A stretch of 64,000 nt of DNA, from the NCBI GenBank assembly GCA_002282385.1, contig NCJG01000007.1, forward strand, positions 1 through 64,000. Direction: 5' to 3'. The translations under genes and the position numbers were made by a program. The DNA comes from Sphingomonadales bacterium 39-57-19. Lineage in GTDB: Bacteria; Pseudomonadota; Alphaproteobacteria; Sphingomonadales; Sphingomonadaceae. Under the pieces are notes generated by a model. That model made no database searches. It saw only the letters and a list, made by a program, of their open reading frames with translations, and was not told the origin of the DNA. Numbering within the stretch: the stretch's first letter is position 1; every line of letters begins with the position of its first letter. Positions 1-64,000 of this stretch are shown one piece after another.

Positions 1-490
1 CTTGCGGTTGATCGCGATGCCTTCGCGCCGCAACAGCACATGAAGGCGGCGGTAACCAAACCGGCGGCGCAGGTGCGCAAGAGCGCGCAGCTTCTCGCGA
101 AGATCCTCATCATCGGCACGCCGGGAACAATAGCGTATAGTCGTTCGATCAGCGCCAAGCACCTGACACGCCCGCCGTTCGCTCATCCCATGAAAAACCT
201 GCATTATCCAACATAGCGTCCGCTAGCAGTCGCTTAAGCCGACCATTCTCATCCTCCAACGCTCGAAGACGCTTGGCCTCGGATACTTCCAGGCCGCCGT
301 ACTTGGCCTTCCAGTTGTAAAGCGTCGCCTCCGATACGCCGTGTCGACGGGCAAGGTCGGCCGTCTTCGCGCCTGCCTCTGCCTCGCGCAGCACACCTAA
401 CTTCAGATAGTTGGCCGCGTGGCAGTCTCTTCGCTTAAGCCCGTCCCCAAGCCACCTATAAGTATGACTGCTTTCATAAAATTCTCTCAA
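1..490 (-). pseudogene. IS3-family transposase remnant (orfA/orfB, deleted and truncated)
   Basis: Minus-strand remnant of an IS3-family insertion sequence. OrfA-type helix-turn-helix sequence (ARRHGVSEATLYNWKAKYGG, then a leucine-zipper-like stretch) runs from about 394 down to about 215. It is followed at once, in another frame, by OrfB sequence (MSERRACQVLGADRTTIRY, then FGYRRLHVLLRREGIAINRK) that runs off the left edge. The end of OrfA and the start of OrfB, normally between these blocks, are missing, so an internal deletion has joined LDNA of OrfA to the middle of OrfB. The normal OrfA N-terminus is also absent: the reading frame upstream of VLREAEAG is unrelated sequence. The element is therefore broken at both ends of orfA and is unlikely to be mobile. 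The distal part of orfB with its DDE residues lies outside the window. Confidence 0.85.
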
Positions 491-496
491 AAATGT

Positions 497-1492
497 TTAA
501 CTGGCTGCCGAGCTTACAAAAGCATCAGAATAAAATCGATTGGAAGGTAAGCCAGCCTCAAGCATTGCCAGCCGAGCGCTATGTATCATTGCGTCAGAGC
601 CACAGGCATACACAGCCGCCTTACTCAAGTCCGGCTGAACCTCTAGCAATGCTTGTTGCACATAACCGCGTGCCCCTGCCCAAGAAGCACTCGCACGAGA
701 CAAAACTGGAATAAAAACGTGATTTCTTGGCATGGCAGCAACATCTAAGTATATGTCATCCTGAGCCCGCCCGCCCCACACTACAGTTACTGAGCGAGGT
801 AGCTTGCTCGCAGCGAGCTGTGGCATGGCTTCGATCATCGCTTTGATCGGCGCTATGCCAGTGCCCGTGGCAAGAAACACTAAATCTAAACCAGCCGCTT
901 CTCGCAAAAAAAATGAACCCAGCGGTCCATTGATGCGCACTAGATCATCTGCCTTAGCTTCGCTGAACCAATAGTCACTCATTACTCCGCCAGCTACGGC
1001 ACGGATGTGCAACTCAAGCTGGCCGTCTGCCGATGGCGCGTTAGCAATAGAGTAGCTTCGCCGAACGCCGCCCGCACCAATCACGTTAACGTACTGGCCA
1101 GGTAAATAGTTCAAAATATTATTAGGTGGCACCCTTAGGGTCACGCGCAAAACATCTGGTGCTAATTTTTTGACGCTGCTTATTCGGGCTGGAAGGGTTT
1201 TAACCGTTGGAATGACAAATCCGCTTATATCTTCCACCTCAATTAACAGATCCGACGCAGCCGTTCGAGCGCAGCTTAGAATCCAACCATCTTCTTTCTC
1301 TTCAGTTGTCAAACCGAGTTCGTCAACTAACGGCCGACTTTGTCCACTTAAGACCTTGCATTTGCAAGAGCTACAACGACCGGTTTTGCAACTGTAGGGA
1401 AGTGCGATTTGCGCTTTTGCTGCAGATTCTAGAATCGAAATTCCGCCCGAACAGTCAAAATGCAAACCTGTGGTAAGATTAACTTGTACCAT
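497..1492 (-). CDS. 2Fe-2S ferredoxin/FAD/NAD(P) reductase, CDP-6-deoxyglucoseen reductase-like
   Basis: A 331-residue electron-transfer reductase with three modules. The N-terminal plant-type ferredoxin domain has ligands C35, C40, C43 and C74 (CX4CX2CX30C). An FAD-binding barrel follows, with RRSYS near residues 144-148. The NAD(P)-binding domain has GTGIAP at 210-215 and a late YACGSD motif. This order is shared by CDP-4-dehydro-6-deoxyglucose reductase (AscD/DdhD) and by reductases of ring-hydroxylating oxygenases. Such proteins pass electrons from NAD(P)H through FAD and the iron-sulfur centre to a partner enzyme. No dideoxysugar genes and no oxygenase are nearby, so the partner is unknown. 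It lies between two insertion-sequence remnants in AT-richer DNA, which suggests a horizontally acquired gene that has lost its neighbours. Confidence 0.82.
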   Translation of the reverse strand: MVQVNLTTGLHFDCSGGISILESAAKAQIALPYSCKTGRCSSCKCKVLSGQSRPLVDELGLTTEEKEDGWILSCARTAASDLLIEVEDISGFVIPTVKTLPARISSVKKLAPDVLRVTLRVPPNNILNYLPGQYVNVIGAGGVRRSYSIANAPSADGQLELHIRAVAGGVMSDYWFSEAKADDLVRINGPLGSFFLREAAGLDLVFLATGTGIAPIKAMIEAMPQLAASKLPRSVTVVWGGRAQDDIYLDVAAMPRNHVFIPVLSRASASWAGARGYVQQALLEVQPDLSKAAVYACGSDAMIHSARLAMLEAGLPSNRFYSDAFVSSAAS

Positions 1493-1711
1493 AGTTAAAT
1501 GAACATTCCTAAAAGGTCGAATTGTTATTCAAAATGCCATAAACATACGGCCATAAAATTATCCTGATCTCATCTGCGGTTCGCACATACCAATGTCGGG
1601 AGCGCAAGGAGATCGGCTCTTCGTGGCGGTGTCACGCACATATATACAGAATGTTTTCTTATGAATAATATTAGATAATTGATATTCAAAGGCCCTTCAG
1701 GACGCAAGGGC

Positions 1712-2251
1712 TTAAGGCAAAACAACGACAAAAATTTTACTACTCATAGTTTCACCAATTTTACGATTCAACGCTTTGTGTGGATTTCGCGTATGCGGGT
1801 TCCGAGCGGTTCTCAGAGCCTGAACGATAATCATGTTGTACGATATCATTAACAGCCATGCAGAGGTGCGCTCGACAACCCAACGGCGCGGTAGAACGAC
1901 AAAGCCCTTTACACTGTCGTAGCGCCTGATGACCTCGATGGTCCAGTCGCCTATTTCGGTTCGCGGAGTTTTGAGTTTGTCTCCTGCATAGCCGCCATCG
2001 GCGAACACATGGCGCAGCCACGTGAAGCTATGGCGGGTGTCTCTCAGCACCATCGGCGCGCCATCGCGGTCCGGTATGTCCGCACTATGGAAAATGGCAT
2101 GAGCCAGAAAGCCGTTTGTACCGGTGATGATATGACGTTTTCCAGCCATCACTTTCTTGCCCGCATTATAGCCCAGCACGGCGCCACTTTCGGTCGTTTT
2201 GACGCACCGGCATTCTTTTTTACGTGTTGTCAGAACCCCAGTAGCCAGCAC
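1712..2251 (-). pseudogene. IS5-family transposase remnant (C-terminal half)
   Basis: The minus-strand frame encodes the C-terminal half of an IS5-type DDE transposase: VKTTESGAVLGYNAGKKV, then HAIFHSADIPDRDGAP, FADGGYAGDKL and LPRRWVVERTSAWL. The second catalytic Asp (ADGGYAG) and the Glu (VVERT) are present. The expected first Asp, normally just before SVKTTE, is Glu in the context KKECRCVKTTE. The N-terminal half of the protein is missing, and the sequence diverges after the AWL that follows the catalytic Glu. It is best read as a dead fragment. It is the second IS remnant in the first 2.3 kb, which supports a history of rearrangement in this accessory stretch. Confidence 0.8.
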
Positions 2252-2467
2252 GAACTAAAGCAATACTTGCAGCACACCTAGCTTGCCGCCTAGTATCACA
2301 TTAGCTGATGAGGCCAATGATCTGCTAATTTACGCAGCGATCATTTCCAAATGTTCTGAAGACTGACAGTTGCCTTGACGGCTTGCTTCAAAATATTTTA
2401 CAGGCATATTATGCAGATACTGTGTTACATCCTTCAGTAAGCATGCATTTAATTTGGAAATTTCCTA

Positions 2468-3742
2468 TTGTCCTTCAAAATAGACCTTAGAATAGCCTCC
2501 ATCATCACCTTGGCATGTGTTTCATGCGGAGGTGAAAACTCTGGCCAGTCAAACGCATTTGTCGTGACGCCTCCCTTTAGTTCGGCGCCGTCTCCACCTC
2601 CCCCCAGTCCAACTCCTATCGCCTCAGTAACTGCTTCCACGGTCGCCACCTTTGATACCGCTTGGTCTATGGATTTCCTGACCGCTGACCGGATATTGGT
2701 TGCCGAACGGGGGGATGTTTCGGTTCAGGAACCAGGCAAGCTGTGGGTTCTGACCACTAGCGGCCAACGCACCCAAGTCTCCGGAATGCCTGAAAATACT
2801 GGTATATATTACGTTTTACGTTCTCCCAACTATCCCACTACGGGTCTAGTATACATTAGTTATTTCGAACCGGGAGGACCGGATGAGCCGCGCCGCGGCC
2901 GCAACGCCGCAGACACTCAGTTCAAGCCTGAGGGCCTAACCGTGCTCCGCGCGAAGCTAGATGTGAGCCGATCATCCCCTGCGCTAAGTGACATCCAAGT
3001 TATCTGGCGGCAGGAGAAAATTGTTCCTATCCCCACTGGTAGGCAAATCAGTGCCTACATGGCTTTTTCGCCCGATGGCCAATTCCTTTTCATCTGCGGA
3101 GGAGCTCGTGACGAATTCGTCGGCATGCAGAATCTTGATAATGCTCTAGGAAAAACTTTACGCATCTTCCCCGATGGCACTATCCCAGCCGATAATCCTT
3201 TTGTTCGGACGGCAGGTGCGCGTCCAGACATTTGGACACTAGGTCACCGTAACGTCTATGGCATCGCTTTTTCGCCCGACGGCAAGCTATGGCAGACAGA
3301 GCACGGCCCAGAAGGGGGCGATGAAGTAAATTTGATCGAGGCCTCATCTAACTATGGTTGGCCGTTGGCATCGAATGGACGAAACTACGGTGCGTCATCC
3401 GACGATATCCCCGATCACGCGCAAGGTGACGGTTTCGCTTCCCCTCGTTACACTTGGGTGCCCTCGGTCGCACCTGCTGGGATGTTTTTCTACCGCGGAA
3501 ATAGGTTTCCTGCCTGGAAGGGAGACGCAATTATCGGAGGATTGAAGAGCCGCTCACTCTTGAGGCTCCGTTTCTCATCCGGTGGGGTTGAGGTTGCGCA
3601 GGAAATTCAAATGGGTATGCGCATTCGCCATGTATCGGAAGCTCCGGACGGGTCGATTTGGGCCATTGAGGATTTCCCCATCGGCCCTAACGGCGGTGGG
3701 CTTGGACGTATCATTAAGCTAGATCCAGTTTTTGGCAGTTGA
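2468..3742 (+). CDS. PQQ-dependent aldose sugar dehydrogenase-like lipoprotein
   Basis: A 424-residue protein of the glucose/sorbosone dehydrogenase family, a six-bladed beta-propeller that oxidises aldose sugars with pyrroloquinoline quinone in the periplasm. Family signatures are LGHRNVYGIAFSPDGKLW and EHGPEGGDE (residues 278-286). The N-terminus is hydrophobic and ends in a Cys-rich segment (LACVSCGG), consistent with an imperfect lipobox. A Pro/Ser-rich linker follows. The start is a TTG at 2468: the frame is closed by TAA at 2450-2452 just upstream, and no ATG precedes the family core, so the TTG is needed to give a signal peptide. No pqq biosynthesis gene is in view. The gene sits alone in the tRNA-Glu-adjacent accessory stretch. 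Confidence 0.82.
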   Translation: MSFKIDLRIASIITLACVSCGGENSGQSNAFVVTPPFSSAPSPPPPSPTPIASVTASTVATFDTAWSMDFLTADRILVAERGDVSVQEPGKLWVLTTSGQRTQVSGMPENTGIYYVLRSPNYPTTGLVYISYFEPGGPDEPRRGRNAADTQFKPEGLTVLRAKLDVSRSSPALSDIQVIWRQEKIVPIPTGRQISAYMAFSPDGQFLFICGGARDEFVGMQNLDNALGKTLRIFPDGTIPADNPFVRTAGARPDIWTLGHRNVYGIAFSPDGKLWQTEHGPEGGDEVNLIEASSNYGWPLASNGRNYGASSDDIPDHAQGDGFASPRYTWVPSVAPAGMFFYRGNRFPAWKGDAIIGGLKSRSLLRLRFSSGGVEVAQEIQMGMRIRHVSEAPDGSIWAIEDFPIGPNGGGLGRIIKLDPVFGS

Positions 3743-3766
3743 GCCTAACGCACTTTCTATCCAAAG

Positions 3767-4172
3767 TTGTCGCGTCATCTCAAGTCTGCCTATCATTTTC
3801 TCAGGAACGGCGGGACATCTCTGATTGCGGCTAGCAGATACGAAATGAAGCAGCTGGACTGCACATCCTTTGTCGATTTTGTTGATAGTATCCACCACGA
3901 CCCAGATATCATGAGGCGCGTGTTAACACTCTCTGCGCAGAATAGCTTTGTGTGCGATGAAGATGGTCATGTCATCGTAGATCATCTATTCCGAATGACG
4001 TCTGAAGGCTTTTCACAAAGCCTCTTCGACTGGTTGGCCGTACCGCAAATACTCCCGACTAAATGCGGCGCAATATAGCACTGCATCGGTCAGCGCAGCC
4101 ACGCGACGCAAAGTGGAAATACTCTACGCTGCAGATTATGACCTGTTTGAGTCCCCAAGCATCGAGACTTGA
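3767..4172 (+). pseudogene. Sulfotransferase-family fragment, truncated and frameshifted
   Basis: The frame opening at 3767 gives RHLKSAYHFLRNGG followed by FVDFVDS and AVPQ, which resembles the middle and C-terminal part of sulfotransferase family 2 proteins. The 5' part with the PAPS-binding loop is absent. The frame ends at 4078, but the +1 frame continues through NAAQYSTASVSAATRRKVE and ILYAADYDLFES to a TGA at 4170-4172. LYAxDYxLF is the usual end of this family. The original gene is therefore both 5'-truncated and frameshifted near 4050-4070. I read it as a decaying gene, possibly once part of surface-polysaccharide decoration together with the nearby reductase. The family call is from motif resemblance only. 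Confidence 0.62.
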
Positions 4173-4235
4173 GCGAGGGCAAAGCTCATGATGTCCTGAA
4201 AGACCAACCCGCAATGCGCATCGCATGCAAAAAGT

Positions 4236-4310
4236 TGGTGACCCCTACGGGAATCGAACCCGTGTTTCAGCCGTGAAAGGGCCGCGTCCTAACCGCTAGA
4301 CGAAGGGGCC
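4236..4310 (-). tRNA. tRNA-Glu (anticodon TTC)
   Basis: Read on the minus strand, the sequence folds as a complete 75-nt tRNA. The acceptor stem GGCCCCT pairs with AGGGGTC, followed by A and an encoded CCA. The D arm contains TAGCGGTTAGGA. The anticodon loop is CTTTCAC with anticodon TTC, and the T arm has GGTTCGATTCC. The 3' end (4236) faces the AT-rich accessory stretch 1-4235 and the 5' end faces recJ. tRNA 3' ends are common integrase targets, so this may be the attachment site of the remnant island. Confidence 0.97.
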
Positions 4311-4376
4311 AATCGCTTGGCGAGCCGCGCCTTTACGGATTCGTTATGCACTCGTCAAGGCCAAGTTCACGCTATT

Positions 4377-6143
4377 TCAGTCGGCGAATGCGATGTCGTC
4401 GACGTGGAGCTCCGCTTTTGGCGTTGCGCCCCAATCGTCGATCTTCGCCCGGCCCGCAAACCAGTAGCGTCGTCCACGATCTGCGTGCAGCATTGTCTGG
4501 CCCAAAACGGTCTCGCCCTGACGGAAGGCCATGGCCTTAAACGACTGCCCGTCGTCGCCCGCGACGATCGCGCGGACATGGTCTTTGCCGACGATATCGC
4601 ACTTGATGATGCGCAGCGGCCCCGTGACCACGCGTGGCCCCGGCCAACCCATGCCATAGGGGCCAGCAGATTCCATCGCGTCGACAAAAATCGGGTTTAG
4701 GCCGCGCGGCGCGACGATGGCGTCGATCAAAAGCGCCTTTGATCCTGATGCGTTGCTGACGTCGGCGGATAGCCGCGCATCCAACCAGTCGGCCAGCGCA
4801 TCGATTTTGTCATGCGACACGGTCAGCCCCGCCGCCATGGCATGGCCGCCGCCGGCCTCCAGCAATCCAGCCTCACGCGCAGATATAATTGCGGCGCCCA
4901 AATCGACGCCTGCAATTGATCGGCCTGACCCCTTGCCGACACCATGTTCGTCCACGGCAATCACGATGGAAGGCTTTCCAGTTTTTTCCTTAATCCGGCC
5001 CGCGACGATGCCAATGACGCCGGGGTGCCAGCCTTCACCCGACAGCAATGCTACCGCGCGGTTGTGCTGCCCCGCCAACATAGCCTCAGCCTGTTCCTGA
5101 ACCACTGATTCAATCGCGCGGCGTTCTTCGTTGAGCCGATCGAGCTCAAGCGCAATCTCTTGCGCCTCCGCCGCGTCTTCGGTCGTGAGCAGACGCACGC
5201 CAAGGTCTGACTTGCCCACACGGCCGCCTGCATTGATGCGCGGACCCAAGGCAAAGCCAAGGTCGGAGCAAATAGGTGCACGGGTCAGGCGGCTCGCCTG
5301 AATGAGCGCCGACAGCCCGATGTTGCGGCGCGCGGCCATCACCTTTAGCCCTTGCGCGACAAACGCCCGGTTCAACCCCCTGAGCTGCGCCACGTCCGCC
5401 ACGGTGCCCAGCGCGACCAAATCGAGCAGGTCCATGATCTTGGGTTCTGCGCGGGTTGCAAAATGGCCACGCGTGCGCAGCGTGCGAATGAGCGCCGCGC
5501 CCAACAGGAATGCCACGCCAACCGCCGCCAGATGCCCGTGGGCCGCCGCGTCGTCGGTTTCGTCCAAGCGGTTCGGGTTTACGAGCGCAAAGGCCTGAGG
5601 AAGCTCTGTTGCGCATTTGTGATGGTCGACGACGATGACCTCAAGTCCAGCCGCCTTCGCTTGCGCAAGCGCGTCATATGCCATTGCACCGCAATCGACG
5701 GTCACGATCAGGCGGCTGCCGCTTTCGCCAATGCGGACAAGGGCCTCACCAGACGGGCCATAGCCCTCCATCAACCGGTCGGGGATGTAATAACCTGCAT
5801 CAAGGCCCAGCATACGCAGTAGGCGGATAAGCAACGCCGCACTGGTCGCGCCATCGACGTCATAGTCCCCATAGACGGTGATCTGTTCGCCCGCCTCAAC
5901 CGCTTGCGCCAAGCGCAGCGCCGCATGCTCCATGTCCTGGAATATCGATGGGTCAGGCATGAAATTGCGAATGGTCGGGTTGCGGTGCCGTTCGATATCG
6001 TCGCGGTCAACGCCGCGCGCCATCAGCAGCTGGGTCACCAGATCGTCAGGCTGGAAATCGGGATCACGCCCATCTGTGCCGCCGCCGCGCCAATGCCAGG
6101 CTTGTTCAAGAACGGAACTGTTAATATCGAGTACGGGCTTCAT
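4377..6143 (-). CDS. recJ: Single-stranded-DNA-specific exonuclease RecJ
   Basis: RecJ degrades single-stranded DNA 5' to 3' and acts in RecF-pathway recombination, mismatch repair and base excision repair. The 588-residue length fits the family. Motifs of the DHH phosphoesterase superfamily are present in order: GDYDVDG at residues 92-98, TVDCG at 148-152, DHH at 173-175, and a later DHHA1 segment with GSGRSIAG followed by GGGHAMAAG. These bind the two metal ions. It is the third gene of the hom-glpX-recJ order common in alphaproteobacteria, although a small plus-strand gene lies between it and glpX here. Start at 6143 is ATG, giving the usual N-terminus. Confidence 0.96.
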   Translation of the reverse strand: MKPVLDINSSVLEQAWHWRGGGTDGRDPDFQPDDLVTQLLMARGVDRDDIERHRNPTIRNFMPDPSIFQDMEHAALRLAQAVEAGEQITVYGDYDVDGATSAALLIRLLRMLGLDAGYYIPDRLMEGYGPSGEALVRIGESGSRLIVTVDCGAMAYDALAQAKAAGLEVIVVDHHKCATELPQAFALVNPNRLDETDDAAAHGHLAAVGVAFLLGAALIRTLRTRGHFATRAEPKIMDLLDLVALGTVADVAQLRGLNRAFVAQGLKVMAARRNIGLSALIQASRLTRAPICSDLGFALGPRINAGGRVGKSDLGVRLLTTEDAAEAQEIALELDRLNEERRAIESVVQEQAEAMLAGQHNRAVALLSGEGWHPGVIGIVAGRIKEKTGKPSIVIAVDEHGVGKGSGRSIAGVDLGAAIISAREAGLLEAGGGHAMAAGLTVSHDKIDALADWLDARLSADVSNASGSKALLIDAIVAPRGLNPIFVDAMESAGPYGMGWPGPRVVTGPLRIIKCDIVGKDHVRAIVAGDDGQSFKAMAFRQGETVLGQTMLHADRGRRYWFAGRAKIDDWGATPKAELHVDDIAFAD

Positions 6144-6184
6144 ACTGCTTCCCTATGGCGCGCCCGCGGTGCTAGCAAGCATCG

Positions 6185-6676
6185 ATGCGGCAATTGTTGA
6201 TAATCTGGCACAGTATGACGGGCGGGTCCGAGGCGCTGGCCCGCGCTGCCTATGATAGTGCGCGCCGTGCGCAGGGTGTCGATGTCCGATTGGTCAACGC
6301 AGCAGATGCAGGCGCCACGCAGGTCATGGCGGCGGACGGATATTTATTCGCGTTCCCCGAAAACCTCGCGGCCATCAGCGGCGGCATGAAAAGCTTTTTT
6401 GACCGTTGTTACTATCCATGCCTTGGCGCGCTGAACGGGCGGCCTTATGCGATGATTGTGTGCGCCGGATCGGACGGACGCAATGCTGTGGCGCAGGCGG
6501 AGCGCATCGCGACGGGATGGCGCTTGCGGCAGATTGCGGAGAGCAGGATCGTCTGCACCCATGCACAGACGTCGGAAGCCATTTTGGCCCCGAAGACCAT
6601 AAATGAGGCCGATCAACAGGCGGCAGCGGACATGGGCGAACAAATCGCGACGGGACTGCTGATGGGTATTTACTGA
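6185..6676 (+). CDS. Flavodoxin-like / NAD(P)H-dependent FMN oxidoreductase
   Basis: A 163-residue single-domain protein with a flavodoxin fold. The N-terminal strand and phosphate-binding loop read LLIIWHSMTGGSEALA, where S/T residues after the first strand would hold FMN phosphate. A middle segment ISGGMKSFFDRCYY resembles the FMN-reductase family. It probably binds FMN and either carries electrons or reduces small substrates. It is divergent from recJ, starting 42 bp away, and convergent with glpX. It therefore interrupts an operon order that is continuous in many relatives. The substrate cannot be inferred. Confidence 0.75.
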   Translation: MRQLLIIWHSMTGGSEALARAAYDSARRAQGVDVRLVNAADAGATQVMAADGYLFAFPENLAAISGGMKSFFDRCYYPCLGALNGRPYAMIVCAGSDGRNAVAQAERIATGWRLRQIAESRIVCTHAQTSEAILAPKTINEADQQAAADMGEQIATGLLMGIY

Positions 6677-6716
6677 TCACCCTTTGCGAATTTGGCTGAC
6701 CAATGGATCAGGTGGT

Positions 6717-7700
6717 TCAGCCGAGCTGCCCAGCCTTGCGATGCTCGCTCTTGACCCAGCGTACGGTGCCTGATGCTGCGCGCATCACGACGGTTTCTGT
6801 GGTGACCCGCCCATCGCGTAAAGTTTTGACGCCAGCGAGCAACGAACCGTCGGTGACACCCGTCGCTGCAAAGATACAGTCGCCTTTTGCCAGCTCTTCC
6901 AGATCGTAAATCTTGTCGAGATCTTCGATACCCCATTTGCGCGCGCGCGACCGTTCATCGTCGTTGCGGAACAACAGGCGGCCTTTGAACTGCCCGCCGA
7001 CACAGCGCAGGGCCGCTGCCGCAAGTACGCCCTCTGGCGCACCGCCGCTGCCCATATAGATGTCGACTGTGGTATCGGGATTGGTTGTTGCGATGACACC
7101 GGCAACGTCGCCATCGGGGATCAGCATAACGCCACAGCCAAGCGCCCGCAGCTCTGCGATCAGCTTTTCATGACGCGGGCGGTCGAGTACGCAAACGATG
7201 AGGTCGCCTGGAGCTACACCCTTTTCCTTGGCAACTGCATGCACATTTTCAGCAACCGTTCTGTCGAGGTTGACGATGTTGGGTGAATAACCCGGGCCGA
7301 CGGCGATCTTGTCCATGTACACGTCTGGTGCGTTGAGCAGATTGCCTTCTTCCGCCACAGCCAAAACGGCCAGTGCGTTTGGCCCGGCCTTTGCCGTAAT
7401 CGTTGTGCCTTCAAGCGGATCGAGCGCAATGTCGATGCGTGGGCCAGTGCCGATGGCGGAGCCAACCTTTTCACCAATAAACAGCATGGGCGCTTCGTCG
7501 CGTTCGCCTTCGCCGATAACAACCGTGCCATCCATATATAATTCGTTGAGCGCCGCACGCATGGCTTCGACGGCGGCGGCATCTGCTGCTTTTTCATCGC
7601 CACGTCCGATGAGCTTGGCTGCGGCAATCGCCGCGGCTTCGGTCACGCGGACCATTTCCAGGACAAGCACGCGGTCGAGGATTTGGCTTGCTGCAGTCAT
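6717..7700 (-). CDS. glpX: Class II fructose-1,6-bisphosphatase
   Basis: GlpX hydrolyses fructose 1,6-bisphosphate to fructose 6-phosphate in gluconeogenesis. The 327-residue protein shows the class II metal- and phosphate-binding motifs GEGERDEAP (residues 63-71) and DPLEGTT (94-100), plus GSGGAPEGVLAAAAL in the second half. Length is normal for the family. It is downstream of hom on the same strand with a 218-nt gap that contains a short inverted repeat, so it may be transcribed with hom or from its own promoter. Confidence 0.96.
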   Translation of the reverse strand: MTAASQILDRVLVLEMVRVTEAAAIAAAKLIGRGDEKAADAAAVEAMRAALNELYMDGTVVIGEGERDEAPMLFIGEKVGSAIGTGPRIDIALDPLEGTTITAKAGPNALAVLAVAEEGNLLNAPDVYMDKIAVGPGYSPNIVNLDRTVAENVHAVAKEKGVAPGDLIVCVLDRPRHEKLIAELRALGCGVMLIPDGDVAGVIATTNPDTTVDIYMGSGGAPEGVLAAAALRCVGGQFKGRLLFRNDDERSRARKWGIEDLDKIYDLEELAKGDCIFAATGVTDGSLLAGVKTLRDGRVTTETVVMRAASGTVRWVKSEHRKAGQLG

Positions 7701-7741
7701 CGTATTTTCCTAGCTATTTGAACGTCAGGGTGCGAAGTTTG

Positions 7742-7768
7742 CCCCCAAATGGAACGGCATTTTGGGGG
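7742..7768. repeat. Short inverted repeat between hom and glpX
   Basis: CCCCCAAAT and ATTTTGGGGG form an imperfect hairpin of roughly nine base pairs around a short loop, 40 nt upstream of the glpX start. There is no T tract on either strand, so it is not a clear intrinsic terminator. It could be an RNA processing or stability element in a hom-glpX transcript. Confidence 0.4.
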
Positions 7769-7918
7769 TTAGGTTTCGATAGGGAAGGCCACGCCAATTG
7801 TCGAGATTAGTTGTCGCCATTTTTGTTGCGCACTTCGTGATGGGGTCCGCTGCGGCGCAAATATCCACAAATGAAGATGGCATTGCGGTAAGCATTGAAC
7901 GCGCGGCCCCCCATAAGC

Positions 7919-9238
7919 TTAAGCGCCCAAAATGTGCATGACCATTGGTTCGCCAAGCAGACTGTCGGAATGCTTGAGTGACTGAAGCGTATCATTGATC
8001 GCTTGCTCTGGGCCAGCATGGGTGACCATCGCCACCAAGGCCGTTCCATCGTCACCTGCTTCGGTCTGGATCAGGCTTTCAATCGAAAGCCCGGCATCGC
8101 GCATAGCTGCTGTAATTTCGGCAAGCACACCGACGCGGTCGGCGACGACCATACGCAAATAGGATTTGCTGACCCGGTGTGCCGATGCTGCGCGTGGTAA
8201 TTTTTCGAGCTCTGCCGACGGCATCGAGAATGCGGGGCCAGTTTCCTTACGCGCAATGTCGACAAGGTCGGCAACAACGGCGGATGCCGTTGGCTTGTCC
8301 CCAGCGCCCGCGCCTTGGAATAATAGGCGTCCGGAGAAGTTGCCTTCAGCCACGACAGCGTTGGTGGCGCCGATGACATGCGCCAGCGGATGGCTGAGCG
8401 GGACAAGGCATGGTTCAACGCGTTGGAAGATATTTGCCGCGCCATTGTCGCCGTCGATTTCGGCAAGCCCGATGAGGCGGATGCGATAACCCAGCGTTTT
8501 TGCTTGTGCGATGTCAGCGGCGAGTATTTTGCGAACACCGCGCGCTTCGACGCCGCTAAAATCAATGACCGATCCAAAGCTGAGCGAGGCCAGAATGGAA
8601 AGCTTATGCGCGGCGTCTATGCCGTCAATATCGAACGAAGGATCAGATTCGGCAAAGCCCTTTGCCTGCGCGTCCGACAGCACCTGCGCAAAATCGAGGC
8701 CGTCACGCTCCATCGTCGACAAGATGAAATTGCAGGTCCCGTTCAATATGCCATAAACGCGATCGATCCGGTTGGCGGCGGCACCATCGCGCAAACCTTG
8801 AATCACCGGAATACCGCCAGCGACGGCGGCTTCAAATTTGAGCGCGGCCTGCTTGCTTTCGGCCAGAGCCGCCAGTTCAGCGCCGTGATGGGCGACCATG
8901 GCTTTGTTGGCTGTTACCAATGCCCGTCCGTTTGTTAGCGTCTCGCGCGCCAATGTAAGCGCTGGACCATCAGCCCCGCCGACAAGTTCAACGACGACAT
9001 CGACATCGTCTGCGGTCGCCAATTCGCCCATATCGTCGACCCAGCGATAGCCGGACAGATCAACACCCCGGTCTTTGGTCCGGTCGCGCGCGGTGATGGC
9101 AACAATCTGGATCTCGCGGCCCGCCCGGCGCGCGATCAAGGCGCTATTTTCTTCAAGAAGGCGGATGACGCCGGTTCCTACTGTCCCAAGACCAGCCAGA
9201 CCCACCTTAAGCGGGGCGATACGAGAGGGGGTGGACAT
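7919..9238 (-). CDS. hom: Homoserine dehydrogenase
   Basis: Homoserine dehydrogenase reduces aspartate semialdehyde to homoserine, the branch point to methionine and threonine. The 439-residue protein has an N-terminal Rossmann loop GLAGLGTVGTGV. The catalytic domain follows, with YGILNGTCNFILS and GFAESDPSFDIDGIDAAHK. A C-terminal ACT regulatory domain starts near LRMVVADRVGVLAEI and ends with IQTEAGDDGTALVAMVTH, suggesting feedback control by an end-product amino acid. An upstream in-frame extension is possible, but the ATG at 9238 begins directly before the conserved core and matches family length. It is first in the hom-glpX-recJ order. Confidence 0.96.
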   Translation of the reverse strand: MSTPSRIAPLKVGLAGLGTVGTGVIRLLEENSALIARRAGREIQIVAITARDRTKDRGVDLSGYRWVDDMGELATADDVDVVVELVGGADGPALTLARETLTNGRALVTANKAMVAHHGAELAALAESKQAALKFEAAVAGGIPVIQGLRDGAAANRIDRVYGILNGTCNFILSTMERDGLDFAQVLSDAQAKGFAESDPSFDIDGIDAAHKLSILASLSFGSVIDFSGVEARGVRKILAADIAQAKTLGYRIRLIGLAEIDGDNGAANIFQRVEPCLVPLSHPLAHVIGATNAVVAEGNFSGRLLFQGAGAGDKPTASAVVADLVDIARKETGPAFSMPSAELEKLPRAASAHRVSKSYLRMVVADRVGVLAEITAAMRDAGLSIESLIQTEAGDDGTALVAMVTHAGPEQAINDTLQSLKHSDSLLGEPMVMHILGA

Positions 9239-9472
9239 AGGTTCTAATTTCCTGCCGAAAAGAATGTGTATTTGCGCCGCGCTTAAGCGGATTTGCGTTG
9301 AATTGCCAGCCCCGGCTTGCTGCAAAGTCGCGGCTGGGCAAACTGCACAGAGCCTATCGCCCCTGCGAAAACAGCACAGCGACGCGCGCCAACGTCTTTT
9401 TGGTGGGAGCACGCTAGCCCTGTGACCCATCATTCGCTAGGGGCCACAGATTGGTTTTACATGGAGCGACAA

Positions 9473-10342
9473 ATGCGTGCAGTCGGCGTTATCGGAGCAG
9501 GTCAAATGGGTGCGGGCATCGCACAGGTCAGTGCAGGTGCTGGCTATCATGTCTATTTGTCGGACCTTGATCTGGCAAAGGCCGAAGAAGGCAAGGCTGG
9601 CATCGCCAAGGCACTGAGCCGTCTGGTCGCCAAAGAAAAAATGTCGGCGGGCGATGCAGAGACGCTTTTGTCACGCATAGAACCGGTTGCGCGCTATGAA
9701 CCGATGGCCGTTGCCGGGCTGATCATTGAAGCCGCGACGGAGCGGGAAGACATCAAGCGCAAGATATTTGAATCGGTAGGCGCAGTCCTAGGCGATCAGG
9801 CTGTATTGGCGTCCAATACGTCATCCATCCCCATTACGCGGCTGGCACAATCATCACCCGACCCACAGCGCTTTATCGGCGTGCATTTCTTCAACCCCGT
9901 TCCCGTCATGGGCCTGATTGAAATCATCCGCGGATTGGCGACGACCGATGCGACTGTCGACGTCGTTCGCCAATATGGCGAAGCATTGGGTAAGCAATTG
10001 GTGTTTGCAAATGATGCACCCGGCTTCATCGTTAATCGCGTGCTGATGCCGATGATCAACGAAGCATGTTTCGCACTGGGTGAAGGCGTTGCCACTATGC
10101 GCGATATCGACACCGCGTGCCAATTGGGTCTTAACCACCCGATGGGGCCACTTACATTGGCGGATTTCATTGGCCTCGACACCTGCCTTGAAATCACAAA
10201 TGTGCTGTTTCAATCGACAGGTGATCCGAAATTCCGGCCAGCGCCATTGCTGCAAAAATATGTTGAGGCCGGCTGGTTCGGACGCAAAACGAAGCGTGGC
10301 TTTTACGATTATTCGGGCGAGGTACCGCAGCCAACACGTTAA
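9473..10342 (+). CDS. 3-hydroxybutyryl-CoA dehydrogenase
   Basis: A 289-residue enzyme of the 3-hydroxyacyl-CoA dehydrogenase family that interconverts acetoacetyl-CoA and 3-hydroxybutyryl-CoA with NAD(P). The N-terminal Rossmann loop is [11 protein letters not shown]. The catalytic region has [24 protein letters not shown] (with the catalytic His) and the C-terminal-domain motif [19 protein letters not shown]. The start at 9473 is preferred over the ATG at 9461 because GGAG lies six bases upstream of it. It is divergent from hom across 234 bp and convergent with metC, with only three bases between the stop codons. Confidence 0.93.
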
Positions 10343-10345
10343 TAT

Positions 10346-11530
10346 TTATTGTTGGGTGCGGGCCACTTCAAAGGCTTGGCCAAGGTCGGCGATAAGATCA
10401 TCGGTGTCCTCAAGCCCGATTTGCAGGCGGATCAGCGTGCCGGGCTTATTCCATGCCACGACTGACCGGTATTTCTCGGGCTGAACAGGCAAGGCAAGGC
10501 TTTCAAACCCGCCCCAGCTATAGCCAATGCCGAACAGTTGCAGCGCGTCGACAAAGGCCGCTGCGGTTTCCGTGTCGCCGGTGTGGATGAATGAAAACAA
10601 CCCCGATGATCCGGTAAAGTCGCGTTTCCAAATATCGTGTCCCGGGCAATCGGGTAAAGCGGGATGGTAAACGGCCGCGACATCGGCCTGTGTCTGCAGC
10701 CATTGCGCAATATGCAATGCAGAAGCCTCATGCGCCTTCATCCGCACCGACAATGTCCGCAGGCCCCGGCTCGCCAGATAGGCATCGTCGGGTGAAACAG
10801 TCTGGCCAAGTTGCTGCGCGGTTTGGCGCAATTTCGTCCATAGTTTATCGTGCGTGGTGACACTGCCCATCATCACATCGCTATGGCCGACAATATATTT
10901 GGTGCACGACAAGATCGCCATATCGATGCCCTTGTCGAGCGCGGTATGGAAATAGGATGTGGCCCATGTATTATCGAGAAGGGTGACGACATTGCGTTTT
11001 TTCGCAGCGGCGCAGATTGCAGGAATGTCCTGCATTTCAAATGTCAGGCTGCCGGGTGATTCCAGCAATATGGCCCACGTGCGATCACAAAAGAGCGCGT
11101 CGTAATCGGTGGTGCGTGGGTCAAAATATCGGGTTTCAACCCCAAAGCGCTTCAGAAACCCGTCTGCCAAAGACCGGCTAGGGTCATAAACATTATCGGT
11201 CATCAGCAAGATGTCACCCGCCTTCAGCACCGACAGCAGGGCACAGGCAATCGCGGCAACGCCGGACGGATACAGCATGGTCCCATGCGCACCAGGCTCC
11301 ATTTCGGTCAGCGCGTCGGCGAGGGACCATTGCGTTGGCGAACCACGACGGCCGTAGAAAAAGCGGCCATCTTCGTTGCGCCCTTTGCCGGCCTCCAGCT
11401 CCGCCACATTTTCATATAAATGTGTGCTGGCGCGCCAAACAGGCACATTCACGACGGGGCCCGTGAGCGAAGCCTTGCGCCCTGCAGTGACTGTTTTCGT
11501 GGCTGGCTTTTGAGGCTTTTTGGAACTCAA
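10346..11530 (-). CDS. metC: Cystathionine beta-lyase
   Basis: PLP enzyme of the Cys/Met metabolism family that cleaves cystathionine to homocysteine, pyruvate and ammonia. The 394-residue protein carries YGRRGSPT near the N-terminus and the lysine motif AILSCTKYIVGHSD, where the Lys binds PLP, as expected for MetC. The start is probably TTG at 11528-11530, which overlaps the TGA of the upstream sulfurtransferase in a TTGA arrangement and so suggests translational coupling. An upstream in-frame start would lie inside that gene. Together with hom, metF and split metH elsewhere in the window it belongs to the methionine pathway. Confidence 0.92.
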   Translation of the reverse strand: MSSKKPQKPATKTVTAGRKASLTGPVVNVPVWRASTHLYENVAELEAGKGRNEDGRFFYGRRGSPTQWSLADALTEMEPGAHGTMLYPSGVAAIACALLSVLKAGDILLMTDNVYDPSRSLADGFLKRFGVETRYFDPRTTDYDALFCDRTWAILLESPGSLTFEMQDIPAICAAAKKRNVVTLLDNTWATSYFHTALDKGIDMAILSCTKYIVGHSDVMMGSVTTHDKLWTKLRQTAQQLGQTVSPDDAYLASRGLRTLSVRMKAHEASALHIAQWLQTQADVAAVYHPALPDCPGHDIWKRDFTGSSGLFSFIHTGDTETAAAFVDALQLFGIGYSWGGFESLALPVQPEKYRSVVAWNKPGTLIRLQIGLEDTDDLIADLGQAFEVARTQQ

Positions 11531-12369
11531 GCCGCACCCTGCGCCTTGGGGGTATCCTTGTCCAAGCCCCATTCGGACCAGCTGCCATCATATAAGGCAA
11601 CGTCGGATTTGCCGGTGAGGCGCGCGCCGAACAGAACAACAGCTGCGGTCATTCCAGAGCCGCAGGTCGTGATCATCGGCTTGTTCAAATCAACGCCCGC
11701 ATCGGTAAAGGCTTGGGTCAACGCATCGCCGCGCTTCCATGTGCCGTCTGCGTTCAAAAGATTGCCAAAGGGCAGGTTGCGGCTGCCGGGGATGTGGCCG
11801 GAAGCCATGTCAGGCCGCGGTTCGGCTTCTTCACCGGTAAATCGTCCTGCGCCACGGGCATCCACGACATCGGCTTCCTTGCTGTGCAAATTGGCAAGCA
11901 TGTCTGCTTTGTTGCGCACGGCCTTTTCGTCTTTCCAGACAGTGAAGTGGCGGTGGCGCAACGTAGGCTTGCCGGTTTCGAGCGCGCGGCCTTCGGCTTT
12001 CCATTTTGCAATGCCACCATCGAGGATCGCAACATCATGCGCGCCAAACAAGGTCAGCATCCACCAAGCGCGCGTTGCCGATTTGAACGGGCTGTCGTCG
12101 TAGACCACGATGCGGCTGCCGTCGCCCAGGCCAAGCGATTGCATGCGGCTGGCAAATTTCTCTGGCGGCGGCAATGTGTTGGGCAGGCTGCTGTTTGCGT
12201 CGGCGAGTTCCTGCAAGTCCATGAACACAGCGCCGGGAATATGGCCACCTTCATATTCGGCCTGCGCATTGCGGCCAGCATCGGGCATGAACCAGGTGGC
12301 ATCTACAACGCGCAAATCAGACGCGCCGATTTCGTTCGCCAACCATTCGGTGCTTACTACCAATTCCAT
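11527..12369 (-). CDS. sseA: 3-mercaptopyruvate sulfurtransferase
   Basis: A 280-residue protein with two rhodanese domains. The active-site loop CGSGMTA in the C-terminal domain carries the persulfide cysteine and matches mercaptopyruvate sulfurtransferases more than thiosulfate sulfurtransferases. The N-terminal domain ends in the usual VYDDSPFKSATRAWWML segment. The enzyme moves sulfur from 3-mercaptopyruvate to acceptors such as thiols or cyanide in the cytoplasm. It is upstream of metC with a 4-bp overlap, forming a two-gene sulfur-metabolism operon. Confidence 0.93.
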   Translation of the reverse strand: MELVVSTEWLANEIGASDLRVVDATWFMPDAGRNAQAEYEGGHIPGAVFMDLQELADANSSLPNTLPPPEKFASRMQSLGLGDGSRIVVYDDSPFKSATRAWWMLTLFGAHDVAILDGGIAKWKAEGRALETGKPTLRHRHFTVWKDEKAVRNKADMLANLHSKEADVVDARGAGRFTGEEAEPRPDMASGHIPGSRNLPFGNLLNADGTWKRGDALTQAFTDAGVDLNKPMITTCGSGMTAAVVLFGARLTGKSDVALYDGSWSEWGLDKDTPKAQGAA

Positions 12370-12431
12370 GTTTTTGTCCTTGCCCGCTATTTTTGATTCT
12401 TGTGCGCTGCAAGATAAGCAGCTTTTCCAAA

Positions 12432-13955
12432 CTAGCCAAGCGTTTCGAGAAATTGCTGTGCCTGACGACGAAGCGCAACTTTATCGGTTTCCGCCATCCG
12501 GTCCCAGTTTTTATATGGCATCGCCATGCGCGGGTTCTTGCGCAGTCTATCTTCGTTGCGCGCAATAAATTCCCAATAGAGCGCATTGAACGGACATGCC
12601 TTGGGCCCCGTTTTTTGTTTCACATCATAACGGCAGCTGGAGCAATAATCCGACATCCGGTTGATATAGGCGCCACTGGCCGCATAAGGTTTTGATGCGA
12701 GCATGCCGCCGTCTGCAAACTGGCTCATGCCCAAGCTGTTCGGCAATTCGACCCATTCATAAGCGTCTGCATAAACGGCGAGATACCATCTATGCACGTC
12801 GACCGGGTTGATGCCCGCCAGCAGGGCGAAATTGCCGGTAATCATCAGCCGCTGGATATGATGGGCGTAGGAATATGCGATTGTCTGATCGACGGTTTGC
12901 GACAGGCAATGCATGTCTGTTTTGCCCGTCCAATAAAATTCCGGCAGCGGCCGTTCAGCGCCTAGGGCATTGCTCTCCACATATTGCGGACCAGCGTGCC
13001 AATAAATGCCGCGCACATATTCGCGCCAACCAATGACCTGACGAATGAAACCTTCGGCAGCGTTGATGGGCACTTTGCCGGCCTGATATTGCGCTTCGAC
13101 CGCGCGGCACAATTCCAGCGGATCAAGCAATCCGGTGTTGAGGTAAGGCGACAAAATCGAATGCCATAAAAATGGCTCGTCGGTGAGCATTGCGTCCTGA
13201 TAATCGCCAAAGGGCGGCAACGCATGTTTCAGGAAATATGCTTGCTGTTTCAACGCATCGGCGCGGGTTACCGCAAAGCCGAATTTTGCGGTCTGGCCCA
13301 TATTGGTCGCGAATTTTGCTTCGACCATATGAATCACATCCTGCGTGATATCGTCCGGCGCGAAATGCAGTGGTTGCGGCATCGCGAGATCGCGCTTGGC
13401 CGGCTTGCGGTTTTCCGCGTCAAAATTCCACTGCCCGCCTGCGGGTGCATCGCCATCCATCAGCAATTTCGATTTACGCCGCATGTCGCGATAGAAATAT
13501 TCCATGCGAAGTTGCTTGCGGTCCTTGGCCCAGCTTTCGAATTCGGCATGGTCACACAAAAAGCGGTCGTCGGCGCGTATCTCTACCGGAACATCAAATC
13601 GGTCGGCCCAGCTGTCCAGCATGGCCTTCACCCGCCACTCGCCAGCTTCCGTGACACAAATGGCGGATGCGCTATGCCGTTCCAATGCGCGGGCGAGTTC
13701 GCCGGTAAAACTGCCGCTGTTTTCAGGATCGGTCAGCTTCACATAGTCGACGGTCCATCCGGCTGAACGCAGGTCGTCGGCATGGTGGCGCATCGCCGAT
13801 AATATGAACGCCATTTTGGATTTGTGGTGCGGCACATAGGCGGTTTCTTCGTCGAGTTCGGCCATCAAAATGACGCACGTCTTTTTGTCCTGCCCCGCCA
13901 ATGACGAAAGCGCATGGCTTAGTTGGTCGCCGAGTACCGGAATCAATGTCGTCAT
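12432..13955 (-). CDS. FeS-cluster bacterial cryptochrome/(6-4) photolyase (PhrB-like)
   Basis: A 507-residue member of the deoxyribodipyrimidine photolyase-related family, which repairs UV photoproducts or senses blue light. Cysteines stand at 350 (MHCLSQ), 438, 441 (YCSSC) and 454 (KACPF). These are the same positions as the four ligands of the [4Fe-4S] cluster known in Agrobacterium PhrB. The N-terminal antenna domain begins LIPVLGDQLSHAL. The last helical region (GNFALLAGINPVDVHRWYLAVY) is typical of the FAD-binding domain. FAD and the lumazine antenna are inferred from the family. It is upstream of sseA-metC on the same strand and divergent from queF. Confidence 0.92.
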   Translation of the reverse strand: MTTLIPVLGDQLSHALSSLAGQDKKTCVILMAELDEETAYVPHHKSKMAFILSAMRHHADDLRSAGWTVDYVKLTDPENSGSFTGELARALERHSASAICVTEAGEWRVKAMLDSWADRFDVPVEIRADDRFLCDHAEFESWAKDRKQLRMEYFYRDMRRKSKLLMDGDAPAGGQWNFDAENRKPAKRDLAMPQPLHFAPDDITQDVIHMVEAKFATNMGQTAKFGFAVTRADALKQQAYFLKHALPPFGDYQDAMLTDEPFLWHSILSPYLNTGLLDPLELCRAVEAQYQAGKVPINAAEGFIRQVIGWREYVRGIYWHAGPQYVESNALGAERPLPEFYWTGKTDMHCLSQTVDQTIAYSYAHHIQRLMITGNFALLAGINPVDVHRWYLAVYADAYEWVELPNSLGMSQFADGGMLASKPYAASGAYINRMSDYCSSCRYDVKQKTGPKACPFNALYWEFIARNEDRLRKNPRMAMPYKNWDRMAETDKVALRRQAQQFLETLG

Positions 13956-14119
13956 GATCGGAGCGTTAGCGAGGCCATGTCCGGGGCACGATACAGGTTT
14001 TCAGGAAAAAGCCCGCGTTGACCCATCCGCATGCGTTTTGGCATGCGCGCGAAGTGCATATCTTGCGCAATCGCGATGACCCGTTTGCTTCCCGTGGTGA
14101 AACCGCTAAATGCGCAGCT

Positions 14120-14578
14120 ATGACCGACGAACTAAAGCCGATGTATCTGGGTGCGCAAAGCGCACTTCCCCAAACGCCTGAAGAGGCTGAGCTGGATTAT
14201 GTCCCCAATCCGCGCCCCGACACGCTGTATCTGGCACGCTTTGCCGTGCCTGAGTTTACGTCTTTATGCCCGGTCACGGCGCAACCCGATTTTGCGCATC
14301 TGGTCATCGATTATGCGCCCGACAAAAGCATTGTTGAATCAAAGTCGCTGAAGCTTTTCTTGGGTTCGTTCCGTAATCACGCCGCCTTCCACGAAGATTG
14401 CACCGTTGGCATCGGGCAGCGGCTTTTCACCGAAATGAAGCCGCATTGGCTGCGCATTGGTGGTTATTGGTATCCGCGCGGCGGAATTCCTATCGATGTG
14501 TTTTGGCAATCGGGGGAACCGCCCAAGGGGCTGTGGCTGCCGGATCAGGGCGTTGCCCCGTACCGCGGTCGTGGCTGA
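14120..14578 (+). CDS. queF: NADPH-dependent 7-cyano-7-deazaguanine reductase
   Basis: QueF reduces preQ0 to preQ1 in queuosine biosynthesis. This is the short, single-domain form (152 residues). The nucleophilic Cys lies in [18 protein letters not shown], and the family motif [18 protein letters not shown] follows. The ATG at 14120 gives the expected N-terminus ([11 protein letters not shown]); an upstream extension to 14018 lacks conserved sequence. No preQ1 riboswitch was recognisable in the 164-bp divergent region toward the photolyase gene. Confidence 0.95.
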
Positions 14579-14737
14579 GCCTATTCAAACAGGTTGCCCA
14601 AGTTTCCCCGCATAACGGACCTGCCGAACGATCCTGCCTGTTGATCGGAACTCTTCTCGTCGACGCCATCGAATCATTGGTCGCAAAAATGACCTTTGTC
14701 GGTGACAGATGGACTTTGAGGCCTCTATTGCAGCTTC

Positions 14738-15856
14738 ATGGCTCAAATGTTTTCGAAGACCACCAAGCGCGTTCATAAAGCTGGCCAAACAGGCCTTGCG
14801 TCTTTGGCGCTGTTGTCCGTTTTATCGGGGTGCGTATCTGCGCCAGTGCGTCGGGGACCTACGCCGCCAGCAGCAATAGCCCTAGCACCAGCAGTTGTAG
14901 CGCCCGCACGTCTCGCAATTGTAAGGCCGCCTGCCGGTCTGGAAAATCTGATTCAAGATCAATGGCGTTTGTTCCCGGGGCGGACTGGTGTTGCCATTAT
15001 GCGCGTGGACGGTGGTGAGTGGGTTTTAGGCCGCAGGATGGATGAATTGTTTCCCCAACAAAGCGTATCCAAAACCTGGGTTGCGCTCACCGTGTTGGAC
15101 ATGGTCGATCAAGGGAAACTTCGCCTCGATCAGAAAGTGCGGATCACACGGGATGATCTGGCGGTTTTTCATCAGCCCATCCGTGATCAGGTGATCGCCA
15201 ATGGCAGCATTGAGGTTTCGGTTCTCAATCTGCTGGAAACATCCATTCGCGCGAGTGACAATACCGCCAATGACTCGTTGCTGCGCACCGTAGGTGGTCC
15301 GCAAGCGGTAAAGAGTTTTATCGCGCGCAAGAATTTGGGTGCGATCCGCTTTGGGCCGGGCGAACGCGCGTTGCAAAGCGGCATCGCTGGTCTGGACTGG
15401 AAACAGGAATATGCAATTGGTCGGCGCTTTTATGCTGCGCGCGATGCCGTGCCGTTGGCGACCCGCAAGGGTGCGCTTGACCGCTATCTGAATGATCCAA
15501 TCGATGGGGCAAGTCCGCAAGCCATTGTCCGCGCCTTGGCAAAGCTTGCTAAGGGGGAATTGTTGTCGGCGTCTTCAACGCGCCTCATGCTCGATATCAT
15601 GTCGCGGACGTCAAGTGGCCCTAACCGGTTGAAGGCGGGTGTGCCCGCAGGTTGGAGCTTTTTGCACAAAACCGGGACTGGTCAGGTTTTGCCGCCGGTT
15701 TCCACGGGATATAATGATATCGGGATTATGACAGCGCCAGATGGCACACGTTACGCTATCGCGGTGATGATGGGCAGCACGACGGCGTCTATTCCGCAAC
15801 GGATGACATTCATGCAATTTGTATCGCGCACCGTGGCTTCATACCACCAGAACTGA
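14738..15856 (+). CDS. Class A beta-lactamase-like serine hydrolase, lipoprotein
   Basis: A 372-residue secreted protein with a lipobox ending at Cys32 (VLSGC) and a Pro/Ala-rich linker before the catalytic domain. Active-site motifs are in the right order and spacing for a class A beta-lactamase or related serine hydrolase: SVSK at 109-112 (nucleophile Ser), SDN at 173-175 and KTG at 311-313. I do not see a convincing ExxLN omega-loop motif, the site of the deacylating Glu in true class A enzymes; GERALQSG near 208-215 is the only candidate. It may be a beta-lactamase of unusual type or a non-hydrolytic penicillin-binding relative. An alternative start is the ATG at 14747. Confidence 0.85.
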   Translation: MAQMFSKTTKRVHKAGQTGLASLALLSVLSGCVSAPVRRGPTPPAAIALAPAVVAPARLAIVRPPAGLENLIQDQWRLFPGRTGVAIMRVDGGEWVLGRRMDELFPQQSVSKTWVALTVLDMVDQGKLRLDQKVRITRDDLAVFHQPIRDQVIANGSIEVSVLNLLETSIRASDNTANDSLLRTVGGPQAVKSFIARKNLGAIRFGPGERALQSGIAGLDWKQEYAIGRRFYAARDAVPLATRKGALDRYLNDPIDGASPQAIVRALAKLAKGELLSASSTRLMLDIMSRTSSGPNRLKAGVPAGWSFLHKTGTGQVLPPVSTGYNDIGIMTAPDGTRYAIAVMMGSTTASIPQRMTFMQFVSRTVASYHQN

Positions 15857-15917
15857 CGCCTTATGGCGATGTTTCGGTTGGAGCGTCGCGCGCGGCATCC
15901 AACGTGTCTAAGGCGGA

Positions 15918-15954
15918 CAAAGAAAAGGGCCGTCCTGCAAGCAGAACAGCCCTT
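15918..15954 (-). terminator. Intrinsic terminator after the Ala-rich lipoprotein gene
   Basis: On the minus strand AAGGGCTGTTCTGC pairs, with two mismatches, with GCAGGACGGCCCTT across a TT loop and is followed by TTTTCTTT. It lies about 30 nt after the lipoprotein stop codon and also faces the end of the beta-lactamase-like gene. Confidence 0.85.
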
Positions 15955-15984
15955 ATCAAAAGCTTTCGCTAAAAAGCGCGAATA

Positions 15985-16242
15985 TTACTTCGCAGCTTCT
16001 TTCGCAGCGTCTGCAGCAGGTGCAGCAGCAGCAGCGTCAGCAGCAGGTGCAGCAGCAGCAGCGTCAGCAGCAGGAGCAGCTTCAGTTGCAGCAGCTTCAG
16101 CGCCTTCTACAGCTGCGTCAGCAGCTTCAGCAGGAGCTTCTGTGGTTGCTTCTGTTGCTTCTGTGGTTGCTTCTTCAGCACCTGAGCAAGCAGCCAAACC
16201 GAGCGAAGCGGCAAGAACGAGAGATACAGCAATTTTCTTCAT
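15985..16242 (-). CDS. Small Ala/Glu-rich repeat lipoprotein
   Basis: An 85-residue protein with a clear type II signal peptide (MKKIAVSLVLAASLGLAAC, lipobox LAAC). The mature part is low-complexity, made mainly of Ala, Glu, Thr, Pro and Asp. It contains a nine-residue tandem unit (APAADAAAA) repeated at least twice near the C-terminus, encoded by a 27-bp direct repeat. Such proteins are anchored to the outer membrane or inner membrane and are probably disordered. Function is unknown. It is a single-gene unit with its own terminator and a purine-rich ribosome site (GGGG) upstream of ATG. Confidence 0.85.
   Translation of the reverse strand: MKKIAVSLVLAASLGLAACSGAEEATTEATEATTEAPAEAADAAVEGAEAAATEAAPAADAAAAAPAADAAAAAPAADAAKEAAK
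16019..16075. repeat. 27-bp tandem repeat inside the lipoprotein gene
   Basis: Two near-identical 27-bp units (plus strand beginning GGTGCAGCAGCAGCAGCGTC) lie back to back at 16019-16045 and 16046-16072, with a degenerate third beginning at 16073. The unit is a multiple of three and rich in GCA triplets, so copy-number changes would keep the reading frame and lengthen or shorten the lipoprotein. Confidence 0.85.
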
Positions 16243-16443
16243 ATGGGAAACCCCCTAGCAAAACTTATGAAAACCTGACAGGCACACCACAACGAATGCA
16301 GTAATGTCTGCGGACAGCCCTCTAGCCCGTTCACAATTCGGTGGCAATGCGCTTTTTTATTCCGGCAGGCTGATCGGCCTCAAAATTGCACTTAACTCTA
16401 CCAGAACGGTAGAAAATGCGGGAGATTTGAGCGGATTGACTTG

Positions 16444-16463
16444 ATATAAAGATTTCTTTATAT
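16444..16463. promoter_or_regulatory. Perfect 20-bp inverted repeat, candidate operator of the met operon
   Basis: ATATAAAGATTTCTTTATAT consists of two 9-bp arms around a TT centre. It ends nine bases before the ATG of the ArsR-type regulator at 16473. ArsR/SmtB repressors bind AT-rich dyads of this kind near their own promoters. The position suggests autoregulation of the regulator-metF-metH operon. Confidence 0.72.
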
Positions 16464-16472
16464 GATGGTGAA

Positions 16473-17453
16473 ATGATCAATTTGCTGAACATCATGCGCG
16501 CTCTAGCCGACCCGACGCGGCTTCGAATCGTATTTCTCGTGCTTCGGCTTGAACTGTCGGTGGGCGAGTTAGTGCAGATATTGGACCAAAGCCAGCCCCG
16601 CGTTTCCCGGCATATCCGCATATTGGACGAGGCTGGATTGTTGGAGCGACGCAAAGAAGGAAGTTGGGTTTTCCTGCGCCCTGGCGCTGTTTTGGAGGAC
16701 GGACGCCTCACGTCATTACTGACAGAAGCCGATGTGACGCAGGCGAAGGCATTTCAAAAGGATCTGGCGCGGCTGGACGAGGTCCGCAACGCACGCACCA
16801 ATATGGCAGCATCCTATTTTGCGGCACATGCAGAAGAATGGGATTTCCTCAGATCACTGCATGTTGCTGATTCAGAAGTTGAGGCGAAGATTGCGCAGAT
16901 TTTGCATAGCGCGCCTTTGGGCCGTGTATTGGACGTTGGCACAGGGACTGGCCGCATTGTTGAATTGTTCGCAGCGAGCGCAAGCCGCTTTGTCGCTTTG
17001 GACAATAGCCCCGAAATGTTGCGGCTTGCCCGCGCAAAGATAGCGAATTTCAGCGCCGATATCGCGAGCAAGGTCGAAATCAAACTAGGTGACTTTAACA
17101 TGCTACCCGTGGGCGATGGTGAATTCGATACCGTCATTTTCCACCAAGTGCTGCATTACGCCCAAGACCCTGAGGCAGTCATTGCCGAAGCCATCCGGAC
17201 CATTGCACAAGATGGGCGGCTCGTGATCGCCGACTTCGCGGCCCATGACCATGAAGAACTCCGTACGGTTCATGCCCATGCCCGGCTTGGCTTTACGGAC
17301 GAATTTATGCGCAATGCGTTCTCGGCGCATGGCCTGCAGATGGTGCATCAGGCCGCACTTGAGTCCGGGGAACTCATTGTAAAAGTGTGGATGGGGCAAA
17401 AGCTGTCGTTCGCCACCCCGCGTCCAAAAAACAACTTAAGGATTGTTGCATGA
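16473..17453 (+). CDS. ArsR-family regulator fused to SAM-dependent methyltransferase domain
   Basis: A 326-residue two-domain protein. Residues 1-100 are an ArsR-type winged helix (ALADPTRLRIVFLV, then QSQPRVSRHIRILDEAGLLERR). Residues from about 145 form a class I methyltransferase with the SAM-binding loop VLDVGTGTGRI at 152-162. No metal-binding Cys pair of classical ArsR sensors is evident. Proteins of this build that sit with methionine-cycle genes are related to the SahR group, which senses S-adenosylhomocysteine. I infer that the second domain is used as a SAM/SAH sensor. The gene overlaps metF by ATGA, and a perfect inverted repeat precedes it. Confidence 0.85.
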   Translation: MINLLNIMRALADPTRLRIVFLVLRLELSVGELVQILDQSQPRVSRHIRILDEAGLLERRKEGSWVFLRPGAVLEDGRLTSLLTEADVTQAKAFQKDLARLDEVRNARTNMAASYFAAHAEEWDFLRSLHVADSEVEAKIAQILHSAPLGRVLDVGTGTGRIVELFAASASRFVALDNSPEMLRLARAKIANFSADIASKVEIKLGDFNMLPVGDGEFDTVIFHQVLHYAQDPEAVIAEAIRTIAQDGRLVIADFAAHDHEELRTVHAHARLGFTDEFMRNAFSAHGLQMVHQAALESGELIVKVWMGQKLSFATPRPKNNLRIVA

Positions 17454-18391
17454 TTCTCCCGTTCGACCAGATGCAGGAAGCCAGCCGGGCGCTGGCCGCG
17501 CCTCTTTTTGCCGGTCTTGCCGGTGATTGCGAAATCAGTTTTGAGTTCTTCCCGCCGAAAACCGAAAAGATGGAAGAGCAGCTTTGGGATTCGGTTGTCA
17601 CGCTCGCGCCGCTTGCCCCGCGCTTTGTATCGGTCACTTATGGTGCCGGCGGAACAACGCGTGAGCGGACACACAACACCGTCGCCCGCATCGCGCGCGA
17701 AACCAATATTCCAGCTGCGGCGCATTTAACCTGCGTCGAAGCATCAAAGGGCGAAATTGCCGACGTTGCCCATGCCTATTGGGAGGCGGGAGTCCGGCAC
17801 ATCGTTGCGCTGCGCGGAGATCCGCCCAGCTCGGACGGTAAATTTGTTCCGCATCCCGACGGCTATGCCAGCGCCGCTGATTTGGTCGAAGGACTGCGTA
17901 AGCTCCACCCGTTCGAGATATCGGTCAGTGCCTATCCCGAAACCCATCCAGAAGCATTGTCCGCTGCAAGCGACATCGACTTCCTGAAGCGCAAGCTGGA
18001 TTCGGGCGCGAGCCGGGCAATCACACAATTTTTCTTTGAACCTGAAACATTCTTCCGTTTTCGCGACGCTGTCGCTGCCGCTGGAGTCGATGCCGAAATC
18101 GTCCCGGGTATCATGCCGGTCTCAAATTTTGCGGCAATCACGCGCATGTCCGCCATGACCGGCACCGCAATTCCCGTGTGGATGGAGCATTTGTTTGAAG
18201 AGTTGGATGACCATCCGCCTGCCCGGCAACTTGTCGCGGCCACCATCGCAGCCGAAATGTGCCGCCGATTATATGCGGGCGGTGTGCGCGATTTCCATTT
18301 CTACACGCTCAACCGGGCCGAGCTATCTTATGCCATTTGCCATTTGCTTGGAAAACGGCCCGCTGGCGCTGCGCAGGAGCAAGCGGCATGA
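17450..18391 (+). CDS. metF: 5,10-methylenetetrahydrofolate reductase
   Basis: MetF reduces 5,10-methylene-THF to 5-methyl-THF with FAD, supplying the methyl group for methionine. The 313-residue protein begins with the family motif ISFEFFPPKTEKMEEQLW and includes SVTYGAGGTTRERT, HLTCVEAS and HIVALRGDPP. ATG at 17450 overlaps the stop of the regulator gene, and its own stop overlaps the next start, so translation is probably coupled. The product feeds MetH encoded directly downstream. Confidence 0.96.
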   Translation: MILPFDQMQEASRALAAPLFAGLAGDCEISFEFFPPKTEKMEEQLWDSVVTLAPLAPRFVSVTYGAGGTTRERTHNTVARIARETNIPAAAHLTCVEASKGEIADVAHAYWEAGVRHIVALRGDPPSSDGKFVPHPDGYASAADLVEGLRKLHPFEISVSAYPETHPEALSAASDIDFLKRKLDSGASRAITQFFFEPETFFRFRDAVAAAGVDAEIVPGIMPVSNFAAITRMSAMTGTAIPVWMEHLFEELDDHPPARQLVAATIAAEMCRRLYAGGVRDFHFYTLNRAELSYAICHLLGKRPAGAAQEQAA

Positions 18392-19434
18392 CCCCGCGTG
18401 AGGCATTTGTTGCAAGAGCGGCCAAGCAGATATTGGTCTTCGACGGCGGCTATGGGACCGCCATTCAGGGGTATAAATTATCCGAGGCGGACTATCGCGG
18501 GTCATTGGAACTGACCCACGATCAAAAGGGTAATAACGATCTTTTGTCGATCACACGACCTGACGTGGTTGGCGCCATCCACAGCGCATATCTCAGCGCT
18601 GGCGCGGACATGATCGAAACCAACACCTTTAGCGCCACGAAGATCAGCATGGCTGATTATGGCTGCGAACATTTGGTCCAGCAATTGAACATCGATTCGG
18701 CAAGACTCGCGCGCGCCTGTTGTGACGCCGCAGAAGCCGAAGATGGCAAGCGGCGTTTTGTTGCGGGCTCAATTGGGCCGACGAACAAGACATTGTCATT
18801 GTCGCCAGACGTCAACGACCCCGGCTATCGCGAAATCGATTTTGACTATCTGAAAGGCGTCTATCGCGAACAATGCGACGCGCTTATCGAAGGCGGCGTG
18901 GATTTCCTGCTGATTGAAACGATTTTCGACACGCTGAATGCCAAATGCGCAGGCATGGCGGCGCAGGAAGCCGCACTGGCATCGGGCCGGGACGTGCCCT
19001 TGATGATATCTATGACGATCACCGATATGGCCGGTCGCAATCTGTCGGGGCATACGGTTGAGGCATTTTGGGCCGCGATCCGGCATGTCAAACCACTGAC
19101 CATCGGGTTAAACTGTTCGTTCGGCGCTGACCTGTTGCGTCCGCATTTGGCCGCTTTGTCAAAGCAAGCCGATGCGCTTGTCATGGCCTATCCCAATGCG
19201 GGCCTGCCCAATGACCTTGCCGAATATGACGAACTGCCCGAAACGACGGCGCAGCTGATTGGCCAATGGTTGGATGACGGGCTGGTCAACATCGTCGGCG
19301 GTTGTTGCGGCACCACGCCTGCGCATATCGCCGCGATTGCCAAGGCTGTTGAGGGCCGCGCGCCGCGCAGCATCCCGCAACCACCCGTGGTCACGCGCCT
19401 CGCTGGCCTCGAACCCTTCATCATGGCCGCCTGA
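18388..19434 (+). CDS. metH: Methionine synthase, homocysteine-binding module (split MetH, part 1)
   Basis: A 348-residue homocysteine S-methyltransferase domain that corresponds to the first module of cobalamin-dependent MetH. It contains [12 protein letters not shown], a start typical of the module, and the three zinc ligands C243 (GLNCSFG), C306 and C307 (GGCCGTTP), which activate homocysteine. It starts at an ATGA overlap with metF. The folate, cobalamin and activation modules are encoded by the next gene, so the two proteins must act together. Confidence 0.93.
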
Positions 19435-19457
19435 ACTCCTTAAAGCTGAACATAGAT

Positions 19458-22076
19458 ATGACATCCTCCTCCTCCCGTTTCGTCAACATCGGTGAACGTA
19501 CGAACGTCACCGGCAGTGCCAAGTTCAAGAAGCTCATTCTGTCCGGCGATTATGAAGCCGCTGTCGAAGTCGCGCGCGACCAGGTCGAAAATGGCGCGCA
19601 GATTATCGACATCAATATGGATGAAGGTCTGCTCGACGCGCATGAGGCGATGACGACGTTCATCAAACGGATCGCTGCCGAACCAGATATTGCGCGCGTA
19701 CCGTTGATGATCGACAGTTCCAAATGGAGCGTCATTGAGGCGGGGCTGAAATGCGTTTCGGGCAAGCCCATTGTGAATTCGATTTCGATGAAGGAGGGCG
19801 AAGAAGCCTTTTTGCATCACGCGCGGTTGTGCATGGCCTATGGTGCCGCTGTCGTGGTGATGGCGTTCGACGAGACAGGCCAGGCCGACACCAAAGAGCG
19901 CAAGGTCGAAATCTGCAAGCGTGCTTATGACTTGCTGGTCGGCATTGGGTTTCCGCCCGAAGACATCATTTTCGATCCCAATATTTTTGCGGTGGCAACG
20001 GGGATTGAAGAGCATAACAATTATGGCGTCGATTTTATCGAGGCGCTGAAGGAATTGCGCGTTCTGTGCCCGCATGCGCATTATTCGGGCGGCCTTTCCA
20101 ACCTGTCCTTTTCCTTCCGCGGTAACGAACCTGTGCGCCGCGCGATGCACTCGATATTCTTATATCATGCGATCCCTGCTGGCTTGGATATGGCGATCGT
20201 TAACGCAGGCCAGTTGGATATCTATGACGATATTGATCCGGAACTGCGGGTGGCGTGCGAAGATGTAATCCTCAACCGCGACCCTGATGCCACCGAGCGC
20301 CTCATCACCTTGGCCGAGAAATATCGCGGTACGGATGTGGCGCAGGAAAAGGCCGAGGCCGAATGGCGCGGCTGGGAAGTTAAAAAGCGGCTTGAACATG
20401 CCTTGGTCAAAGGCATTGATGCGCATATTGTCGACGACACCGAAGAAGCGCGGCTGGCGATCAAGGCTGCGGGCGGCAGGCCTATCGAGGTTATCGAAGG
20501 CCCGTTGATGGACGGCATGAATGTCGTGGGCGACTTGTTCGGGTCGGGCAAAATGTTCCTGCCGCAAGTCGTGAAATCGGCGCGCGTCATGAAAAAAGCG
20601 GTCGCGCATCTGTTCCCTTATATCGAGGCGGAAAAAGAAGTCGGCGCGAAGGGCAAGGGCAAGATCATCATGGCGACCGTCAAGGGCGACGTGCATGACA
20701 TCGGCAAGAATATCGTTGGCGTTGTGCTGCAGTGTAATGGATTTGAGATTGTCGATCTGGGCGTGATGGTCCCGTGGCAAGACATATTGAAGGCGGCGGT
20801 CGACCATGATGCCGACATGATCGGGCTGTCCGGCCTGATCACGCCTTCGTTGGACGAGATGGTCACCGTCGCTGAAGAAATGCAGAAGGCCGGTATGACG
20901 ATGCCGTTGATGATCGGCGGCGCAACCACGTCCAAAACGCATACGGCGTTGCGGATTGAGCCTGTCTATTCAGGCCCCGTCATTCATGTGCTCGATGCTT
21001 CGCGCGCTGTCGGTGTTGCGGGCACATTGGTCAGCGATACTATGGCTGAAAAGTTCGTCGCTGACACCCGCGCCGAATATAGCCACATCCGCGATGCCCG
21101 TGCGGGCAAGACCGCAAAGCCATTGGCTTCGCTGGATGAAGCACGCGCCAATGGGTTCGAGATTGATGAGGCGCTTAAGCCTGCCCCGCCATTACAGCCT
21201 GGCGTGCATGTCTATGATGATTGGGATCTTTCCGATCTGCGCAATTATATTGATTGGACGCCGTTTTTCCGCGCTTGGGAATTGCATGGCAATTACCCCG
21301 ATATTTTGACCGATGAAGTCGTTGGCGAAAGTGCCACCAGCCTGTTTGCCGATGCCAACGCGATGCTTGATAAAATCATCAGCGAAAAATGGCTCCGCGC
21401 AAAGGGCGTTGCGGGCCTGTGGCCATGCCAGCGCGATGGCGACGATGTTGTGGTCTATTGCGAACAGACCGAGAGCCATATTCGCCTGCCGTTCCTGCGG
21501 CAGCAAATCGCCAAGCGCGAAGGCAGGGCGAACATGTGTCTGGCCGATTTCATCAGCCGCGATGGCGACTGGATTGGCGGCTTTGCCGTGACCACTGGCC
21601 ATGGCATCGGCAAGCATTTGGCGCAGTTCAAAGCCAATATTGATGATTATTCCGACATCATGTTGAAAGCGCTGGCCGACCGTCTGGCCGAAGCTTTTGC
21701 TGAGCGGATGCACGAGCATGTCCGCACAACATTATGGGGTTATGCGCCCGACGAGCAGTTCACCATCGAGGCGCTGAACCGTGAAGAATATCGAGGCATC
21801 CGGCCCGCCCCGGGCTACCCCGCATGTCCGGACCACAGCCTGAAGCCGATATTGTTCGACCTGCTGGATGCTACCCAGAAAACCGGCATTACCCTGACCG
21901 AAAGCTTTGCCATGTTGCCGACCGCCGCGGTCAGCGGATTTTATTTCGGGCACCCCCAAGCCGAATATTTCGGCGTTGCGCGGATTGGCGAAGATCAGGT
22001 TGCGGACTATGCCGCACGGCGCGAACTCGATTTGGATCGGGCGCGGCAGTATCTAAGGCCGAACCTCAACGAATGA
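19458..22076 (+). CDS. metH: Methionine synthase, folate/cobalamin/activation modules (split MetH, part 2)
   Basis: An 872-residue protein carrying the remaining MetH modules in order. The pterin-binding domain starts at [16 protein letters not shown]. Next come a cap region and the B12-binding domain with D411-x-H413-x-x-G416 (GDVHDIGKN), whose His ligates cobalt. The C-terminal AdoMet-dependent reactivation domain includes [12 protein letters not shown]. Together with part 1 it totals 1220 residues, close to the fused E. coli enzyme. It transfers the methyl group from 5-methyl-THF via cobalamin to homocysteine. Split MetH is known in many alphaproteobacteria. No cobalamin riboswitch was seen upstream. 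Confidence 0.95.
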
Positions 22077-22104
22077 TCTGGGCTAGGGTAGATTTTAGGA
22101 ACGA

Positions 22105-23043
22105 ATGCCCATGAAGAAAACTGCGCTCTTCGTCCTGACCGCTCTCTGCGCGGTTGCGGCATTTGCGCGCAGCCCGGCCGCTTTCCGCAATGGCGAGAAG
22201 GGGCGTGGCTATGCCAGCCTCCAAAAGGCGGTTGATGGAATTGGCAGTGGCGAGGGCACGATCATCATCGCGCCGGGCACCTATCGGCAATGTGCCATCC
22301 AAAAAGCGGGCGTCATCGCCTTTCGCGCCGCAGTCCCGGGCCAGACGATATTTGACGGCGCAACCTGTGAAGGCAAGGCGGCCTTAGTCCTGCGCGGACG
22401 CGCGGCACGCATTGATGGCGTTGTCTTTCAAAATATGCGCGTGCCTGATGCCAATGGCCCAGGCATCCGGCTTGAATAGGGCAGCCTGACGGTGACGCGC
22501 GCGATCTTTCGCAACAGCCAACAGGGCATCTTAACCGCCGACGACAAAGCCGGTGAAATTCGTATCACGCAATCTACCTTTTCCGGCCTTGGCCGTTGCG
22601 ACCGGGGGCTGTCCTGCGTGCATAGCGTCTACATTGGCGGCTATGGCAGCCCGACCGTCACCAACAGCCGTTTCGAACGTGGCAATGGCGGGCATTATAT
22701 CAAAAGCAGCGCGCGGCAGGTGTCGATTACGGATAACGCATTTGACGATACGCGCGGGCGCAAAACCCAATACATAATTGATTTGCCCAATGGCGCAACT
22801 GGCAAGATCGTGCGCAATATGTTTGTGCAAGGCGCAAGCAAGGAAAATGACAGCGCCTTTATCACCGTTGCAGCCGAAGGCTGGACGCAAAGCAGTGCTG
22901 GCCTGGCGATCAACGCCAACGAAGCGAGCATCGCGCACGGTGTGAATCGTCAAACCATATTTCTCGCAGATTGGTCGGGCGACCGACTGGCGTTAGGCGG
23001 CAACCGGTTGGGCCGTGGACTGAAACCGTTTCAGAGGCGATAG
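22105..23043 (+). pseudogene. Secreted right-handed beta-helix protein interrupted by an in-frame TAG
   Basis: The first part (22105-22479) has a signal peptide (MKKTALFVLTALCAVAAFA) and beta-helix-like rungs (YASLQKAVDGIGSGEGTIII, GTYRQCAIQKAGVIAF). It stops at TAG 22477-22479. The same frame continues without another stop to 23043, with further rungs (LTVTRAIFRNSQQGIL, SVYIGGYGSPTVTNSRF). The sequence reads smoothly across the stop, as expected from one nonsense change such as CAG or GAG to TAG in a protein of about 312 residues. A GTG at 22492 could restart translation but would lack a signal peptide. The family resembles pectate-lyase-like parallel beta-helix proteins; no catalytic residues could be assigned. 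Confidence 0.78.
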
Positions 23044-23197
23044 ATCCGCGCCGGCTCACTTCGCTCTGCGGACGTAAATTGCCGCTGCCCTGTCATACAA
23101 TTGCCGAACTACCTGTGAATTAAGGAAGCGACCAGCGTAGGTTCATAAGGTAAAGATATATTTACCATGGCGCCGTCATGGCCCCCGCGGACTCCGG

Positions 23198-23962
23198 CTA
23201 TAAGCGCTGGAAAACATATCCTGCGAACCAGCCAAGCAGCAATGATACAAGCACCGCCATGGCACCATAGAAAAAGGCAAAATCCTGCGCCATGATGGTC
23301 ACCAGTTGCTCAAACCCGGTTTTGCGTATCCGCACTTGCACATTATCGTCCGCAACAATGACCCGGCCATTGCGGATCAATAATGTTTCGGCGGTATATG
23401 TGCCAACAGGGACGCTGGACGGAATATTGAGTCGTGCGCGGTACAATACCTGATCGGTGATTTCGACGGTGCCTGCCTCCTGCCGGAAAAGGCCGTTGCG
23501 GCGGTTCAGATCGACGAGGCCATCGACAAAGCGTTTTTGTTCTGCGGCATCCACTTCTCCGCTGGGCGACAATTGCAATCTTTCGAGGCCAAGTTCGTAA
23601 ATAGCCGCGGTCTTGCTATCAACGATTTCGCGGAGCGGGCGGGATGAGGCGATCGCGTAATAAGCGGGAACGGACCGGAAATCGGTGCTGTCGGCGTTAA
23701 TCCAGATGCCTGCAATATTCTGCTTTTCGCGCAGCGTCACCGCGCGCGTTGGCCCGCGCAGGACTACGGCGACGTCTACTTGACCCTCCGGCGCAACGCC
23801 GCGCGGGTAAATGATCGCGCCAAACAGCAGCATTTCAGCGCCTGTGAAACCCGATTGAATATTGATTTCGCGCTGCGACACATCGGGCACAAGCTTGGGC
23901 ACACTCTGGGCGCTCGCTGCCATAGGCAGCAAAAACAGGAGTAGGGCGAGCAAGCGCATCAT
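23198..23962 (-). CDS. TIGR02186-type alphaproteobacterial membrane protein
   Basis: A 254-residue protein with an N-terminal signal peptide (MRLLALLLFLLPMAASAQS), a periplasmic domain, and one C-terminal membrane helix (FFYGAMAVLVSLLLGWFAGY). It resembles the uncharacterised alphaproteobacterial transmembrane family TIGR02186, whose genes are usually next to a TauE/SafE exporter. That is the case here: its ATG overlaps the exporter's stop codon in an ATGA. It is likely to be a periplasmic accessory subunit of that exporter, but no activity is known. Confidence 0.8.
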   Translation of the reverse strand: MMRLLALLLFLLPMAASAQSVPKLVPDVSQREINIQSGFTGAEMLLFGAIIYPRGVAPEGQVDVAVVLRGPTRAVTLREKQNIAGIWINADSTDFRSVPAYYAIASSRPLREIVDSKTAAIYELGLERLQLSPSGEVDAAEQKRFVDGLVDLNRRNGLFRQEAGTVEITDQVLYRARLNIPSSVPVGTYTAETLLIRNGRVIVADDNVQVRIRKTGFEQLVTIMAQDFAFFYGAMAVLVSLLLGWFAGYVFQRL

Positions 23963-24873
23963 AAAGCTTGCAACGTGTAGATTTCGTCTGGACGCCAGCC
24001 AAGGCCAAGCGCCATCCGGATAGCGACAAGTAAGACAATCACTGCAAGGAAGAGGCGCAGATAATCTGGACGCATCCGCTGCGCTAGTCGTGCGCCAATT
24101 TGAGCGCCAATGACACTTCCAATCAGCAAGAATACCGCCAACACAATATCGACCGCCTTGGTGGTCAGGCTGTGCATCATGGTGGATGCCATGGTGACGA
24201 ACAATATCTGAAACAGTGATGTTCCCACAACAACCTGCGCACCCATGCCAAGCAAATACAGCATAGCCGGAACCATGATGAAACCGCCGCCCACGCCCAG
24301 CAGCATTGTCATAATGCCAGTGATGAAACCTAATATCAGCGGCGCGAGTGGCGAAATATACAGACCCGACCGGTAGAAACGCCAACGCATCGGCAAATTG
24401 GCGACCAATGGATGGTGCCGCCTTTTGGCTGCGGGCACCGGTTTGCCTGCACGTGACGCGCTGACGCTGGTTAGGCTTTCTTTAGCCATCAGTCCGCCAA
24501 TGCCGCCCAGCATGACGACGTAAAGGATGTTGATGACGGTATCGATCTGGCCAAGCGCTTCCAATATTTCAAAGATCGCTGCGCCCGCAGCTGTGCCGAA
24601 AATGCCCCCGAAAACCAACACGGCGCCCATTTGGAAATCGACACCGCCGCGGTTCATATGCGCAAAAACGCCCGATACGCTTGCGCCGGTTACCTGTGTC
24701 GATGCCGACGCTGCGGCAACCGCCGGAGGGATGCCGTAGAAAATAAGCAATGGCGTGGTCAGGAACCCGCCGCCCACGCCAAACATTCCAGACAACACAC
24801 CAACGCCGCCACCCAGCAGGATGATGACCAGCGCATTGACCGACAAATTGGCTATAGGAAGATAGATATCCAT
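23959..24873 (-). CDS. Sulfite exporter TauE/SafE family permease
   Basis: A 304-residue polytopic membrane protein with two similar halves. Each contains the glycine-rich loop of the family: GMFGVGGGFLTTPLL near the N-terminus and LLGVGGGFIMVPAML in the second half. About eight membrane helices are visible. Family members export sulfite, sulfoacetate or other organosulfur anions. ATG at 24873 gives a normal N-terminus; the longer frame to 24948 has no conserved content. It is translationally coupled to the downstream TIGR02186-type gene. The substrate is not determined by the sequence. Confidence 0.88.
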   Translation of the reverse strand: MDIYLPIANLSVNALVIILLGGGVGVLSGMFGVGGGFLTTPLLIFYGIPPAVAAASASTQVTGASVSGVFAHMNRGGVDFQMGAVLVFGGIFGTAAGAAIFEILEALGQIDTVINILYVVMLGGIGGLMAKESLTSVSASRAGKPVPAAKRRHHPLVANLPMRWRFYRSGLYISPLAPLILGFITGIMTMLLGVGGGFIMVPAMLYLLGMGAQVVVGTSLFQILFVTMASTMMHSLTTKAVDIVLAVFLLIGSVIGAQIGARLAQRMRPDYLRLFLAVIVLLVAIRMALGLGWRPDEIYTLQAL

Positions 24874-25229
24874 GTTTGACCAATAGACCCTAACGGCATT
24901 TAGCGGCAGGATAAAGGCTGACGCGCAGAAACTCGTGCACAATATCACCGCTGACGTTTACGTGCGCATTTGGCGCAACATCGATACGCATGTCCTTGTC
25001 TTGTCCACCCCTCAAAAAAATCTCTGCGCCAAAAGCAAGCGGGGCCCTTCCCGATTTTGCGATTGGTCGGTGTGCTTGCACTGTAAAATCGGCCAAGCGC
25101 TCCCGCTTTGGCTTGAAACAAAGCCTACCTGCTTATAGCCATCCAACCCAAACCGCTAAAGCAAGGGACTTGTTCAATGTTTTGTGCTGCGCTTGCTATC
25201 AATTATGCGGGCGGGCATATAGCTGGACG
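24874..25229. other. 356-bp divergent intergenic region, tauE-like / nhaA
   Basis: No gene is supported here. The region separates two divergent transcription units and must hold both promoters. The roughly 200 nt before nhaA include several C- and G-rich patches that could form RNA structure, but I could not match a specific riboswitch by eye. Confidence 0.5.
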
Positions 25230-26450
25230 ATGACTGAAACGCCCCAAAAACGACCCAACCAATCCGCATTGCGTGCGTTTCTTGCAAGCGAGGCGGCCGG
25301 CGGCATTTTGCTGATGGTGGCAGCGGCTTTGGCGCTGCTCGTCGCCAATTCGCCCTTTGCAGATAGCTATGCCCATTTCGTGCACGCGGTGATTGGGCCG
25401 GAATTAACGCCAAAACTGGGTCCGATGACCGTCCATCTCTGGATAAATGATGGGCTGATGGCGATATTTTTCCTGTTGGTCGGGCTGGAGATTAAGCGCG
25501 AATTTGTCGATGGCCATCTTTCAACATGGGACGACAGGCGGCTTCCGATCATTGCGGCCGCGGCGGGCATGGTTGTTCCGGCGCTGATCTATCTGGGCGT
25601 GGCGGGCGGCGATCCAGATCTGCACCGCGGCTGGGCGATACCGGCTGCCACCGATATTGCATTTGCCATAGGCGTGCTGGCTTTATTGGGCAGCCGCGCA
25701 CCTGCATCTTTGAAACTGTTTTTAACCACGGTGGCGATTGTCGATGATATGGGCGCGGTCGCCATCATTGCGCTTTTCTACACCGCGGAACTGAACATCA
25801 TGGCATTGGCCGCAGCAGGTGCGATCTGGCTGTCGATGATGGCGCTCAATCGTTTTCGGGTGCATGTGCTTTGGCCGTACCTCATCCTTGCGGCGTTGTT
25901 ATGGTATGCGACATTGCTGTCTGGCGTTCATGCCACGATTGCAGGGGTGATGGCTGCATTTGCCATTCCGTTTCACCGGACAATCGCAGCGCCCGATGCT
26001 GAAGATTCGGCGCTGCACCGGCTTGAACATGCGTTGGTGAAGCCCGTCGCGTTTTTCATTGTGCCTATCTTTGGCTTTGCAAACGCGGGCGTTTCGCTTG
26101 CGGGCACCAGCGTGGCGGCACTGGCTGCGCCGCTTCCGCTTGGCATTGCCATGGGGCTGTTTCTGGGTAAGCAAATCGGGATTTTCGCAAGCGTCTGGCT
26201 TTCCGCGAAGCTTGGAATTGCCGCCCGTCCAAAGGACGCCAACTGGGTGCACGTCTATGGCGTCGCGTTGCTGTGCGGGATTGGTTTCACCATGAGCCTG
26301 TTTATCGGCGGCCTTGCCTTTGTCGGGCCGGCACAATCCGACGCCGTCAAAATTGGCGTTTTGATGGGGTCGGTGGTTTCCGCAATTTCGGGCTATCTCA
26401 TTTTGCGCTTTGCCGCGCGCCAAAAGCACATATCGGGAGACGTAATATGA
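25230..26450 (+). CDS. nhaA: Na+/H+ antiporter NhaA
   Basis: A 406-residue inner-membrane antiporter that exchanges cytoplasmic sodium (or lithium) for protons in pH and salt homeostasis. The paired aspartates of the ion-binding site are visible in [15 protein letters not shown], and the family segment [20 protein letters not shown] precedes them. The start at 25230 ([11 protein letters not shown]) is chosen because the N-terminal helix [17 protein letters not shown] follows directly; the longer upstream frame is unlikely to be coding. The stop overlaps the start of the DUF885 gene (ATGA). Confidence 0.95.
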
Positions 26451-27736
26451 AGCTTTTCTATCCCATCGTCACGGCCGCGTTGCTGGCTTCGGCATGCAGC
26501 GCGGTTCCCGTGGCGGCGCGTTCTTTAACCAGCATTTCGCAAGATTATGTCCGCCTCACGCTTGAGGCTGGAACGCATGAGGCCGAATATGTCGATGCAT
26601 ATTATGGACCTGAATCGTTGCAGGCGGCGGCGAAAGCCAGTCCGCGTTCGCTCGCCGATCTCATTGCTGAGGCCCGCAAGCTGACGGCTTCTATTGATGC
26701 AAGCTTGCCGACGATCAAGGATGATGCCGACCGCCGCCGCGCGTTGGCGTTGCGGGGCATGCTCGTGGCCGCAGACACAAGACTGCACATGCTTCAGGGC
26801 CGCAAATTCGCGGTTAATGATGAAGCGAACGGGCAGTTTGCGACCGTCCCTGTGCTCATGACGCTCGAACATTATGACGCGATTTTAAACGGGCTTGAGA
26901 CGCTCATTCCCGGTACGGGGCCACTCGCAGCGCGGGTTGATGCGTTTAACGAACGGTACACCATTCCCAAAGAGCGGCTGCAACCTGTCTTTGACGCTGC
27001 GATCGCCGAATGCAAACGCCGCACCGCGCAGCATATCGCGCTGCCCGCGGGCGAAAGCTTTGATATGGAATTTGTGACGGGGAAAACCTGGTCCGGTTAC
27101 AATTATTATAAGGGCAATTACAAAAGCCTGATCCAGATTAACACCGACCTTCCGATCCGTGTCAGCCGTGCGGTCGATCTGGGCTGTCATGAAGGCTATC
27201 CCGGCCACCATGTTTTGAACCTGATGGTTGAACAGCGGCTTGCGCGTGCAAATGGGTGGAGCGAATATGAGGTAAACCCGCTCTACAGCCCGACCAGCGT
27301 CCTTTCCGAAGGCAGCGCAAATTATGGCATAGATTTGGCTTTTCCGGCCGAGGAACGCTTGGCGTTCGAACGCGATATTCTGTACCCGCTCGCGGGCCTC
27401 GATCCCAAATCGGCAGACGCCTATTGGAAAATGCAGCAAATGACCGAGATGCTGTCCGGCGCGCGGTTGACCATTGCGAAAATGTATCTCGACGGGGAAA
27501 TATCCCGCGCGCAGGCCCTTGAACTCACGCAGAAATATCTATTACTGTCGCCCGCGCGCGCCGAACAATCGGTGGCATTTACCGACCATTATCGCAGCTA
27601 TGTTATCAACTATGGCTGGGGCAAAGACCTCGTCCGTGGCTATATCGAGCGCGGCAATCCCGACCAAGCCGAGCGCTGGCGCCGGATGGAAAAGATACTC
27701 AGCGAGCCAACGCAGCCCGCCGATTTACTGCCCTAG
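26447..27736 (+). CDS. DUF885-family putative metallopeptidase, secreted lipoprotein-like
   Basis: A 429-residue protein with an N-terminal export signal (LLASACSA, a possible lipobox) and the DUF885 signature H248-EGYPGHH. This is an HExxxHH-type motif expected to bind zinc. A second conserved region [19 protein letters not shown] precedes it. DUF885 proteins are treated as putative peptidases of the outer envelope; no substrate is known. It is coupled to nhaA by ATGA. Its TAG stop and the stop of the convergent doc gene share the palindrome CTAG at 27733-27736. Confidence 0.82.
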
Positions 27737-28128
27737 GTAAGATGATCGCGGAACCAGGCGGTGAGTTCGTCTTCGGATAATTCACCAGCGGCGAGCGCCA
27801 AAACAATGCGTGTCGCGTCCTGTGGGTCGAATGTCAGTGCATGCCCGTTGAGCGCCAAAAACAAACGTGCAAGTACCCATGCTGTGCGTTTGTTGCCATC
27901 GGCAAAAGGATGGTTGCGGGCAACACCATAAGCATAAGCCGCAGCCAGCGCAGCGGTATCGTCTGCGCCATAATTCCACTGGTTCACGGGCCGTTCTAAT
28001 GCCGAATCCAACAAGTTGGAATCGCGCACACCGCTAATTCCGCCATGCTCGGCAATTTGCCGGTCGTGGATGGCAAGCGCATCGCGTGCGTCGAGCCAAT
28101 GGGGCTCAATTCGAATGGCCGGAGGCAA
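27733..28128 (-). CDS. doc: Doc-type (Fic-fold) toxin
   Basis: A 131-residue death-on-curing family protein. The catalytic motif NHPFADGNKRTA matches the Fic/Doc loop; Doc toxins phosphorylate EF-Tu and stop translation. The N-terminal IAEHGGISGVRDSNLLDSAL segment is also typical. The only plausible start is TTG at 28126-28128, with AAGGG a few bases upstream, nine bases after the stop of the antitoxin gene. The weak start codon could keep toxin synthesis below that of the antitoxin. Confidence 0.9.
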   Translation of the reverse strand: MPPAIRIEPHWLDARDALAIHDRQIAEHGGISGVRDSNLLDSALERPVNQWNYGADDTAALAAAYAYGVARNHPFADGNKRTAWVLARLFLALNGHALTFDPQDATRIVLALAAGELSEDELTAWFRDHLT

Positions 28129-28137
28129 TTGCGGCCC

Positions 28138-28371
28138 TTACTGCGCCAACACGCGCAATATGTCGCGGTCCTCACGCATGATCGTTTCGGCCAACGCCAT
28201 CTTTGCCTCAAAGCCAGGGTCGCTTGGGGTCAGGTGAAAGCCGTTAGCGGTTTCCGTCAGATACAGGTCGTCGCCAAGCGACACCCGCAGCTTGGCGAGT
28301 ATCTCTTTGGGAAGAATCATACCGGCACTGTTGCCGACTTTTATAACTTTAATTGGCTTGTTCATACGCAT
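28138..28371 (-). CDS. AbrB/MazE-type antitoxin paired with Doc
   Basis: A small protein of 75-77 residues with an N-terminal swapped-hairpin DNA-binding domain of the AbrB/MazE/SpoVT class (IKVIKVGNSAGMILPKEILAKLRVSLGDDLYL). A C-terminal helical tail (KMALAETIMREDRDILRVL) probably wraps and inhibits the toxin. It precedes doc in the usual antitoxin-toxin order. The start may be ATG 28371 or ATG 28365. A perfect 10-bp palindrome touches the first ATG and is a candidate autoregulatory site. Confidence 0.88.
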   Translation of the reverse strand: MRMNKPIKVIKVGNSAGMILPKEILAKLRVSLGDDLYLTETANGFHLTPSDPGFEAKMALAETIMREDRDILRVLAQ

Positions 28372-28380
28372 GTTATAACA
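28371..28380. promoter_or_regulatory. Palindrome at the antitoxin start, candidate operator
   Basis: TGTTATAACA is a perfect 10-bp palindrome at the antitoxin start codon. AbrB/MazE antitoxins bind such dyads to repress their own operon. It may also contain a -10-like TTATAA for a leaderless or short-leader transcript. Confidence 0.45.
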
Positions 28381-28557
28381 CAAACACGGCTACAGCCGCA
28401 AGTCTGGGAAATGGACGTTCACCGAATGCGAAATCATGTTGGCCGTGCCGAAGATCGCCATAAAGCTGATGCCGGTGGCAGGAAACGCGCAAGCTCTCGC
28501 AAAGTGCATGTTGTCGGGCTATGCGGTGCGATACTGTCATGTGGAATATGCCGAACG

Positions 28558-29562
28558 ATGCGCCTGTTTTTTGATCCCCGCCAGCTTGACCATGCGCCGG
28601 TCCAGGAACTGCATAATGGCGCGTTCGTCCCTTATGCCGAAACCCCGGCGCGCGCACAGGCGCTATGTGCTGGGGTGTCCGCTACGGAAAGCCCCACCGA
28701 CCATGGGGAGGCACCGATATTGGCGGTGCATGATGCGGGTTACATCGCATATCTAAAGACTGCGCATGACCGTTGGCTTGCCGCCGGACGGTCAGGTGAT
28801 GTGATGGGCTATATATGGCCAGTGGTGCGGCGGCGCGCGTTGGACTTAACGCGTATTGACGCCTTGGCCGGTCGTTACAGCATGGACAGCTCTACGCCAT
28901 TGACCGCCGACAGCTGGACCTCGGCCTATTGGAGCACGCAGTCGGCCTTGTCGGCGCTTGATGCTGTGCTGGCGGGCGACCGCGTGGCCACCGCCTTGTG
29001 CCGCCCGCCCGGGCATCATGCAGGGGCCGATTATCTTGGCGGATATTGCTTCATCAATCAGGCCGCGGTCGCGGCGCAAGCGGCGCGCGACGCCGGTATC
29101 GCGCGCGTGGCCATTCTCGACATTGATTATCATCATGGCAACGGCACGCAGGATATTTTCTGGGACAGGGGCGATGTCTTTTATGCCTCTGTCCACGCAG
29201 ACCCGGCGACAGATTTCCCCTTTTACTGGGGGCATGCCGATGAAGTGGGCGAAGGTGCGGGGGCAGGCGCAACGTTGAATCTGCCATTGCCGCATGGCAC
29301 AACGCTGGGCGCGTTCCGCGCGGCGCAAGCGACAGCCCTAGACGCCATTGCCCGGTTTGACCCCGGCCTCCTGATTGTCAGCTTCGGCGCGGACACCTTT
29401 GAAGGCGACCCCATCGCCAATTTCGCACTTCAAACCGCAGATTATGCCACGCTGGCGCAAGACATTGCGGCGACCCGACTGCCGACGGTTGTCCTGACCG
29501 AAGGCGGCTATGCGGTCGACAATTTGGGCGAAAATCTCGCCAGCTTTTTAAGAGGGTTTTGA
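28558..29562 (+). CDS. Histone deacetylase/AcuC/AphA-family amidohydrolase
   Basis: A 334-residue zinc hydrolase of the arginase/deacetylase fold. Metal-binding and catalytic motifs are visible: RPPGHHA (tandem His), LDIDYHHGNGTQDIF and VTEGGYAVDNLGENL near the C-terminus. Bacterial members remove acetyl groups from acetylpolyamines, acetoin-related substrates or protein lysines. ATG at 28558 gives the conserved start MRLFFDPRQLDHAP; the long upstream frame crosses the antitoxin gene and is not coding. The true substrate is unknown. Confidence 0.88.
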   Translation: MRLFFDPRQLDHAPVQELHNGAFVPYAETPARAQALCAGVSATESPTDHGEAPILAVHDAGYIAYLKTAHDRWLAAGRSGDVMGYIWPVVRRRALDLTRIDALAGRYSMDSSTPLTADSWTSAYWSTQSALSALDAVLAGDRVATALCRPPGHHAGADYLGGYCFINQAAVAAQAARDAGIARVAILDIDYHHGNGTQDIFWDRGDVFYASVHADPATDFPFYWGHADEVGEGAGAGATLNLPLPHGTTLGAFRAAQATALDAIARFDPGLLIVSFGADTFEGDPIANFALQTADYATLAQDIAATRLPTVVLTEGGYAVDNLGENLASFLRGF

Positions 29563-29566
29563 AGTC

Positions 29567-30469
29567 TTAGGGCAGCCTGAAATAGACATTGTTTTGATAG
29601 TAAGACACCAATGGCTGACCCTGCGCATCAAGTGCGGGGGAAAAACGCGCACGCCGCATTACGGATTTGCAGACAGCATCGTCAAAAAATTTGGGCCGTG
29701 TTGTTGCTTGAATATGGCATGCGGTTGGCATGCCATCAGGTCCAACGGTGAGCCGGAAATTTACGAGGGCAGGTTGACCAGCAGCGAGCATGGCGATCGG
29801 ATAGTCGGATGACACAATCCATTTGCCCGGCGGCTCAAGTGGCGTGGCCCGTTGGCTGAGCGTCTTGTGCTTTTCGACATCGATGCCCCAACTGCTGAGA
29901 AGATTGTCAATGCAGGTATCGAGCGCCGCCAATGGTCCGCGCATGGAACCTGTCTCCAGCATCAACGGTTTTTGCAGAGGCTTGCCAACGCGCAAGTAGC
30001 GAATTGCCTTTTGCCGGTCCTCACTAATCGGTTGAATAACAACCCTCTCTGCATTTTCCCGATCTTTCATCGCCAGTAATTCAGAACCGCTTGGCGGCGC
30101 AACGCGCGCGCTGCTGGAAAAAATCAAGGCAGGTTCCTTACCAAGATTTCCGGCGAGAAACGCAATTTTCTGTTCCTGCTCGCTCGGCCCGAACTGGATA
30201 TTGGCTTCACCTTTTTGAACGGATGTTGGTATGCGTTTTCCGGCAATCGTCAGGCGGAAATATTCACTTGGGCTAAAGCGGTCCATAAGCAACAAAACTG
30301 TTTGCTTGCCGTCCCCAAATTGCCGACCGAGGCGGCATCTTTCCTCGGCATAATTGACCTGCCATGATGAAGTCGGCTTTAAAACCAAAGGCGCAGGCGC
30401 AGCAGCAATAGCCGGCGACGACATTGTGAGGGCGACAATGATAAGCGATGCGACCAGCGACTTTGCCAT
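29567..30469 (-). CDS. Secreted protein with C-terminal TonB-type domain
   Basis: A 300-residue protein with a signal peptide (MAKSLVASLIIVALT, cleavage near AIAAAP). A middle domain of unknown nature has the dyad CRLG...LTIAGKRIP. The C-terminal stretch has the TonB_C fold signature (VNFRLTVGPDGMPTACHI, then MRRARFSPALDAQGQPLVS). It lacks the transmembrane-anchored proline-rich spacer of a true TonB, so it is probably a periplasmic TonB-C domain protein of a type common in sphingomonads. An alternative start at 30502 lies five bases from the etfA terminator hairpin, so the ATG at 30469 is preferred. Confidence 0.72.
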   Translation of the reverse strand: MAKSLVASLIIVALTMSSPAIAAAPAPLVLKPTSSWQVNYAEERCRLGRQFGDGKQTVLLLMDRFSPSEYFRLTIAGKRIPTSVQKGEANIQFGPSEQEQKIAFLAGNLGKEPALIFSSSARVAPPSGSELLAMKDRENAERVVIQPISEDRQKAIRYLRVGKPLQKPLMLETGSMRGPLAALDTCIDNLLSSWGIDVEKHKTLSQRATPLEPPGKWIVSSDYPIAMLAAGQPALVNFRLTVGPDGMPTACHIQATTRPKFFDDAVCKSVMRRARFSPALDAQGQPLVSYYQNNVYFRLP

Positions 30470-30506
30470 ATCCAGCAGGTTACCCAATGGCATTAAAGCC
30501 ACAAGT

Positions 30507-30534
30507 AAAAAGGGCGGCCATTTCTGACCGCCCT
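30507..30534 (-). terminator. Intrinsic terminator of etfBA
   Basis: On the minus strand AGGGCGG and CCGCCCT form a 7-bp stem with a 10-nt loop. The run of T residues that follows (complement of 30507-30510 and the last stem pair) completes a terminator 28 nt after the etfA stop. Confidence 0.85.
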
Positions 30535-30561
30535 GAAATTTTTACGCAATGTTACTAGAAG

Positions 30562-31491
30562 TTACAGCTTGCCGACCAATTCAGGCACGACCGTAAACAG
30601 GTCACCGACAAGGCCGATGTCTGCGACTTGGAAGATCGGTGCGTCTTCATCTTTGTTGATGGCGACAATGACCTTGGAGTCCTTCATACCCGCAAGATGC
30701 TGGATCGCGCCGGAGATGCCGACCGCGATATAGACTTCAGGGGCAACGATCTTGCCGGTTTGGCCGACCTGATAGTCATTGGGGACATAACCCGCATCCA
30801 CAGCAGCGCGGCTTGCGCCTACGCCTGCGCCAAGCTTGTCGGCGAGTGGCAAGATGACTTCGCTGAACGTCGCCGAGTCCTTGAGCGCGCGGCCGCCGGA
30901 TACGATGATCTTGGCCGATGTCAGCTCAGGGCGTTCTTGCTTCGCGATTTCGGCCGAGATGAATTTCGAAGTGCCCGCATCGCCGCTACCCGAGACAGCT
31001 TCGATTGCAGCAGAACCGCCGGTTTCTTCAGCCTTGGCAAAGGCGGTACCGCGAACGGTGATGACCTTCTTGGCATCCGAAGATTGGACAGTCGCAATTG
31101 CGTTGCCGGCGTAGATCGGACGCGTGAACGTGTCCGCGCTTTCAACGCTGAGGATGTCAGAGATTTGCATGACATCCAGCAAAGCAGCAACGCGTGGTGC
31201 GATGTTCTTACCGTTCGATGTGGCAGGCGCCAAAAACGCGTCATGCGTGGCCATCAATGATGCCACCAAAGGCGCAACATTTTCAGCCAACTGCTGGGCA
31301 TAAGCTGCGTCATCGGCAACGTGCACGGTGGTCACGCCAGCGATTTTTGCAGCCTGCTCGGCAACTGCGCCGCAGCCTGATCCCGCGACGAGGACATGCA
31401 CTTCGCCAATCTGCGATGCAGCGGTGACGACCGCAAGCGTTGCATCCTTCAGCGATGCATTGTCATGTTCGGCATAAACGAGGGTCTTCAT
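30562..31491 (-). CDS. etfA: Electron transfer flavoprotein alpha subunit
   Basis: A 309-residue subunit of the ETF heterodimer, which passes electrons from acyl-CoA and other dehydrogenases to ETF:ubiquinone oxidoreductase. The C-terminal FAD-binding half contains [51 protein letters not shown] and [12 protein letters not shown]. These are standard for the family. Its ATG overlaps the etfB stop (ATGA), so the two subunits are made in coupled fashion. A clear terminator follows. Confidence 0.97.
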
Positions 31492-32234
31492 GCGGCCACT
31501 CCTATTTCCTTGAGCTTTGCAACCAGCGCATCGACGTCGGCAACCTTGATACCGGCGCTGCGTACAGGCGGTTCAACAACCTTCAATGTCTTCAGGCGCG
31601 GGCTAACGTCCACACCATAATCGGCAGGCGTTTTCTGCGCGAGTGGCTTGGACTTTGCTTTCATGATGTTGGGCAGAGACGCATAACGTGGCTCGTTCAA
31701 GCGCAGGTCGGTCGTGATGATGGCGGGCATCTTCAACGCCACCGTCTGCAAACCGCCATCGACTTCGCGCGCGACATGCACTTCATCACCGGACACGTTG
31801 ACCGTGTTGGCAAATGTACCCTGCGGACGACCGGTCAAGGCAGCGAGCATTTGGCCAGTCTGGTTCGAGTCATCGTCAATCGCTTGCTTACCGAGAATGA
31901 CGAGGCCGGGCTGTTCTTCGTCCATGACCTTTGCAAGGATCTTGGCAACGGCGAGCGGCTCAACATCTTCAGCGACGACGAGGATCGCGCGGTCCGCACC
32001 CATGGCGAGCGCTGTGCGTAATGTTTCTTGCGCCTTGTCTGGTCCGATCGACACCGCGATAACTTCGGTCGCAACGCCCTTTTCACGCAAACGCAGCGCT
32101 TCTTCGACCGCGATTTCGTCAAACGGGTTCATGCTCATTTTGACATTCGCCAAATCAACACCCGAACCATCGGGCTTAACCCGCGGCTTAACATTATAAT
32201 CGATGACCCGCTTAACGGGGACGATGATCTTCAT
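31488..32234 (-). CDS. etfB: Electron transfer flavoprotein beta subunit
   Basis: A 248-residue ETF beta subunit, which binds AMP and docks dehydrogenases. Conserved segments are [48 protein letters not shown] and the recognition-loop region [36 protein letters not shown]. It is the first gene of the etfBA operon. The 99-bp gap to sucC upstream holds a perfect 16-bp inverted repeat. Confidence 0.97.
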
Positions 32235-32305
32235 CTGCTCATCCTTCCATACCGACTCAAATGGCGAGTGAATGCCCGCCTAAACTGGAGCGCCTATGCT
32301 TAACG

Positions 32306-32321
32306 TTGACGTGAACGTCAA
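32306..32321. promoter_or_regulatory. Perfect inverted repeat upstream of etfBA, candidate LiuR/MerR-type operator
   Basis: TTGACGTGAACGTCAA has two 7-bp arms and a 2-bp centre, starting 72 nt upstream of the etfB ATG. It resembles the ACGTnnACGT-core sites reported for the MerR-family regulator LiuR of branched-chain amino acid and fatty acid oxidation in proteobacteria. Electron transfer flavoprotein genes are plausible members of that regulon. Confidence 0.55.
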
Positions 32322-32333
32322 GCGTTCGATACA

Positions 32334-33542
32334 CTAAGCTGCTTTGCGGACTTCCGCGACAATCTTTGCGGCTGCATCGCCAAGGTCGTTGGCAGATACG
32401 ATAGGCAGGCCGCTATTGGCGAGGATGTCCTTGCCCTGCTGCACATTGGTGCCTTCGAGGCGGACAACGAGCGGTACCGACAGGTTCACTTCCTTTGCCG
32501 CAGCAACGATACCGTCCGCGATGATGTCGCATTTCATGATGCCGCCGAAGATATTGACCAAAATGCCCTTTACGGCTGGGTCCTTCAGAATAATCTTGAA
32601 TGCCGCAGTCACCTTTTCCTTCGAAGCGCCGCCCCCTACGTCCAGGAAGTTGGCTGGGAATTCACCGTTCAGCTTGATGATGTCCATGGTGGCCATCGCA
32701 AGACCAGCGCCGTTGACCATGCAGCCGATATTGCCGTCGAGCTTGATATAGGCCAGGTCATATTCGGACGCTTCGACCTCAGCAGGGTCTTCTTCGGTCA
32801 GGTCGCGCAGCTCGGCGAGATCCTTGTGGCGGAACATGGCATTGCCATCAAACGCAACCTTGGCATCCAGCACCAACAGTTCATCGCCATTCTTGCCTTC
32901 GCACACAGCGAGCGGGTTGATTTCAATCTGTTCGGCATCGGTGCCCAAAAATGCGGCATAAAGACCGGCAACCACAGTCTGTGCTTGCTTCGCCAAATCA
33001 CCCGTCAGGCCAAGCGCCTTTGCAACGCTGCGGCCATGGTGCGGCTGAAGTCCGGTTGCTGGATCGACAACGATGGTGTGAATCTTCTCGGGGCTGTCAT
33101 GCGCCACGTCTTCGATGTTCATGCCGCCTTCGGTTGAGGCAACAATAGCAATCCGGCTGGTTGCGCGATCGACCAACAATGCGAGGTAGAATTCCTGCTT
33201 AATGTCGGCGCCGTCGGTGATGTACAGACGGTTGACTTGCTTGCCTTCGGCTCCGGTCTGGATGGTCACCAGCGTGTTGCCCAGCATTTCTTTTGCATGC
33301 GATTCAACTTCGTCCAAGTTGAATGCCAAGCGAACACCGCCCTTTGCATCGGGACCCAATTCCTTGAACTTGCCTTTGCCGCGTCCACCTGCATGGATTT
33401 GCGACTTCACAACATAAAGCGGACCAGGCAATTGCTTCGCCGCCGCAACCGCCTCTTCAACGCTGAGCGCCGCGATACCAGCGGGGCACGCCACACCAAA
33501 TTTCGCAAGCAGTTCTTTGGCCTGATATTCATGGATATTCAT
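32334..33542 (-). CDS. sucC: ADP-forming succinyl-CoA ligase subunit beta
   Basis: A 402-residue beta subunit of succinyl-CoA synthetase of the citric acid cycle. The N-terminal ATP-grasp domain begins [17 protein letters not shown] and contains [16 protein letters not shown]. The C-terminal CoA-ligase domain has [34 protein letters not shown] and [18 protein letters not shown]. Length is normal. The alpha subunit (sucD) is not adjacent on the etfB side, so either it is located elsewhere or the genes are separated in this genome. Confidence 0.97.
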
Positions 33543-33674
33543 GGGAGATTACATCCTCGACAATAAAGAGTTTCGCCGGTCGCTTAAGCACAGACGGGCG
33601 CTGAATGGAAGGGCTTGCGCTGATGTTTTTTGGTTGATGCAGAGCCGCAGCGCGCGCGAAGCAAATCATATATT

Positions 33675-33702
33675 CTCTGCGTCCTCCGCGCCTCTGCGCG
33701 CA
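33675..33702. repeat. Short CTCTGCG-rich intergenic repeat
   Basis: CTCTGCGTCCTCCGCG is followed by CCTCTGCGCGC, giving an imperfect direct repeat in the 166-bp gap between sucC and the HAD gene. Similar C/T/G-rich stretches recur between genes in many alphaproteobacteria. I see one copy only in this window. Confidence 0.35.
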
Positions 33703-33708
33703 AAAAAC

Positions 33709-34320
33709 TTAAGCTAGTAAATCAAGTTCCACCAATGCGCGGCGCAGCTTTTCTGCATCAGTAAAATGATGCGCGGCAAAGCCATTGGCGCGGGCGCTGA
33801 CGATATTGTCATGATTGTCATCGATGAATATCGCCTCGCCGGGCTTCAGCCCAAAGCGCCGCAGCGCCAGCGCATAGATATCCGGGTCTGGCTTGACCAT
33901 TTTCTCGACGCCCGAGACGACAATATCGCCGAAATGATCAAAAATTGGCTGGGTCGGACGGAACATCTCCCAAAACTCCGCGCCAAAATTGGTGATGGCG
34001 AAAAGCGGTACGGCGCGGGCGGCCAGTTCGTGCACGATTTCCAGCGATCCTGTGACAGGGCCCGGAATCGTCTCGTTAAAACGCGTCCGGTACGCGTCGA
34101 TCTCATTCTGGTATTTTGGATATAGCGCAATCCGCTCGGCGGTCATCTCTGCCAATGGGCGACCAGCATCATGCTGAAAATGCCATTCGGGGGTGACAAC
34201 ATGCGTGACGACATATTCCAGCTCCGCCTTGTCGGCGATCAACTTTGCAAAAAGATACCGCAAATCCCATTCGAACAGCACTTTGCCGACATCAAACACG
34301 ACGGTGGTGATCTTTGTCAT
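33709..34320 (-). CDS. HAD-superfamily hydrolase (subfamily IA)
   Basis: A 203-residue HAD phosphatase-like protein. Motif I is VVFDVGKVLFEWD, in which the catalytic pair is Asp-x-Gly, as in YihX-like members. Motif II is FAITNFG, motif III the Lys in KMVKPDPDIY, and motif IV IFIDDNHDNI. The helical cap follows motif I. Such enzymes dephosphorylate sugar phosphates or dehalogenate small acids. The substrate is not known. Confidence 0.87.
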   Translation of the reverse strand: MTKITTVVFDVGKVLFEWDLRYLFAKLIADKAELEYVVTHVVTPEWHFQHDAGRPLAEMTAERIALYPKYQNEIDAYRTRFNETIPGPVTGSLEIVHELAARAVPLFAITNFGAEFWEMFRPTQPIFDHFGDIVVSGVEKMVKPDPDIYALALRRFGLKPGEAIFIDDNHDNIVSARANGFAAHHFTDAEKLRRALVELDLLA

Positions 34321-34344
34321 GGGAAATATCTCACATGAAGACGC

Positions 34345-34382
34345 AAAAAAACCGCCCGCGAATCAGATTCGGAGCGGTCTTT
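34345..34382 (-). terminator. Bidirectional terminator between rpmJ and HAD hydrolase
   Basis: A long hairpin (GACCGC...GAATC pairing with GATTC...GCGGT) is followed by a run of T on the minus strand and preceded by A residues. It terminates rpmJ, and the T run on the opposite side could also stop plus-strand transcription. Confidence 0.85.
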
Positions 34383-34422
34383 TGATAAAACCATCTGCCC
34401 GCATTGCGCAGGCAGCGGCCAA

Positions 34423-34548
34423 TTAACCCTGGCGCGCCTTAAAGCGTGGCTGGGTCTTGTTGATGACATAGGTCCGGCCACGACGACGAATCACGCGGTT
34501 GTCACGATGGCGGCCTTTGAGCGACTTGAGAGAATTAACGACTTTCAT
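34423..34548 (-). CDS. rpmJ: 50S ribosomal protein L36 (41-residue, Cys-less type)
   Basis: A 41-residue protein, [20 protein letters not shown] followed by [21 protein letters not shown], matches the longer, zinc-free L36 form (YkgO type). The four ligands of the zinc form (three Cys and a His) are not present: no Cys occurs at all. In alphaproteobacteria this form is often the only L36. It is a single gene with a strong terminator. It was too short for a long-ORF list and was read directly from the sequence. Confidence 0.95.
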
Positions 34549-34701
34549 CGGATTTACCCGTCTTTTTGATGCATAAAGCTTGAATTGAAGGCGCGCTCCT
34601 ATGGGTGGGGCGGCGGAAAGTCAAGCGCGTTCGGCGCAATTATGCGATTCAGCCCCCATACATCGCATGCCATGATATATGAGGCGCTAAAGGATAGGAC
34701 T

Positions 34702-35295
34702 ATGATGAAAACTCCAAGAATCTTGCCGCTTCTCGCGCTTGCACTGCTGTCGGCCTGTGTCGTTCCCACTGGCCCTGTTGAGGTCACGCGATTTAACCGC
34801 GCATCCGAAAGCGTGCCTTATGGCAATGGCAGTTTTGGGGTTGAGGTTGCCGGCGAATCGGCGGCGGACCGATCGCTATCGGCTTCGCCTTATGTTGCGG
34901 CGGTGACCCGCGAAATGCAGCGGGTCGGCTATCGCAACCAAGCTGGCACAAGCGACGTTGTTGCCGAAATACGCTTTGGTGCGACCATGATACGCCCAGA
35001 TCGCCGGTCACCGGTTTCCGTGGGCGTCGGCGGATCAACCGGCAGCTATGGGTCGGGCATTGGCTTGGGCGTTGGCATCAATCTCGGTGGGGGTTCGGCA
35101 GCGCAATTGCAGACCACATTGTCGGTGCGCATCATCAGGCGCAGCGACCAGCTGGTGATATGGGAAGGGACCGCAGTGCAATCTGCCAAAGCCGGTTCTC
35201 CTGGCGCGCAGCCCGCTATTGCGGCATCAAAATTGGCCGAAGCCTTGTTTAAGGACTTCCCCGGCGTGTCTGGCGAGACTATTCGCGTTCCATAA
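34702..35295 (+). CDS. DUF4136-type lipoprotein
   Basis: A 197-residue protein with a lipoprotein signal ([10 protein letters not shown]). The N-terminal half of the mature protein is predicted to be structured ([29 protein letters not shown]), as in DUF4136 proteins. A Gly/Ser-rich loop ([19 protein letters not shown]) follows, and a C-terminal strand-helix segment ([19 protein letters not shown]) completes it. Function is unknown; it is an outer-membrane or inner-membrane anchored periplasmic protein. The start ATG at 34702 has AGGA 9-12 bases upstream; ATG 34705 is the alternative. Confidence 0.8.
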
Positions 35296-35320
35296 ACTTC
35301 ATTGCGAGAGCGAACCAAAA

Positions 35321-36457
35321 ATGCCGATCACCGATATCAATGCTGCATTCGACAGCGGTAACATCATAGTGCACGCCATCGATGGCAACAGCGCCACCCT
35401 TGGCATTCGCAAGGATAAGGATTCGGAGTTTGCGCAATGGTTCCACTTCCGCGTTGCGTGCGCAGCGGGTGAAGAAATTGAACTGCGCATAACGGGCTTG
35501 GAAGGCAGCGCCTATCCCGGCGGCTGGCCAGATTATCGCGCCTGTGTTTCCGAAGACCGCGATTTTTGGGGCCGCGCCGATACGAGCTATGACAAAGCCG
35601 CAGACGGCGGCACCCTGACAATCCGCTACACGCCCGCCAGCGACATTGTCTGGTTCGCCTATTTCGCGCCCTTTAGCATGGAACGGCACCATAATCTGAT
35701 TTCTGACGCCGCAACATGCGAAGGCGTCAGCTATCGTTGCTTGGGCCACAGCCTGGAAGGGCAGCCCATTGATTGCCTGTCGATGGGGGATGGCGAAACG
35801 CAAGTCTGGCTATATGCGCGCCAGCATCCGGGCGAAACGCAGGCGGAATATTGGATGGAAGGTGCGCTGGATATGCTCACCGACCTTAGCGATCCGCACA
35901 CGCGCGTATTGCTGGAAAAATGCCGGTTGCATATCGTGCCCAACTGCAATACCGACGGCAGCTGCCGCGGACATTTGCGCACCAATTTTGCAGGCGTAAA
36001 CCTGAACCGCGAATGGGCCGAGCCAAGTTTGGAGCGCAGTCCAGAGGTTCTGGGAATCCGCAACGCCATGGATGAAACCGGCGTGCATTGGGCAATGGAT
36101 GTTCATGGGGATGAGGCCATTCCCGCTGCATTCATGGCCGGGTTTGAAGGCATTCCGTCATGGACCGATGATCAAGGCGCGCGATACAATGATTTCATCA
36201 ATCGCCTCGCCGCGCGCACACCCGATTTCCAGACCGAGCTGGGTTACACCAAAGCGGGGCCGGGCAAAGCCAACCTGACCATGTCGACAAACCAGCTCGC
36301 CGAGCGTTTTGGCCCGTCGCATCAATGCGTGTCGATGACGCTTGAAATGCCTTACAAAGACACGGTGCATGGCAATGATCCCTATCAGGGCTGGTCACCA
36401 GAGCGGTGCCGCCTGCTGGCCCGCGAGTGCCTCGCGACGCTGGCGGAGATGGTGTAG
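35321..36457 (+). CDS. M14-family zinc carboxypeptidase (cytosolic carboxypeptidase-like)
   Basis: A 378-residue protein. Residues 1-130 form a beta-rich N-terminal domain ([18 protein letters not shown], then [15 protein letters not shown]), characteristic of cytosolic carboxypeptidases. The catalytic M14 domain has zinc ligands H169 and E172 ([10 protein letters not shown]) and H262 (DVHGDE), the substrate-binding NLNREW, and a late TLEMPYKD with the probable catalytic Glu. No signal peptide is present, so it acts in the cytoplasm on peptide substrates that are unknown in bacteria. ATG 35321 is preferred, since the upstream frame overlaps the lipoprotein gene. Confidence 0.88.
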
Positions 36458-36466
36458 GCAGCCCTT

Positions 36467-36922
36467 ATGCGCATCATCGTGGATGATCTTTCCGGCAATG
36501 AAATCCGCGCATTGCTGGAAACGCATTTTGCCGGGATGCTGGCAAGCTCGCCACCGGAAAGTTGTCATTTTCTTGATTTCGACGGGCTGAATGCGCCGGA
36601 TGTGACGTTCTGGTCGATCTGGGACGGGGATGCGCTTGCGGGGTGCGGGGCGTTGAAAGAGCTGACGACCGAACATGGCGAGGTCAAATCGATGCGGACG
36701 CATGCGGACCATTTGCGCAAAGGTGTAGGTGCCAACATGCTGACGCATATCATTTCGCAAGCGCGCCACCGGGGTTATCACCGCCTGAGCCTTGAAACAG
36801 GATCGTCGGCGGAATTCGCGCCGGCGTTGGCGCTGTATGAAGCGCACGGGTTTCAATATTGCCCACCCTTTGGCGATTATGTCGAAGACCCGTTTAGCCG
36901 TTTCATGACCTTGGCGATTTGA
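36467..36922 (+). CDS. GNAT-family N-acetyltransferase
   Basis: A 151-residue single-domain acetyltransferase. The acetyl-CoA binding motif A is HLRKGVGANMLTHII (R/Q-x-x-G-x-G/A variant), preceded by the strand GEVKSMRTHADH and followed by YHRLSLETGSSAEFAPALAL and LYEAHGF. It lies nine bases after the carboxypeptidase gene on the same strand, so the two may be co-transcribed. The substrate is not known. Confidence 0.88.
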   Translation: MRIIVDDLSGNEIRALLETHFAGMLASSPPESCHFLDFDGLNAPDVTFWSIWDGDALAGCGALKELTTEHGEVKSMRTHADHLRKGVGANMLTHIISQARHRGYHRLSLETGSSAEFAPALALYEAHGFQYCPPFGDYVEDPFSRFMTLAI

Positions 36923-36964
36923 CCAACTTGCGTTAGGGCGCGGTCAAACAAAGAAGGAACTCCC

Positions 36965-37648
36965 ATGCCAAAGCTTATCCTCATTCGCCACGGACAATCC
37001 CAATGGAACCTCGAAAACCGGTTCACCGGTTGGTGGGATGTTGATGTGACCGAAAAAGGCGCAGCCGAAGCGTGGGCCGCGGGCGAGCTGATGAAGGCCA
37101 AGGGCATTGCCCCTGATGTTGCCTTTACCAGCGTGCAGACGCGGGCGATCAAGACGTTGAACCTCGCGCTTGAGGCGATGGGCCGGCTTTGGGTTCCGGT
37201 GACCAAGAACTGGCAATTGAACGAGCGCCATTATGGCGGCCTGACCGGCCTTGATAAGGCAGAGACTGCGGCCAAGCATGGCGACGAACAGGTCAAAATC
37301 TGGCGCCGCAGTTTCGATGTTCCGCCGCCGCCATTGGAGGTGGGATCGCCTTATGACCTGTCGTCCGATCCGCGTTATGCGGGTATCAAAATCCCCGCGT
37401 CCGAAAGCCTGAAAGACACGATACTGCGCGTTCTGCCATATTGGGAGAGCGCCATTGTCCCTGAGTTAAAGGCGGGCAAAACCGTTCTCATCTCTGCACA
37501 TGGCAACAGCTTGCGCGCGCTGGTGAAGCATATTTCGGGCATTTCGGATGCAGATATCAATGGCCTTGAAATCCCGACCGGCCAGCCGATTGTCTATGAA
37601 CTCGACGACAATTTGAACGGTGCATATCACTATCTATCCGCGCGGTAA
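36965..37648 (+). CDS. gpmA: 2,3-bisphosphoglycerate-dependent phosphoglycerate mutase
   Basis: A 227-residue glycolytic enzyme that interconverts 3- and 2-phosphoglycerate. The phosphohistidine motif [10 protein letters not shown] (His9) is at the N-terminus, followed by [15 protein letters not shown]. The second catalytic His lies in [25 protein letters not shown] ribosome-binding site precedes the ATG. Length and motifs are those of GpmA. Confidence 0.97.
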
Positions 37649-37761
37649 CATTGTCGTGCCGCGCGCGTGCGCGGGCCTGTGATTATCCTATTGTTGCTGG
37701 ATTGCGCCTTTTGCACCACGCGGCTAAGGCCATGCCATCGAAGTTGTCAGGGGAGTGACAC

Positions 37762-38250
37762 ATGACTGACTCAGCGCCGCTTATTGGCATCATCATGGGA
37801 AGCCGTTCGGACTGGGAAACGATGCGCGAAGCGTCAGCCACGCTGACCGCGCTCGACATTCCCCATGAATGCAAAGTGGTGTCCGCGCATCGTACGCCTG
37901 AGCGTCTGTATGATTATGCAAAGAGCGCGGCCGATCGGGGTCTTCAATGCATTATCGCAGGCGCGGGTGGCGCGGCGCATCTGCCGGGTATGGCGGCATC
38001 GATGACGCGGCTTCCGGTGCTTGGCGTGCCGGTGCAGTCAAAGGCGCTGGATGGCATGGACAGCCTGTTGTCGATCGTCCAGATGCCCGCAGGCATTCCC
38101 GTCGGCACGCTCGCAATTGGCAAGGCGGGGGCTACGAACGCCGCGCTTTTGGCCGCGGCAATGCTGGCCAATAATGATGCAGCGCTCGCGTCGCGGCTGG
38201 ATGCATGGCGCGCCGCCCAGACCGCTTCGGTAGCCGAAACGCCAGAGTGA
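37762..38250 (+). CDS. purE: 5-(carboxyamino)imidazole ribonucleotide mutase
   Basis: PurE moves the carboxy group of N5-CAIR to C4 of the imidazole ring in purine synthesis. The 162-residue protein has [13 protein letters not shown] near the N-terminus, [13 protein letters not shown] and [16 protein letters not shown], all family signatures. A GGGGAG ribosome site lies upstream. It is followed by purK with 10 bases between the genes. Confidence 0.97.
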
Positions 38251-38260
38251 GACTAAGCCG

Positions 38261-39331
38261 ATGACTGCGTTGCCTCCTGGTTCGACCATTGGAATATTGG
38301 GTGGCGGCCAGCTTGGCCGGATGCTCGCGGTTGCGGCGGCCCAGCTTGGCTATCGTTGCCATATTTACGCGCCAGCGGGTGACAATGTGGCGTTTGACGT
38401 CGCCGCGCACAGCAGCATCGGCGCCTATGACGACCATGCCGCGTTGAAAGATTTTGCGCAGCAATGCGATGTCGTCACCTTCGAATTTGAAAATGTGCCC
38501 GTTGCGCCGCTTGAAACGATTGCCGGGCTTGCCCCCATCTATCCGCCGGCCAAGGCGTTGGAAGTTGCGCAGGATCGTGACGCCGAAAAACGCTTTGTGC
38601 GCAGCCTTGGCGGACAGACAGCCAACTTCGCCATCGCAAATATACAAGACGACGTGCAGGCGGCGGTGGATGCGGTGGGTATCCCGTGCATCCTAAAGAC
38701 GATCCGCATGGGATATGATGGCAAGGGGCAGGTTCGTGTCACGTCGCAGGATGATCTGGCCGATGCATGGGCGCAGACCGGAGCGCAGCCGCTGATCGCA
38801 GAAGCCATGGTGCAGTTCGATGCCGAATTTTCGGTGATATTGGTGCGCGGCCAAGATGGCGAGATCCGCTTTTGGGACAGCCCGCACAATGTGCATGTCG
38901 GCGGCATTTTGGCAACGTCGACGCTGCCCGCTGGTGCACTAGTGGAAAGCCAGCAACAGGCGGCGCGCGATATGGCGGCGGCGGTTGCGACCAAGCTTGA
39001 TTATGTCGGCGTATTCACCGCCGAATTTTTTGCCAGCAGCGCCGGTCCGTTGTTCAATGAAATCGCGCCCCGCGTGCACAATAGCGGCCATTGGACGATT
39101 GAAGGAGCGGCCACCAGCCAGTTTGAAAACCACATTCGCGCGATTTGTGGACTGCCACTTGGCAGCACCGAAACGGTGGCGGCCCGTGTCGAAATGCAGA
39201 ATTTGATCGGGGATGATGGCGACGCCTTTGAACAGATTTTGGCCGACCCCGCGGCGCATCTGCATCTCTATGGAAAGGCACAAGCGCGCCCGGGCCGAAA
39301 AATAGGCCACGTCACCCGCTTGTATCGCTAA
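38261..39331 (+). CDS. purK: 5-(carboxyamino)imidazole ribonucleotide synthase
   Basis: PurK makes N5-CAIR from AIR, ATP and bicarbonate. The 356-residue ATP-grasp protein begins IGILGGGQLGRMLAVAAAQLG and contains CDVVTFEFENVP, ILKTIRMGYDGKGQ and NEIAPRVHNSGHWTIEGAATS. It is the partner of purE, immediately upstream. Confidence 0.97.
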   Translation: MTALPPGSTIGILGGGQLGRMLAVAAAQLGYRCHIYAPAGDNVAFDVAAHSSIGAYDDHAALKDFAQQCDVVTFEFENVPVAPLETIAGLAPIYPPAKALEVAQDRDAEKRFVRSLGGQTANFAIANIQDDVQAAVDAVGIPCILKTIRMGYDGKGQVRVTSQDDLADAWAQTGAQPLIAEAMVQFDAEFSVILVRGQDGEIRFWDSPHNVHVGGILATSTLPAGALVESQQQAARDMAAAVATKLDYVGVFTAEFFASSAGPLFNEIAPRVHNSGHWTIEGAATSQFENHIRAICGLPLGSTETVAARVEMQNLIGDDGDAFEQILADPAAHLHLYGKAQARPGRKIGHVTRLYR

Positions 39332-39354
39332 GTTTTTCAAGGCAAAGCGGGGTT

Positions 39355-39852
39355 ATGAATCATCCCGAAATTATCCTTGTCCTCGCCCGCGCCGCCAATG
39401 GAGTGATCGGGAAAGATGGCGGCATGCCGTGGCATCTCCCCGCGGACCTGCGTCATTTTAAACAGATAACCAAAGGCCGGCCTATGATTATGGGGCGCAA
39501 GACCTTTGACAGCCTGCCCGGCCTGCTGGATGGCCGACGCCACATTGTTTTGACGCGCGATACCGCGTGGGAAGAAGACGGCGCCGAAATCGCGCATTCG
39601 GTGGCCGACGCGCTGAAGCTCGCCAACGGCCCACATGTGTGCATTATCGGCGGCGCGGAAATCTATAATCTGTTTCTGCCGCTCGCGGACCGCATTGAAC
39701 TGACGGAGATTGCTGCGCAGCCCGAAGGTGATACGTCTGTTCCGGATTTTGATGTGGCGGAGTGGGAAGAACTGTCCCGCGAATGCCATGCTGCGTTGAA
39801 CGACGCACCAGCGTTCGATTTTGTAACGCTCGTGCGGCGGGCAAAGAGCTAA
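39355..39852 (+). CDS. folA: Dihydrofolate reductase
   Basis: A 165-residue enzyme that reduces dihydrofolate to tetrahydrofolate. Conserved elements are VIGKDGGMPWHLPADLRHFK (substrate Asp and Trp loop), PMIMGRKTFDSLPG and CIIGGAEIYNLFL. It follows purK by 23 bp and may be part of the same transcript. It links purine and one-carbon metabolism. Confidence 0.96.
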   Translation: MNHPEIILVLARAANGVIGKDGGMPWHLPADLRHFKQITKGRPMIMGRKTFDSLPGLLDGRRHIVLTRDTAWEEDGAEIAHSVADALKLANGPHVCIIGGAEIYNLFLPLADRIELTEIAAQPEGDTSVPDFDVAEWEELSRECHAALNDAPAFDFVTLVRRAKS

Positions 39853-39873
39853 GCACGCGGTATATTGGGGGAA

Positions 39874-41058
39874 ATGATGCGTAAGAAATTCTTGATTCCA
39901 CTGACGCTGATTGGTGCGGCTGCGATTGGCTTTTTCGGCTTTTTACCCGGCTATGTCGAAGGTTCGATGAACGCGGTGGACGGCCAACCGCTGATCAAGG
40001 TCAGCGATGAGGCCAAGGTATTGCACAAGACATTGAACATCGTCGACCTGCATAGCGACACGCTGATGTGGAACCGCGATTTGGGCGACCGGGCGGACCG
40101 TGGCCATATGGATTTGCCGCGCTTGCAAGAGGGCAATGTCGCGCTTCAGCTTTTCTCGTCGGTCACCAAAACGCCCAAAGGCCAAAATTATGACGGCAAT
40201 GGCGCGGACACCGATAATATCACTTTGCTGACCTTCGCGCAGTTGCAGCCGGTGAAAACATGGCGCTCATTGGTGGAGCGGTCGCTGTATCACGCATCGA
40301 AGCGCGACCATGCGGTCAGCGGGTCGGATGGAAAATTGCAAGCCGTGGACAAGGCGCAGCAGCTTGATGCCTTGCTTGCCGCACGGCAAAAGGACCGGAG
40401 CACCGTTGGCGCCATGCTGACCATTGAAGGGCTCCATAATCTTGAAGGCAAGGCCGAGAATCTCGACCGTCTGTACGACGCCGGGTTCCGCATGGCGGGG
40501 TTCACGCATTTCTTTGACAATGAATTGGGCGGGTCGATGCACGGCCTGAAAAAAGGCGGACTGACGCCGTTTGGTCGCGACATATTGCGCCGGATGGAGG
40601 CGAAGGGAATGATCGTCGACATCGCGCATCTCAGCCATGCTGGCGTTGCCGAGGTTTTGGCCATGGCGAAGCGTCCCGTGGTCTCCAGCCATGGCGGCGT
40701 GCAAGCGACGTGCAAGGTGAACCGCAACCTGACCGATGACGAAGTACGCGGCGTCGCCAAAACTGGCGGCATCATTGGCATCGGCTATTGGGAGGGCGCA
40801 ATATGCTCCACCGATCCGCGGGCTGCGGCCAAGGCAATGAAGCATGTGCGCGATCTCGTTGGCATCCAACATGTTGCTTTGGGATCGGACTATGATGGCG
40901 CGACCACCGTGCGTTTCGATACGTCGCAACTCGCGCAAGTTACCCAAGCGTTGATGGACGAGGGTTTCACGCCAGACGAAATTCGCGCCGTCATGGGTGA
41001 AAACGCATTGCGCGTCATCCGTGCTGGCTTGGTACCGATGGCGAATGTTGCGCAATAA
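39874..41058 (+). CDS. Membrane dipeptidase (M19 family)
   Basis: A 394-residue zinc dipeptidase of the renal-dipeptidase family with an N-terminal membrane anchor or signal (FLIPLTLIGAAAIGFFGFLPG). The metal-binding HxD is in VDLHSDTLMWNRD, the bridging Glu in MLTIEGLHNL, and later His residues in DIAHLSHAG and VVSSHGG. The C-terminal ALGSDYDGATTVRFDTS is also typical. It would hydrolyse dipeptides in the periplasm. GGGGGAA precedes the two candidate ATG codons, 39874 and 39877. Confidence 0.92.
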   Translation: MMRKKFLIPLTLIGAAAIGFFGFLPGYVEGSMNAVDGQPLIKVSDEAKVLHKTLNIVDLHSDTLMWNRDLGDRADRGHMDLPRLQEGNVALQLFSSVTKTPKGQNYDGNGADTDNITLLTFAQLQPVKTWRSLVERSLYHASKRDHAVSGSDGKLQAVDKAQQLDALLAARQKDRSTVGAMLTIEGLHNLEGKAENLDRLYDAGFRMAGFTHFFDNELGGSMHGLKKGGLTPFGRDILRRMEAKGMIVDIAHLSHAGVAEVLAMAKRPVVSSHGGVQATCKVNRNLTDDEVRGVAKTGGIIGIGYWEGAICSTDPRAAAKAMKHVRDLVGIQHVALGSDYDGATTVRFDTSQLAQVTQALMDEGFTPDEIRAVMGENALRVIRAGLVPMANVAQ

Positions 41059-41074
41059 TGATGTTTCGGTTGAA

Positions 41075-41189
41075 CCGTAGCCCTGAGCAGCGGCCGCGAA
41101 GCGGCAGCGTCCGTCGAAGGGCGGCCATGAGCGGAAAGGCGCCCTTCGACTTTCGACAGTGCGATCGCACTGTCGGCTCAGGGCTACGG
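41075..41189. repeat. 115-bp structured palindromic repeat upstream of ribF
   Basis: The element has perfect 14-bp outer arms (CCGTAGCCCTGAGC and its complement at 41176-41189). An inner inverted pair GTCGAAGGGCG/CGCCCTTCGAC lies at 41113-41123 and 41140-41150, and a 22-bp perfect palindrome at 41154-41175. The outer arms and the CGCCCTTCGAC core also occur in the repeat inside ileS. It is a REP/MITE-like intergenic element. Confidence 0.85.
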
Positions 41190-41216
41190 TGAACTTGACA
41201 TTACGGTGACATTGAT

Positions 41217-42149
41217 ATGACCATTCCCCGCCTTTCTGCCAAAGACCGGACGCCTGACGCATTGCGCGGCGGTGTTGTTGCCTTGGGCAATTTTGATGGC
41301 TTTCATTTGGGGCATCAGGCCGTTGCTGGCGCAGCGATAAAGCAGGCTAAGGCGGCAGGTAACCCCGCGATTATCGCAACATTTGATCCGCATCCCGTGC
41401 GCTTTTTTGCGCCGGAATCGCCCTGGTTCCGCCTGACGACGCTCGATCAACGGCAGCGACTTTTTGCCGAAGCCGGTGCCGACGCAATGGTGGTGTTTGA
41501 TTTCGATGCAGAGCTTGCGGCGACCAGTGCCGAAGATTTCATCGTCACATTGCTGATGGAACGTTTGGGCATTTCGGCGGTGGTCACGGGTGAGGACTTT
41601 ACCTTTGGGCATAAGCGCGGCGGCAATATTGACGTGTTGCGCGATTTGGGCGGTGCGCATGGCCTGACGTCGACCGCCATGGGGCCAGTGGTCGATGATG
41701 GCGGCGTGATATCGTCGAGCCGCATCCGCAATGCGCTAAAGGATGGCGATTGCGCCACGGCCACCGCCTTGCTCACCCGGCCGTTCACGGTTGAGGGCAT
41801 TGTGCAGCATGGCGATAAAAACGGGCGGCTATTGGGTTTCCCGACCGCCAATATCGACATGGGCCATTATTTGCGCCCGCGGTACGGCATTTATGCGGTG
41901 AAGGGCCGCTTGCCCGATGGCCGCGTGCTCAATGGTGCCGCAAACCTTGGTATCCGCCCAACGTTCGACCCGCCCAAGGAATTGCTTGAGCCGCATTTCT
42001 TCGACTTTGCCGAAGATCTGTATGGGCAGAATATCGAAATCGAATTCCACGCCTTCATTCGCGGAGAGGCGAAGTTTGACAGTCTCGACGCACTGATGGC
42101 GCAAATGGCGCAGGATTGCGACGAAGCCCGCCGGATATTGGGGGCGTAG
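41217..42149 (+). CDS. ribF: Bifunctional riboflavin kinase/FAD synthetase
   Basis: A 310-residue enzyme that phosphorylates riboflavin to FMN and adenylates it to FAD. The N-terminal nucleotidyltransferase domain has GNFDGFHLGHQAV and GEDFTFGHKRGGN. The C-terminal riboflavin kinase domain has HGDKNGRLLGFPTANID (Mg/ATP loop) and GAANLGIRPTF. It precedes ileS-lspA in the same orientation, a common order in proteobacteria, but is separated from ileS by a repeat-containing 218-bp gap. Confidence 0.96.
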   Translation: MTIPRLSAKDRTPDALRGGVVALGNFDGFHLGHQAVAGAAIKQAKAAGNPAIIATFDPHPVRFFAPESPWFRLTTLDQRQRLFAEAGADAMVVFDFDAELAATSAEDFIVTLLMERLGISAVVTGEDFTFGHKRGGNIDVLRDLGGAHGLTSTAMGPVVDDGGVISSSRIRNALKDGDCATATALLTRPFTVEGIVQHGDKNGRLLGFPTANIDMGHYLRPRYGIYAVKGRLPDGRVLNGAANLGIRPTFDPPKELLEPHFFDFAEDLYGQNIEIEFHAFIRGEAKFDSLDALMAQMAQDCDEARRILGA

Positions 42150-42183
42150 TGGGCGGAGCGATAAACCATCGCTTCCTCGGCTT

Positions 42184-42262
42184 CGTCACCCTGAACTTGT
42201 TTCAGGGTCTTAATTCCGGACCGTTTGAAAAAGTAAGATGCTGAAACAAGTTCAGCATGACG
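42184..42262. repeat. Paired inverted repeats between ribF and ileS
   Basis: ACCCTGAACTTGTTTCAGGG at 42187-42206 and TGCTGAAACAAGTTCAGCA at 42239-42257 are each imperfect hairpins. Their 15-nt cores (CTGAACTTGTTTCAG and CTGAAACAAGTTCAG) are exact reverse complements of each other. The whole can fold as one large cruciform. This type of element is frequent in sphingomonad intergenic DNA and carries no coding sequence. Confidence 0.85.
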
Positions 42263-42367
42263 GTGTAAGATACATCTTTCCAAACCATCGCCACATGAAG
42301 CGGTGCGTGTAACAGCGCGGATACAGGCTTTATTTGCAGCGCCATATCCTTTAGGCACCCGCACAAC

Positions 42368-45208
42368 ATGACTGACCCTATCGACTATCGCGACACCGTT
42401 TTCCTGCCGAAAACAGATTTCCCTATGAAGGCCGGCCTTCCGCAGAAGGAGCCGGGCATTCTCGCGCGTTGGCAGGCGCAGGATTTTTATGCGGAGCTGC
42501 GCAATCGCCGTCGCGGGCGTGAGAAGTTCATTCTGCATGACGGCCCGCCTTATGCGAATGGCGACATGCATATCGGCCATGCGCTGAACCACATTCTGAA
42601 GGACATGGTCGTCCGCACGCAGACATTGTTGGGCAAAGACGCGCCTTATGTGCCCGGTTGGGATTGCCACGGCCTGCCCATCGAGTGGAAGGTCGAAGAG
42701 CAATATCGCAAGAAAAAGCTCAACAAGGACGAGGTTCCCGCCGTTGAGTTCCGCGCCGAATGCCGCGCTTATGCGCAGCATTGGGTCGACACGCAGCGCG
42801 AACAATTGAAGCGGCTGGGCATCAATGCTGATTGGGACAATCCCTATCTGACGATGGATTTTCAGGCCGAGGCGACCATTGTTTCGGAGCTGTTGAAGTT
42901 CGCCGAAAGCGGCCAGCTGTATCGCGGTGCAAAGCCCGTCATGTGGTCGCCGGTGGAAAAGACCGCCTTGGCCGAAGCTGAAGTCGAATATGAGGACATC
43001 GTATCGACGCAGATCGATGTGGCGTTTGAGATCGTGGAATCGCCGATTGCCGAACTCGTTGGCGCGCATGCGGTGATCTGGACAACGACGCCTTGGACGA
43101 TTCCGGTGAACCAAGCTTTGGCTTACGGCCCTGAAGTTAGCTATTGGCTAGTCACGGTAAATGGTTCCAAAAAATGTCTGGTTGCAGAAGCTTTGGTCGA
43201 TGACTTGGCCAAACGTCTCGGTGATGGTGTGAGCCTGATCGATGTCACTTGGCGCGGCAAAGGCTCCGACCTAGCCGGAACCATGGTCCTTCACCCGATG
43301 CACGAACTGGGCGGTTTCTTTGCTAAGCCGCGTCCGATGCTTGCAGGCGATTTCGTCACCACCGATAGCGGCACCGGCCTTGTCCATATGGCGCCCGACC
43401 ATGGCGAGGATGACTTTGACCTGTGCAAGGCGAACGGCATTGAACCGGTCTTCGCGGTTGAAGGCGACGGCAAATATCGCGCCGATTGGCTCTGGCTCGG
43501 CGGCGAGGGCAGCGTGATCAACCCCAAATTCAACGCGCCCGATGGCCCCATCTGCGCTGCGTTGCACGCGGCTGGCGGATTGCTCGCGGCATCGGCGGAT
43601 TATAAGCACAGCTATCCGCACAGCTGGCGGTCAAAGGCGAAAGTCATCTATCGCTGCACCCCGCAATGGTTCGTGCCGATGGATAAGCCACTCGATCTAA
43701 ACCGTAGTGCTGAGCTTGTCGAAGCACGCGTATCGGACGAGAGCCGCCCTTCGACAGGCTCAGGGCTTCGGTCTTTGAGAGAAACCGCAATGACCGCGAT
43801 TTCGGAAACCCGCTGGGTTCCGGAAAAGGGCCAGAACCGCATTACCGCCATGGTCGAAGGCCGCCCCGATTGGGTGCTGTCTCGCCAGCGCGCATGGGGC
43901 GTGCCGATCACGCTTTTTGTGGATCGTAAGTCCGGCCAATATCTCTGCGACGCGGGCGTGAACGCACGCATCATCGCGGGCATTCGCGAAAATGGCGTCG
44001 ATGGCTGGAGCGACGAACGCGCGCAGGAATATCTGGGCAGCGACTATGCGCTTGCCGATTATGAACGCGTCACCGACATTTTGGACGTCTGGTTTGATTC
44101 CGGCTGCACGCATGCTTTCGTCCTTGAAAGCGGACGTTGGCCCGACCTGCAATGGCCAGCGGACCTTTACCTCGAAGGCAGCGACCAGCATCGTGGCTGG
44201 TTTCAGTCCAGCCTGTTGCAAAGCTGCGGCACGCGGGGCCGTGCGCCGTATAACGCGGTGCTGACCCACGGCTTTACGATGGATCAAAAGGGCATGAAAA
44301 TGTCCAAGTCGCTGGGCAATACGATCAACCCGCTCGACCTGATGCGCGACAGCGGCGCGGATATCTTGCGGCTATGGGCGTTGACCGTGGACTTCACCGA
44401 AGACCACCGGATCGGCAAAGAAATCCTGCAGGGCGTTTCCGACCAATATCGCAAATTGCGCAACACCTTCCGCTATCTGCTCGGCGCGCTCGACGGCTTT
44501 TCGGACGCGGAAAAGGTTGCGGTCGCCGATATGCCCGAGCTGGAGCGTTATATGCTCCATCTGCTCGCGGATATGGACGCGAAGTTGAAGACGGCGGTCA
44601 ATGATTTTGACTTCAACACTTATGTCCGGTTGCTGACCGAGTTTTGCAACGAAGACCTGTCGGCATTCTTCTTCGATATCCGCAAAGATTGCCTCTATTG
44701 CGACGTCGGCGCCAATGCTCCCTTTGGCTCTCCCAAGCGGATGGCGTATCGCACGGTGCTCGACATTTTGTTCCACGCCCTCGTGCGCTATGCCGCGCCT
44801 GTGCTGGTCTTCACCAGCGAAGAGGTGTGGCAGACACGGTTCCCCGATGCCGACAGCGTGCATTTTTCGGATTGGCCGGAGGTTCCCGCCGCCCTTGACG
44901 GGGCCTTGGCTGAAAAATGGTCGAGCATCCGTGCGGCGCGTATGGTCGCAACCGAACAAATCGAACCCATGCGCCGTGAGAAGATTGTCGGTTCCAGCCT
45001 TGAGGTGGAATATACTCACAGCGGAGTGTTCGGCGATGTAGATCTTGCCGAAATATTCATCGTCTCGGCTGTCCATCACGGCGATAGCGCTGGCGCAGTC
45101 AAAACGACCAACCACAAATGCGGCCGTTGCTGGCGGCATCTGCCCGAGGTTGTCGACGATGGCGCGTTGTGCGACAGATGCGATACTGTTGTGAACGGAA
45201 ACGCATGA
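42368..45208 (+). CDS. ileS: Isoleucyl-tRNA synthetase (with repeat-derived insertion)
   Basis: A 946-residue class I aminoacyl-tRNA synthetase that charges tRNA-Ile. It has the HIGH motif (ANGDMHIGHALNH, near residue 68), an editing domain with WTTTPWTIPVNQALA, the KMSKS motif (GMKMSKSLGN, near 643), and a C-terminal zinc finger (CGRCW...CDRC). About residues 445-470 (DLNRSAELVEARVSDESRPS) are encoded by a palindromic repeat and replace the short linker normally found between FVPMDKPL and LRETAMTAI. The frame is kept, so the enzyme is probably functional with a surface loop added. Its stop overlaps lspA (ATGA). Confidence 0.95.
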   Translation: MTDPIDYRDTVFLPKTDFPMKAGLPQKEPGILARWQAQDFYAELRNRRRGREKFILHDGPPYANGDMHIGHALNHILKDMVVRTQTLLGKDAPYVPGWDCHGLPIEWKVEEQYRKKKLNKDEVPAVEFRAECRAYAQHWVDTQREQLKRLGINADWDNPYLTMDFQAEATIVSELLKFAESGQLYRGAKPVMWSPVEKTALAEAEVEYEDIVSTQIDVAFEIVESPIAELVGAHAVIWTTTPWTIPVNQALAYGPEVSYWLVTVNGSKKCLVAEALVDDLAKRLGDGVSLIDVTWRGKGSDLAGTMVLHPMHELGGFFAKPRPMLAGDFVTTDSGTGLVHMAPDHGEDDFDLCKANGIEPVFAVEGDGKYRADWLWLGGEGSVINPKFNAPDGPICAALHAAGGLLAASADYKHSYPHSWRSKAKVIYRCTPQWFVPMDKPLDLNRSAELVEARVSDESRPSTGSGLRSLRETAMTAISETRWVPEKGQNRITAMVEGRPDWVLSRQRAWGVPITLFVDRKSGQYLCDAGVNARIIAGIRENGVDGWSDERAQEYLGSDYALADYERVTDILDVWFDSGCTHAFVLESGRWPDLQWPADLYLEGSDQHRGWFQSSLLQSCGTRGRAPYNAVLTHGFTMDQKGMKMSKSLGNTINPLDLMRDSGADILRLWALTVDFTEDHRIGKEILQGVSDQYRKLRNTFRYLLGALDGFSDAEKVAVADMPELERYMLHLLADMDAKLKTAVNDFDFNTYVRLLTEFCNEDLSAFFFDIRKDCLYCDVGANAPFGSPKRMAYRTVLDILFHALVRYAAPVLVFTSEEVWQTRFPDADSVHFSDWPEVPAALDGALAEKWSSIRAARMVATEQIEPMRREKIVGSSLEVEYTHSGVFGDVDLAEIFIVSAVHHGDSAGAVKTTNHKCGRCWRHLPEVVDDGALCDRCDTVVNGNA
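43702..43771. repeat. Palindromic repeat inserted in frame within ileS
   Basis: Two 23-bp arms (43702-43724 and 43749-43771) are imperfect inverted repeats, with 19 of 23 positions matching, around a 24-bp centre. The arms share CCGTAG, CTGAGC and TCGAAG with the intergenic element at 41075-41189. The element adds no stop codon and keeps the ileS frame, giving the peptide NRSAELVEA...RPSTGSG. Confidence 0.85.
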
Positions 45209-45753
45209 ACCCCAATTCCAAATTCCGCCTTCAGGGCATCATGCTGGCAAGCCTTGTGTTCATCGCGGACCAGATCGTGAAATATGCGATGCTTGGCCCG
45301 CTTCAGCTGAAAAGCCGCGGTGTCATTCACATCATTTCGTTCTTCGACCTGCGCTATGCCGAAAATCGCGGCGTTTCGATGAGCTTTCTGACGGCGGATA
45401 GCGATAGCGAACGCTGGGCATTGGTGGCGCTGACGGCGGTTATTGCCGCGGGTGTTGCCGTCTGGATGTGGCGTGAGAAACTGCGCGGTGATGTGCTGGC
45501 CTTGTCGCTCGTTTTGGGCGGCGCGCTTGGCAATATCGTGGACCGCGTGCGCTATGGCTATGTCGTCGATTATGCCGATTTGCACTTTGGCGCATTCCGG
45601 CCCTTTTACATATTCAACCTTGCCGATGCCTGCATCAGCATTGGCGTGCTGATATTGCTTGCCCGCGCCTTCCTGATAAGCGACAAGCAAGCGGTACGCG
45701 GGACTGACGTTCAGCAACCCGAAAGCAGCGCTGACATAGTGGAGAAATCATGA
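45205..45753 (+). CDS. lspA: Lipoprotein signal peptidase
   Basis: A 182-residue inner-membrane aspartic protease (signal peptidase II) that cleaves prolipoprotein signal peptides. Catalytic Asp residues are visible in GGALGNIVDRVRYGYVVDY and YIFNLADACISIG. Four membrane helices are expected. The start at 45205 overlaps the ileS stop (ATGA), so the longer upstream frame is rejected. Two lipoproteins follow directly. Confidence 0.96.
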   Translation: MNPNSKFRLQGIMLASLVFIADQIVKYAMLGPLQLKSRGVIHIISFFDLRYAENRGVSMSFLTADSDSERWALVALTAVIAAGVAVWMWREKLRGDVLALSLVLGGALGNIVDRVRYGYVVDYADLHFGAFRPFYIFNLADACISIGVLILLARAFLISDKQAVRGTDVQQPESSADIVEKS

Positions 45754-46013
45754 AGCGGATCAATATGTTTGCGGCGGCGTCAGTTGCTTTTCTCGCGCTT
45801 TCGGGCTGCGGCACCACCAGCGTGTTTGACCGTGACCGGCCAGATGAATTTGCCGTAAGCCGGTCAAAGCCGCTTCAGGTTCCGGCCGAATTTGCTTTGC
45901 CCGCGCCGACACCCGATGCGCCGCGCCCGCAAGATAGCGATACGAAGCAACAGGTTTTGGACGCTATGTTCGGCGGCGCTGTACCTGCGCCCCGTCCGCA
46001 GTCTGCCCAGTAA
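45750..46013 (+). CDS. DUF3035-type small lipoprotein (copy 1)
   Basis: An 87-residue lipoprotein (lipobox LALSGC). After a short linker it carries the DUF3035-like pattern SRSKPLQVPAEFALPAP and QQVLDAMFGG. It overlaps lspA by four bases and precedes a paralogue of the same pattern. DUF3035 proteins are small, probably outer-membrane lipoproteins found after lspA in alphaproteobacteria. Function is unknown. Confidence 0.85.
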   Translation: MKRINMFAAASVAFLALSGCGTTSVFDRDRPDEFAVSRSKPLQVPAEFALPAPTPDAPRPQDSDTKQQVLDAMFGGAVPAPRPQSAQ

Positions 46014-46025
46014 ATGGATACGCAC

Positions 46026-46418
46026 ATGAAAACGAAATCAGCCCTAATCGCTATGGCGATCGCGACCCTGCCAATATTGGCGGGTTGTTCCTCGGTGGGC
46101 GATGAAGCGCCAACGGCTGGCCGCGCTGCGCCTTTGGTCGTTCCACCCGATTTCGCGCTGGAGCCAACCGCGGCAACGGCAATCCGTCCGGCCGATGGTG
46201 GTCAGGAACAGGTTTTGGACGCTTTGTTTGGCGGCACTGCGCCGCGTTCCGCCGCTGAACGCGCGATCTCAACGACTTCGGGCAATGCCGAAATGGGTAT
46301 TCGTTCTTCGGTCGGTGACCCGCAGACCAACACGGTCAACAAGGGCAGCATCACCCGGGACATCATCGCCGCGCCCGAAGGCGACGGCCAAACCGCGCAG
46401 GCCGTTATTCCGGGCTGA
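46026..46418 (+). CDS. DUF3035-type small lipoprotein (copy 2)
   Basis: A 130-residue lipoprotein (lipobox ILAGC) with the same blocks as its upstream neighbour: PLVVPPDFALEPTA and QEQVLDALFGG. A C-terminal extension (GIRSSVGDPQTNTVNKGSIT) is not present in copy 1. The pair probably arose by tandem duplication. The ATG at 46026 begins the signal peptide; an ATG at 46014 adds four residues. Confidence 0.83.
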   Translation: MKTKSALIAMAIATLPILAGCSSVGDEAPTAGRAAPLVVPPDFALEPTAATAIRPADGGQEQVLDALFGGTAPRSAAERAISTTSGNAEMGIRSSVGDPQTNTVNKGSITRDIIAAPEGDGQTAQAVIPG

Positions 46419-46439
46419 GTTTTGAGAGCGCAGCGCGGG

Positions 46440-48371
46440 TTAAGCGCTGGCGCTCGCTTCCTCCACGCCGGCGCTGTTGTGGCGCAGCGCCTTCAGCACT
46501 GTTTCGACGATCTGCGGGGCATTCAGCCCTGCTTCGTCATATTGCTTTTGCGGGCTGTCATGTTCCTGGAACATGTCGGGCAAGCGCATCGTGCGGATTT
46601 TTAGACCGGCGTCCATCAGGCCAGCGTCGCTGGCCAGCGTGAGCACATGCGCGCCAAGGCCGCCAACCGATGCCTCTTCGACCGTCACAACAACCTCATG
46701 CGTGGCGATCAGGTGGCGGATCATTTTTTCGTCAAGCGGCTTTGCAAAGCGCAAGTCGGCGACGGTGGTGCTCAGGCCCTTGGCATCGAGCGTCTCTGCC
46801 GCCTTCATCGCTTCGGCCAAACGGGTGCCGAGTGAGAGAATCGCAACCTTCTTGCCTTCGCGCATGATCCGGCCTTTGCCGATTTCCAACTGCTGCGGCA
46901 CGTCGGGCATCGCAACGCCCGTGCCATTGCCGCGCGGGTAACGGAACGCGATCGGGCCGCTGTCGTGCAGGACGGCGGTATAGGTCATGTGGACCAGTTC
47001 AGCCTCATCAGCTGGTGACATGACGACCATATTGGGCAGGGTCGCCAAATAGGTAATGTCGAACGAACCTGCATGCGTGCTGCCATCGGCGCCGACGAGG
47101 CCAGCGCGGTCAATGGCGAAGCGCACAGGCAGATTCTGGATCGCGACGTCGTGCACGACCTGGTCATAGGCGCGTTGCAGGAAAGTGGAGTAAATCGCGC
47201 AGAAGGGACGCATCCCCTGTGCCGCAAGGCCAGCCGCAAAGGTGACGGCATGTTGTTCAGCAATACCGACATCGAACGAGCGTTCGGGGTGCGCGGCAGA
47301 GAATTTGTCCACGCCGGTGCCGCCCGGCATTGCGGCAGTTATCGCGCAAATCTTGGGATCGGTTTCGGCGAGCTTGGCCAGCGTTTCACCGAACACGTTT
47401 TGATAAGCGGGCGGACCGCCACCGGGGCCCTTGTCTTGTTTGCCCGTGATAACGTCGAATTTGACGACGCCATGATATTTGTCAGCCGACGCTTCGGCAG
47501 GGGCGTAACCTTTGCCCTTTTGCGTAACGACATGGATCAGCACGGGGCCTTCGGCATTGTCGCGGACATTTTCGAGGACGGGGATGAGCTGGTCGAGATT
47601 ATGGCCGTCGATGGGGCCGACATAATAAAAGCCGAGTTCTTCGAACAAGGTGCCGCCCATGGCCATGCCGCGCGCGAATTCTTCCGCCTTTGACGCAGCC
47701 GAATAGATGCGGCGCGATAGCTTTTTGGCGACTTTGCTCGCGAGGCTGCGCAGGCCGAGATATTCGCTGGAGGACACCAGACGCGACAAATAGGCCGACA
47801 GACCACCAACGGGCGGCGCGATCGACATGTCATTGTCATTCAGTATGACGACCAAACGGTTGCCCGCGGCTTGGGCGTTGTTCATCGCCTCATAAGCCAT
47901 GCCGGCCGACATTGAACCATCACCGATAACGGCAATGGCCTTGCCCGGCTTGCCCGCAATCTTGTTGGCGACCGCAAAACCCAAGGCGGCAGAAATAGAG
48001 GTGGAGCTATGTGCCGCGCCGAATGGATCATATTCGCTTTCGCTGCGCTTGGTGAAGCCCGAAAGCCCCCCGCCTGTGCGCAAGGTGCGAATGCGGTCGC
48101 GGCGACCCGTCAAGATCTTGTGCGGATAGCATTGGTGGCCAACGTCCCAGACCAAACGGTCATCAGGCGTGTTGAAGACATAATGGATCGCGGTCGTCAG
48201 TTCGACGACACCCAAGCCCGCGCCCAAATGGCCGCCGGTTACCGAAACTGCAGATATGGTTTCAGCGCGCAATTCATCCGCGAGCTGGCGAAGCTGCGAC
48301 GCGGCAAGATTGCGAAGGTCCGAGGGCACTTTAACCGTGTCGAGTAACGGCGTGTCTGGGGAATGTGTCAT
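46440..48371 (-). CDS. dxs: 1-deoxy-D-xylulose-5-phosphate synthase
   Basis: A 643-residue thiamine diphosphate enzyme that condenses pyruvate and glyceraldehyde 3-phosphate, the first step of the MEP isoprenoid pathway. The N-terminal THDP domain has [15 protein letters not shown] and [17 protein letters not shown]. The transketolase-like middle domain has [17 protein letters not shown] and SFDITYL, and the C-terminal domain ends normally. It is convergent with the lipoprotein pair. Confidence 0.97.
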
Positions 48372-48425
48372 GTTGTGAGCTTAGCCACCTTTTATCGGGC
48401 TGTCGAACGGGTAATTGCGCCAGCG

Positions 48426-48884
48426 CTACCCGCAATCGGCGCATTTTCCGCGGACTTCGATGACGGGGCGAACCTCGGCAAAACCGGCATGTTCGGCCGC
48501 TGCGCGAACGTTCATGGTCAGCGTGTCGTCATCAATATGCGTGGCGGTGCCGCAGCTGTCGCAGATCAGGAAAATGCAATCATGCAAACATCCGGGATGC
48601 GAGTTGGCGAGATATGCGTTCGCGCTTTCAACGCGGCGCGCAAGGTTGGTGGTCACGAACAGATCGAGTATCCGGTACACGCTGTTGGGTGCAACGCGCT
48701 TGCCGCGTTTTTGCGAAACCAGATCAGCGATATCATAAGCCGATGCGGGTTTTTCAAATGTGGCGAGCACCGCGAAGATATCCGCGCGCATATCGGTCCA
48801 CTGCTCTCCGGCCTCGACCAAAGCCGATTCGGCGGCATGGGCAAGCGATGCGCCTGCATGCTCGTGATGATGATGAACTGCCAT
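48426..48884 (-). CDS. zur: Fur-family transcriptional regulator, probable zinc regulator Zur
   Basis: A 152-residue Fur-family repressor with an unusual His-rich N-terminus (MAVHHHHEHAG). The winged helix includes RVAPNSVYRILDLFV. The C-terminal dimerisation domain has two CxxC pairs (ICDSCGT and GKCADCG), which form the structural zinc site, and ATHIDDD in between. The Cys spacing and the lack of an H-H-D-H iron motif favour Zur over Fur. The neighbouring merC-type transporter and a candidate operator beyond it support a metal-control role. Confidence 0.78.
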   Translation of the reverse strand: MAVHHHHEHAGASLAHAAESALVEAGEQWTDMRADIFAVLATFEKPASAYDIADLVSQKRGKRVAPNSVYRILDLFVTTNLARRVESANAYLANSHPGCLHDCIFLICDSCGTATHIDDDTLTMNVRAAAEHAGFAEVRPVIEVRGKCADCG

Positions 48885-48926
48885 ATTGATAATGTAGGCT
48901 TTGACAGCCAGTCGGTCAATTGCCCG

Positions 48927-49292
48927 TCAGGCAGATGCGCGGTGGTTCAGAAAATGTCCTAGCGCGAGGCAGATGACGCCAAGGACGGTCCAGACGATCT
49001 CCATCAATCCATGTGGCAGCGTTAATGCGCCCGCCATCATGCCGATGCCTGCTGCGCCAACGATTGCTGGCGTAAACAGTCCGTGATCCCAAAAGCCCTT
49101 ACCAAGCGCCAGCACGCCGAAGAGAATGGCCAGAAACAGGCCGGTTTCATGAATGACCGAGTTGAGCAAAAAACCGCTCGCCGATGCCAGAAAGGCCAGC
49201 AAAAGCGTGGTGACAAGGCAATGCACAAGGCACAGGCCGGCAATGCTTAAGCCAAGCCCGTCCCACCGCCATTTTTTCCATGCCTGCGTCAT
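48927..49292 (-). CDS. MerC-domain membrane protein
   Basis: A 121-residue four-helix membrane protein of the MerC family. A cysteine in AGLCLVHCLVT lies in the first helix, where MerC binds mercury with a Cys pair; here the C-x4-C arrangement is C-L-V-H-C. The following helices (LAILFGVLALGKGFWDH, ALTLPHGLMEIVWTVLGVICL) match the family. It is upstream of the Zur-like gene, with 42 bp between, and in the same orientation. In metal-regulated loci such proteins may carry zinc, but the substrate is not known. Confidence 0.82.
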   Translation of the reverse strand: MTQAWKKWRWDGLGLSIAGLCLVHCLVTTLLLAFLASASGFLLNSVIHETGLFLAILFGVLALGKGFWDHGLFTPAIVGAAGIGMMAGALTLPHGLMEIVWTVLGVICLALGHFLNHRASA

Positions 49293-49316
49293 TGCGGTCG
49301 CACTACACCGATTCGT

Positions 49317-49334
49317 TAGACGTTACAACATTAC
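49317..49334. promoter_or_regulatory. Candidate Zur-type operator
   Basis: TAGACGTTACAACATTAC, upstream of merC, has a right half AACATTAC identical to the half-site of alphaproteobacterial Zur consensus operators (GTAATGTAATAACATTAC). The left half is degenerate. It lies 25 nt upstream of the merC ATG and 85 nt upstream of ctaA. Confidence 0.4.
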
Positions 49335-49418
49335 ATCACACAAATTGCAGCCATCATGACCATTTTTGCAACCTCTGTTCGCTTGCAGCTTGCTGAAATC
49401 AGGGGCATATCGCGGCTC

Positions 49419-50477
49419 ATGAACAAAGCTCTGCATTCTTACGTCCCAGCCAATCCGCGCCCATCGCGCCCTCAGGCGCTGATTACATGGCTTATGAGCG
49501 TGGCGGTTCTCGTCTTCGCGATGGTGGTTGTGGGCGGCATCACGCGTCTGACCGAATCGGGCCTGTCGATCACCGAATGGAAACCCATCACGGGCACCTT
49601 ACCTCCGTTGAACGAGGCCAGCTGGCTCTCCGAATTCGAAAAGTACAAACAGATCCCCGAATATACCGAGATTAACGGCCCCGCCGGTATGACGCTGGTG
49701 GAGTTCAAATTCATCTATTTCTGGGAATGGGTGCACCGTTTGTTGGGACGGGTCATCGGAATGGCATTTGCGCTGCCGTTGGCGTGGTTCTGGATCAAGC
49801 AGGCGATCCCGAGCGGCTATAAGCCGCGTTTGCTTGCGTTGCTTGCGCTGGGCGGTCTGCAAGGGACCATTGGGTGGTGGATGGTGTCATCGGGCCTGTC
49901 TGCGCGCACTGATGTCAGCCATTACCGGCTTGCTGTCCATCTTTTGACCGCCCTCACCATCTTGGGTGGCCTTGTTTGGACCGCGCTTGATTTACACGCA
50001 CTGACGAAAAATCCATCGGCAAAGCCCGCGCGCATCACTGGCTTTACGGGCAGTATCTTGGCGATATTGTTTATCCAATTGCTCTTCGGTGCGTGGGTTG
50101 CCGGGCTGAATGCCGGATATGTCGCCAACACATGGCCATTGATGAACGACCGTTTCTATCCAGCTGGCGTTGATACCGCCAACGGCGCATTTTATGCTTT
50201 GGTAAATGACCCCTATCTCACCCATTTCGTCCACCGTTGGTGGGCGTGGGTCGCGGTGATTGCGCTGGTCCTGATGGCACGGCGGGTCAAGAAAGCGGGC
50301 GTTCGTGGGGCTTCTGCTGCTATCCATAGCGCGTTCGGCATCCAGATGCTGCTGGGCATTGCAACCGTGATGACGGGCGTCAACATCGTCCTTGCCGTTT
50401 CGCATCAGGCGGTCGGGGCCCTTTTGGTCGCGGCAACGGTCTGGGGCGCGCATGTCTTGGGGCGTGATACAGCCTAA
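49419..50477 (+). CDS. ctaA: Heme A synthase
   Basis: A 352-residue (or 373 with the ATG at 49356) inner-membrane enzyme of the CtaA/COX15 family. It oxidises the C8 methyl of heme O to make heme A for cytochrome oxidase. Characteristic blocks are GGITRLTESGLSITEWKPI, FWEWVHRLLGRVIGM, GLQGTIGWWMVSSGL, FIQLLFGAWVAGLNAG and HFVHRWWAW. Eight membrane helices and paired heme-ligand His residues fit the family. The internal start is preferred because the family normally begins a few residues before the first helix. Confidence 0.93.
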   Translation: MNKALHSYVPANPRPSRPQALITWLMSVAVLVFAMVVVGGITRLTESGLSITEWKPITGTLPPLNEASWLSEFEKYKQIPEYTEINGPAGMTLVEFKFIYFWEWVHRLLGRVIGMAFALPLAWFWIKQAIPSGYKPRLLALLALGGLQGTIGWWMVSSGLSARTDVSHYRLAVHLLTALTILGGLVWTALDLHALTKNPSAKPARITGFTGSILAILFIQLLFGAWVAGLNAGYVANTWPLMNDRFYPAGVDTANGAFYALVNDPYLTHFVHRWWAWVAVIALVLMARRVKKAGVRGASAAIHSAFGIQMLLGIATVMTGVNIVLAVSHQAVGALLVAATVWGAHVLGRDTA

Positions 50478-50620
50478 GCGCCGGAAGGTATTATTATACC
50501 CGTCGTAAAACCCTTGCTTTTGCTTGACTATTGGCCGGTTCATCGCCATTGGCACCGCTTCGCGCGCAGGATCCTTTGTGATTCTGTGCAACACTAAAAT
50601 TTCGAAAGGTGCGATTAGCG

Positions 50621-51084
50621 ATGAAAACGCTATCCAGAGTTACGAAATCGATCCGTCCACAGGACGTCGAGAAATCGTGGATCCTCATTGACGCAGAAGG
50701 TTTGGTTGTTGGCCGTGTTGCCAGCCTCGTGGTAAGACAAAGCCAAGCTACACCCCGCACGTTGATTGCGGCGACCATGTTGTCGTCATCAATGCGGACA
50801 AGGTGAAGTTCACCGGCAAGAAGTTGACCGACAAGGTTTACTATCGCCACACCGGTTACATCGGCGGGATCAAGGGCATCACTGCGGGTAAGGTACTTGA
50901 TAGCAAGTTCCCTGAGCGCGTCCTTGAAAAGGCCGTTGAGCGCATGGTTCCACGCGGTCCTTTGGGTCGTGCCCAAATGCGCGCGCTGCATCTGTATAAT
51001 GGTACCGAGCATCCGCATGCCGGCCAACAGCCAACGACGCTCGACGTCGCTTCCATGAACCGCAAGAACAAGGTGGGTGCATAA
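50621..51084 (+). pseudogene. rplM: 50S ribosomal protein L13, frameshifted by a small deletion
   Basis: Codons from the ATG at 50621 give the L13 N-terminus ([20 protein letters not shown] to GRVASLV). The rest of L13 is in the next frame from GGT at 50731 ([20 protein letters not shown] to MNRKNKVGA). Five residues of the usual VANILRGK segment are missing at the junction. A 16-nt deletion between two CGT triplets explains both the loss and the frameshift. With these residues restored the protein would be about 158 residues, the normal length. The downstream gene rpsI is intact. In E. coli L13 is essential, so a sequencing or assembly error must be excluded before concluding that the gene is dead. 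Confidence 0.88.
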
Positions 51085-51575
51085 TGTCTGAAACTGCAAA
51101 TTCGCTCGCTGATCTCGAAACCTTGGGCGCCGACGTTCAGGCACCAGCACAGATTGCTGCTGTCGTTCGCGAACAGGAAATTGATGCGCAAGGTCGCGCT
51201 TATGCAACTGGCCGTCGTAAGGACGCGGTTGCACGCGTTTGGTTGAAGCCAGGCACCGGCAAGATTGTCGTCAACGGCCGTGATCAGGAAGTTTACTTCG
51301 CACGTCCTTCGCTGCGTCTCGTCATCAACCAGCCGTTCGGTGTCACCGAGCGTACCGGCCAATATGACGTTATCGCAACCGTCAAGGGCGGTGGCCTTTC
51401 GGGTCAGGCTGGCGCGGTCAAGCATGGCATCGCTCAGGCACTGTCGAAATATGAGCCACTGCTGCGCAGCGCTGTGAAGTCGGAAGGCTTCCTGACCCGC
51501 GATAGCCGCGTTGTCGAACGTAAGAAATACGGCAAGGCCAAGGCGCGTAAGAGCTTCCAGTTCTCGAAGCGCTAA
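51084..51575 (+). CDS. rpsI: 30S ribosomal protein S9
   Basis: A 163-residue S9 with an acidic N-terminal extension of about 40 residues before the conserved core ([19 protein letters not shown]). It ends with the basic tail [19 protein letters not shown], whose terminal KR reaches the P-site tRNA. The start ATG overlaps the last base of the rplM stop codon (TAATG). The rplM-rpsI operon ends at a clear terminator. Confidence 0.97.
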
Positions 51576-51605
51576 ACCGAACAGTCGGTTTTTCCGAACA
51601 AAATC

Positions 51606-51640
51606 AAGGGCTTGCGAGAAATCGCGAGCCCTTTTTTATT
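51606..51640 (+). terminator. Intrinsic terminator of rplM-rpsI
   Basis: AAGGGCT, a one-base bulge, GCGA, a GAAA-type loop, TCGC and GAGCCCTT form a stable stem followed by a run of six T. It lies 30 nt after the rpsI stop and within the 3' end of the convergent minus-strand gene. Confidence 0.9.
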
Positions 51641-52061
51641 GTCTTTTTAACGCATTCACGATCTTCGCGATCAGCGGGCGTCGCAATTGTTGCGCAATCG
51701 TTAGTTCGAATTCCGTCATTGGGTCAGGATACATCGCTGACTTGATTGCCTGAACAATCTCTTCGGCATCCAATGCTAATTCTCGACAAATAGATCGTGT
51801 GAAACCCAGCACATGCGATCGTCCGGGGAGCTTACTGAACTCACCGGCCTCGATATACTCAATAAATCGCGTTGAAATGGCGGTCTTTGCGGACAACTTT
51901 GCCACTGTCATTCTGCTTTTTTTTCTTGCAGTTTGTATGCATTGTCCAATGGCCAGCAAGGCATCGGTTGCGTCGTTTTGTTCCGTATCTGCCACTAGAA
52001 CTGCCCCCACATCCCCGATTCGTGGAGGGTAAATATTAATCAGAAAAGTTTTCGACAACAC
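51636..52061 (-). CDS. RodZ-N-terminal-like helix-turn-helix protein
   Basis: Up to 141 residues with an XRE/HTH_25-type domain (IGQCIQTARKKSRMTVAKLS, KTAISTRFIEYIEAGEFSKLPG, LGFTRSICRELALD). This is the N-terminal domain architecture of RodZ. The membrane helix and periplasmic part of RodZ are absent, and the tail (IAQQLRRPLIAKIVNALKR) is short and basic. No ATG start fits: GTG at 52061, or a later GTG before ADTEQ at 51995 with GGGGGC upstream, is likely. It may be a cytoplasmic DNA-binding regulator. Its 3' end overlaps the rpsI terminator. Confidence 0.7.
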   Translation of the reverse strand: MLSKTFLINIYPPRIGDVGAVLVADTEQNDATDALLAIGQCIQTARKKSRMTVAKLSAKTAISTRFIEYIEAGEFSKLPGRSHVLGFTRSICRELALDAEEIVQAIKSAMYPDPMTEFELTIAQQLRRPLIAKIVNALKRQ

Positions 52062-52117
52062 GGTTTGCCCAATTTGGGCATCGAGATTCAGTTGCTCCCG
52101 ATCCGCCGCTTACGGCA

Positions 52118-52555
52118 TTATGCCGGTATTTTTTCTATATACGTCTGCAGATTAGAGATTCTTGCTACCAAGAAGTCCCGCAACTCCTGCGTATAATCAG
52201 CAGCATTTGTTTGTGCTGGTAGGGCATATCCGCCCTTAATTTTATTTAGAAAACCTCTATTTGCTAAGTCTTCGAGTTTTCGTCGCGTCGTTTCTCGCCG
52301 CATGCCCAACCGTCGACAAACGAACTGAACGCTGACCGGAAATCTGAACTCATCAGGGATAGCCTGACCCTCGGCTCCATAGGTTTTGAGCAAATATCCG
52401 TCATGCCGGATTTCCCGAGTGCTTTCCGTTGCAACCACGCAAATAATGCTAATTTCGTCAGTAGAAAATCCATATTTTTCAACGCAGAAGTGCATGAAAT
52501 CACTTATGAACTCGACGACAAATGATGATATAAATCTCGTTGGTAATTCGTCCAC
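52118..52555 (-). CDS. Winged-helix (Crp-type) DNA-binding protein of unknown role
   Basis: A 145-residue protein. The C-terminal half has a helix-turn-helix that reads like the Crp/FNR type (VSVQFVCRRLGMRRETTRRKL, then LANRGFLNKIKGGYALP). The N-terminal half (FVVEFISDFMHFCVEKYGFS, ISIICVVATESTREIR) is not recognised. It starts at GTG 52555 behind a strong GGAGG site. Its upstream region carries a 54-nt block also found in front of the 54284-54496 gene. Partner and regulon are unknown. Confidence 0.65.
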   Translation of the reverse strand: MDELPTRFISSFVVEFISDFMHFCVEKYGFSTDEISIICVVATESTREIRHDGYLLKTYGAEGQAIPDEFRFPVSVQFVCRRLGMRRETTRRKLEDLANRGFLNKIKGGYALPAQTNAADYTQELRDFLVARISNLQTYIEKIPA

Positions 52556-52580
52556 AAAACCTCCACCCCCCAGGAATTCT

Positions 52581-52634
52581 GCTCGTGAATCAGAATGCGG
52601 TTAACGAAGGCATTAGGCAAGCGGCGATATTGAC
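52581..52634 (-). promoter_or_regulatory. Shared 54-nt leader, copy 1
   Basis: This block matches 54515-54568 at 42 of 54 positions without gaps, including an identical 16-nt core TTAGGCAAGCGGCGAT. Read on the minus strand it gives TTGCCT, a 17-nt spacer and CATTCT, which could serve as a weak promoter. It ends 26 nt before the GTG start of the winged-helix gene. Confidence 0.65.
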
Positions 52635-52764
52635 TTACTTCTCTCTGGATCCGTTTTAGCGGACCCAGAGCGTCGAGAACGCAGTGCGGGTGTTACCTAT
52701 ATGAAATATGTGATGCGGCATCCAAGGGACCGCACTTACGACCACCGCATAGTGCCATGGAACT

Positions 52765-54255
52765 TTACGCGAATATGAGTTTGTAGAGGTTGACGAAATA
52801 ATCCTTTCGGTCGGCAGTGCCGCCATATTGCCAATAAACGGCCTCAAAATTCCCATCGCCGTCAAAATCATCGAAACCGATCAGTTTCCCGCTACCTTCA
52901 GAAGGCGGAAGGGACACGTTGAAGTTACGGAATGATGCACCATTCTCATTTATGAAAATCCTGAGCGTGCCGTCCTGCCGGGCAAAGACTATATCGTCTT
53001 TGCCGTCTTTGCTGACGTCTTTGACATAGAGCGCTGGAGACCATTGTAAGAACCCTGCGTAAACATCAGAATTGTCCTGCCTGATGGCTATACTGGTAAT
53101 ATCGACGAATTTACCGGCGTCGTTTCTGATAATCTGAAGATAGTCCCCGCCATAATAAGGGGAATATCTGGAGTGGGAGATTATGAGGTCGAGATCCCCA
53201 TCCTTATCCATATCCGTGGTTCGCGTCTCCATGTGGAGAGTGTTTTCTGTACCATAAACCGTTGCGGGAAGCGGCGTCTTATCATCGAAACTGAAATTAC
53301 CCTTATTGTTCCAGAATACATAACTGTACGCCGAACCGTGCCCAAACCCGGCAACAATATCGTCGTACTTGTCGCCGTTGAAATCGGCGAGATGCACATC
53401 CAACCACAAATTATTCTGCCCGTTGGGGATTTGGGTTGGGTTCAGCAGCGGAACGGAGTTCAGTTGATCCAGAAAGCTGCTCGACCTGGAGGTGAATGAG
53501 CCTTCGGAATTTTGAAACAAGAACAAGGGTTCAAACCCTTCCCTGTGGCGCCAGTTGGCAATCAGGATATCATGCTTTCCGTCACCGTTAATGTCCCCTG
53601 TCGCCATTGCGTGGGCATCGGTTCCATTCGCCGCAAGACCCGATTGCGTAGTCAGGCGGGGAATAAGGTCTGCCCGTACCCTCGTCCCACTTGCACCGCC
53701 TAAGGCCAATACTGCCGTGCCATATGCCGTGGGGTCATTATAAACCCCAGACACGTTGTGCGCGACGAAGAATGCTGCTGGCGTTCCGTTGACGGTTAAA
53801 GACGCAGATCGCCGTGCGCCAAAAACGGATGGAAATTGGTCGTTAACGGCCTGCCGAAACTCTAATCTACCGTTATCATTGGAAAGATAGATATATGGTA
53901 ATCGCGCAAAAACCGGCGTCCCATATGCCTTGTTCAGCGGAATGATCAGTTCGGGGAACCGATCCTTCTGGAAATCTACAGCTATGCTCCCTTGAGGGAA
54001 AATGTCCGCAATACCTCTGGGGTTCGTCACGCCACCGTAAACATATTCGGGGACTACGTCGGATGAGGATGCTGTGTGAATTTGGTAGGATTTGCTGAGC
54101 GTTGCGCTCGTGTAAGCAATCGGCGTTGGCGGTGTCGGTGTTGTGGGGTTCGAGGGTATCGTGATGATCGGAGAACTGGGCGATGTGCTGCCACCGCCTC
54201 CACAAGCGGAAAGCAGCACGCATGCCGCCACCACCCTAAGACGACGTAGTTTCAA
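52765..54255 (-). CDS. FG-GAP/VCBS-repeat lipoprotein
   Basis: A 496-residue exported protein with lipobox LLSAC followed by a GGGGS stretch and a Pro/Thr-rich linker. The rest is a beta-propeller-like domain with repeated calcium-binding loops of the FG-GAP/VCBS type: GDINGDGKHDILIANW, ADFNGDKYDDIVAGFG, DMDKDGDLDLIISH, DVSKDGKDDIVFARQ and DDFDGDGNFEAVYW. Such proteins mediate adhesion or bind surface ligands. The start is a TTG at 54253-54255 with GGGGGAAG just upstream. It follows the 70-residue repeat protein after 28 bp and probably shares its promoter. Confidence 0.85.
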   Translation of the reverse strand: MKLRRLRVVAACVLLSACGGGGSTSPSSPIITIPSNPTTPTPPTPIAYTSATLSKSYQIHTASSSDVVPEYVYGGVTNPRGIADIFPQGSIAVDFQKDRFPELIIPLNKAYGTPVFARLPYIYLSNDNGRLEFRQAVNDQFPSVFGARRSASLTVNGTPAAFFVAHNVSGVYNDPTAYGTAVLALGGASGTRVRADLIPRLTTQSGLAANGTDAHAMATGDINGDGKHDILIANWRHREGFEPLFLFQNSEGSFTSRSSSFLDQLNSVPLLNPTQIPNGQNNLWLDVHLADFNGDKYDDIVAGFGHGSAYSYVFWNNKGNFSFDDKTPLPATVYGTENTLHMETRTTDMDKDGDLDLIISHSRYSPYYGGDYLQIIRNDAGKFVDITSIAIRQDNSDVYAGFLQWSPALYVKDVSKDGKDDIVFARQDGTLRIFINENGASFRNFNVSLPPSEGSGKLIGFDDFDGDGNFEAVYWQYGGTADRKDYFVNLYKLIFA

Positions 54256-54283
54256 TCAACTTCCCCCAGAATAAATGCGTGCA

Positions 54284-54496
54284 TCACTTCCCAGCAAATA
54301 CGCTGGAAATTTGGCGACCCTTATGATCGTAAACATAGATTTGGCTGCCTCTACGCACGCTGACCGTGCTGGATGTATATCCTTTCAGACCGTCATTCGG
54401 TCCAGTGCCGGCAAACACGGAGCATAGCTGACGCTGTCCGGCACCATAGACATAAACCTGACTGCCTCTTTGGACAGCTGTGACTATCTCGGACAC
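54284..54496 (-). CDS. 70-residue protein made of two similar repeats
   Basis: A small protein consisting of an internal duplication: VTAVQRGSQVYVYGAGQRQL with CSVFAG, then VSVRRGSQIYVYDHKGRQIS with SVFAG. Each unit looks like a short beta-meander. There is no signal peptide. It starts at GTG (54494-54496) behind GGGGGTGG. It is co-oriented with and 28 bp upstream of the FG-GAP lipoprotein gene, and carries copy 2 of the 54-nt leader. Small proteins of this pattern occur in other bacteria, without known function. Confidence 0.75.
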   Translation of the reverse strand: MSEIVTAVQRGSQVYVYGAGQRQLCSVFAGTGPNDGLKGYTSSTVSVRRGSQIYVYDHKGRQISSVFAGK

Positions 54497-54514
54497 ATTC
54501 CACCCCCATTATCT

Positions 54515-54568
54515 GCCCTTGAATGACAATGCGTTGAACCAAGAGGTTAGGCAAGCGGCGATGTTGGC
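54515..54568 (-). promoter_or_regulatory. Shared 54-nt leader, copy 2
   Basis: Pairs with 52581-52634 (78 percent identity, no gaps). The minus strand reads TTGCCT, 17 nt, CATTGT, promoter-like as in copy 1. It ends 19 nt before the GTG of the 70-residue protein, so both transcription units of this block may be controlled together. Confidence 0.65.
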
Positions 54569-54657
54569 CGAAGGCTTATGCAATGCTGCCGGTAACAGGG
54601 GTATCGCAACGCCCGTTTGTCATTGTGTTTCCGATGGTTAAACGGCACATACCGCGC

Positions 54658-55548
54658 ATGATCAAATATATCCTTATTGCTTTGCTCCTTGCACTTGTTG
54701 GTTCCGGCTTATGGCTCTGGAACAAGAGTGATCCACAAAAGCTCGATTTTGCGGACCGGTGGGCGCCGGGCGCCGCCGAGTTTGATGGAGCGCCTGTGAC
54801 GGCGATCGCTTACGGAACCGACGCGCGGCAGAAGCTGGATATCTATGCGCCTGAAGGTAATGCGTCTGCGCCTTACCCCGTCCTCATCTTCTTTCATGGT
54901 GGCGCATGGCGCGATGGTGAGCGGGAAGGTTATGGCTTTTTGGGCCGTGCCTTTGCATCGCGCGGTTTTGTTACCGTCATTGCCGATTATCGCAAATCAC
55001 CAAAGGTTCGCTTCCCCGCATTTGTGGACGATACAGCGGAGGCCATCGCGTGGGTGCACGCAAATATCGCCAAGCATCAGGGCAACAAAGACAACATTTT
55101 CCTGATGGGGCACAGCGCCGGCGCGCATATCGCGATGATGACCGCGCTTGATCCGCGCTATTTGAAGGCGCAGGGCCTTGGGACGGACGTTATTAAAGGC
55201 GTGATCGGGCTCGCTGGCCCATATGATTTCTTGCCGCTCACGACCGATTCATCGAAAATTGCCTTTGGCCAATGGCCCGACTTAACCGAGACCCAGCCGA
55301 TCACCTATGCGCGCGCCGATGCGCCGCCTTTGTTGTTGCTGACGGGGGACAAGGACACTGTGGTTAAACCACGCAACAGCAAGGTCCTGTCGGAACGGAT
55401 TGCCGCGCTGGGTGGGAAACAGCAGCTGAAAATCTATCCGGATGTTGGCCATTCCGACATCATCATGGCGGTCGCACGCCCCTTTCGGAACAAGGCGTCG
55501 GTCATAACCGATGTTACGACCTTCATAAAAGCGCACAGACCGCGTTAA
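54658..55548 (+). CDS. Alpha/beta hydrolase, carboxylesterase-like
   Basis: A 296-residue protein with an N-terminal membrane anchor or signal (MIKYILIALLLALVGSGLWLW). The hydrolase core has the oxyanion motif FFHGGAWRDGER and the nucleophile elbow MGHSAGAHIA. The catalytic Asp is in TGDKDTVV and the catalytic His in GHSD near the end. This pattern suits esterases of the BD-FAE/HSL-like type. The ATG at 54658 is preferred, since upstream codons add an unconserved extension. Substrate unknown. Confidence 0.85.
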   Translation: MIKYILIALLLALVGSGLWLWNKSDPQKLDFADRWAPGAAEFDGAPVTAIAYGTDARQKLDIYAPEGNASAPYPVLIFFHGGAWRDGEREGYGFLGRAFASRGFVTVIADYRKSPKVRFPAFVDDTAEAIAWVHANIAKHQGNKDNIFLMGHSAGAHIAMMTALDPRYLKAQGLGTDVIKGVIGLAGPYDFLPLTTDSSKIAFGQWPDLTETQPITYARADAPPLLLLTGDKDTVVKPRNSKVLSERIAALGGKQQLKIYPDVGHSDIIMAVARPFRNKASVITDVTTFIKAHRPR

Positions 55549-56861
55549 GCCGCGTCTGCGGTTTTTGGCGCAACTATTTTTTGCCGATAGGAAATGACCA
55601 GCAGCGCGGCGTTGACCACCGCTGCGCCTAACATCGCAAATGCTGCACCGACCTCGCCATAAGTCGGCATCAGCCAGATCATCATCAGCACCACGACAAT
55701 AGCGCCGGCAAGGCTGCACAGCATCACGCGGCCTGCCTTGCCCGCGGTGAGCAGCGCAGGCTCCAGCCCCAATGTGGCAAATTGGATGGCGGTGGCCGTG
55801 CCTAAGATCAATACCAACGGATAAGCGGCGACAAACTCTGCGCCAAATATCCACATCAAGGCGGGTTTTCCGGCGAAGCCGACAATCGCCAAAACGAGCA
55901 CCGCCGCAACGCCGGACACTTTAATCATGCGGCTGAGCAAATTGCTGGCATCTTTGGCGTCGACGGTGTGCGCAACGCGGGCATATTCGGTGAATATCGC
56001 CATCGATATGGCGTCACCGACGCGGGCAAACACCTGACCCAATTGATAGCCAAGCCGGAAAAATCCAGCAGCCGCTGCGCCGACGGAGAAGCCGACGACA
56101 ACCGCAACCACTTGTTGGCTGGTTAGCTTAAAGCTGGATCCCATATTGGACCATAACGCGAATTTGGTAATGCCGGGGAAGCTCTCCTGAAAGCCACGCA
56201 GCGTTGGCATACTGCTGAGCCGCAGCGGCAATTTGAGCCGGCGCAAAACATTGCCCCAAACCCATATCGTTGGCACCATTTCGGACAATAGCCACACCGC
56301 GAGGAACCCCCATGCCGTAGGCTGTGTCAGCACCAATATGCCAGTGCCGATAAGGCGGATAATGGGCACCAGCATGTCTGGAATGGCGGCGTCGCCAAAG
56401 CGGTCGTTGATGCGCAGCAGCCCTGTCGGTGTCGAACGGGCGGACAGCACCAAAAGGGTCGTGAAGCCGACCACGGCGATTGCCTCTGGATCACTCCAAC
56501 CTTGGTTATATGCAAGCGCCCAAGCGCCGACCATCGCGACCAGGAACGCCAACAATACCCCGATTATATCAAGGATCAGGCAAAACCATGTGAGTTCGGC
56601 CAGCTTTTGATCGGACTTTGTGTGCACCAATGTCGTGCCATAGCGGATCAGAATTTGCCACGTCTGGAATGATGTGAAGCTGGATATCGTCTGGGCAAAG
56701 CTGAAGATCAGCATGAATTTGCCAAATTCTGCCGCACCCAAGCTTTGGGTAGAAACGGCAAGGTAAATGAGGCTGAGCACCGCAGAGGTGGTCTTTGGCA
56801 AGAACAGCCAAGCGCCCGATTGCAAAATGCGCCGCCCACTCCCCCGTTTTTGTTCAGCCAT
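55545..56861 (-). CDS. Polysaccharide flippase, MOP superfamily
   Basis: A 438-residue polytopic membrane protein with about 12 helices and a typical Wzx/PST start (SGAWLFLPKTTSAVLSLIYL). The C-terminal half repeats the fold (ITKFALWSNMGSSFK, FFRLGYQLGQVFARV). It would flip an undecaprenyl-linked oligosaccharide across the inner membrane. ATG at 56861 begins before the first helix; a longer frame to 57014 lacks support and would overlap the divergent gene. It is divergent from a CDP-glycerol-transferase-like gene, so a surface glycan locus is likely. Confidence 0.83.
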   Translation of the reverse strand: MAEQKRGSGRRILQSGAWLFLPKTTSAVLSLIYLAVSTQSLGAAEFGKFMLIFSFAQTISSFTSFQTWQILIRYGTTLVHTKSDQKLAELTWFCLILDIIGVLLAFLVAMVGAWALAYNQGWSDPEAIAVVGFTTLLVLSARSTPTGLLRINDRFGDAAIPDMLVPIIRLIGTGILVLTQPTAWGFLAVWLLSEMVPTIWVWGNVLRRLKLPLRLSSMPTLRGFQESFPGITKFALWSNMGSSFKLTSQQVVAVVVGFSVGAAAAGFFRLGYQLGQVFARVGDAISMAIFTEYARVAHTVDAKDASNLLSRMIKVSGVAAVLVLAIVGFAGKPALMWIFGAEFVAAYPLVLILGTATAIQFATLGLEPALLTAGKAGRVMLCSLAGAIVVVLMMIWLMPTYGEVGAAFAMLGAAVVNAALLVISYRQKIVAPKTADAA

Positions 56862-57001
56862 TACGCCAGATCCCCAATCAGTCTGCGGGACTAGTGCACT
56901 TCCGCCGTTAATCAAAGCCATGTCATGACGTGCAGGTAAAAAATTGAACGCGCCGCAAACTGGTCGCAAAAATCTATCAATAGCGATAGATGCCGCTTTG
57001 T

Positions 57002-58228
57002 ATGAATAATCCACGACACAAGAAGGCTGCGGCGTCCGTCAAATCGGACGTCATTTTCCTGTTCAACCATGATGCGGGCCACCAAGTGGCGCATTTGGCG
57101 GGGACAGCCGGCGCATTCGCGTTGCGTGAAAAATCCTTTCGGGCGATCGTTGCCTTTGGCAGTGACGTTACGCGAAAAGAGGTCGAAAGGCTGCTGACGC
57201 CCGAACAGATTGCCGCCTTGCATTGGCGGTCACTGGCGTTACCCGAATGGCTCAAGACGCTTACCAACGGCCTGAACCGGATCGTGCCCGTTCACCGAAT
57301 ATTGCGTTTATATTGGCATAATGCGTTCTTACGGAAATCCGTCGCCATCGTGTCGACGGAACGCACATGCCTTACCCTGAAACGCCATTGGACCAAATTT
57401 CGCCGCCGCAAACATTGCCCTGCCTTTGTCTGTGTGCCCCATGGCGCGGGGGACCGGAATGTATCTTTTCACCCTGCATTCCGGGACTTTGACCTGTTGA
57501 TGGTCAGCGGACAAAAGGTTGTGGACCAGATGGTGGATGCTGGCGTGTCCACGCCCGAACGATGCCGGATCATCGGTTATCCAAAGTTCGACATTTTGCG
57601 GGGGCGCACCCCCGAAACATTTTTCGACAACGGCAAGCCGACGTTTTTATATAACCCGCATTTCGATCCCCATATGTCCAGCTGGTTCGATCACGGGACG
57701 GACATATTGGAATTTTTTTACCAGAACGCGGACCGTTACAATCTGATCTTTGCGCCGCATGTGATGCTATTTTATAAAAAGGTGCATATTTCGCCCGAAT
57801 ATCGCGTGACCCGCACGCGACCAGATATTGATCCCAAATATTATGATGCCCCGAATATCCGGATCGATGTGGATAGTGCGCGCCTGTTTGACATGAGCTA
57901 CACCCTGTCCGCAGACGTCTATATTGGCGATGTTTCAAGCCAGGTGTATGAATTTCTGCATCGCCCGCGCGCCTGTTTTTTCATCGATACGCACAGTGCG
58001 GTCGCGCCCGGCGCGCCGCCAGAATATGATTTCTGGAACAACGGCCCGGTTGTCCGCACGGCCAAGCAGTTGATAGCATTGTTGCCCGATCATGCGCAGA
58101 TTGCCGCCCAATATCGCAAAGCCCAAGAGCAGCGCATGGCCTACACCGCCGACCAAAGCGATCCGCGCCCAGCCTCGGACCGCGGTGCTGAGGCTTTGGG
58201 GCGATATATTGAAAGCTTAGCTAGCTGA
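57002..58228 (+). CDS. CDP-glycerol glycerophosphotransferase-like glycosyltransferase
   Basis: A 408-residue protein with a two-lobed GT-B-like layout. Recognisable family segments are VCVPHGAGDRNVSFHP, RIIGYPKFDIL, FLYNPHFDPHMSSW and LSADVYIGDVSSQVYEFL. These resemble the C-terminal catalytic part of CDP-glycerol:poly(glycerophosphate) transferases, where H/D residues hold the nucleotide. In Gram-negative bacteria such proteins build phospho-glycerol or phospho-ribitol containing capsules or decorate glycans. The start may be ATG 56990 or 57002. The donor substrate is inferred only. Confidence 0.72.
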   Translation: MNNPRHKKAAASVKSDVIFLFNHDAGHQVAHLAGTAGAFALREKSFRAIVAFGSDVTRKEVERLLTPEQIAALHWRSLALPEWLKTLTNGLNRIVPVHRILRLYWHNAFLRKSVAIVSTERTCLTLKRHWTKFRRRKHCPAFVCVPHGAGDRNVSFHPAFRDFDLLMVSGQKVVDQMVDAGVSTPERCRIIGYPKFDILRGRTPETFFDNGKPTFLYNPHFDPHMSSWFDHGTDILEFFYQNADRYNLIFAPHVMLFYKKVHISPEYRVTRTRPDIDPKYYDAPNIRIDVDSARLFDMSYTLSADVYIGDVSSQVYEFLHRPRACFFIDTHSAVAPGAPPEYDFWNNGPVVRTAKQLIALLPDHAQIAAQYRKAQEQRMAYTADQSDPRPASDRGAEALGRYIESLAS

Positions 58229-58912
58229 TGAGGTCTCGTTAGGGCTGCGGAAATCGAGCACGCCCCAATTGGCTTCGGCAGCCGCCTTCATAAAGCGTTT
58301 GGATGGGTTCACCGCATAGCCTTCGTCTGCGAAGTCTAAAGTGAAGCGGTCGCTCAGATCGTCCGAATAAAAACGGATATGCGCATCTTGGCGGTTAATG
58401 CCTTGCTGCGACAGCCATTCCTGCACACGGCGCAATTTTTCTGCGGCGTAGCAATTCTCGCCGGCGATGCGGTGCATCAATTGGCCGTCTGTTTCGCCGA
58501 TATGACGCGTTGCAATAACCGCATCAAAACCAATTTTGGCACCGATGTTGCCCGCATAAAAATTGGGTGCAGCGGTTGCCATCACCAGCAACGCCCCGCG
58601 CGCGCGATCGGCGTCGATGCGTGCAACGGCACCCGGCTGTAGGCCTTCGCGCACAACCCGTTCGGCAAAATCGGCGACGATATTGGATAGGCTATCTGGA
58701 CAGATTTTGCGCCCGATGAACATCGCGATCCCAAATTGCTTCAGCGGTTTGCGCCCATATAGGCCAAGCTTATATCCCAGCATCGCGGTGATCCAGACCG
58801 GCAGTAATGCCAGCCGAATGGGCGCGGTCCGCCGTGCATAAAATAGCAGAAAATGGGTAAAGGTCGGGCGACGGGTTATGGTCTTGTCGAGATCATATAT
58901 TGCAATATTCAT
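58217..58912 (-). CDS. HAD-IB family phosphatase (CicA/SerB-like)
   Basis: A 231-residue HAD-IB hydrolase. Motif I IYDLDKTITRRPTF carries the catalytic Asp pair, and motif II is LLVMATAAPNFYA. Motif III/IV is the late HIRFYSDDLSDRFTLDFAD. The membrane-facing cap (ALLPVWITAMLGYKLGLY) is like the CicA/SerB-type group. It may dephosphorylate a phosphosugar or lipid in the glycan cluster, but the substrate is unknown. Its start region overlaps the 5' part of the divergent NTP-transferase frame. Confidence 0.83.
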   Translation of the reverse strand: MNIAIYDLDKTITRRPTFTHFLLFYARRTAPIRLALLPVWITAMLGYKLGLYGRKPLKQFGIAMFIGRKICPDSLSNIVADFAERVVREGLQPGAVARIDADRARGALLVMATAAPNFYAGNIGAKIGFDAVIATRHIGETDGQLMHRIAGENCYAAEKLRRVQEWLSQQGINRQDAHIRFYSDDLSDRFTLDFADEGYAVNPSKRFMKAAAEANWGVLDFRSPNETSSAS

Positions 58913-58993
58913 ATTTGGTCGCCAAGCCCCACCCCAAGGTATGCCAAATGCGTTGGCGTGCCCCCCGATTTGGACGCGTTTAGGAGAAGCTGT

Positions 58994-59788
58994 TTGCAAG
59001 CGCAATGGACCTGCATCGTCCTTGCCGGGCAAAGGCCTGGTACGGATATGTTTGCACAGCATTTCGGGCTTGAGCTGAAAGCTCTTGTGCCCGTGCGCGG
59101 CGAACCGATGATTAGCCATGTCGTGCGGACGCTGCGTACGTCGCCGCTTATCGGTGAAATCATTGTTCTATGTCAGGAACCCGATGCGCTGCGTTCCGCG
59201 GTAGATGCCGCAGGCGGCGCGACGCTGGTCGAAAGCCTGAGCAGTATATCGCTGAGCATCAAACGGCAGGTCGATGCGTTAGGATTTTCGTCGCCGATAT
59301 TGGTGACCACCGCGGACCACCCCTTGTTAACCGTCGATATGATCGCCGAATTTCTGGGTAAAGCGGGGGGCGACGTTGCCATTGCGATGGTGGAACGCAA
59401 GACGATGTTGGCGCGGTTTCCCGATGCCAAACGCACATGGCTGCGTTTTTCGGACGGCGCATGGTCCGGCGCAAATCTCTTTGCATTGATGAGCCCCAAG
59501 TCCGCATTCGCACTCGATTTATGGGCAGAGGCTGAACAGGATCGCAAGAAAGCATGGCGCTTGTTCATGCACTTCGGGGTGCGGCTGGCCCTGCGCGCGC
59601 TGACCCGCACGATTGGATTGCGGCAGGCTTTGATCATTGCGGGCAAACGCCTTGGCCTTGTTGCTACGCTGGTGCCGATGTCTGACCCTGTTGCCGCAAT
59701 CGACGTCGATAAGGTCAGCGACCATATATTGGCCGAGAAAATTCTTATCGACCGCGAAACATTGGCGCGCTCAAATCTGGCTGCTTGA
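58994..59788 (+). CDS. NTP-transferase domain protein (MobA-like)
   Basis: A 264-residue protein with a MobA-type nucleotidyltransferase fold: the nucleotide loop is IVLAGQRPG followed by KALVPVRGEPMISHVV, and TTADHPLL carries the metal-binding Asp. The C-terminal third is helical. The start is probably TTG at 58994 with AGGAG seven bases upstream; the frame to 58853 is unlikely because it runs through the divergent gene. Together with the HAD-IB phosphatase it could make an activated phospho-sugar or polyol for the adjacent transferase and flippase. Confidence 0.72.
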   Translation: MQAQWTCIVLAGQRPGTDMFAQHFGLELKALVPVRGEPMISHVVRTLRTSPLIGEIIVLCQEPDALRSAVDAAGGATLVESLSSISLSIKRQVDALGFSSPILVTTADHPLLTVDMIAEFLGKAGGDVAIAMVERKTMLARFPDAKRTWLRFSDGAWSGANLFALMSPKSAFALDLWAEAEQDRKKAWRLFMHFGVRLALRALTRTIGLRQALIIAGKRLGLVATLVPMSDPVAAIDVDKVSDHILAEKILIDRETLARSNLAA

Positions 59789-61276
59789 TTAGCGGCCCAT
59801 TTTCTTTTGCCGCCGTCTTTGCACGGACGAGCCGATACCCATAGCTTCGCGATATTTCGCAACGGTGCGGCGGGCAATGTCGAAGCCTTTTGCCGTCAAC
59901 AAATCGACCAGCGTGTCATCGGACAGGATCTTTTCGCCCTCGGCATCAATTAAGGATTTGATGTGGCTTTTGACGGCCTCAGCCGACGCGCCCTCTCCGT
60001 CGGCGGATTGAACGCCCGATGAAAAGAAATATTTGAGATCAAAAAGGCCGCGTCCGCAATGCAGATATTTGTTGCTGGTGACCCGGCTGACGGTGGATTC
60101 ATGCATGTCGATGGCATCGGCCACTTGCCGCAGCGTGAGTGGCCGCAATTGGGCGACGCCCTTGCGAAAAAAGCCGTCCTGTTGCTTCACAATCTCTGTG
60201 GCGACCTTGACGATGGTGCGCTGTCTTTGATCCATGGCTTTGATGAGCCAATTCGCATCCGCCATGCAATCGCTGAGCCAGGCTTTTGTGGCCTTGTCTT
60301 GCCCCAGCTCGGCAACATAGCTGCGGTTGATGAGGATACGGGGCAGGTTGGCGCTGTTCAGTTCGATGGCCCAGCCTTCGCCGCGCGGCGTCACAAATAT
60401 GTCGGGCGTGACCGCAAGCATATCTTCGCTTTCGAACCGGCAACCGGGTTTCGGATCATAGCCACGCAGTTCTATCAACATATCGCGCAGGTCTTCGTCA
60501 TCGACGCGGCACATGCGCTTAAGCTGGTCAAACGCACCCTTTGCCACCAAGTCGAGATTGTCGATAAGCTTAGCCATGCAGGGGTCATAACGATCCGCCT
60601 CGCGCGCTTGAATCGCAAGGCATTCGGAGAGGTTTCGCGCGCCAACGCCGGTTGGGTCGAACCGTTGAAGCTCCGCAAGCGCCGCCTCCATTTCCACCAT
60701 GGAAACGCCAAGCCTGTGCGCTGTCGCCATCAGGTCTTCACCAACATAGCCCGTGGGTTCGATATGTTCGATAATCTGCTGGACGAGAAACAGCTGGCGT
60801 CCGGACAGGCTGGACCCTGCCTGTGCCATCAAATGTTCCCGCAGGCTGATATCGCGCGCAGCAAAGCTGTCGAAATCAGGGCCGTCGGCGTCAAAGCCGC
60901 CGGGCGCTGCGCTGCCCGAAAGCCCAAGCATGCCATCGGCCCCGCCCACGCTGTCCGATGGGGTGTCATGGTGGAACGTTTCTGCGCTGAAATCGACATC
61001 CAACGCGTCCGATGTGCCTTGGCCATCGCCACTGAGCAGGTCGTCACTGGCCCGCTCGCCATTGTCGTGCAATGCGGGCGCGAATTCCTCGGTCGGCACA
61101 TCAGGGGCCGCGTCGCTGCTGCCTGTTTCCAAAACGGGATTACGTTCGACCTCTTCTGCGATAAATGCTTCAATTTCGAGCGACGACAATGCCAGCAGTT
61201 TAATCGCCTGCTGCAGTTGCGGTGTCATCACCAGCGACTGGCTTTGGCGAAGATCGAGACGGGGTGCTAATGCCAT
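59789..61276 (-). CDS. rpoN: RNA polymerase sigma-54 factor
   Basis: A 495-residue sigma-54. Region I at the N-terminus is LRQSQSLVMTPQLQQAIKLL, which binds activator ATPases. Region II is acidic and variable. The C-terminal RpoN box is ARRTVAKYREAMGI, preceded by the HTH segment that reads the -12 element. It recruits polymerase to -24/-12 promoters of nitrogen and surface-structure genes. It lies downstream of lptB in a common alphaproteobacterial order. Confidence 0.97.
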   Translation of the reverse strand: MALAPRLDLRQSQSLVMTPQLQQAIKLLALSSLEIEAFIAEEVERNPVLETGSSDAAPDVPTEEFAPALHDNGERASDDLLSGDGQGTSDALDVDFSAETFHHDTPSDSVGGADGMLGLSGSAAPGGFDADGPDFDSFAARDISLREHLMAQAGSSLSGRQLFLVQQIIEHIEPTGYVGEDLMATAHRLGVSMVEMEAALAELQRFDPTGVGARNLSECLAIQAREADRYDPCMAKLIDNLDLVAKGAFDQLKRMCRVDDEDLRDMLIELRGYDPKPGCRFESEDMLAVTPDIFVTPRGEGWAIELNSANLPRILINRSYVAELGQDKATKAWLSDCMADANWLIKAMDQRQRTIVKVATEIVKQQDGFFRKGVAQLRPLTLRQVADAIDMHESTVSRVTSNKYLHCGRGLFDLKYFFSSGVQSADGEGASAEAVKSHIKSLIDAEGEKILSDDTLVDLLTAKGFDIARRTVAKYREAMGIGSSVQRRRQKKMGR

Positions 61277-61304
61277 GACGTTATGGTTCCGTCATCGCCG
61301 CAAA

Positions 61305-62084
61305 TCACATTGCAAAACTCTCGCCGAGATACAGGCGGCGCACATTGGGGTCAGCGACCAACGCCTCGGGCGACCCTGCGAACAGAACCTGCCCACCATA
61401 AATGATGCACGCGCGGTCAACGATATCGAGCGTTTCGCGCACATTATGATCGGTAATCAGCACGCCGATACCGCGGGTTTTCAATTCTTTCACCAGATCG
61501 CGAATATCGGAAATGGATATCGGGTCGATTCCGGCGAAAGGTTCATCGAGCAACATGATCGACGGATTGGCCGCCAGCGCGCGGGCAATTTCGCAGCGCC
61601 GCCGCTCGCCGCCCGAAAGCGCCATGGCGGGCGCACTGCGCAACCGGGTGAGGCCAAATTCGCCAAGCAATTTTTCCAACCGCTCGTTGCGCGCGTCTGC
61701 ATCGGGTTCTGCCATTTCCAGAACAGCGCTGATATTTTGTTCAACGGTCATGCCACGGAAAATTGATGTTTCTTGCGGCAAATAGCCCAAGCCCAAAATC
61801 GCGCGGCGGTACATCGGCAACTTGGTGATGTCCGCGCCATCCAATGTGATGCGTCCGCTATCGGGCTTTACCAGCCCCATGATGGAATAAAAGCAGGTGG
61901 TCTTACCCGCGCCATTGGGGCCAAGCAGGCCAACCACTTCGCCCTTCGCAACCGAGAGCGACACATCGGTCAGAACCGCGCGCTTGTCATAGCTTTTGGC
62001 GATGGAAACGACACCCAGTCCGGATTGCACGCCGTCTTGCGTCGTCGCATCCGCAGCGGGAGAAGTTGCAGTCATGCTGTCCAT
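61305..62084 (-). CDS. lptB: LPS export ABC transporter ATP-binding protein LptB
   Basis: A 259-residue ATPase of the lipopolysaccharide transporter LptB2FGC. Walker A GPNGAGKTTCFY, the signature LSGGERRRCEIARAL and Walker B MLLDEPFAGIDP are present, with the LptB-typical GLGYLPQETSIFRGM Q-loop region. The N-terminus has a short extension; the start could be ATG 62084, ATG 62075 or TTG 62090. It extracts LPS from the inner membrane together with LptFG. Confidence 0.95.
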   Translation of the reverse strand: MDSMTATSPAADATTQDGVQSGLGVVSIAKSYDKRAVLTDVSLSVAKGEVVGLLGPNGAGKTTCFYSIMGLVKPDSGRITLDGADITKLPMYRRAILGLGYLPQETSIFRGMTVEQNISAVLEMAEPDADARNERLEKLLGEFGLTRLRSAPAMALSGGERRRCEIARALAANPSIMLLDEPFAGIDPISISDIRDLVKELKTRGIGVLITDHNVRETLDIVDRACIIYGGQVLFAGSPEALVADPNVRRLYLGESFAM

Positions 62085-62204
62085 ATCCAAATTTCGCCCG
62101 CGATTTTGCCGTTGATATCCAACAGACAGCTAATGAATGCTGACCCATTTTGCAATTGGCATGATTTATGCCGCCCCGTTTTAGAGGCTGTTTGGGGCTG
62201 CCCC

Positions 62205-62729
62205 CTAATTTTTGCGCTGTGGAACGCTAAACGAACCGGTAACGCGGCCGCCTGAATTGGTTATATTGGCTGGGCCACCGGCATTGAGGGTTGAGCGGCC
62301 TGAATTGAGATCGATGACAAGCCTGCCGCCGTTTAGCCGGTTGCTGCCTTGCACGAGCTTCACATCGCCAATCAGCGTGATTAGGCTGGAGTCCAAATCA
62401 TATATGGCCGAGCTGCTGGTCGCGCGCAGATCATCCTTGGTAACGGTCACGCCGCCTGTGGCGTCGAGGCGATTTACGTCCACGCCGCCATTGTTGGAAT
62501 AGGCCGCTGTCACGCGATTTGCCTTGAGCGTAAGCCCCGCCTGCGTTGCCGTTACGCCGCCGGCAAGAACGACGCGGTCTGCGCGATCCTGCAGCTCCAT
62601 CGAACCCGCAGCGAAATCTACCGGCGCATTGCTATCATGATTGCCAATGCTTTGCGCCGACGCCGAAGACAGCATCATGATGCCCGCAAATGCGGCGGCC
62701 AGTCCAAGGGAGATAGAAGCTTTGCTCAT
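62205..62729 (-). CDS. lptA: LPS transport periplasmic protein LptA
   Basis: A 174-residue periplasmic beta-jellyroll protein that bridges LptC and the outer-membrane LptDE. It has a signal peptide (MSKASISLGLAAAFAGIMML) and OstA-type repeats (MELQDRADRVVLAGGVTATQ, VDVNRLDATGGVTVTKDD). It lies between lptC and lptB. ATG at 62729 is the first start with a signal peptide; the longer frame overlaps lptC. Confidence 0.92.
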   Translation of the reverse strand: MSKASISLGLAAAFAGIMMLSSASAQSIGNHDSNAPVDFAAGSMELQDRADRVVLAGGVTATQAGLTLKANRVTAAYSNNGGVDVNRLDATGGVTVTKDDLRATSSSAIYDLDSSLITLIGDVKLVQGSNRLNGGRLVIDLNSGRSTLNAGGPANITNSGGRVTGSFSVPQRKN

Positions 62730-62736
62730 GTTGGCC

Positions 62737-63372
62737 TCACTTAATCGCATTCTGGTCGATACGCAAACGAACGCCGCCATCTAACCGGATAATGCGCGTA
62801 TCGAGGTCAGCGCGCAATCGTCCGGCATGGAAGGTCCCGACCTTGGTGCGGCCGCTCACTGGTCCAAAACTCTGCATTGTCCGGTCTTTCAACGACAGCT
62901 CCACATTGCTGGCGACCATGTCATAGCCCGGCGATTCAACCGCCAATGGGCCCGTCACGCGCATGGTTTCCTTGCCAAGGTCATAGCTGCCGCGCTGTGC
63001 GATGATGGAGGCTGGGCCGTCCTGCAACGATATCCGGCCCGACAATGATGTCATGTCGAGAACAGGCTGTGCCGATGTCTTCTGGACAGCGCTGCCTGCG
63101 CGCAGCGAAAAGGGCCGGCCTTTGCTGTCTTCGCCGCGATAGAGGGCCTCTACAACGCGCAACCGCTCGCGCGACAGATTCACTTCGTCTTTGTTTAGGA
63201 CAAAGCTAAGTTCCTGCTGTCCGGTAAATGGGCTGAACGCCAATATGGCGACAAGCAAACCGATGATGCTCGGCAAGACAACCCGCATCGCGCGGATAAG
63301 GCGGTCATGCCGTCCGCCGGGCAATGCCCAGCGTTGACGATAACTGCGTTCAAGATCGGCCTGTGCGGACAT
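62737..63372 (-). CDS. lptC: LPS export ABC transporter periplasmic protein LptC
   Basis: A 211-residue protein with a short cytoplasmic start, one membrane helix (VLPSIIGLLVAILAFSPF) and an OstA-like periplasmic domain (YDMVASNVELSLKDRTMQSF, TFHAGRLRADLDTRII) that hands LPS to LptA. It is the second gene of the rnd-lptC-lptA-lptB-rpoN block and has a seven-base gap to lptA. Confidence 0.9.
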   Translation of the reverse strand: MSAQADLERSYRQRWALPGGRHDRLIRAMRVVLPSIIGLLVAILAFSPFTGQQELSFVLNKDEVNLSRERLRVVEALYRGEDSKGRPFSLRAGSAVQKTSAQPVLDMTSLSGRISLQDGPASIIAQRGSYDLGKETMRVTGPLAVESPGYDMVASNVELSLKDRTMQSFGPVSGRTKVGTFHAGRLRADLDTRIIRLDGGVRLRIDQNAIK

Positions 63373-63397
63373 GTTATGTCTCTAACCCGATTAAACC

Positions 63398-64000
63398 TTA
63401 ACTGTGCCCGAATATATCGGTCTCTGGCCAGCCAGACAGATCAAGGTTCGCACGGTGCGGCAGAAAGTCAAAGCACGCCTGTGCCAAGTCGGTCCGGCCC
63501 TCGCGTTCCAAGCGCACGACAAATTCGGCATGCAGGCGGTGCAGATAGCGCACGTCGCTTGCGGCATAATCTTTTTGCGCTTCGGACAATATGGGGCCGC
63601 CCCAGTCGCTTGACTGCTGCTGCTTGGAAATGTCTGTCGACAGCATTTCCTTCACCAATTCCTTCAGCCCGTGGCGGTCCGTGTAAGTCCGAACCAGGCG
63701 CGATGCGATTTTGGTGCAAAATAACGGCGTCGCGACGACGTTCAAATAATGCGAAATCGCCGCCAAATCGAATCGGGCATAATGGAACAGCTTCAAACGG
63801 GTGGGATCGGCCAGTACGGCACGCAAATTTGGTGCAGAAAAGTCACTGTTGCGGCCAAAACGCACCAGATGTTCATCGCCGCGTCCGTCGGAAATCTGCA
63901 GCAAGCACAGCCTGTCACGCGGGGTGATGAGCCCCATGGTTTCGGTGTCTACGGCGACGGGGCCATCGGCCAGTACGCCTGCGGGAAGGTCTTCTTCATG
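63398..64000 (-). CDS. rnd: Ribonuclease D-like 3'-5' exonuclease (5' end off the window)
   Basis: The minus-strand frame enters the right edge and reads VAVDTETMGLITPRDRLCLL, which is Exo motif I of the DEDD exonucleases. It is followed by the DEDD features LFHYARFDLAAI and YAASDVRYLHRLHAEF. RNase D trims 3' ends of small RNAs. Only the short form (about 200 residues) without the C-terminal HRDC domains is present, as in many alphaproteobacteria. The first residues lie beyond 64000. Confidence 0.9.
   Translation of the reverse strand, partial: HEEDLPAGVLADGPVAVDTETMGLITPRDRLCLLQISDGRGDEHLVRFGRNSDFSAPNLRAVLADPTRLKLFHYARFDLAAISHYLNVVATPLFCTKIASRLVRTYTDRHGLKELVKEMLSTDISKQQQSSDWGGPILSEAQKDYAASDVRYLHRLHAEFVVRLEREGRTDLAQACFDFLPHRANLDLSGWPETDIFGHS

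Follow-up and report, generated by a model that had tools for sequence, protein, structure and literature searches.

How does a palindromic repeat come to lie in frame inside the gene for isoleucyl-tRNA synthetase, and what allows it to stay there? The question is raised by the window, the whole stretch of DNA analysed here (64,000 nucleotides of contig NCJG01000007.1 from Sphingomonadales bacterium 39-57-19), in which the product of ileS matches the Pfam family tRNA-synt_1 with an E value of 1.5e-127. An initial annotation had described a stop-free palindrome at 43702-43771 that keeps the reading frame of this gene. Both points hold, with the slightly larger true extent given in Table 1: the element, a member of a family termed F1, comprises exactly 24 codons, begins at codon position 2 and contains zero stops.

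Table 1. Positions in the window of ileS, its palindromic insert, the sites of repeat occupation in IleS and a related intergenic repeat
Feature	Position	Strand	Basis or context
ileS, gene for isoleucyl-tRNA synthetase (946 aa) that contains the insert	42368..45208	+	ORF, Pfam, PDB homologues
72-nt palindrome of family F1 (ACCGTAG...CTTCGGT), in frame and coding for most of NRSAELVEARVSDESRPSTGSGLRS	43701..43772	+	
Left REP-like arm: CCGTAG tag and TGCTGAGCTTGTCGAAGCA	43702..43726	+	
Right REP-like arm, inverted: CCGAAG (changed tag) and CCCTGAGCCTGTCGAAGGG	43746..43771	-	
IleS site 1, codons 313-316, empty in the window; palindromes in loci L024, L033, L048, L129 and L130	43304..43315	+	
IleS site 2, recurrently invaded loop, codons 441-467	43688..43768	+	Between strand 433-436 and helix 470-480
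IleS site 3, codons 840-846, empty in the window; palindromes in loci L023, L024, L130 and L132	44885..44905	+	
Related palindromic repeat, 117 nt, between genes 39865-41058 and 41217-42149	41074..41190		

Three PDB alignments of the window IleS end at residue 437-440 and restart at 467-468, and the element is therefore an insertion relative to other IleS proteins. In the alignment to 8c9e, both sides of the gap fall on neighbouring residues (414/415). AlphaFold2, run with a 50-row alignment, gave a mean pLDDT of 87.3 for the protein and values below 50 at 448-465, as well as at 194-205 and 419-422. The RNA of 43697-43780 (84 nt) folds at -43.8 kcal/mol with a z-score of -4.72, which was equalled by none of 200 dinucleotide shuffles. 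The window element is open in four of its six frames and the core of a second family, F2, in all six, so repeats of this type can be read through with ease. The earlier suggestion that the repeat is tolerated as a coding loop appears sound, as far as the sequence can tell.

Related copies are found both nearby and throughout the genome. The arms had been described as common to an intergenic repeat upstream, and motifs shared with the repeat at 41074-41190 (ACCGTAG..CTGAGC / GCTCAGGGCTACGGT and CCCTTCGAC) bear this out; the outer arms are similar and the interior is different. This intergenic copy carries CCGTAG at both ends, and the fold of 41071-41195 has a z-score of -9.21. A genome-wide search for the repeat, proposed at the outset, found it to be dispersed. 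In the genome's 2,310,959 bases (20 contigs), the core CTGAGCNTGTCGAAG has 15 exact matches versus 0 for a reversed-pattern control; with paired cores merged by hand, these represent 12 places. Two of them lie inside conserved genes, namely ileS and, as a half element (NADSRPSTGSGLTVEG), uvrA, and the other 10 lie outside genes as judged by open reading frames alone. A search with the full element returned 14 full or partial matches in this genome, including the ileS copy, and such matches occur in 35 of the 45 genomes of the genus. Matches that run end to end, from position 1 to 72, are present at many loci (e.g., in genomes G030, G007, G034, and G021; best identity 88-89%), and the window element is a discrete unit with defined ends. 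F1 copies are often preceded by an A-rich stretch, AAACCG.

Less specific searches added little to this picture. With three mismatches allowed, the core pattern has 4 matches in the window against 1.44 expected, and a loose CCGTAG pattern has 7 against 3.71 expected; apart from the two ileS sites, both counts are near chance. Near-core matches at L016, L017, and L018 likewise look like chance matches in coding sequence. An open reading frame over the repeat at L171 was rejected as a gene because it belongs to no Pfam family, and those over the repeats at L183 and L188 were rejected by eye. At gathering scores, Rfam reports only a tRNA (4239-4310) in the whole window. Between 40500 and 45800 there are three matches, to two families, at E values up to 1, all far below the gathering score, and none of the Rfam families fits the element.

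The element can also be compared with known classes of repeats. The left arm carries the tag CCGTAG and the right arm CCGAAG, while the intergenic relative has CCGTAG at both ends. As expected of GTAG-type REP dimers, stem-loop units occur in inverted pairs and in many copies, which are mainly intergenic according to the open reading frames at the 12 places in this genome. The element has no CGTC tag and was rejected as a CGTC-type REP. Like the palindromic elements of Rickettsia (RPEs), the repeats are found in frame inside genes (ileS and uvrA) and, by the same reading-frame test, outside them. Of the traits of MITEs, inverted ends are present; no target-site duplication is obvious by eye in the flanks examined, and the window copy has no clean empty counterpart.

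Mobility was a further claim of the initial annotation, and it stands in part: the family is dispersed, and its movement is read from the dispersed copies, with no transposase found in the genome. A profile search of this genome for the Y1/RAYT transposase (PF01797) gave 0 matches, and assignment as a RAYT-mobilised REP or REPtron, which calls for a RAYT gene in the genome with the repeat on its flanks, was therefore rejected for this genome. Among the genus genomes, PF01797 is matched in 4 of 45 and in 1 of the 34 of high quality; G018 and G030, the richest in F1, have no match. Judged from the distribution of copies, the repeats are probably mobile, and the mover may have been lost or may be of another kind, or the copies may arise by recombination or template switching.

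The history of the window copy can be approached through its closest relatives. Several related ileS genes lack the segment, as a check suggested earlier had been designed to reveal; that of locus L102 (genome G023) is 97% identical to the window gene and has an empty loop, and that of L101 is 98% identical and has a filled one. Among the 120 best of 7997 IleS proteins, 24 have the window allele, 5 carry a different repeat (P0026, identified by eye, and P0054, P0070, P0104, and P0109, identified by script), and 91 have a short loop by reading, P0103 being mis-anchored in the alignment and classed by eye. The loop could be read in 41 of the 45 genus genomes (all but G001, G012, G020, and G036), and the allele is present in five: that of the window and those with L101, L103, L117, and L127. 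The 72 nt are unchanged in L101, L103, and L117 and 68/72 identical in L127, and these four genes are dispersed among empty ileS genes on the tree. Filled genes read KPLDLN..RSLRETAM at the flanks versus KATTDGTLREKAM in empty relatives, and since the flanking codons differ, the window copy does not form a simple cut-and-fill pair with an empty site. The earlier idea of a recent insertion is hence upheld for the insertion itself and given up for a private or clean recent event, because 24 of the 120 proteins share the allele and the flanks differ. Homologous recombination may conceivably have carried the allele from one related genome to another: in L103, L117, and L127, blocks of ileS drop to 42-78% identity. 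We hold this weakly because the same blocks are also low or variable in relatives with an empty loop, L105 and L135 among them.

An assembly artefact or chimera could mimic such an insertion. Several genomes of the genus are in fragments (up to 580 contigs) and probably metagenome-assembled, and the ileS of G016 has a 25-bp perfect inverted repeat at a frame break. However, the allele is found in 24 proteins from several sources and in five genus genomes, and records under the titles of named strains, such as Sphingomonas pokkalii (L039) and S. jeddahensis (L055), have other repeats in the loop, which makes an artefact scarcely credible.

The main evidence comes from the same loop, codons 441-467, in other bacteria. 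It was read in 85 Sphingomonadales ileS genes, comprising 41 genus loci and 44 of 80 searched loci that were placed in the order by title or, in a few cases, by similarity; 81 of the 85 are distinct, since four pairs (all eight genes short) are identical outside the loop. Palindromic sequence fills 31 loops and another 33 are short. The remaining 21 are long but free of palindromes, and a few of them show a sequence conserved across a clade (..KRWEGEGGAINPAEE..). By our own labels, assigned from folding and from reading the DNA, the 31 comprise 11 F1 (CTGAGCYTGTCGAAG; the variants L036, L044, and L056 assigned by reading), 17 F2 (GGGAGGGG type), 2 F3 (CGTC-like), and 1 F4. The F3 loops, L043 and L123, resemble a CGTC-type REP by eye only. 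At least three dissimilar repeat families therefore occupy the same IleS loop in several frames, and the encoded peptides differ by family, e.g., SPLPFRGGAGGG..PHPNPSPEGEG, PSRLREG..PPASGRG, and VMPAKAGIS..PASAGVT. Repeat identity, frame, and length all vary, and the position inside the loop differs between genomes. The length of segment 436-470 has a standard deviation of 18.2 residues in the 85 genes versus 3.5 in 36 more distant ones, whose loops stay short. An automatic scan, conservative enough to miss the window's own element, detected inverted repeats within 20 of the 85 ileS genes versus 1 of the 36, the latter at an unrelated position.

A quick LG+G4 tree without bootstrap, built from 91 rows (the 85 and 6 of the 36) and 898 columns with the loop removed, was used to count changes of state. 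All loop labels together require 33 changes; when only well supported branches are counted, the minimum is 13 for F2, 8 for F1, and 2 for F3. Each change may represent a gain or a loss, and the counts could be inflated by recombination within ileS. Taken singly, the F2 and F1 labels show no clustering beyond that of shuffled ones (343 and 165 of 500 shuffles, respectively, are as low), and jointly the labels are clustered (0 of 200 shuffles as low).

An alternative is that a single ancient insertion at the base of the Sphingomonadales opened the loop, and that successive repeats then took each other's place in it by ectopic gene conversion with intergenic copies. Such a history requires no transposase and fits flanks that are replaced rather than split, and the 21 long loops without a palindrome, some clade-conserved, are what a decayed insert would leave. 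On the other hand, 33 of the 85 loops are short and some of these adjoin occupied ones, F1, F2, and F3 have no obvious arms in common by eye through which conversion could act, and GlyS and UvrA repeat the pattern with mostly empty sites (28 of 31 and 22 of 30, respectively). We consider one ancient insertion unlikely.

Other sites and genes are occupied in a similar manner. Two further IleS sites, empty in the window, carry palindromes elsewhere (Table 1); the scan for IleS sites also gave one odd match each in L117 and L094. In L130 (G026), sites 1 and 2 hold one 105-nt element with 102/105 identical positions, and no further full-length copy in that genome exceeds 84% identity. For UvrA, 45 genomes were matched and 30 loci examined. 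One loop contains F1 in four (L191, L192, L193, and L197), F2 in three (L205, L216, and L219), and another palindrome-like insert in L207 (1/30), and 22 of the 30 are empty. The inserts of L191-L193 probably represent one common event; L192 belongs to G023, in which the UvrA insert is present and the ileS insert absent. A turn in GlyS contains F2 in 3 of 31 loci (L221, L225, and L179) and is short in 28, and the F2 inserts replace a short turn such as HDRDGK. Inserts often substitute the original turn (HDRDGK in GlyS, KATTDGT in IleS) instead of adding to it, and simple insertion does not account for such replacement. In G030, of which 30 of 93 F1 places were sampled, F1 was also found in the gene for PrmC and in that for an SMC-like coiled-coil protein, the latter with a Pfam score under the cut-off.

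Genomic abundance has a bearing on which family is found. Genomes with an F1 loop have 4-20 F1 cores elsewhere and those with an F2 loop 15-60 F2 sites, both enriched (one-sided p 0.0075 and 0.0003, respectively; 41 genomes, uncorrected for kinship), and the family in the loop tends to match the family abundant in that genome. Copy number alone is no predictor of occupation, as G018, G030, and G007, with 86, 93, and 47 cores, are very rich in F1 yet have none in this loop.

Recurrence at one place could also mean that the moving machinery recognises DNA sequence or structure in ileS, glyS, and uvrA, which would then be true hot spots. Dissimilar families within the same short interval, one GlyS turn used in three genomes, and the AAACCG stretch often found before F1 copies would agree with such a choice of target. 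It is nevertheless improbable, given that three separate IleS sites and other genes are occupied, that the position inside the loop varies by genome, and that most sampled copies lie outside genes. In G006, where 15 of 62 F2 places were sampled, 14 of the 15 were outside genes by the reading-frame test, several of them clustered.

Selection for the insert itself is another option, in which the mRNA hairpin or the peptide is retained for a function, such as a translational pause that aids folding of the multi-domain synthetase. The hairpin is strong, the occupied loop lies between structural elements in the AlphaFold2 model, and the 72-nt allele is identical in three other genomes. Co-option is, however, hard to reconcile with 91 of the 120 close proteins lacking any insert (by reading) and with the free variation of repeat identity, frame, and length, and we regard it as very improbable.

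The simplest account, we conclude, is survival in permissive loops. Unrelated repeats at the same loop in many related bacteria suggest that the IleS loops are likely tolerated landing places. The segment 43701-43772 is a copy of a dispersed palindromic repeat, likely inserted by a copying process. By prediction, its translation would yield a disordered loop at the protein surface, one that is probably tolerated by the enzyme. REP-like repeats in Sphingomonadales would land in many places, and intragenic copies would persist only where the protein loop is permissive and the repeat has an open frame and a suitable length. Such places would be IleS 441-467 and two more loops of that enzyme, together with one loop in UvrA and one turn in GlyS; being permissive, they would have been filled repeatedly and independently. 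For this account as a whole, we estimate a probability of roughly 0.8. A bolder extension, which we put forward tentatively and think rather less likely to be right than wrong, is that these loops are standing docking sites where unrelated repeats arrive, displace one another, and depart. Mobile DNA changing places, and not point change, would then drive the evolution of surface loops, and inserts of long standing would decay until they look like ordinary loop sequence specific to a lineage.

Such loops amount to a natural, replicated insertion-scanning experiment in housekeeping enzymes, with the same loop, many dissimilar repeats, and known frames. Two questions can thereby be addressed by counting: whether sites are chosen by the repeats or survivors by selection, and by what route non-coding repeats turn into protein. 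There is also a consequence for annotation: where SRPSTGSG, PSPxGEG, HPELVSGS, and similar peptides are met in unrelated proteins, they represent repeats read as protein and give rise to false similarity. This warning is based on a GlyS query whose repeat residues matched inside uvrA of G026, G040, and G001 and at many places outside glyS.

Several known systems resemble the one described here. Two species names cited in this context, 'E. lithoralis' and 'S. alaskensis', presumably stand for Erythrobacter litoralis and Sphingopyxis alaskensis, both members of the Sphingomonadales. Rickettsia palindromic elements (Ogata et al., as described in the citing papers PMC6649704 and PMC10969869) are found in protein genes, and the likeness proposed in the initial annotation is apt: on that description, both are palindromic families that lie in frame in unrelated genes and are presumed compatible with protein function. 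They differ in host (here Sphingomonadales), in size (72 nt for the window element versus about 150 bp), and in that here dissimilar families occupy one homologous loop repeatedly. According to the main text of a 2013 REP survey (PMC3733652), intragenic GTAG- and CGTC-tagged REP units or dimers, often of 20-30 aa, occur in many bacteria, including several uvrA genes and tRNA synthetases of 'E. lithoralis' and 'S. alaskensis'. About the same site is reported there only for Xanthomonas recB, with different sites otherwise. The word isoleucyl is absent from that main text, and the synthetases listed may include IleS. The window element resembles these intragenic REPs in its CCGTAG tag and inverted REP-like arms; F2 was not assigned to either the GTAG or the CGTC tag class.

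The GTAG tag, inverted pairs, and dispersed, mainly intergenic copies are likewise features of REP/RAYT and REPIN systems as described in PMC2817692, and a Coxiella REP, GTAGGTTGGGCTGAGCTTGCGAAGCCCAAC, given in PMC3116915 resembles the window arm by eye. In contrast to REP/RAYT systems, the present genome has no Y1 tyrosine transposase and the genus has few. Coding palindromes in nematomorph mitochondria, as presented in PMC6649704, are also long inverted repeats inside translated genes; there, however, the arms are perfect and both encode conserved residues, whereas here the segment is missing in many relatives. In titles and abstracts of mostly non-subscription literature, we found no report of recurrent invasion of the same IleS loop by unrelated families, and four 14-base strings of the F1 core had no occurrence in the similarly limited text searched. 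Coding palindromes in Rickettsia and coding REPs elsewhere, including tRNA synthetases of two Sphingomonadales, are thus already established; what appears to be new is that unrelated families have repeatedly come to occupy one homologous loop.

Most insertions of F1, the palindromic repeat family with an in-frame copy in ileS of the window, use a hydrophilic reading frame (ELVE/EPVE .. STGS/STSS) in IleS, UvrA, and PrmC, as judged by eye from the in-gene copies of the window and of loci L129, L136, L137, L169, and L197. By the same inspection, the LSLSK or LRQAQ reading is seldom used although that frame is likewise open. The predominance of the hydrophilic frame hints that the encoded peptide is under selection. 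Among the F1 dimers whose flanks were listed (L001-L012 and L165-L190), an A-rich stretch (AAACCG) is often found 5' and GTTT is often found 3'; these flanks represent either the ends of a longer element or a target preference.

At the IleS site invaded by such repeats, a conserved loop without a palindrome, ..PK..E.RWE.EGGAI(N/D)P..E.., occurs in Novosphingobium, Sphingopyxis, and Erythrobacter-like records, and may be a decayed old repeat. Elsewhere in ileS, a perfect 25-bp inverted repeat lies at a reading-frame break near residues 96-106 in one genus genome (L117, G016). The break is probably an assembly error; alternatively, the repeat could be an out-of-frame insertion.

Another palindromic repeat family, with the paired sequences CTGAACTTGTTTCAG and CTGAAACAAGTTCAG, is present upstream of ileS in the window. 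A translated segment resembling this repeat, HPELVSGS..LKQVQHDG, was observed in glyS of genus genome G006 (L156, residues about 640-675), and matches many places in the genus outside glyS.

Palindromic repeat of the second family and the non-palindromic IleS loop
Feature	Window position	Location or carriers
Second-family palindromic repeat	42191-42255	Between the 41217-42149 gene and ileS
..PK..E.RWE.EGGAI(N/D)P..E.. loop		L025, L026, L027, L030, L049, L052, L063, L067
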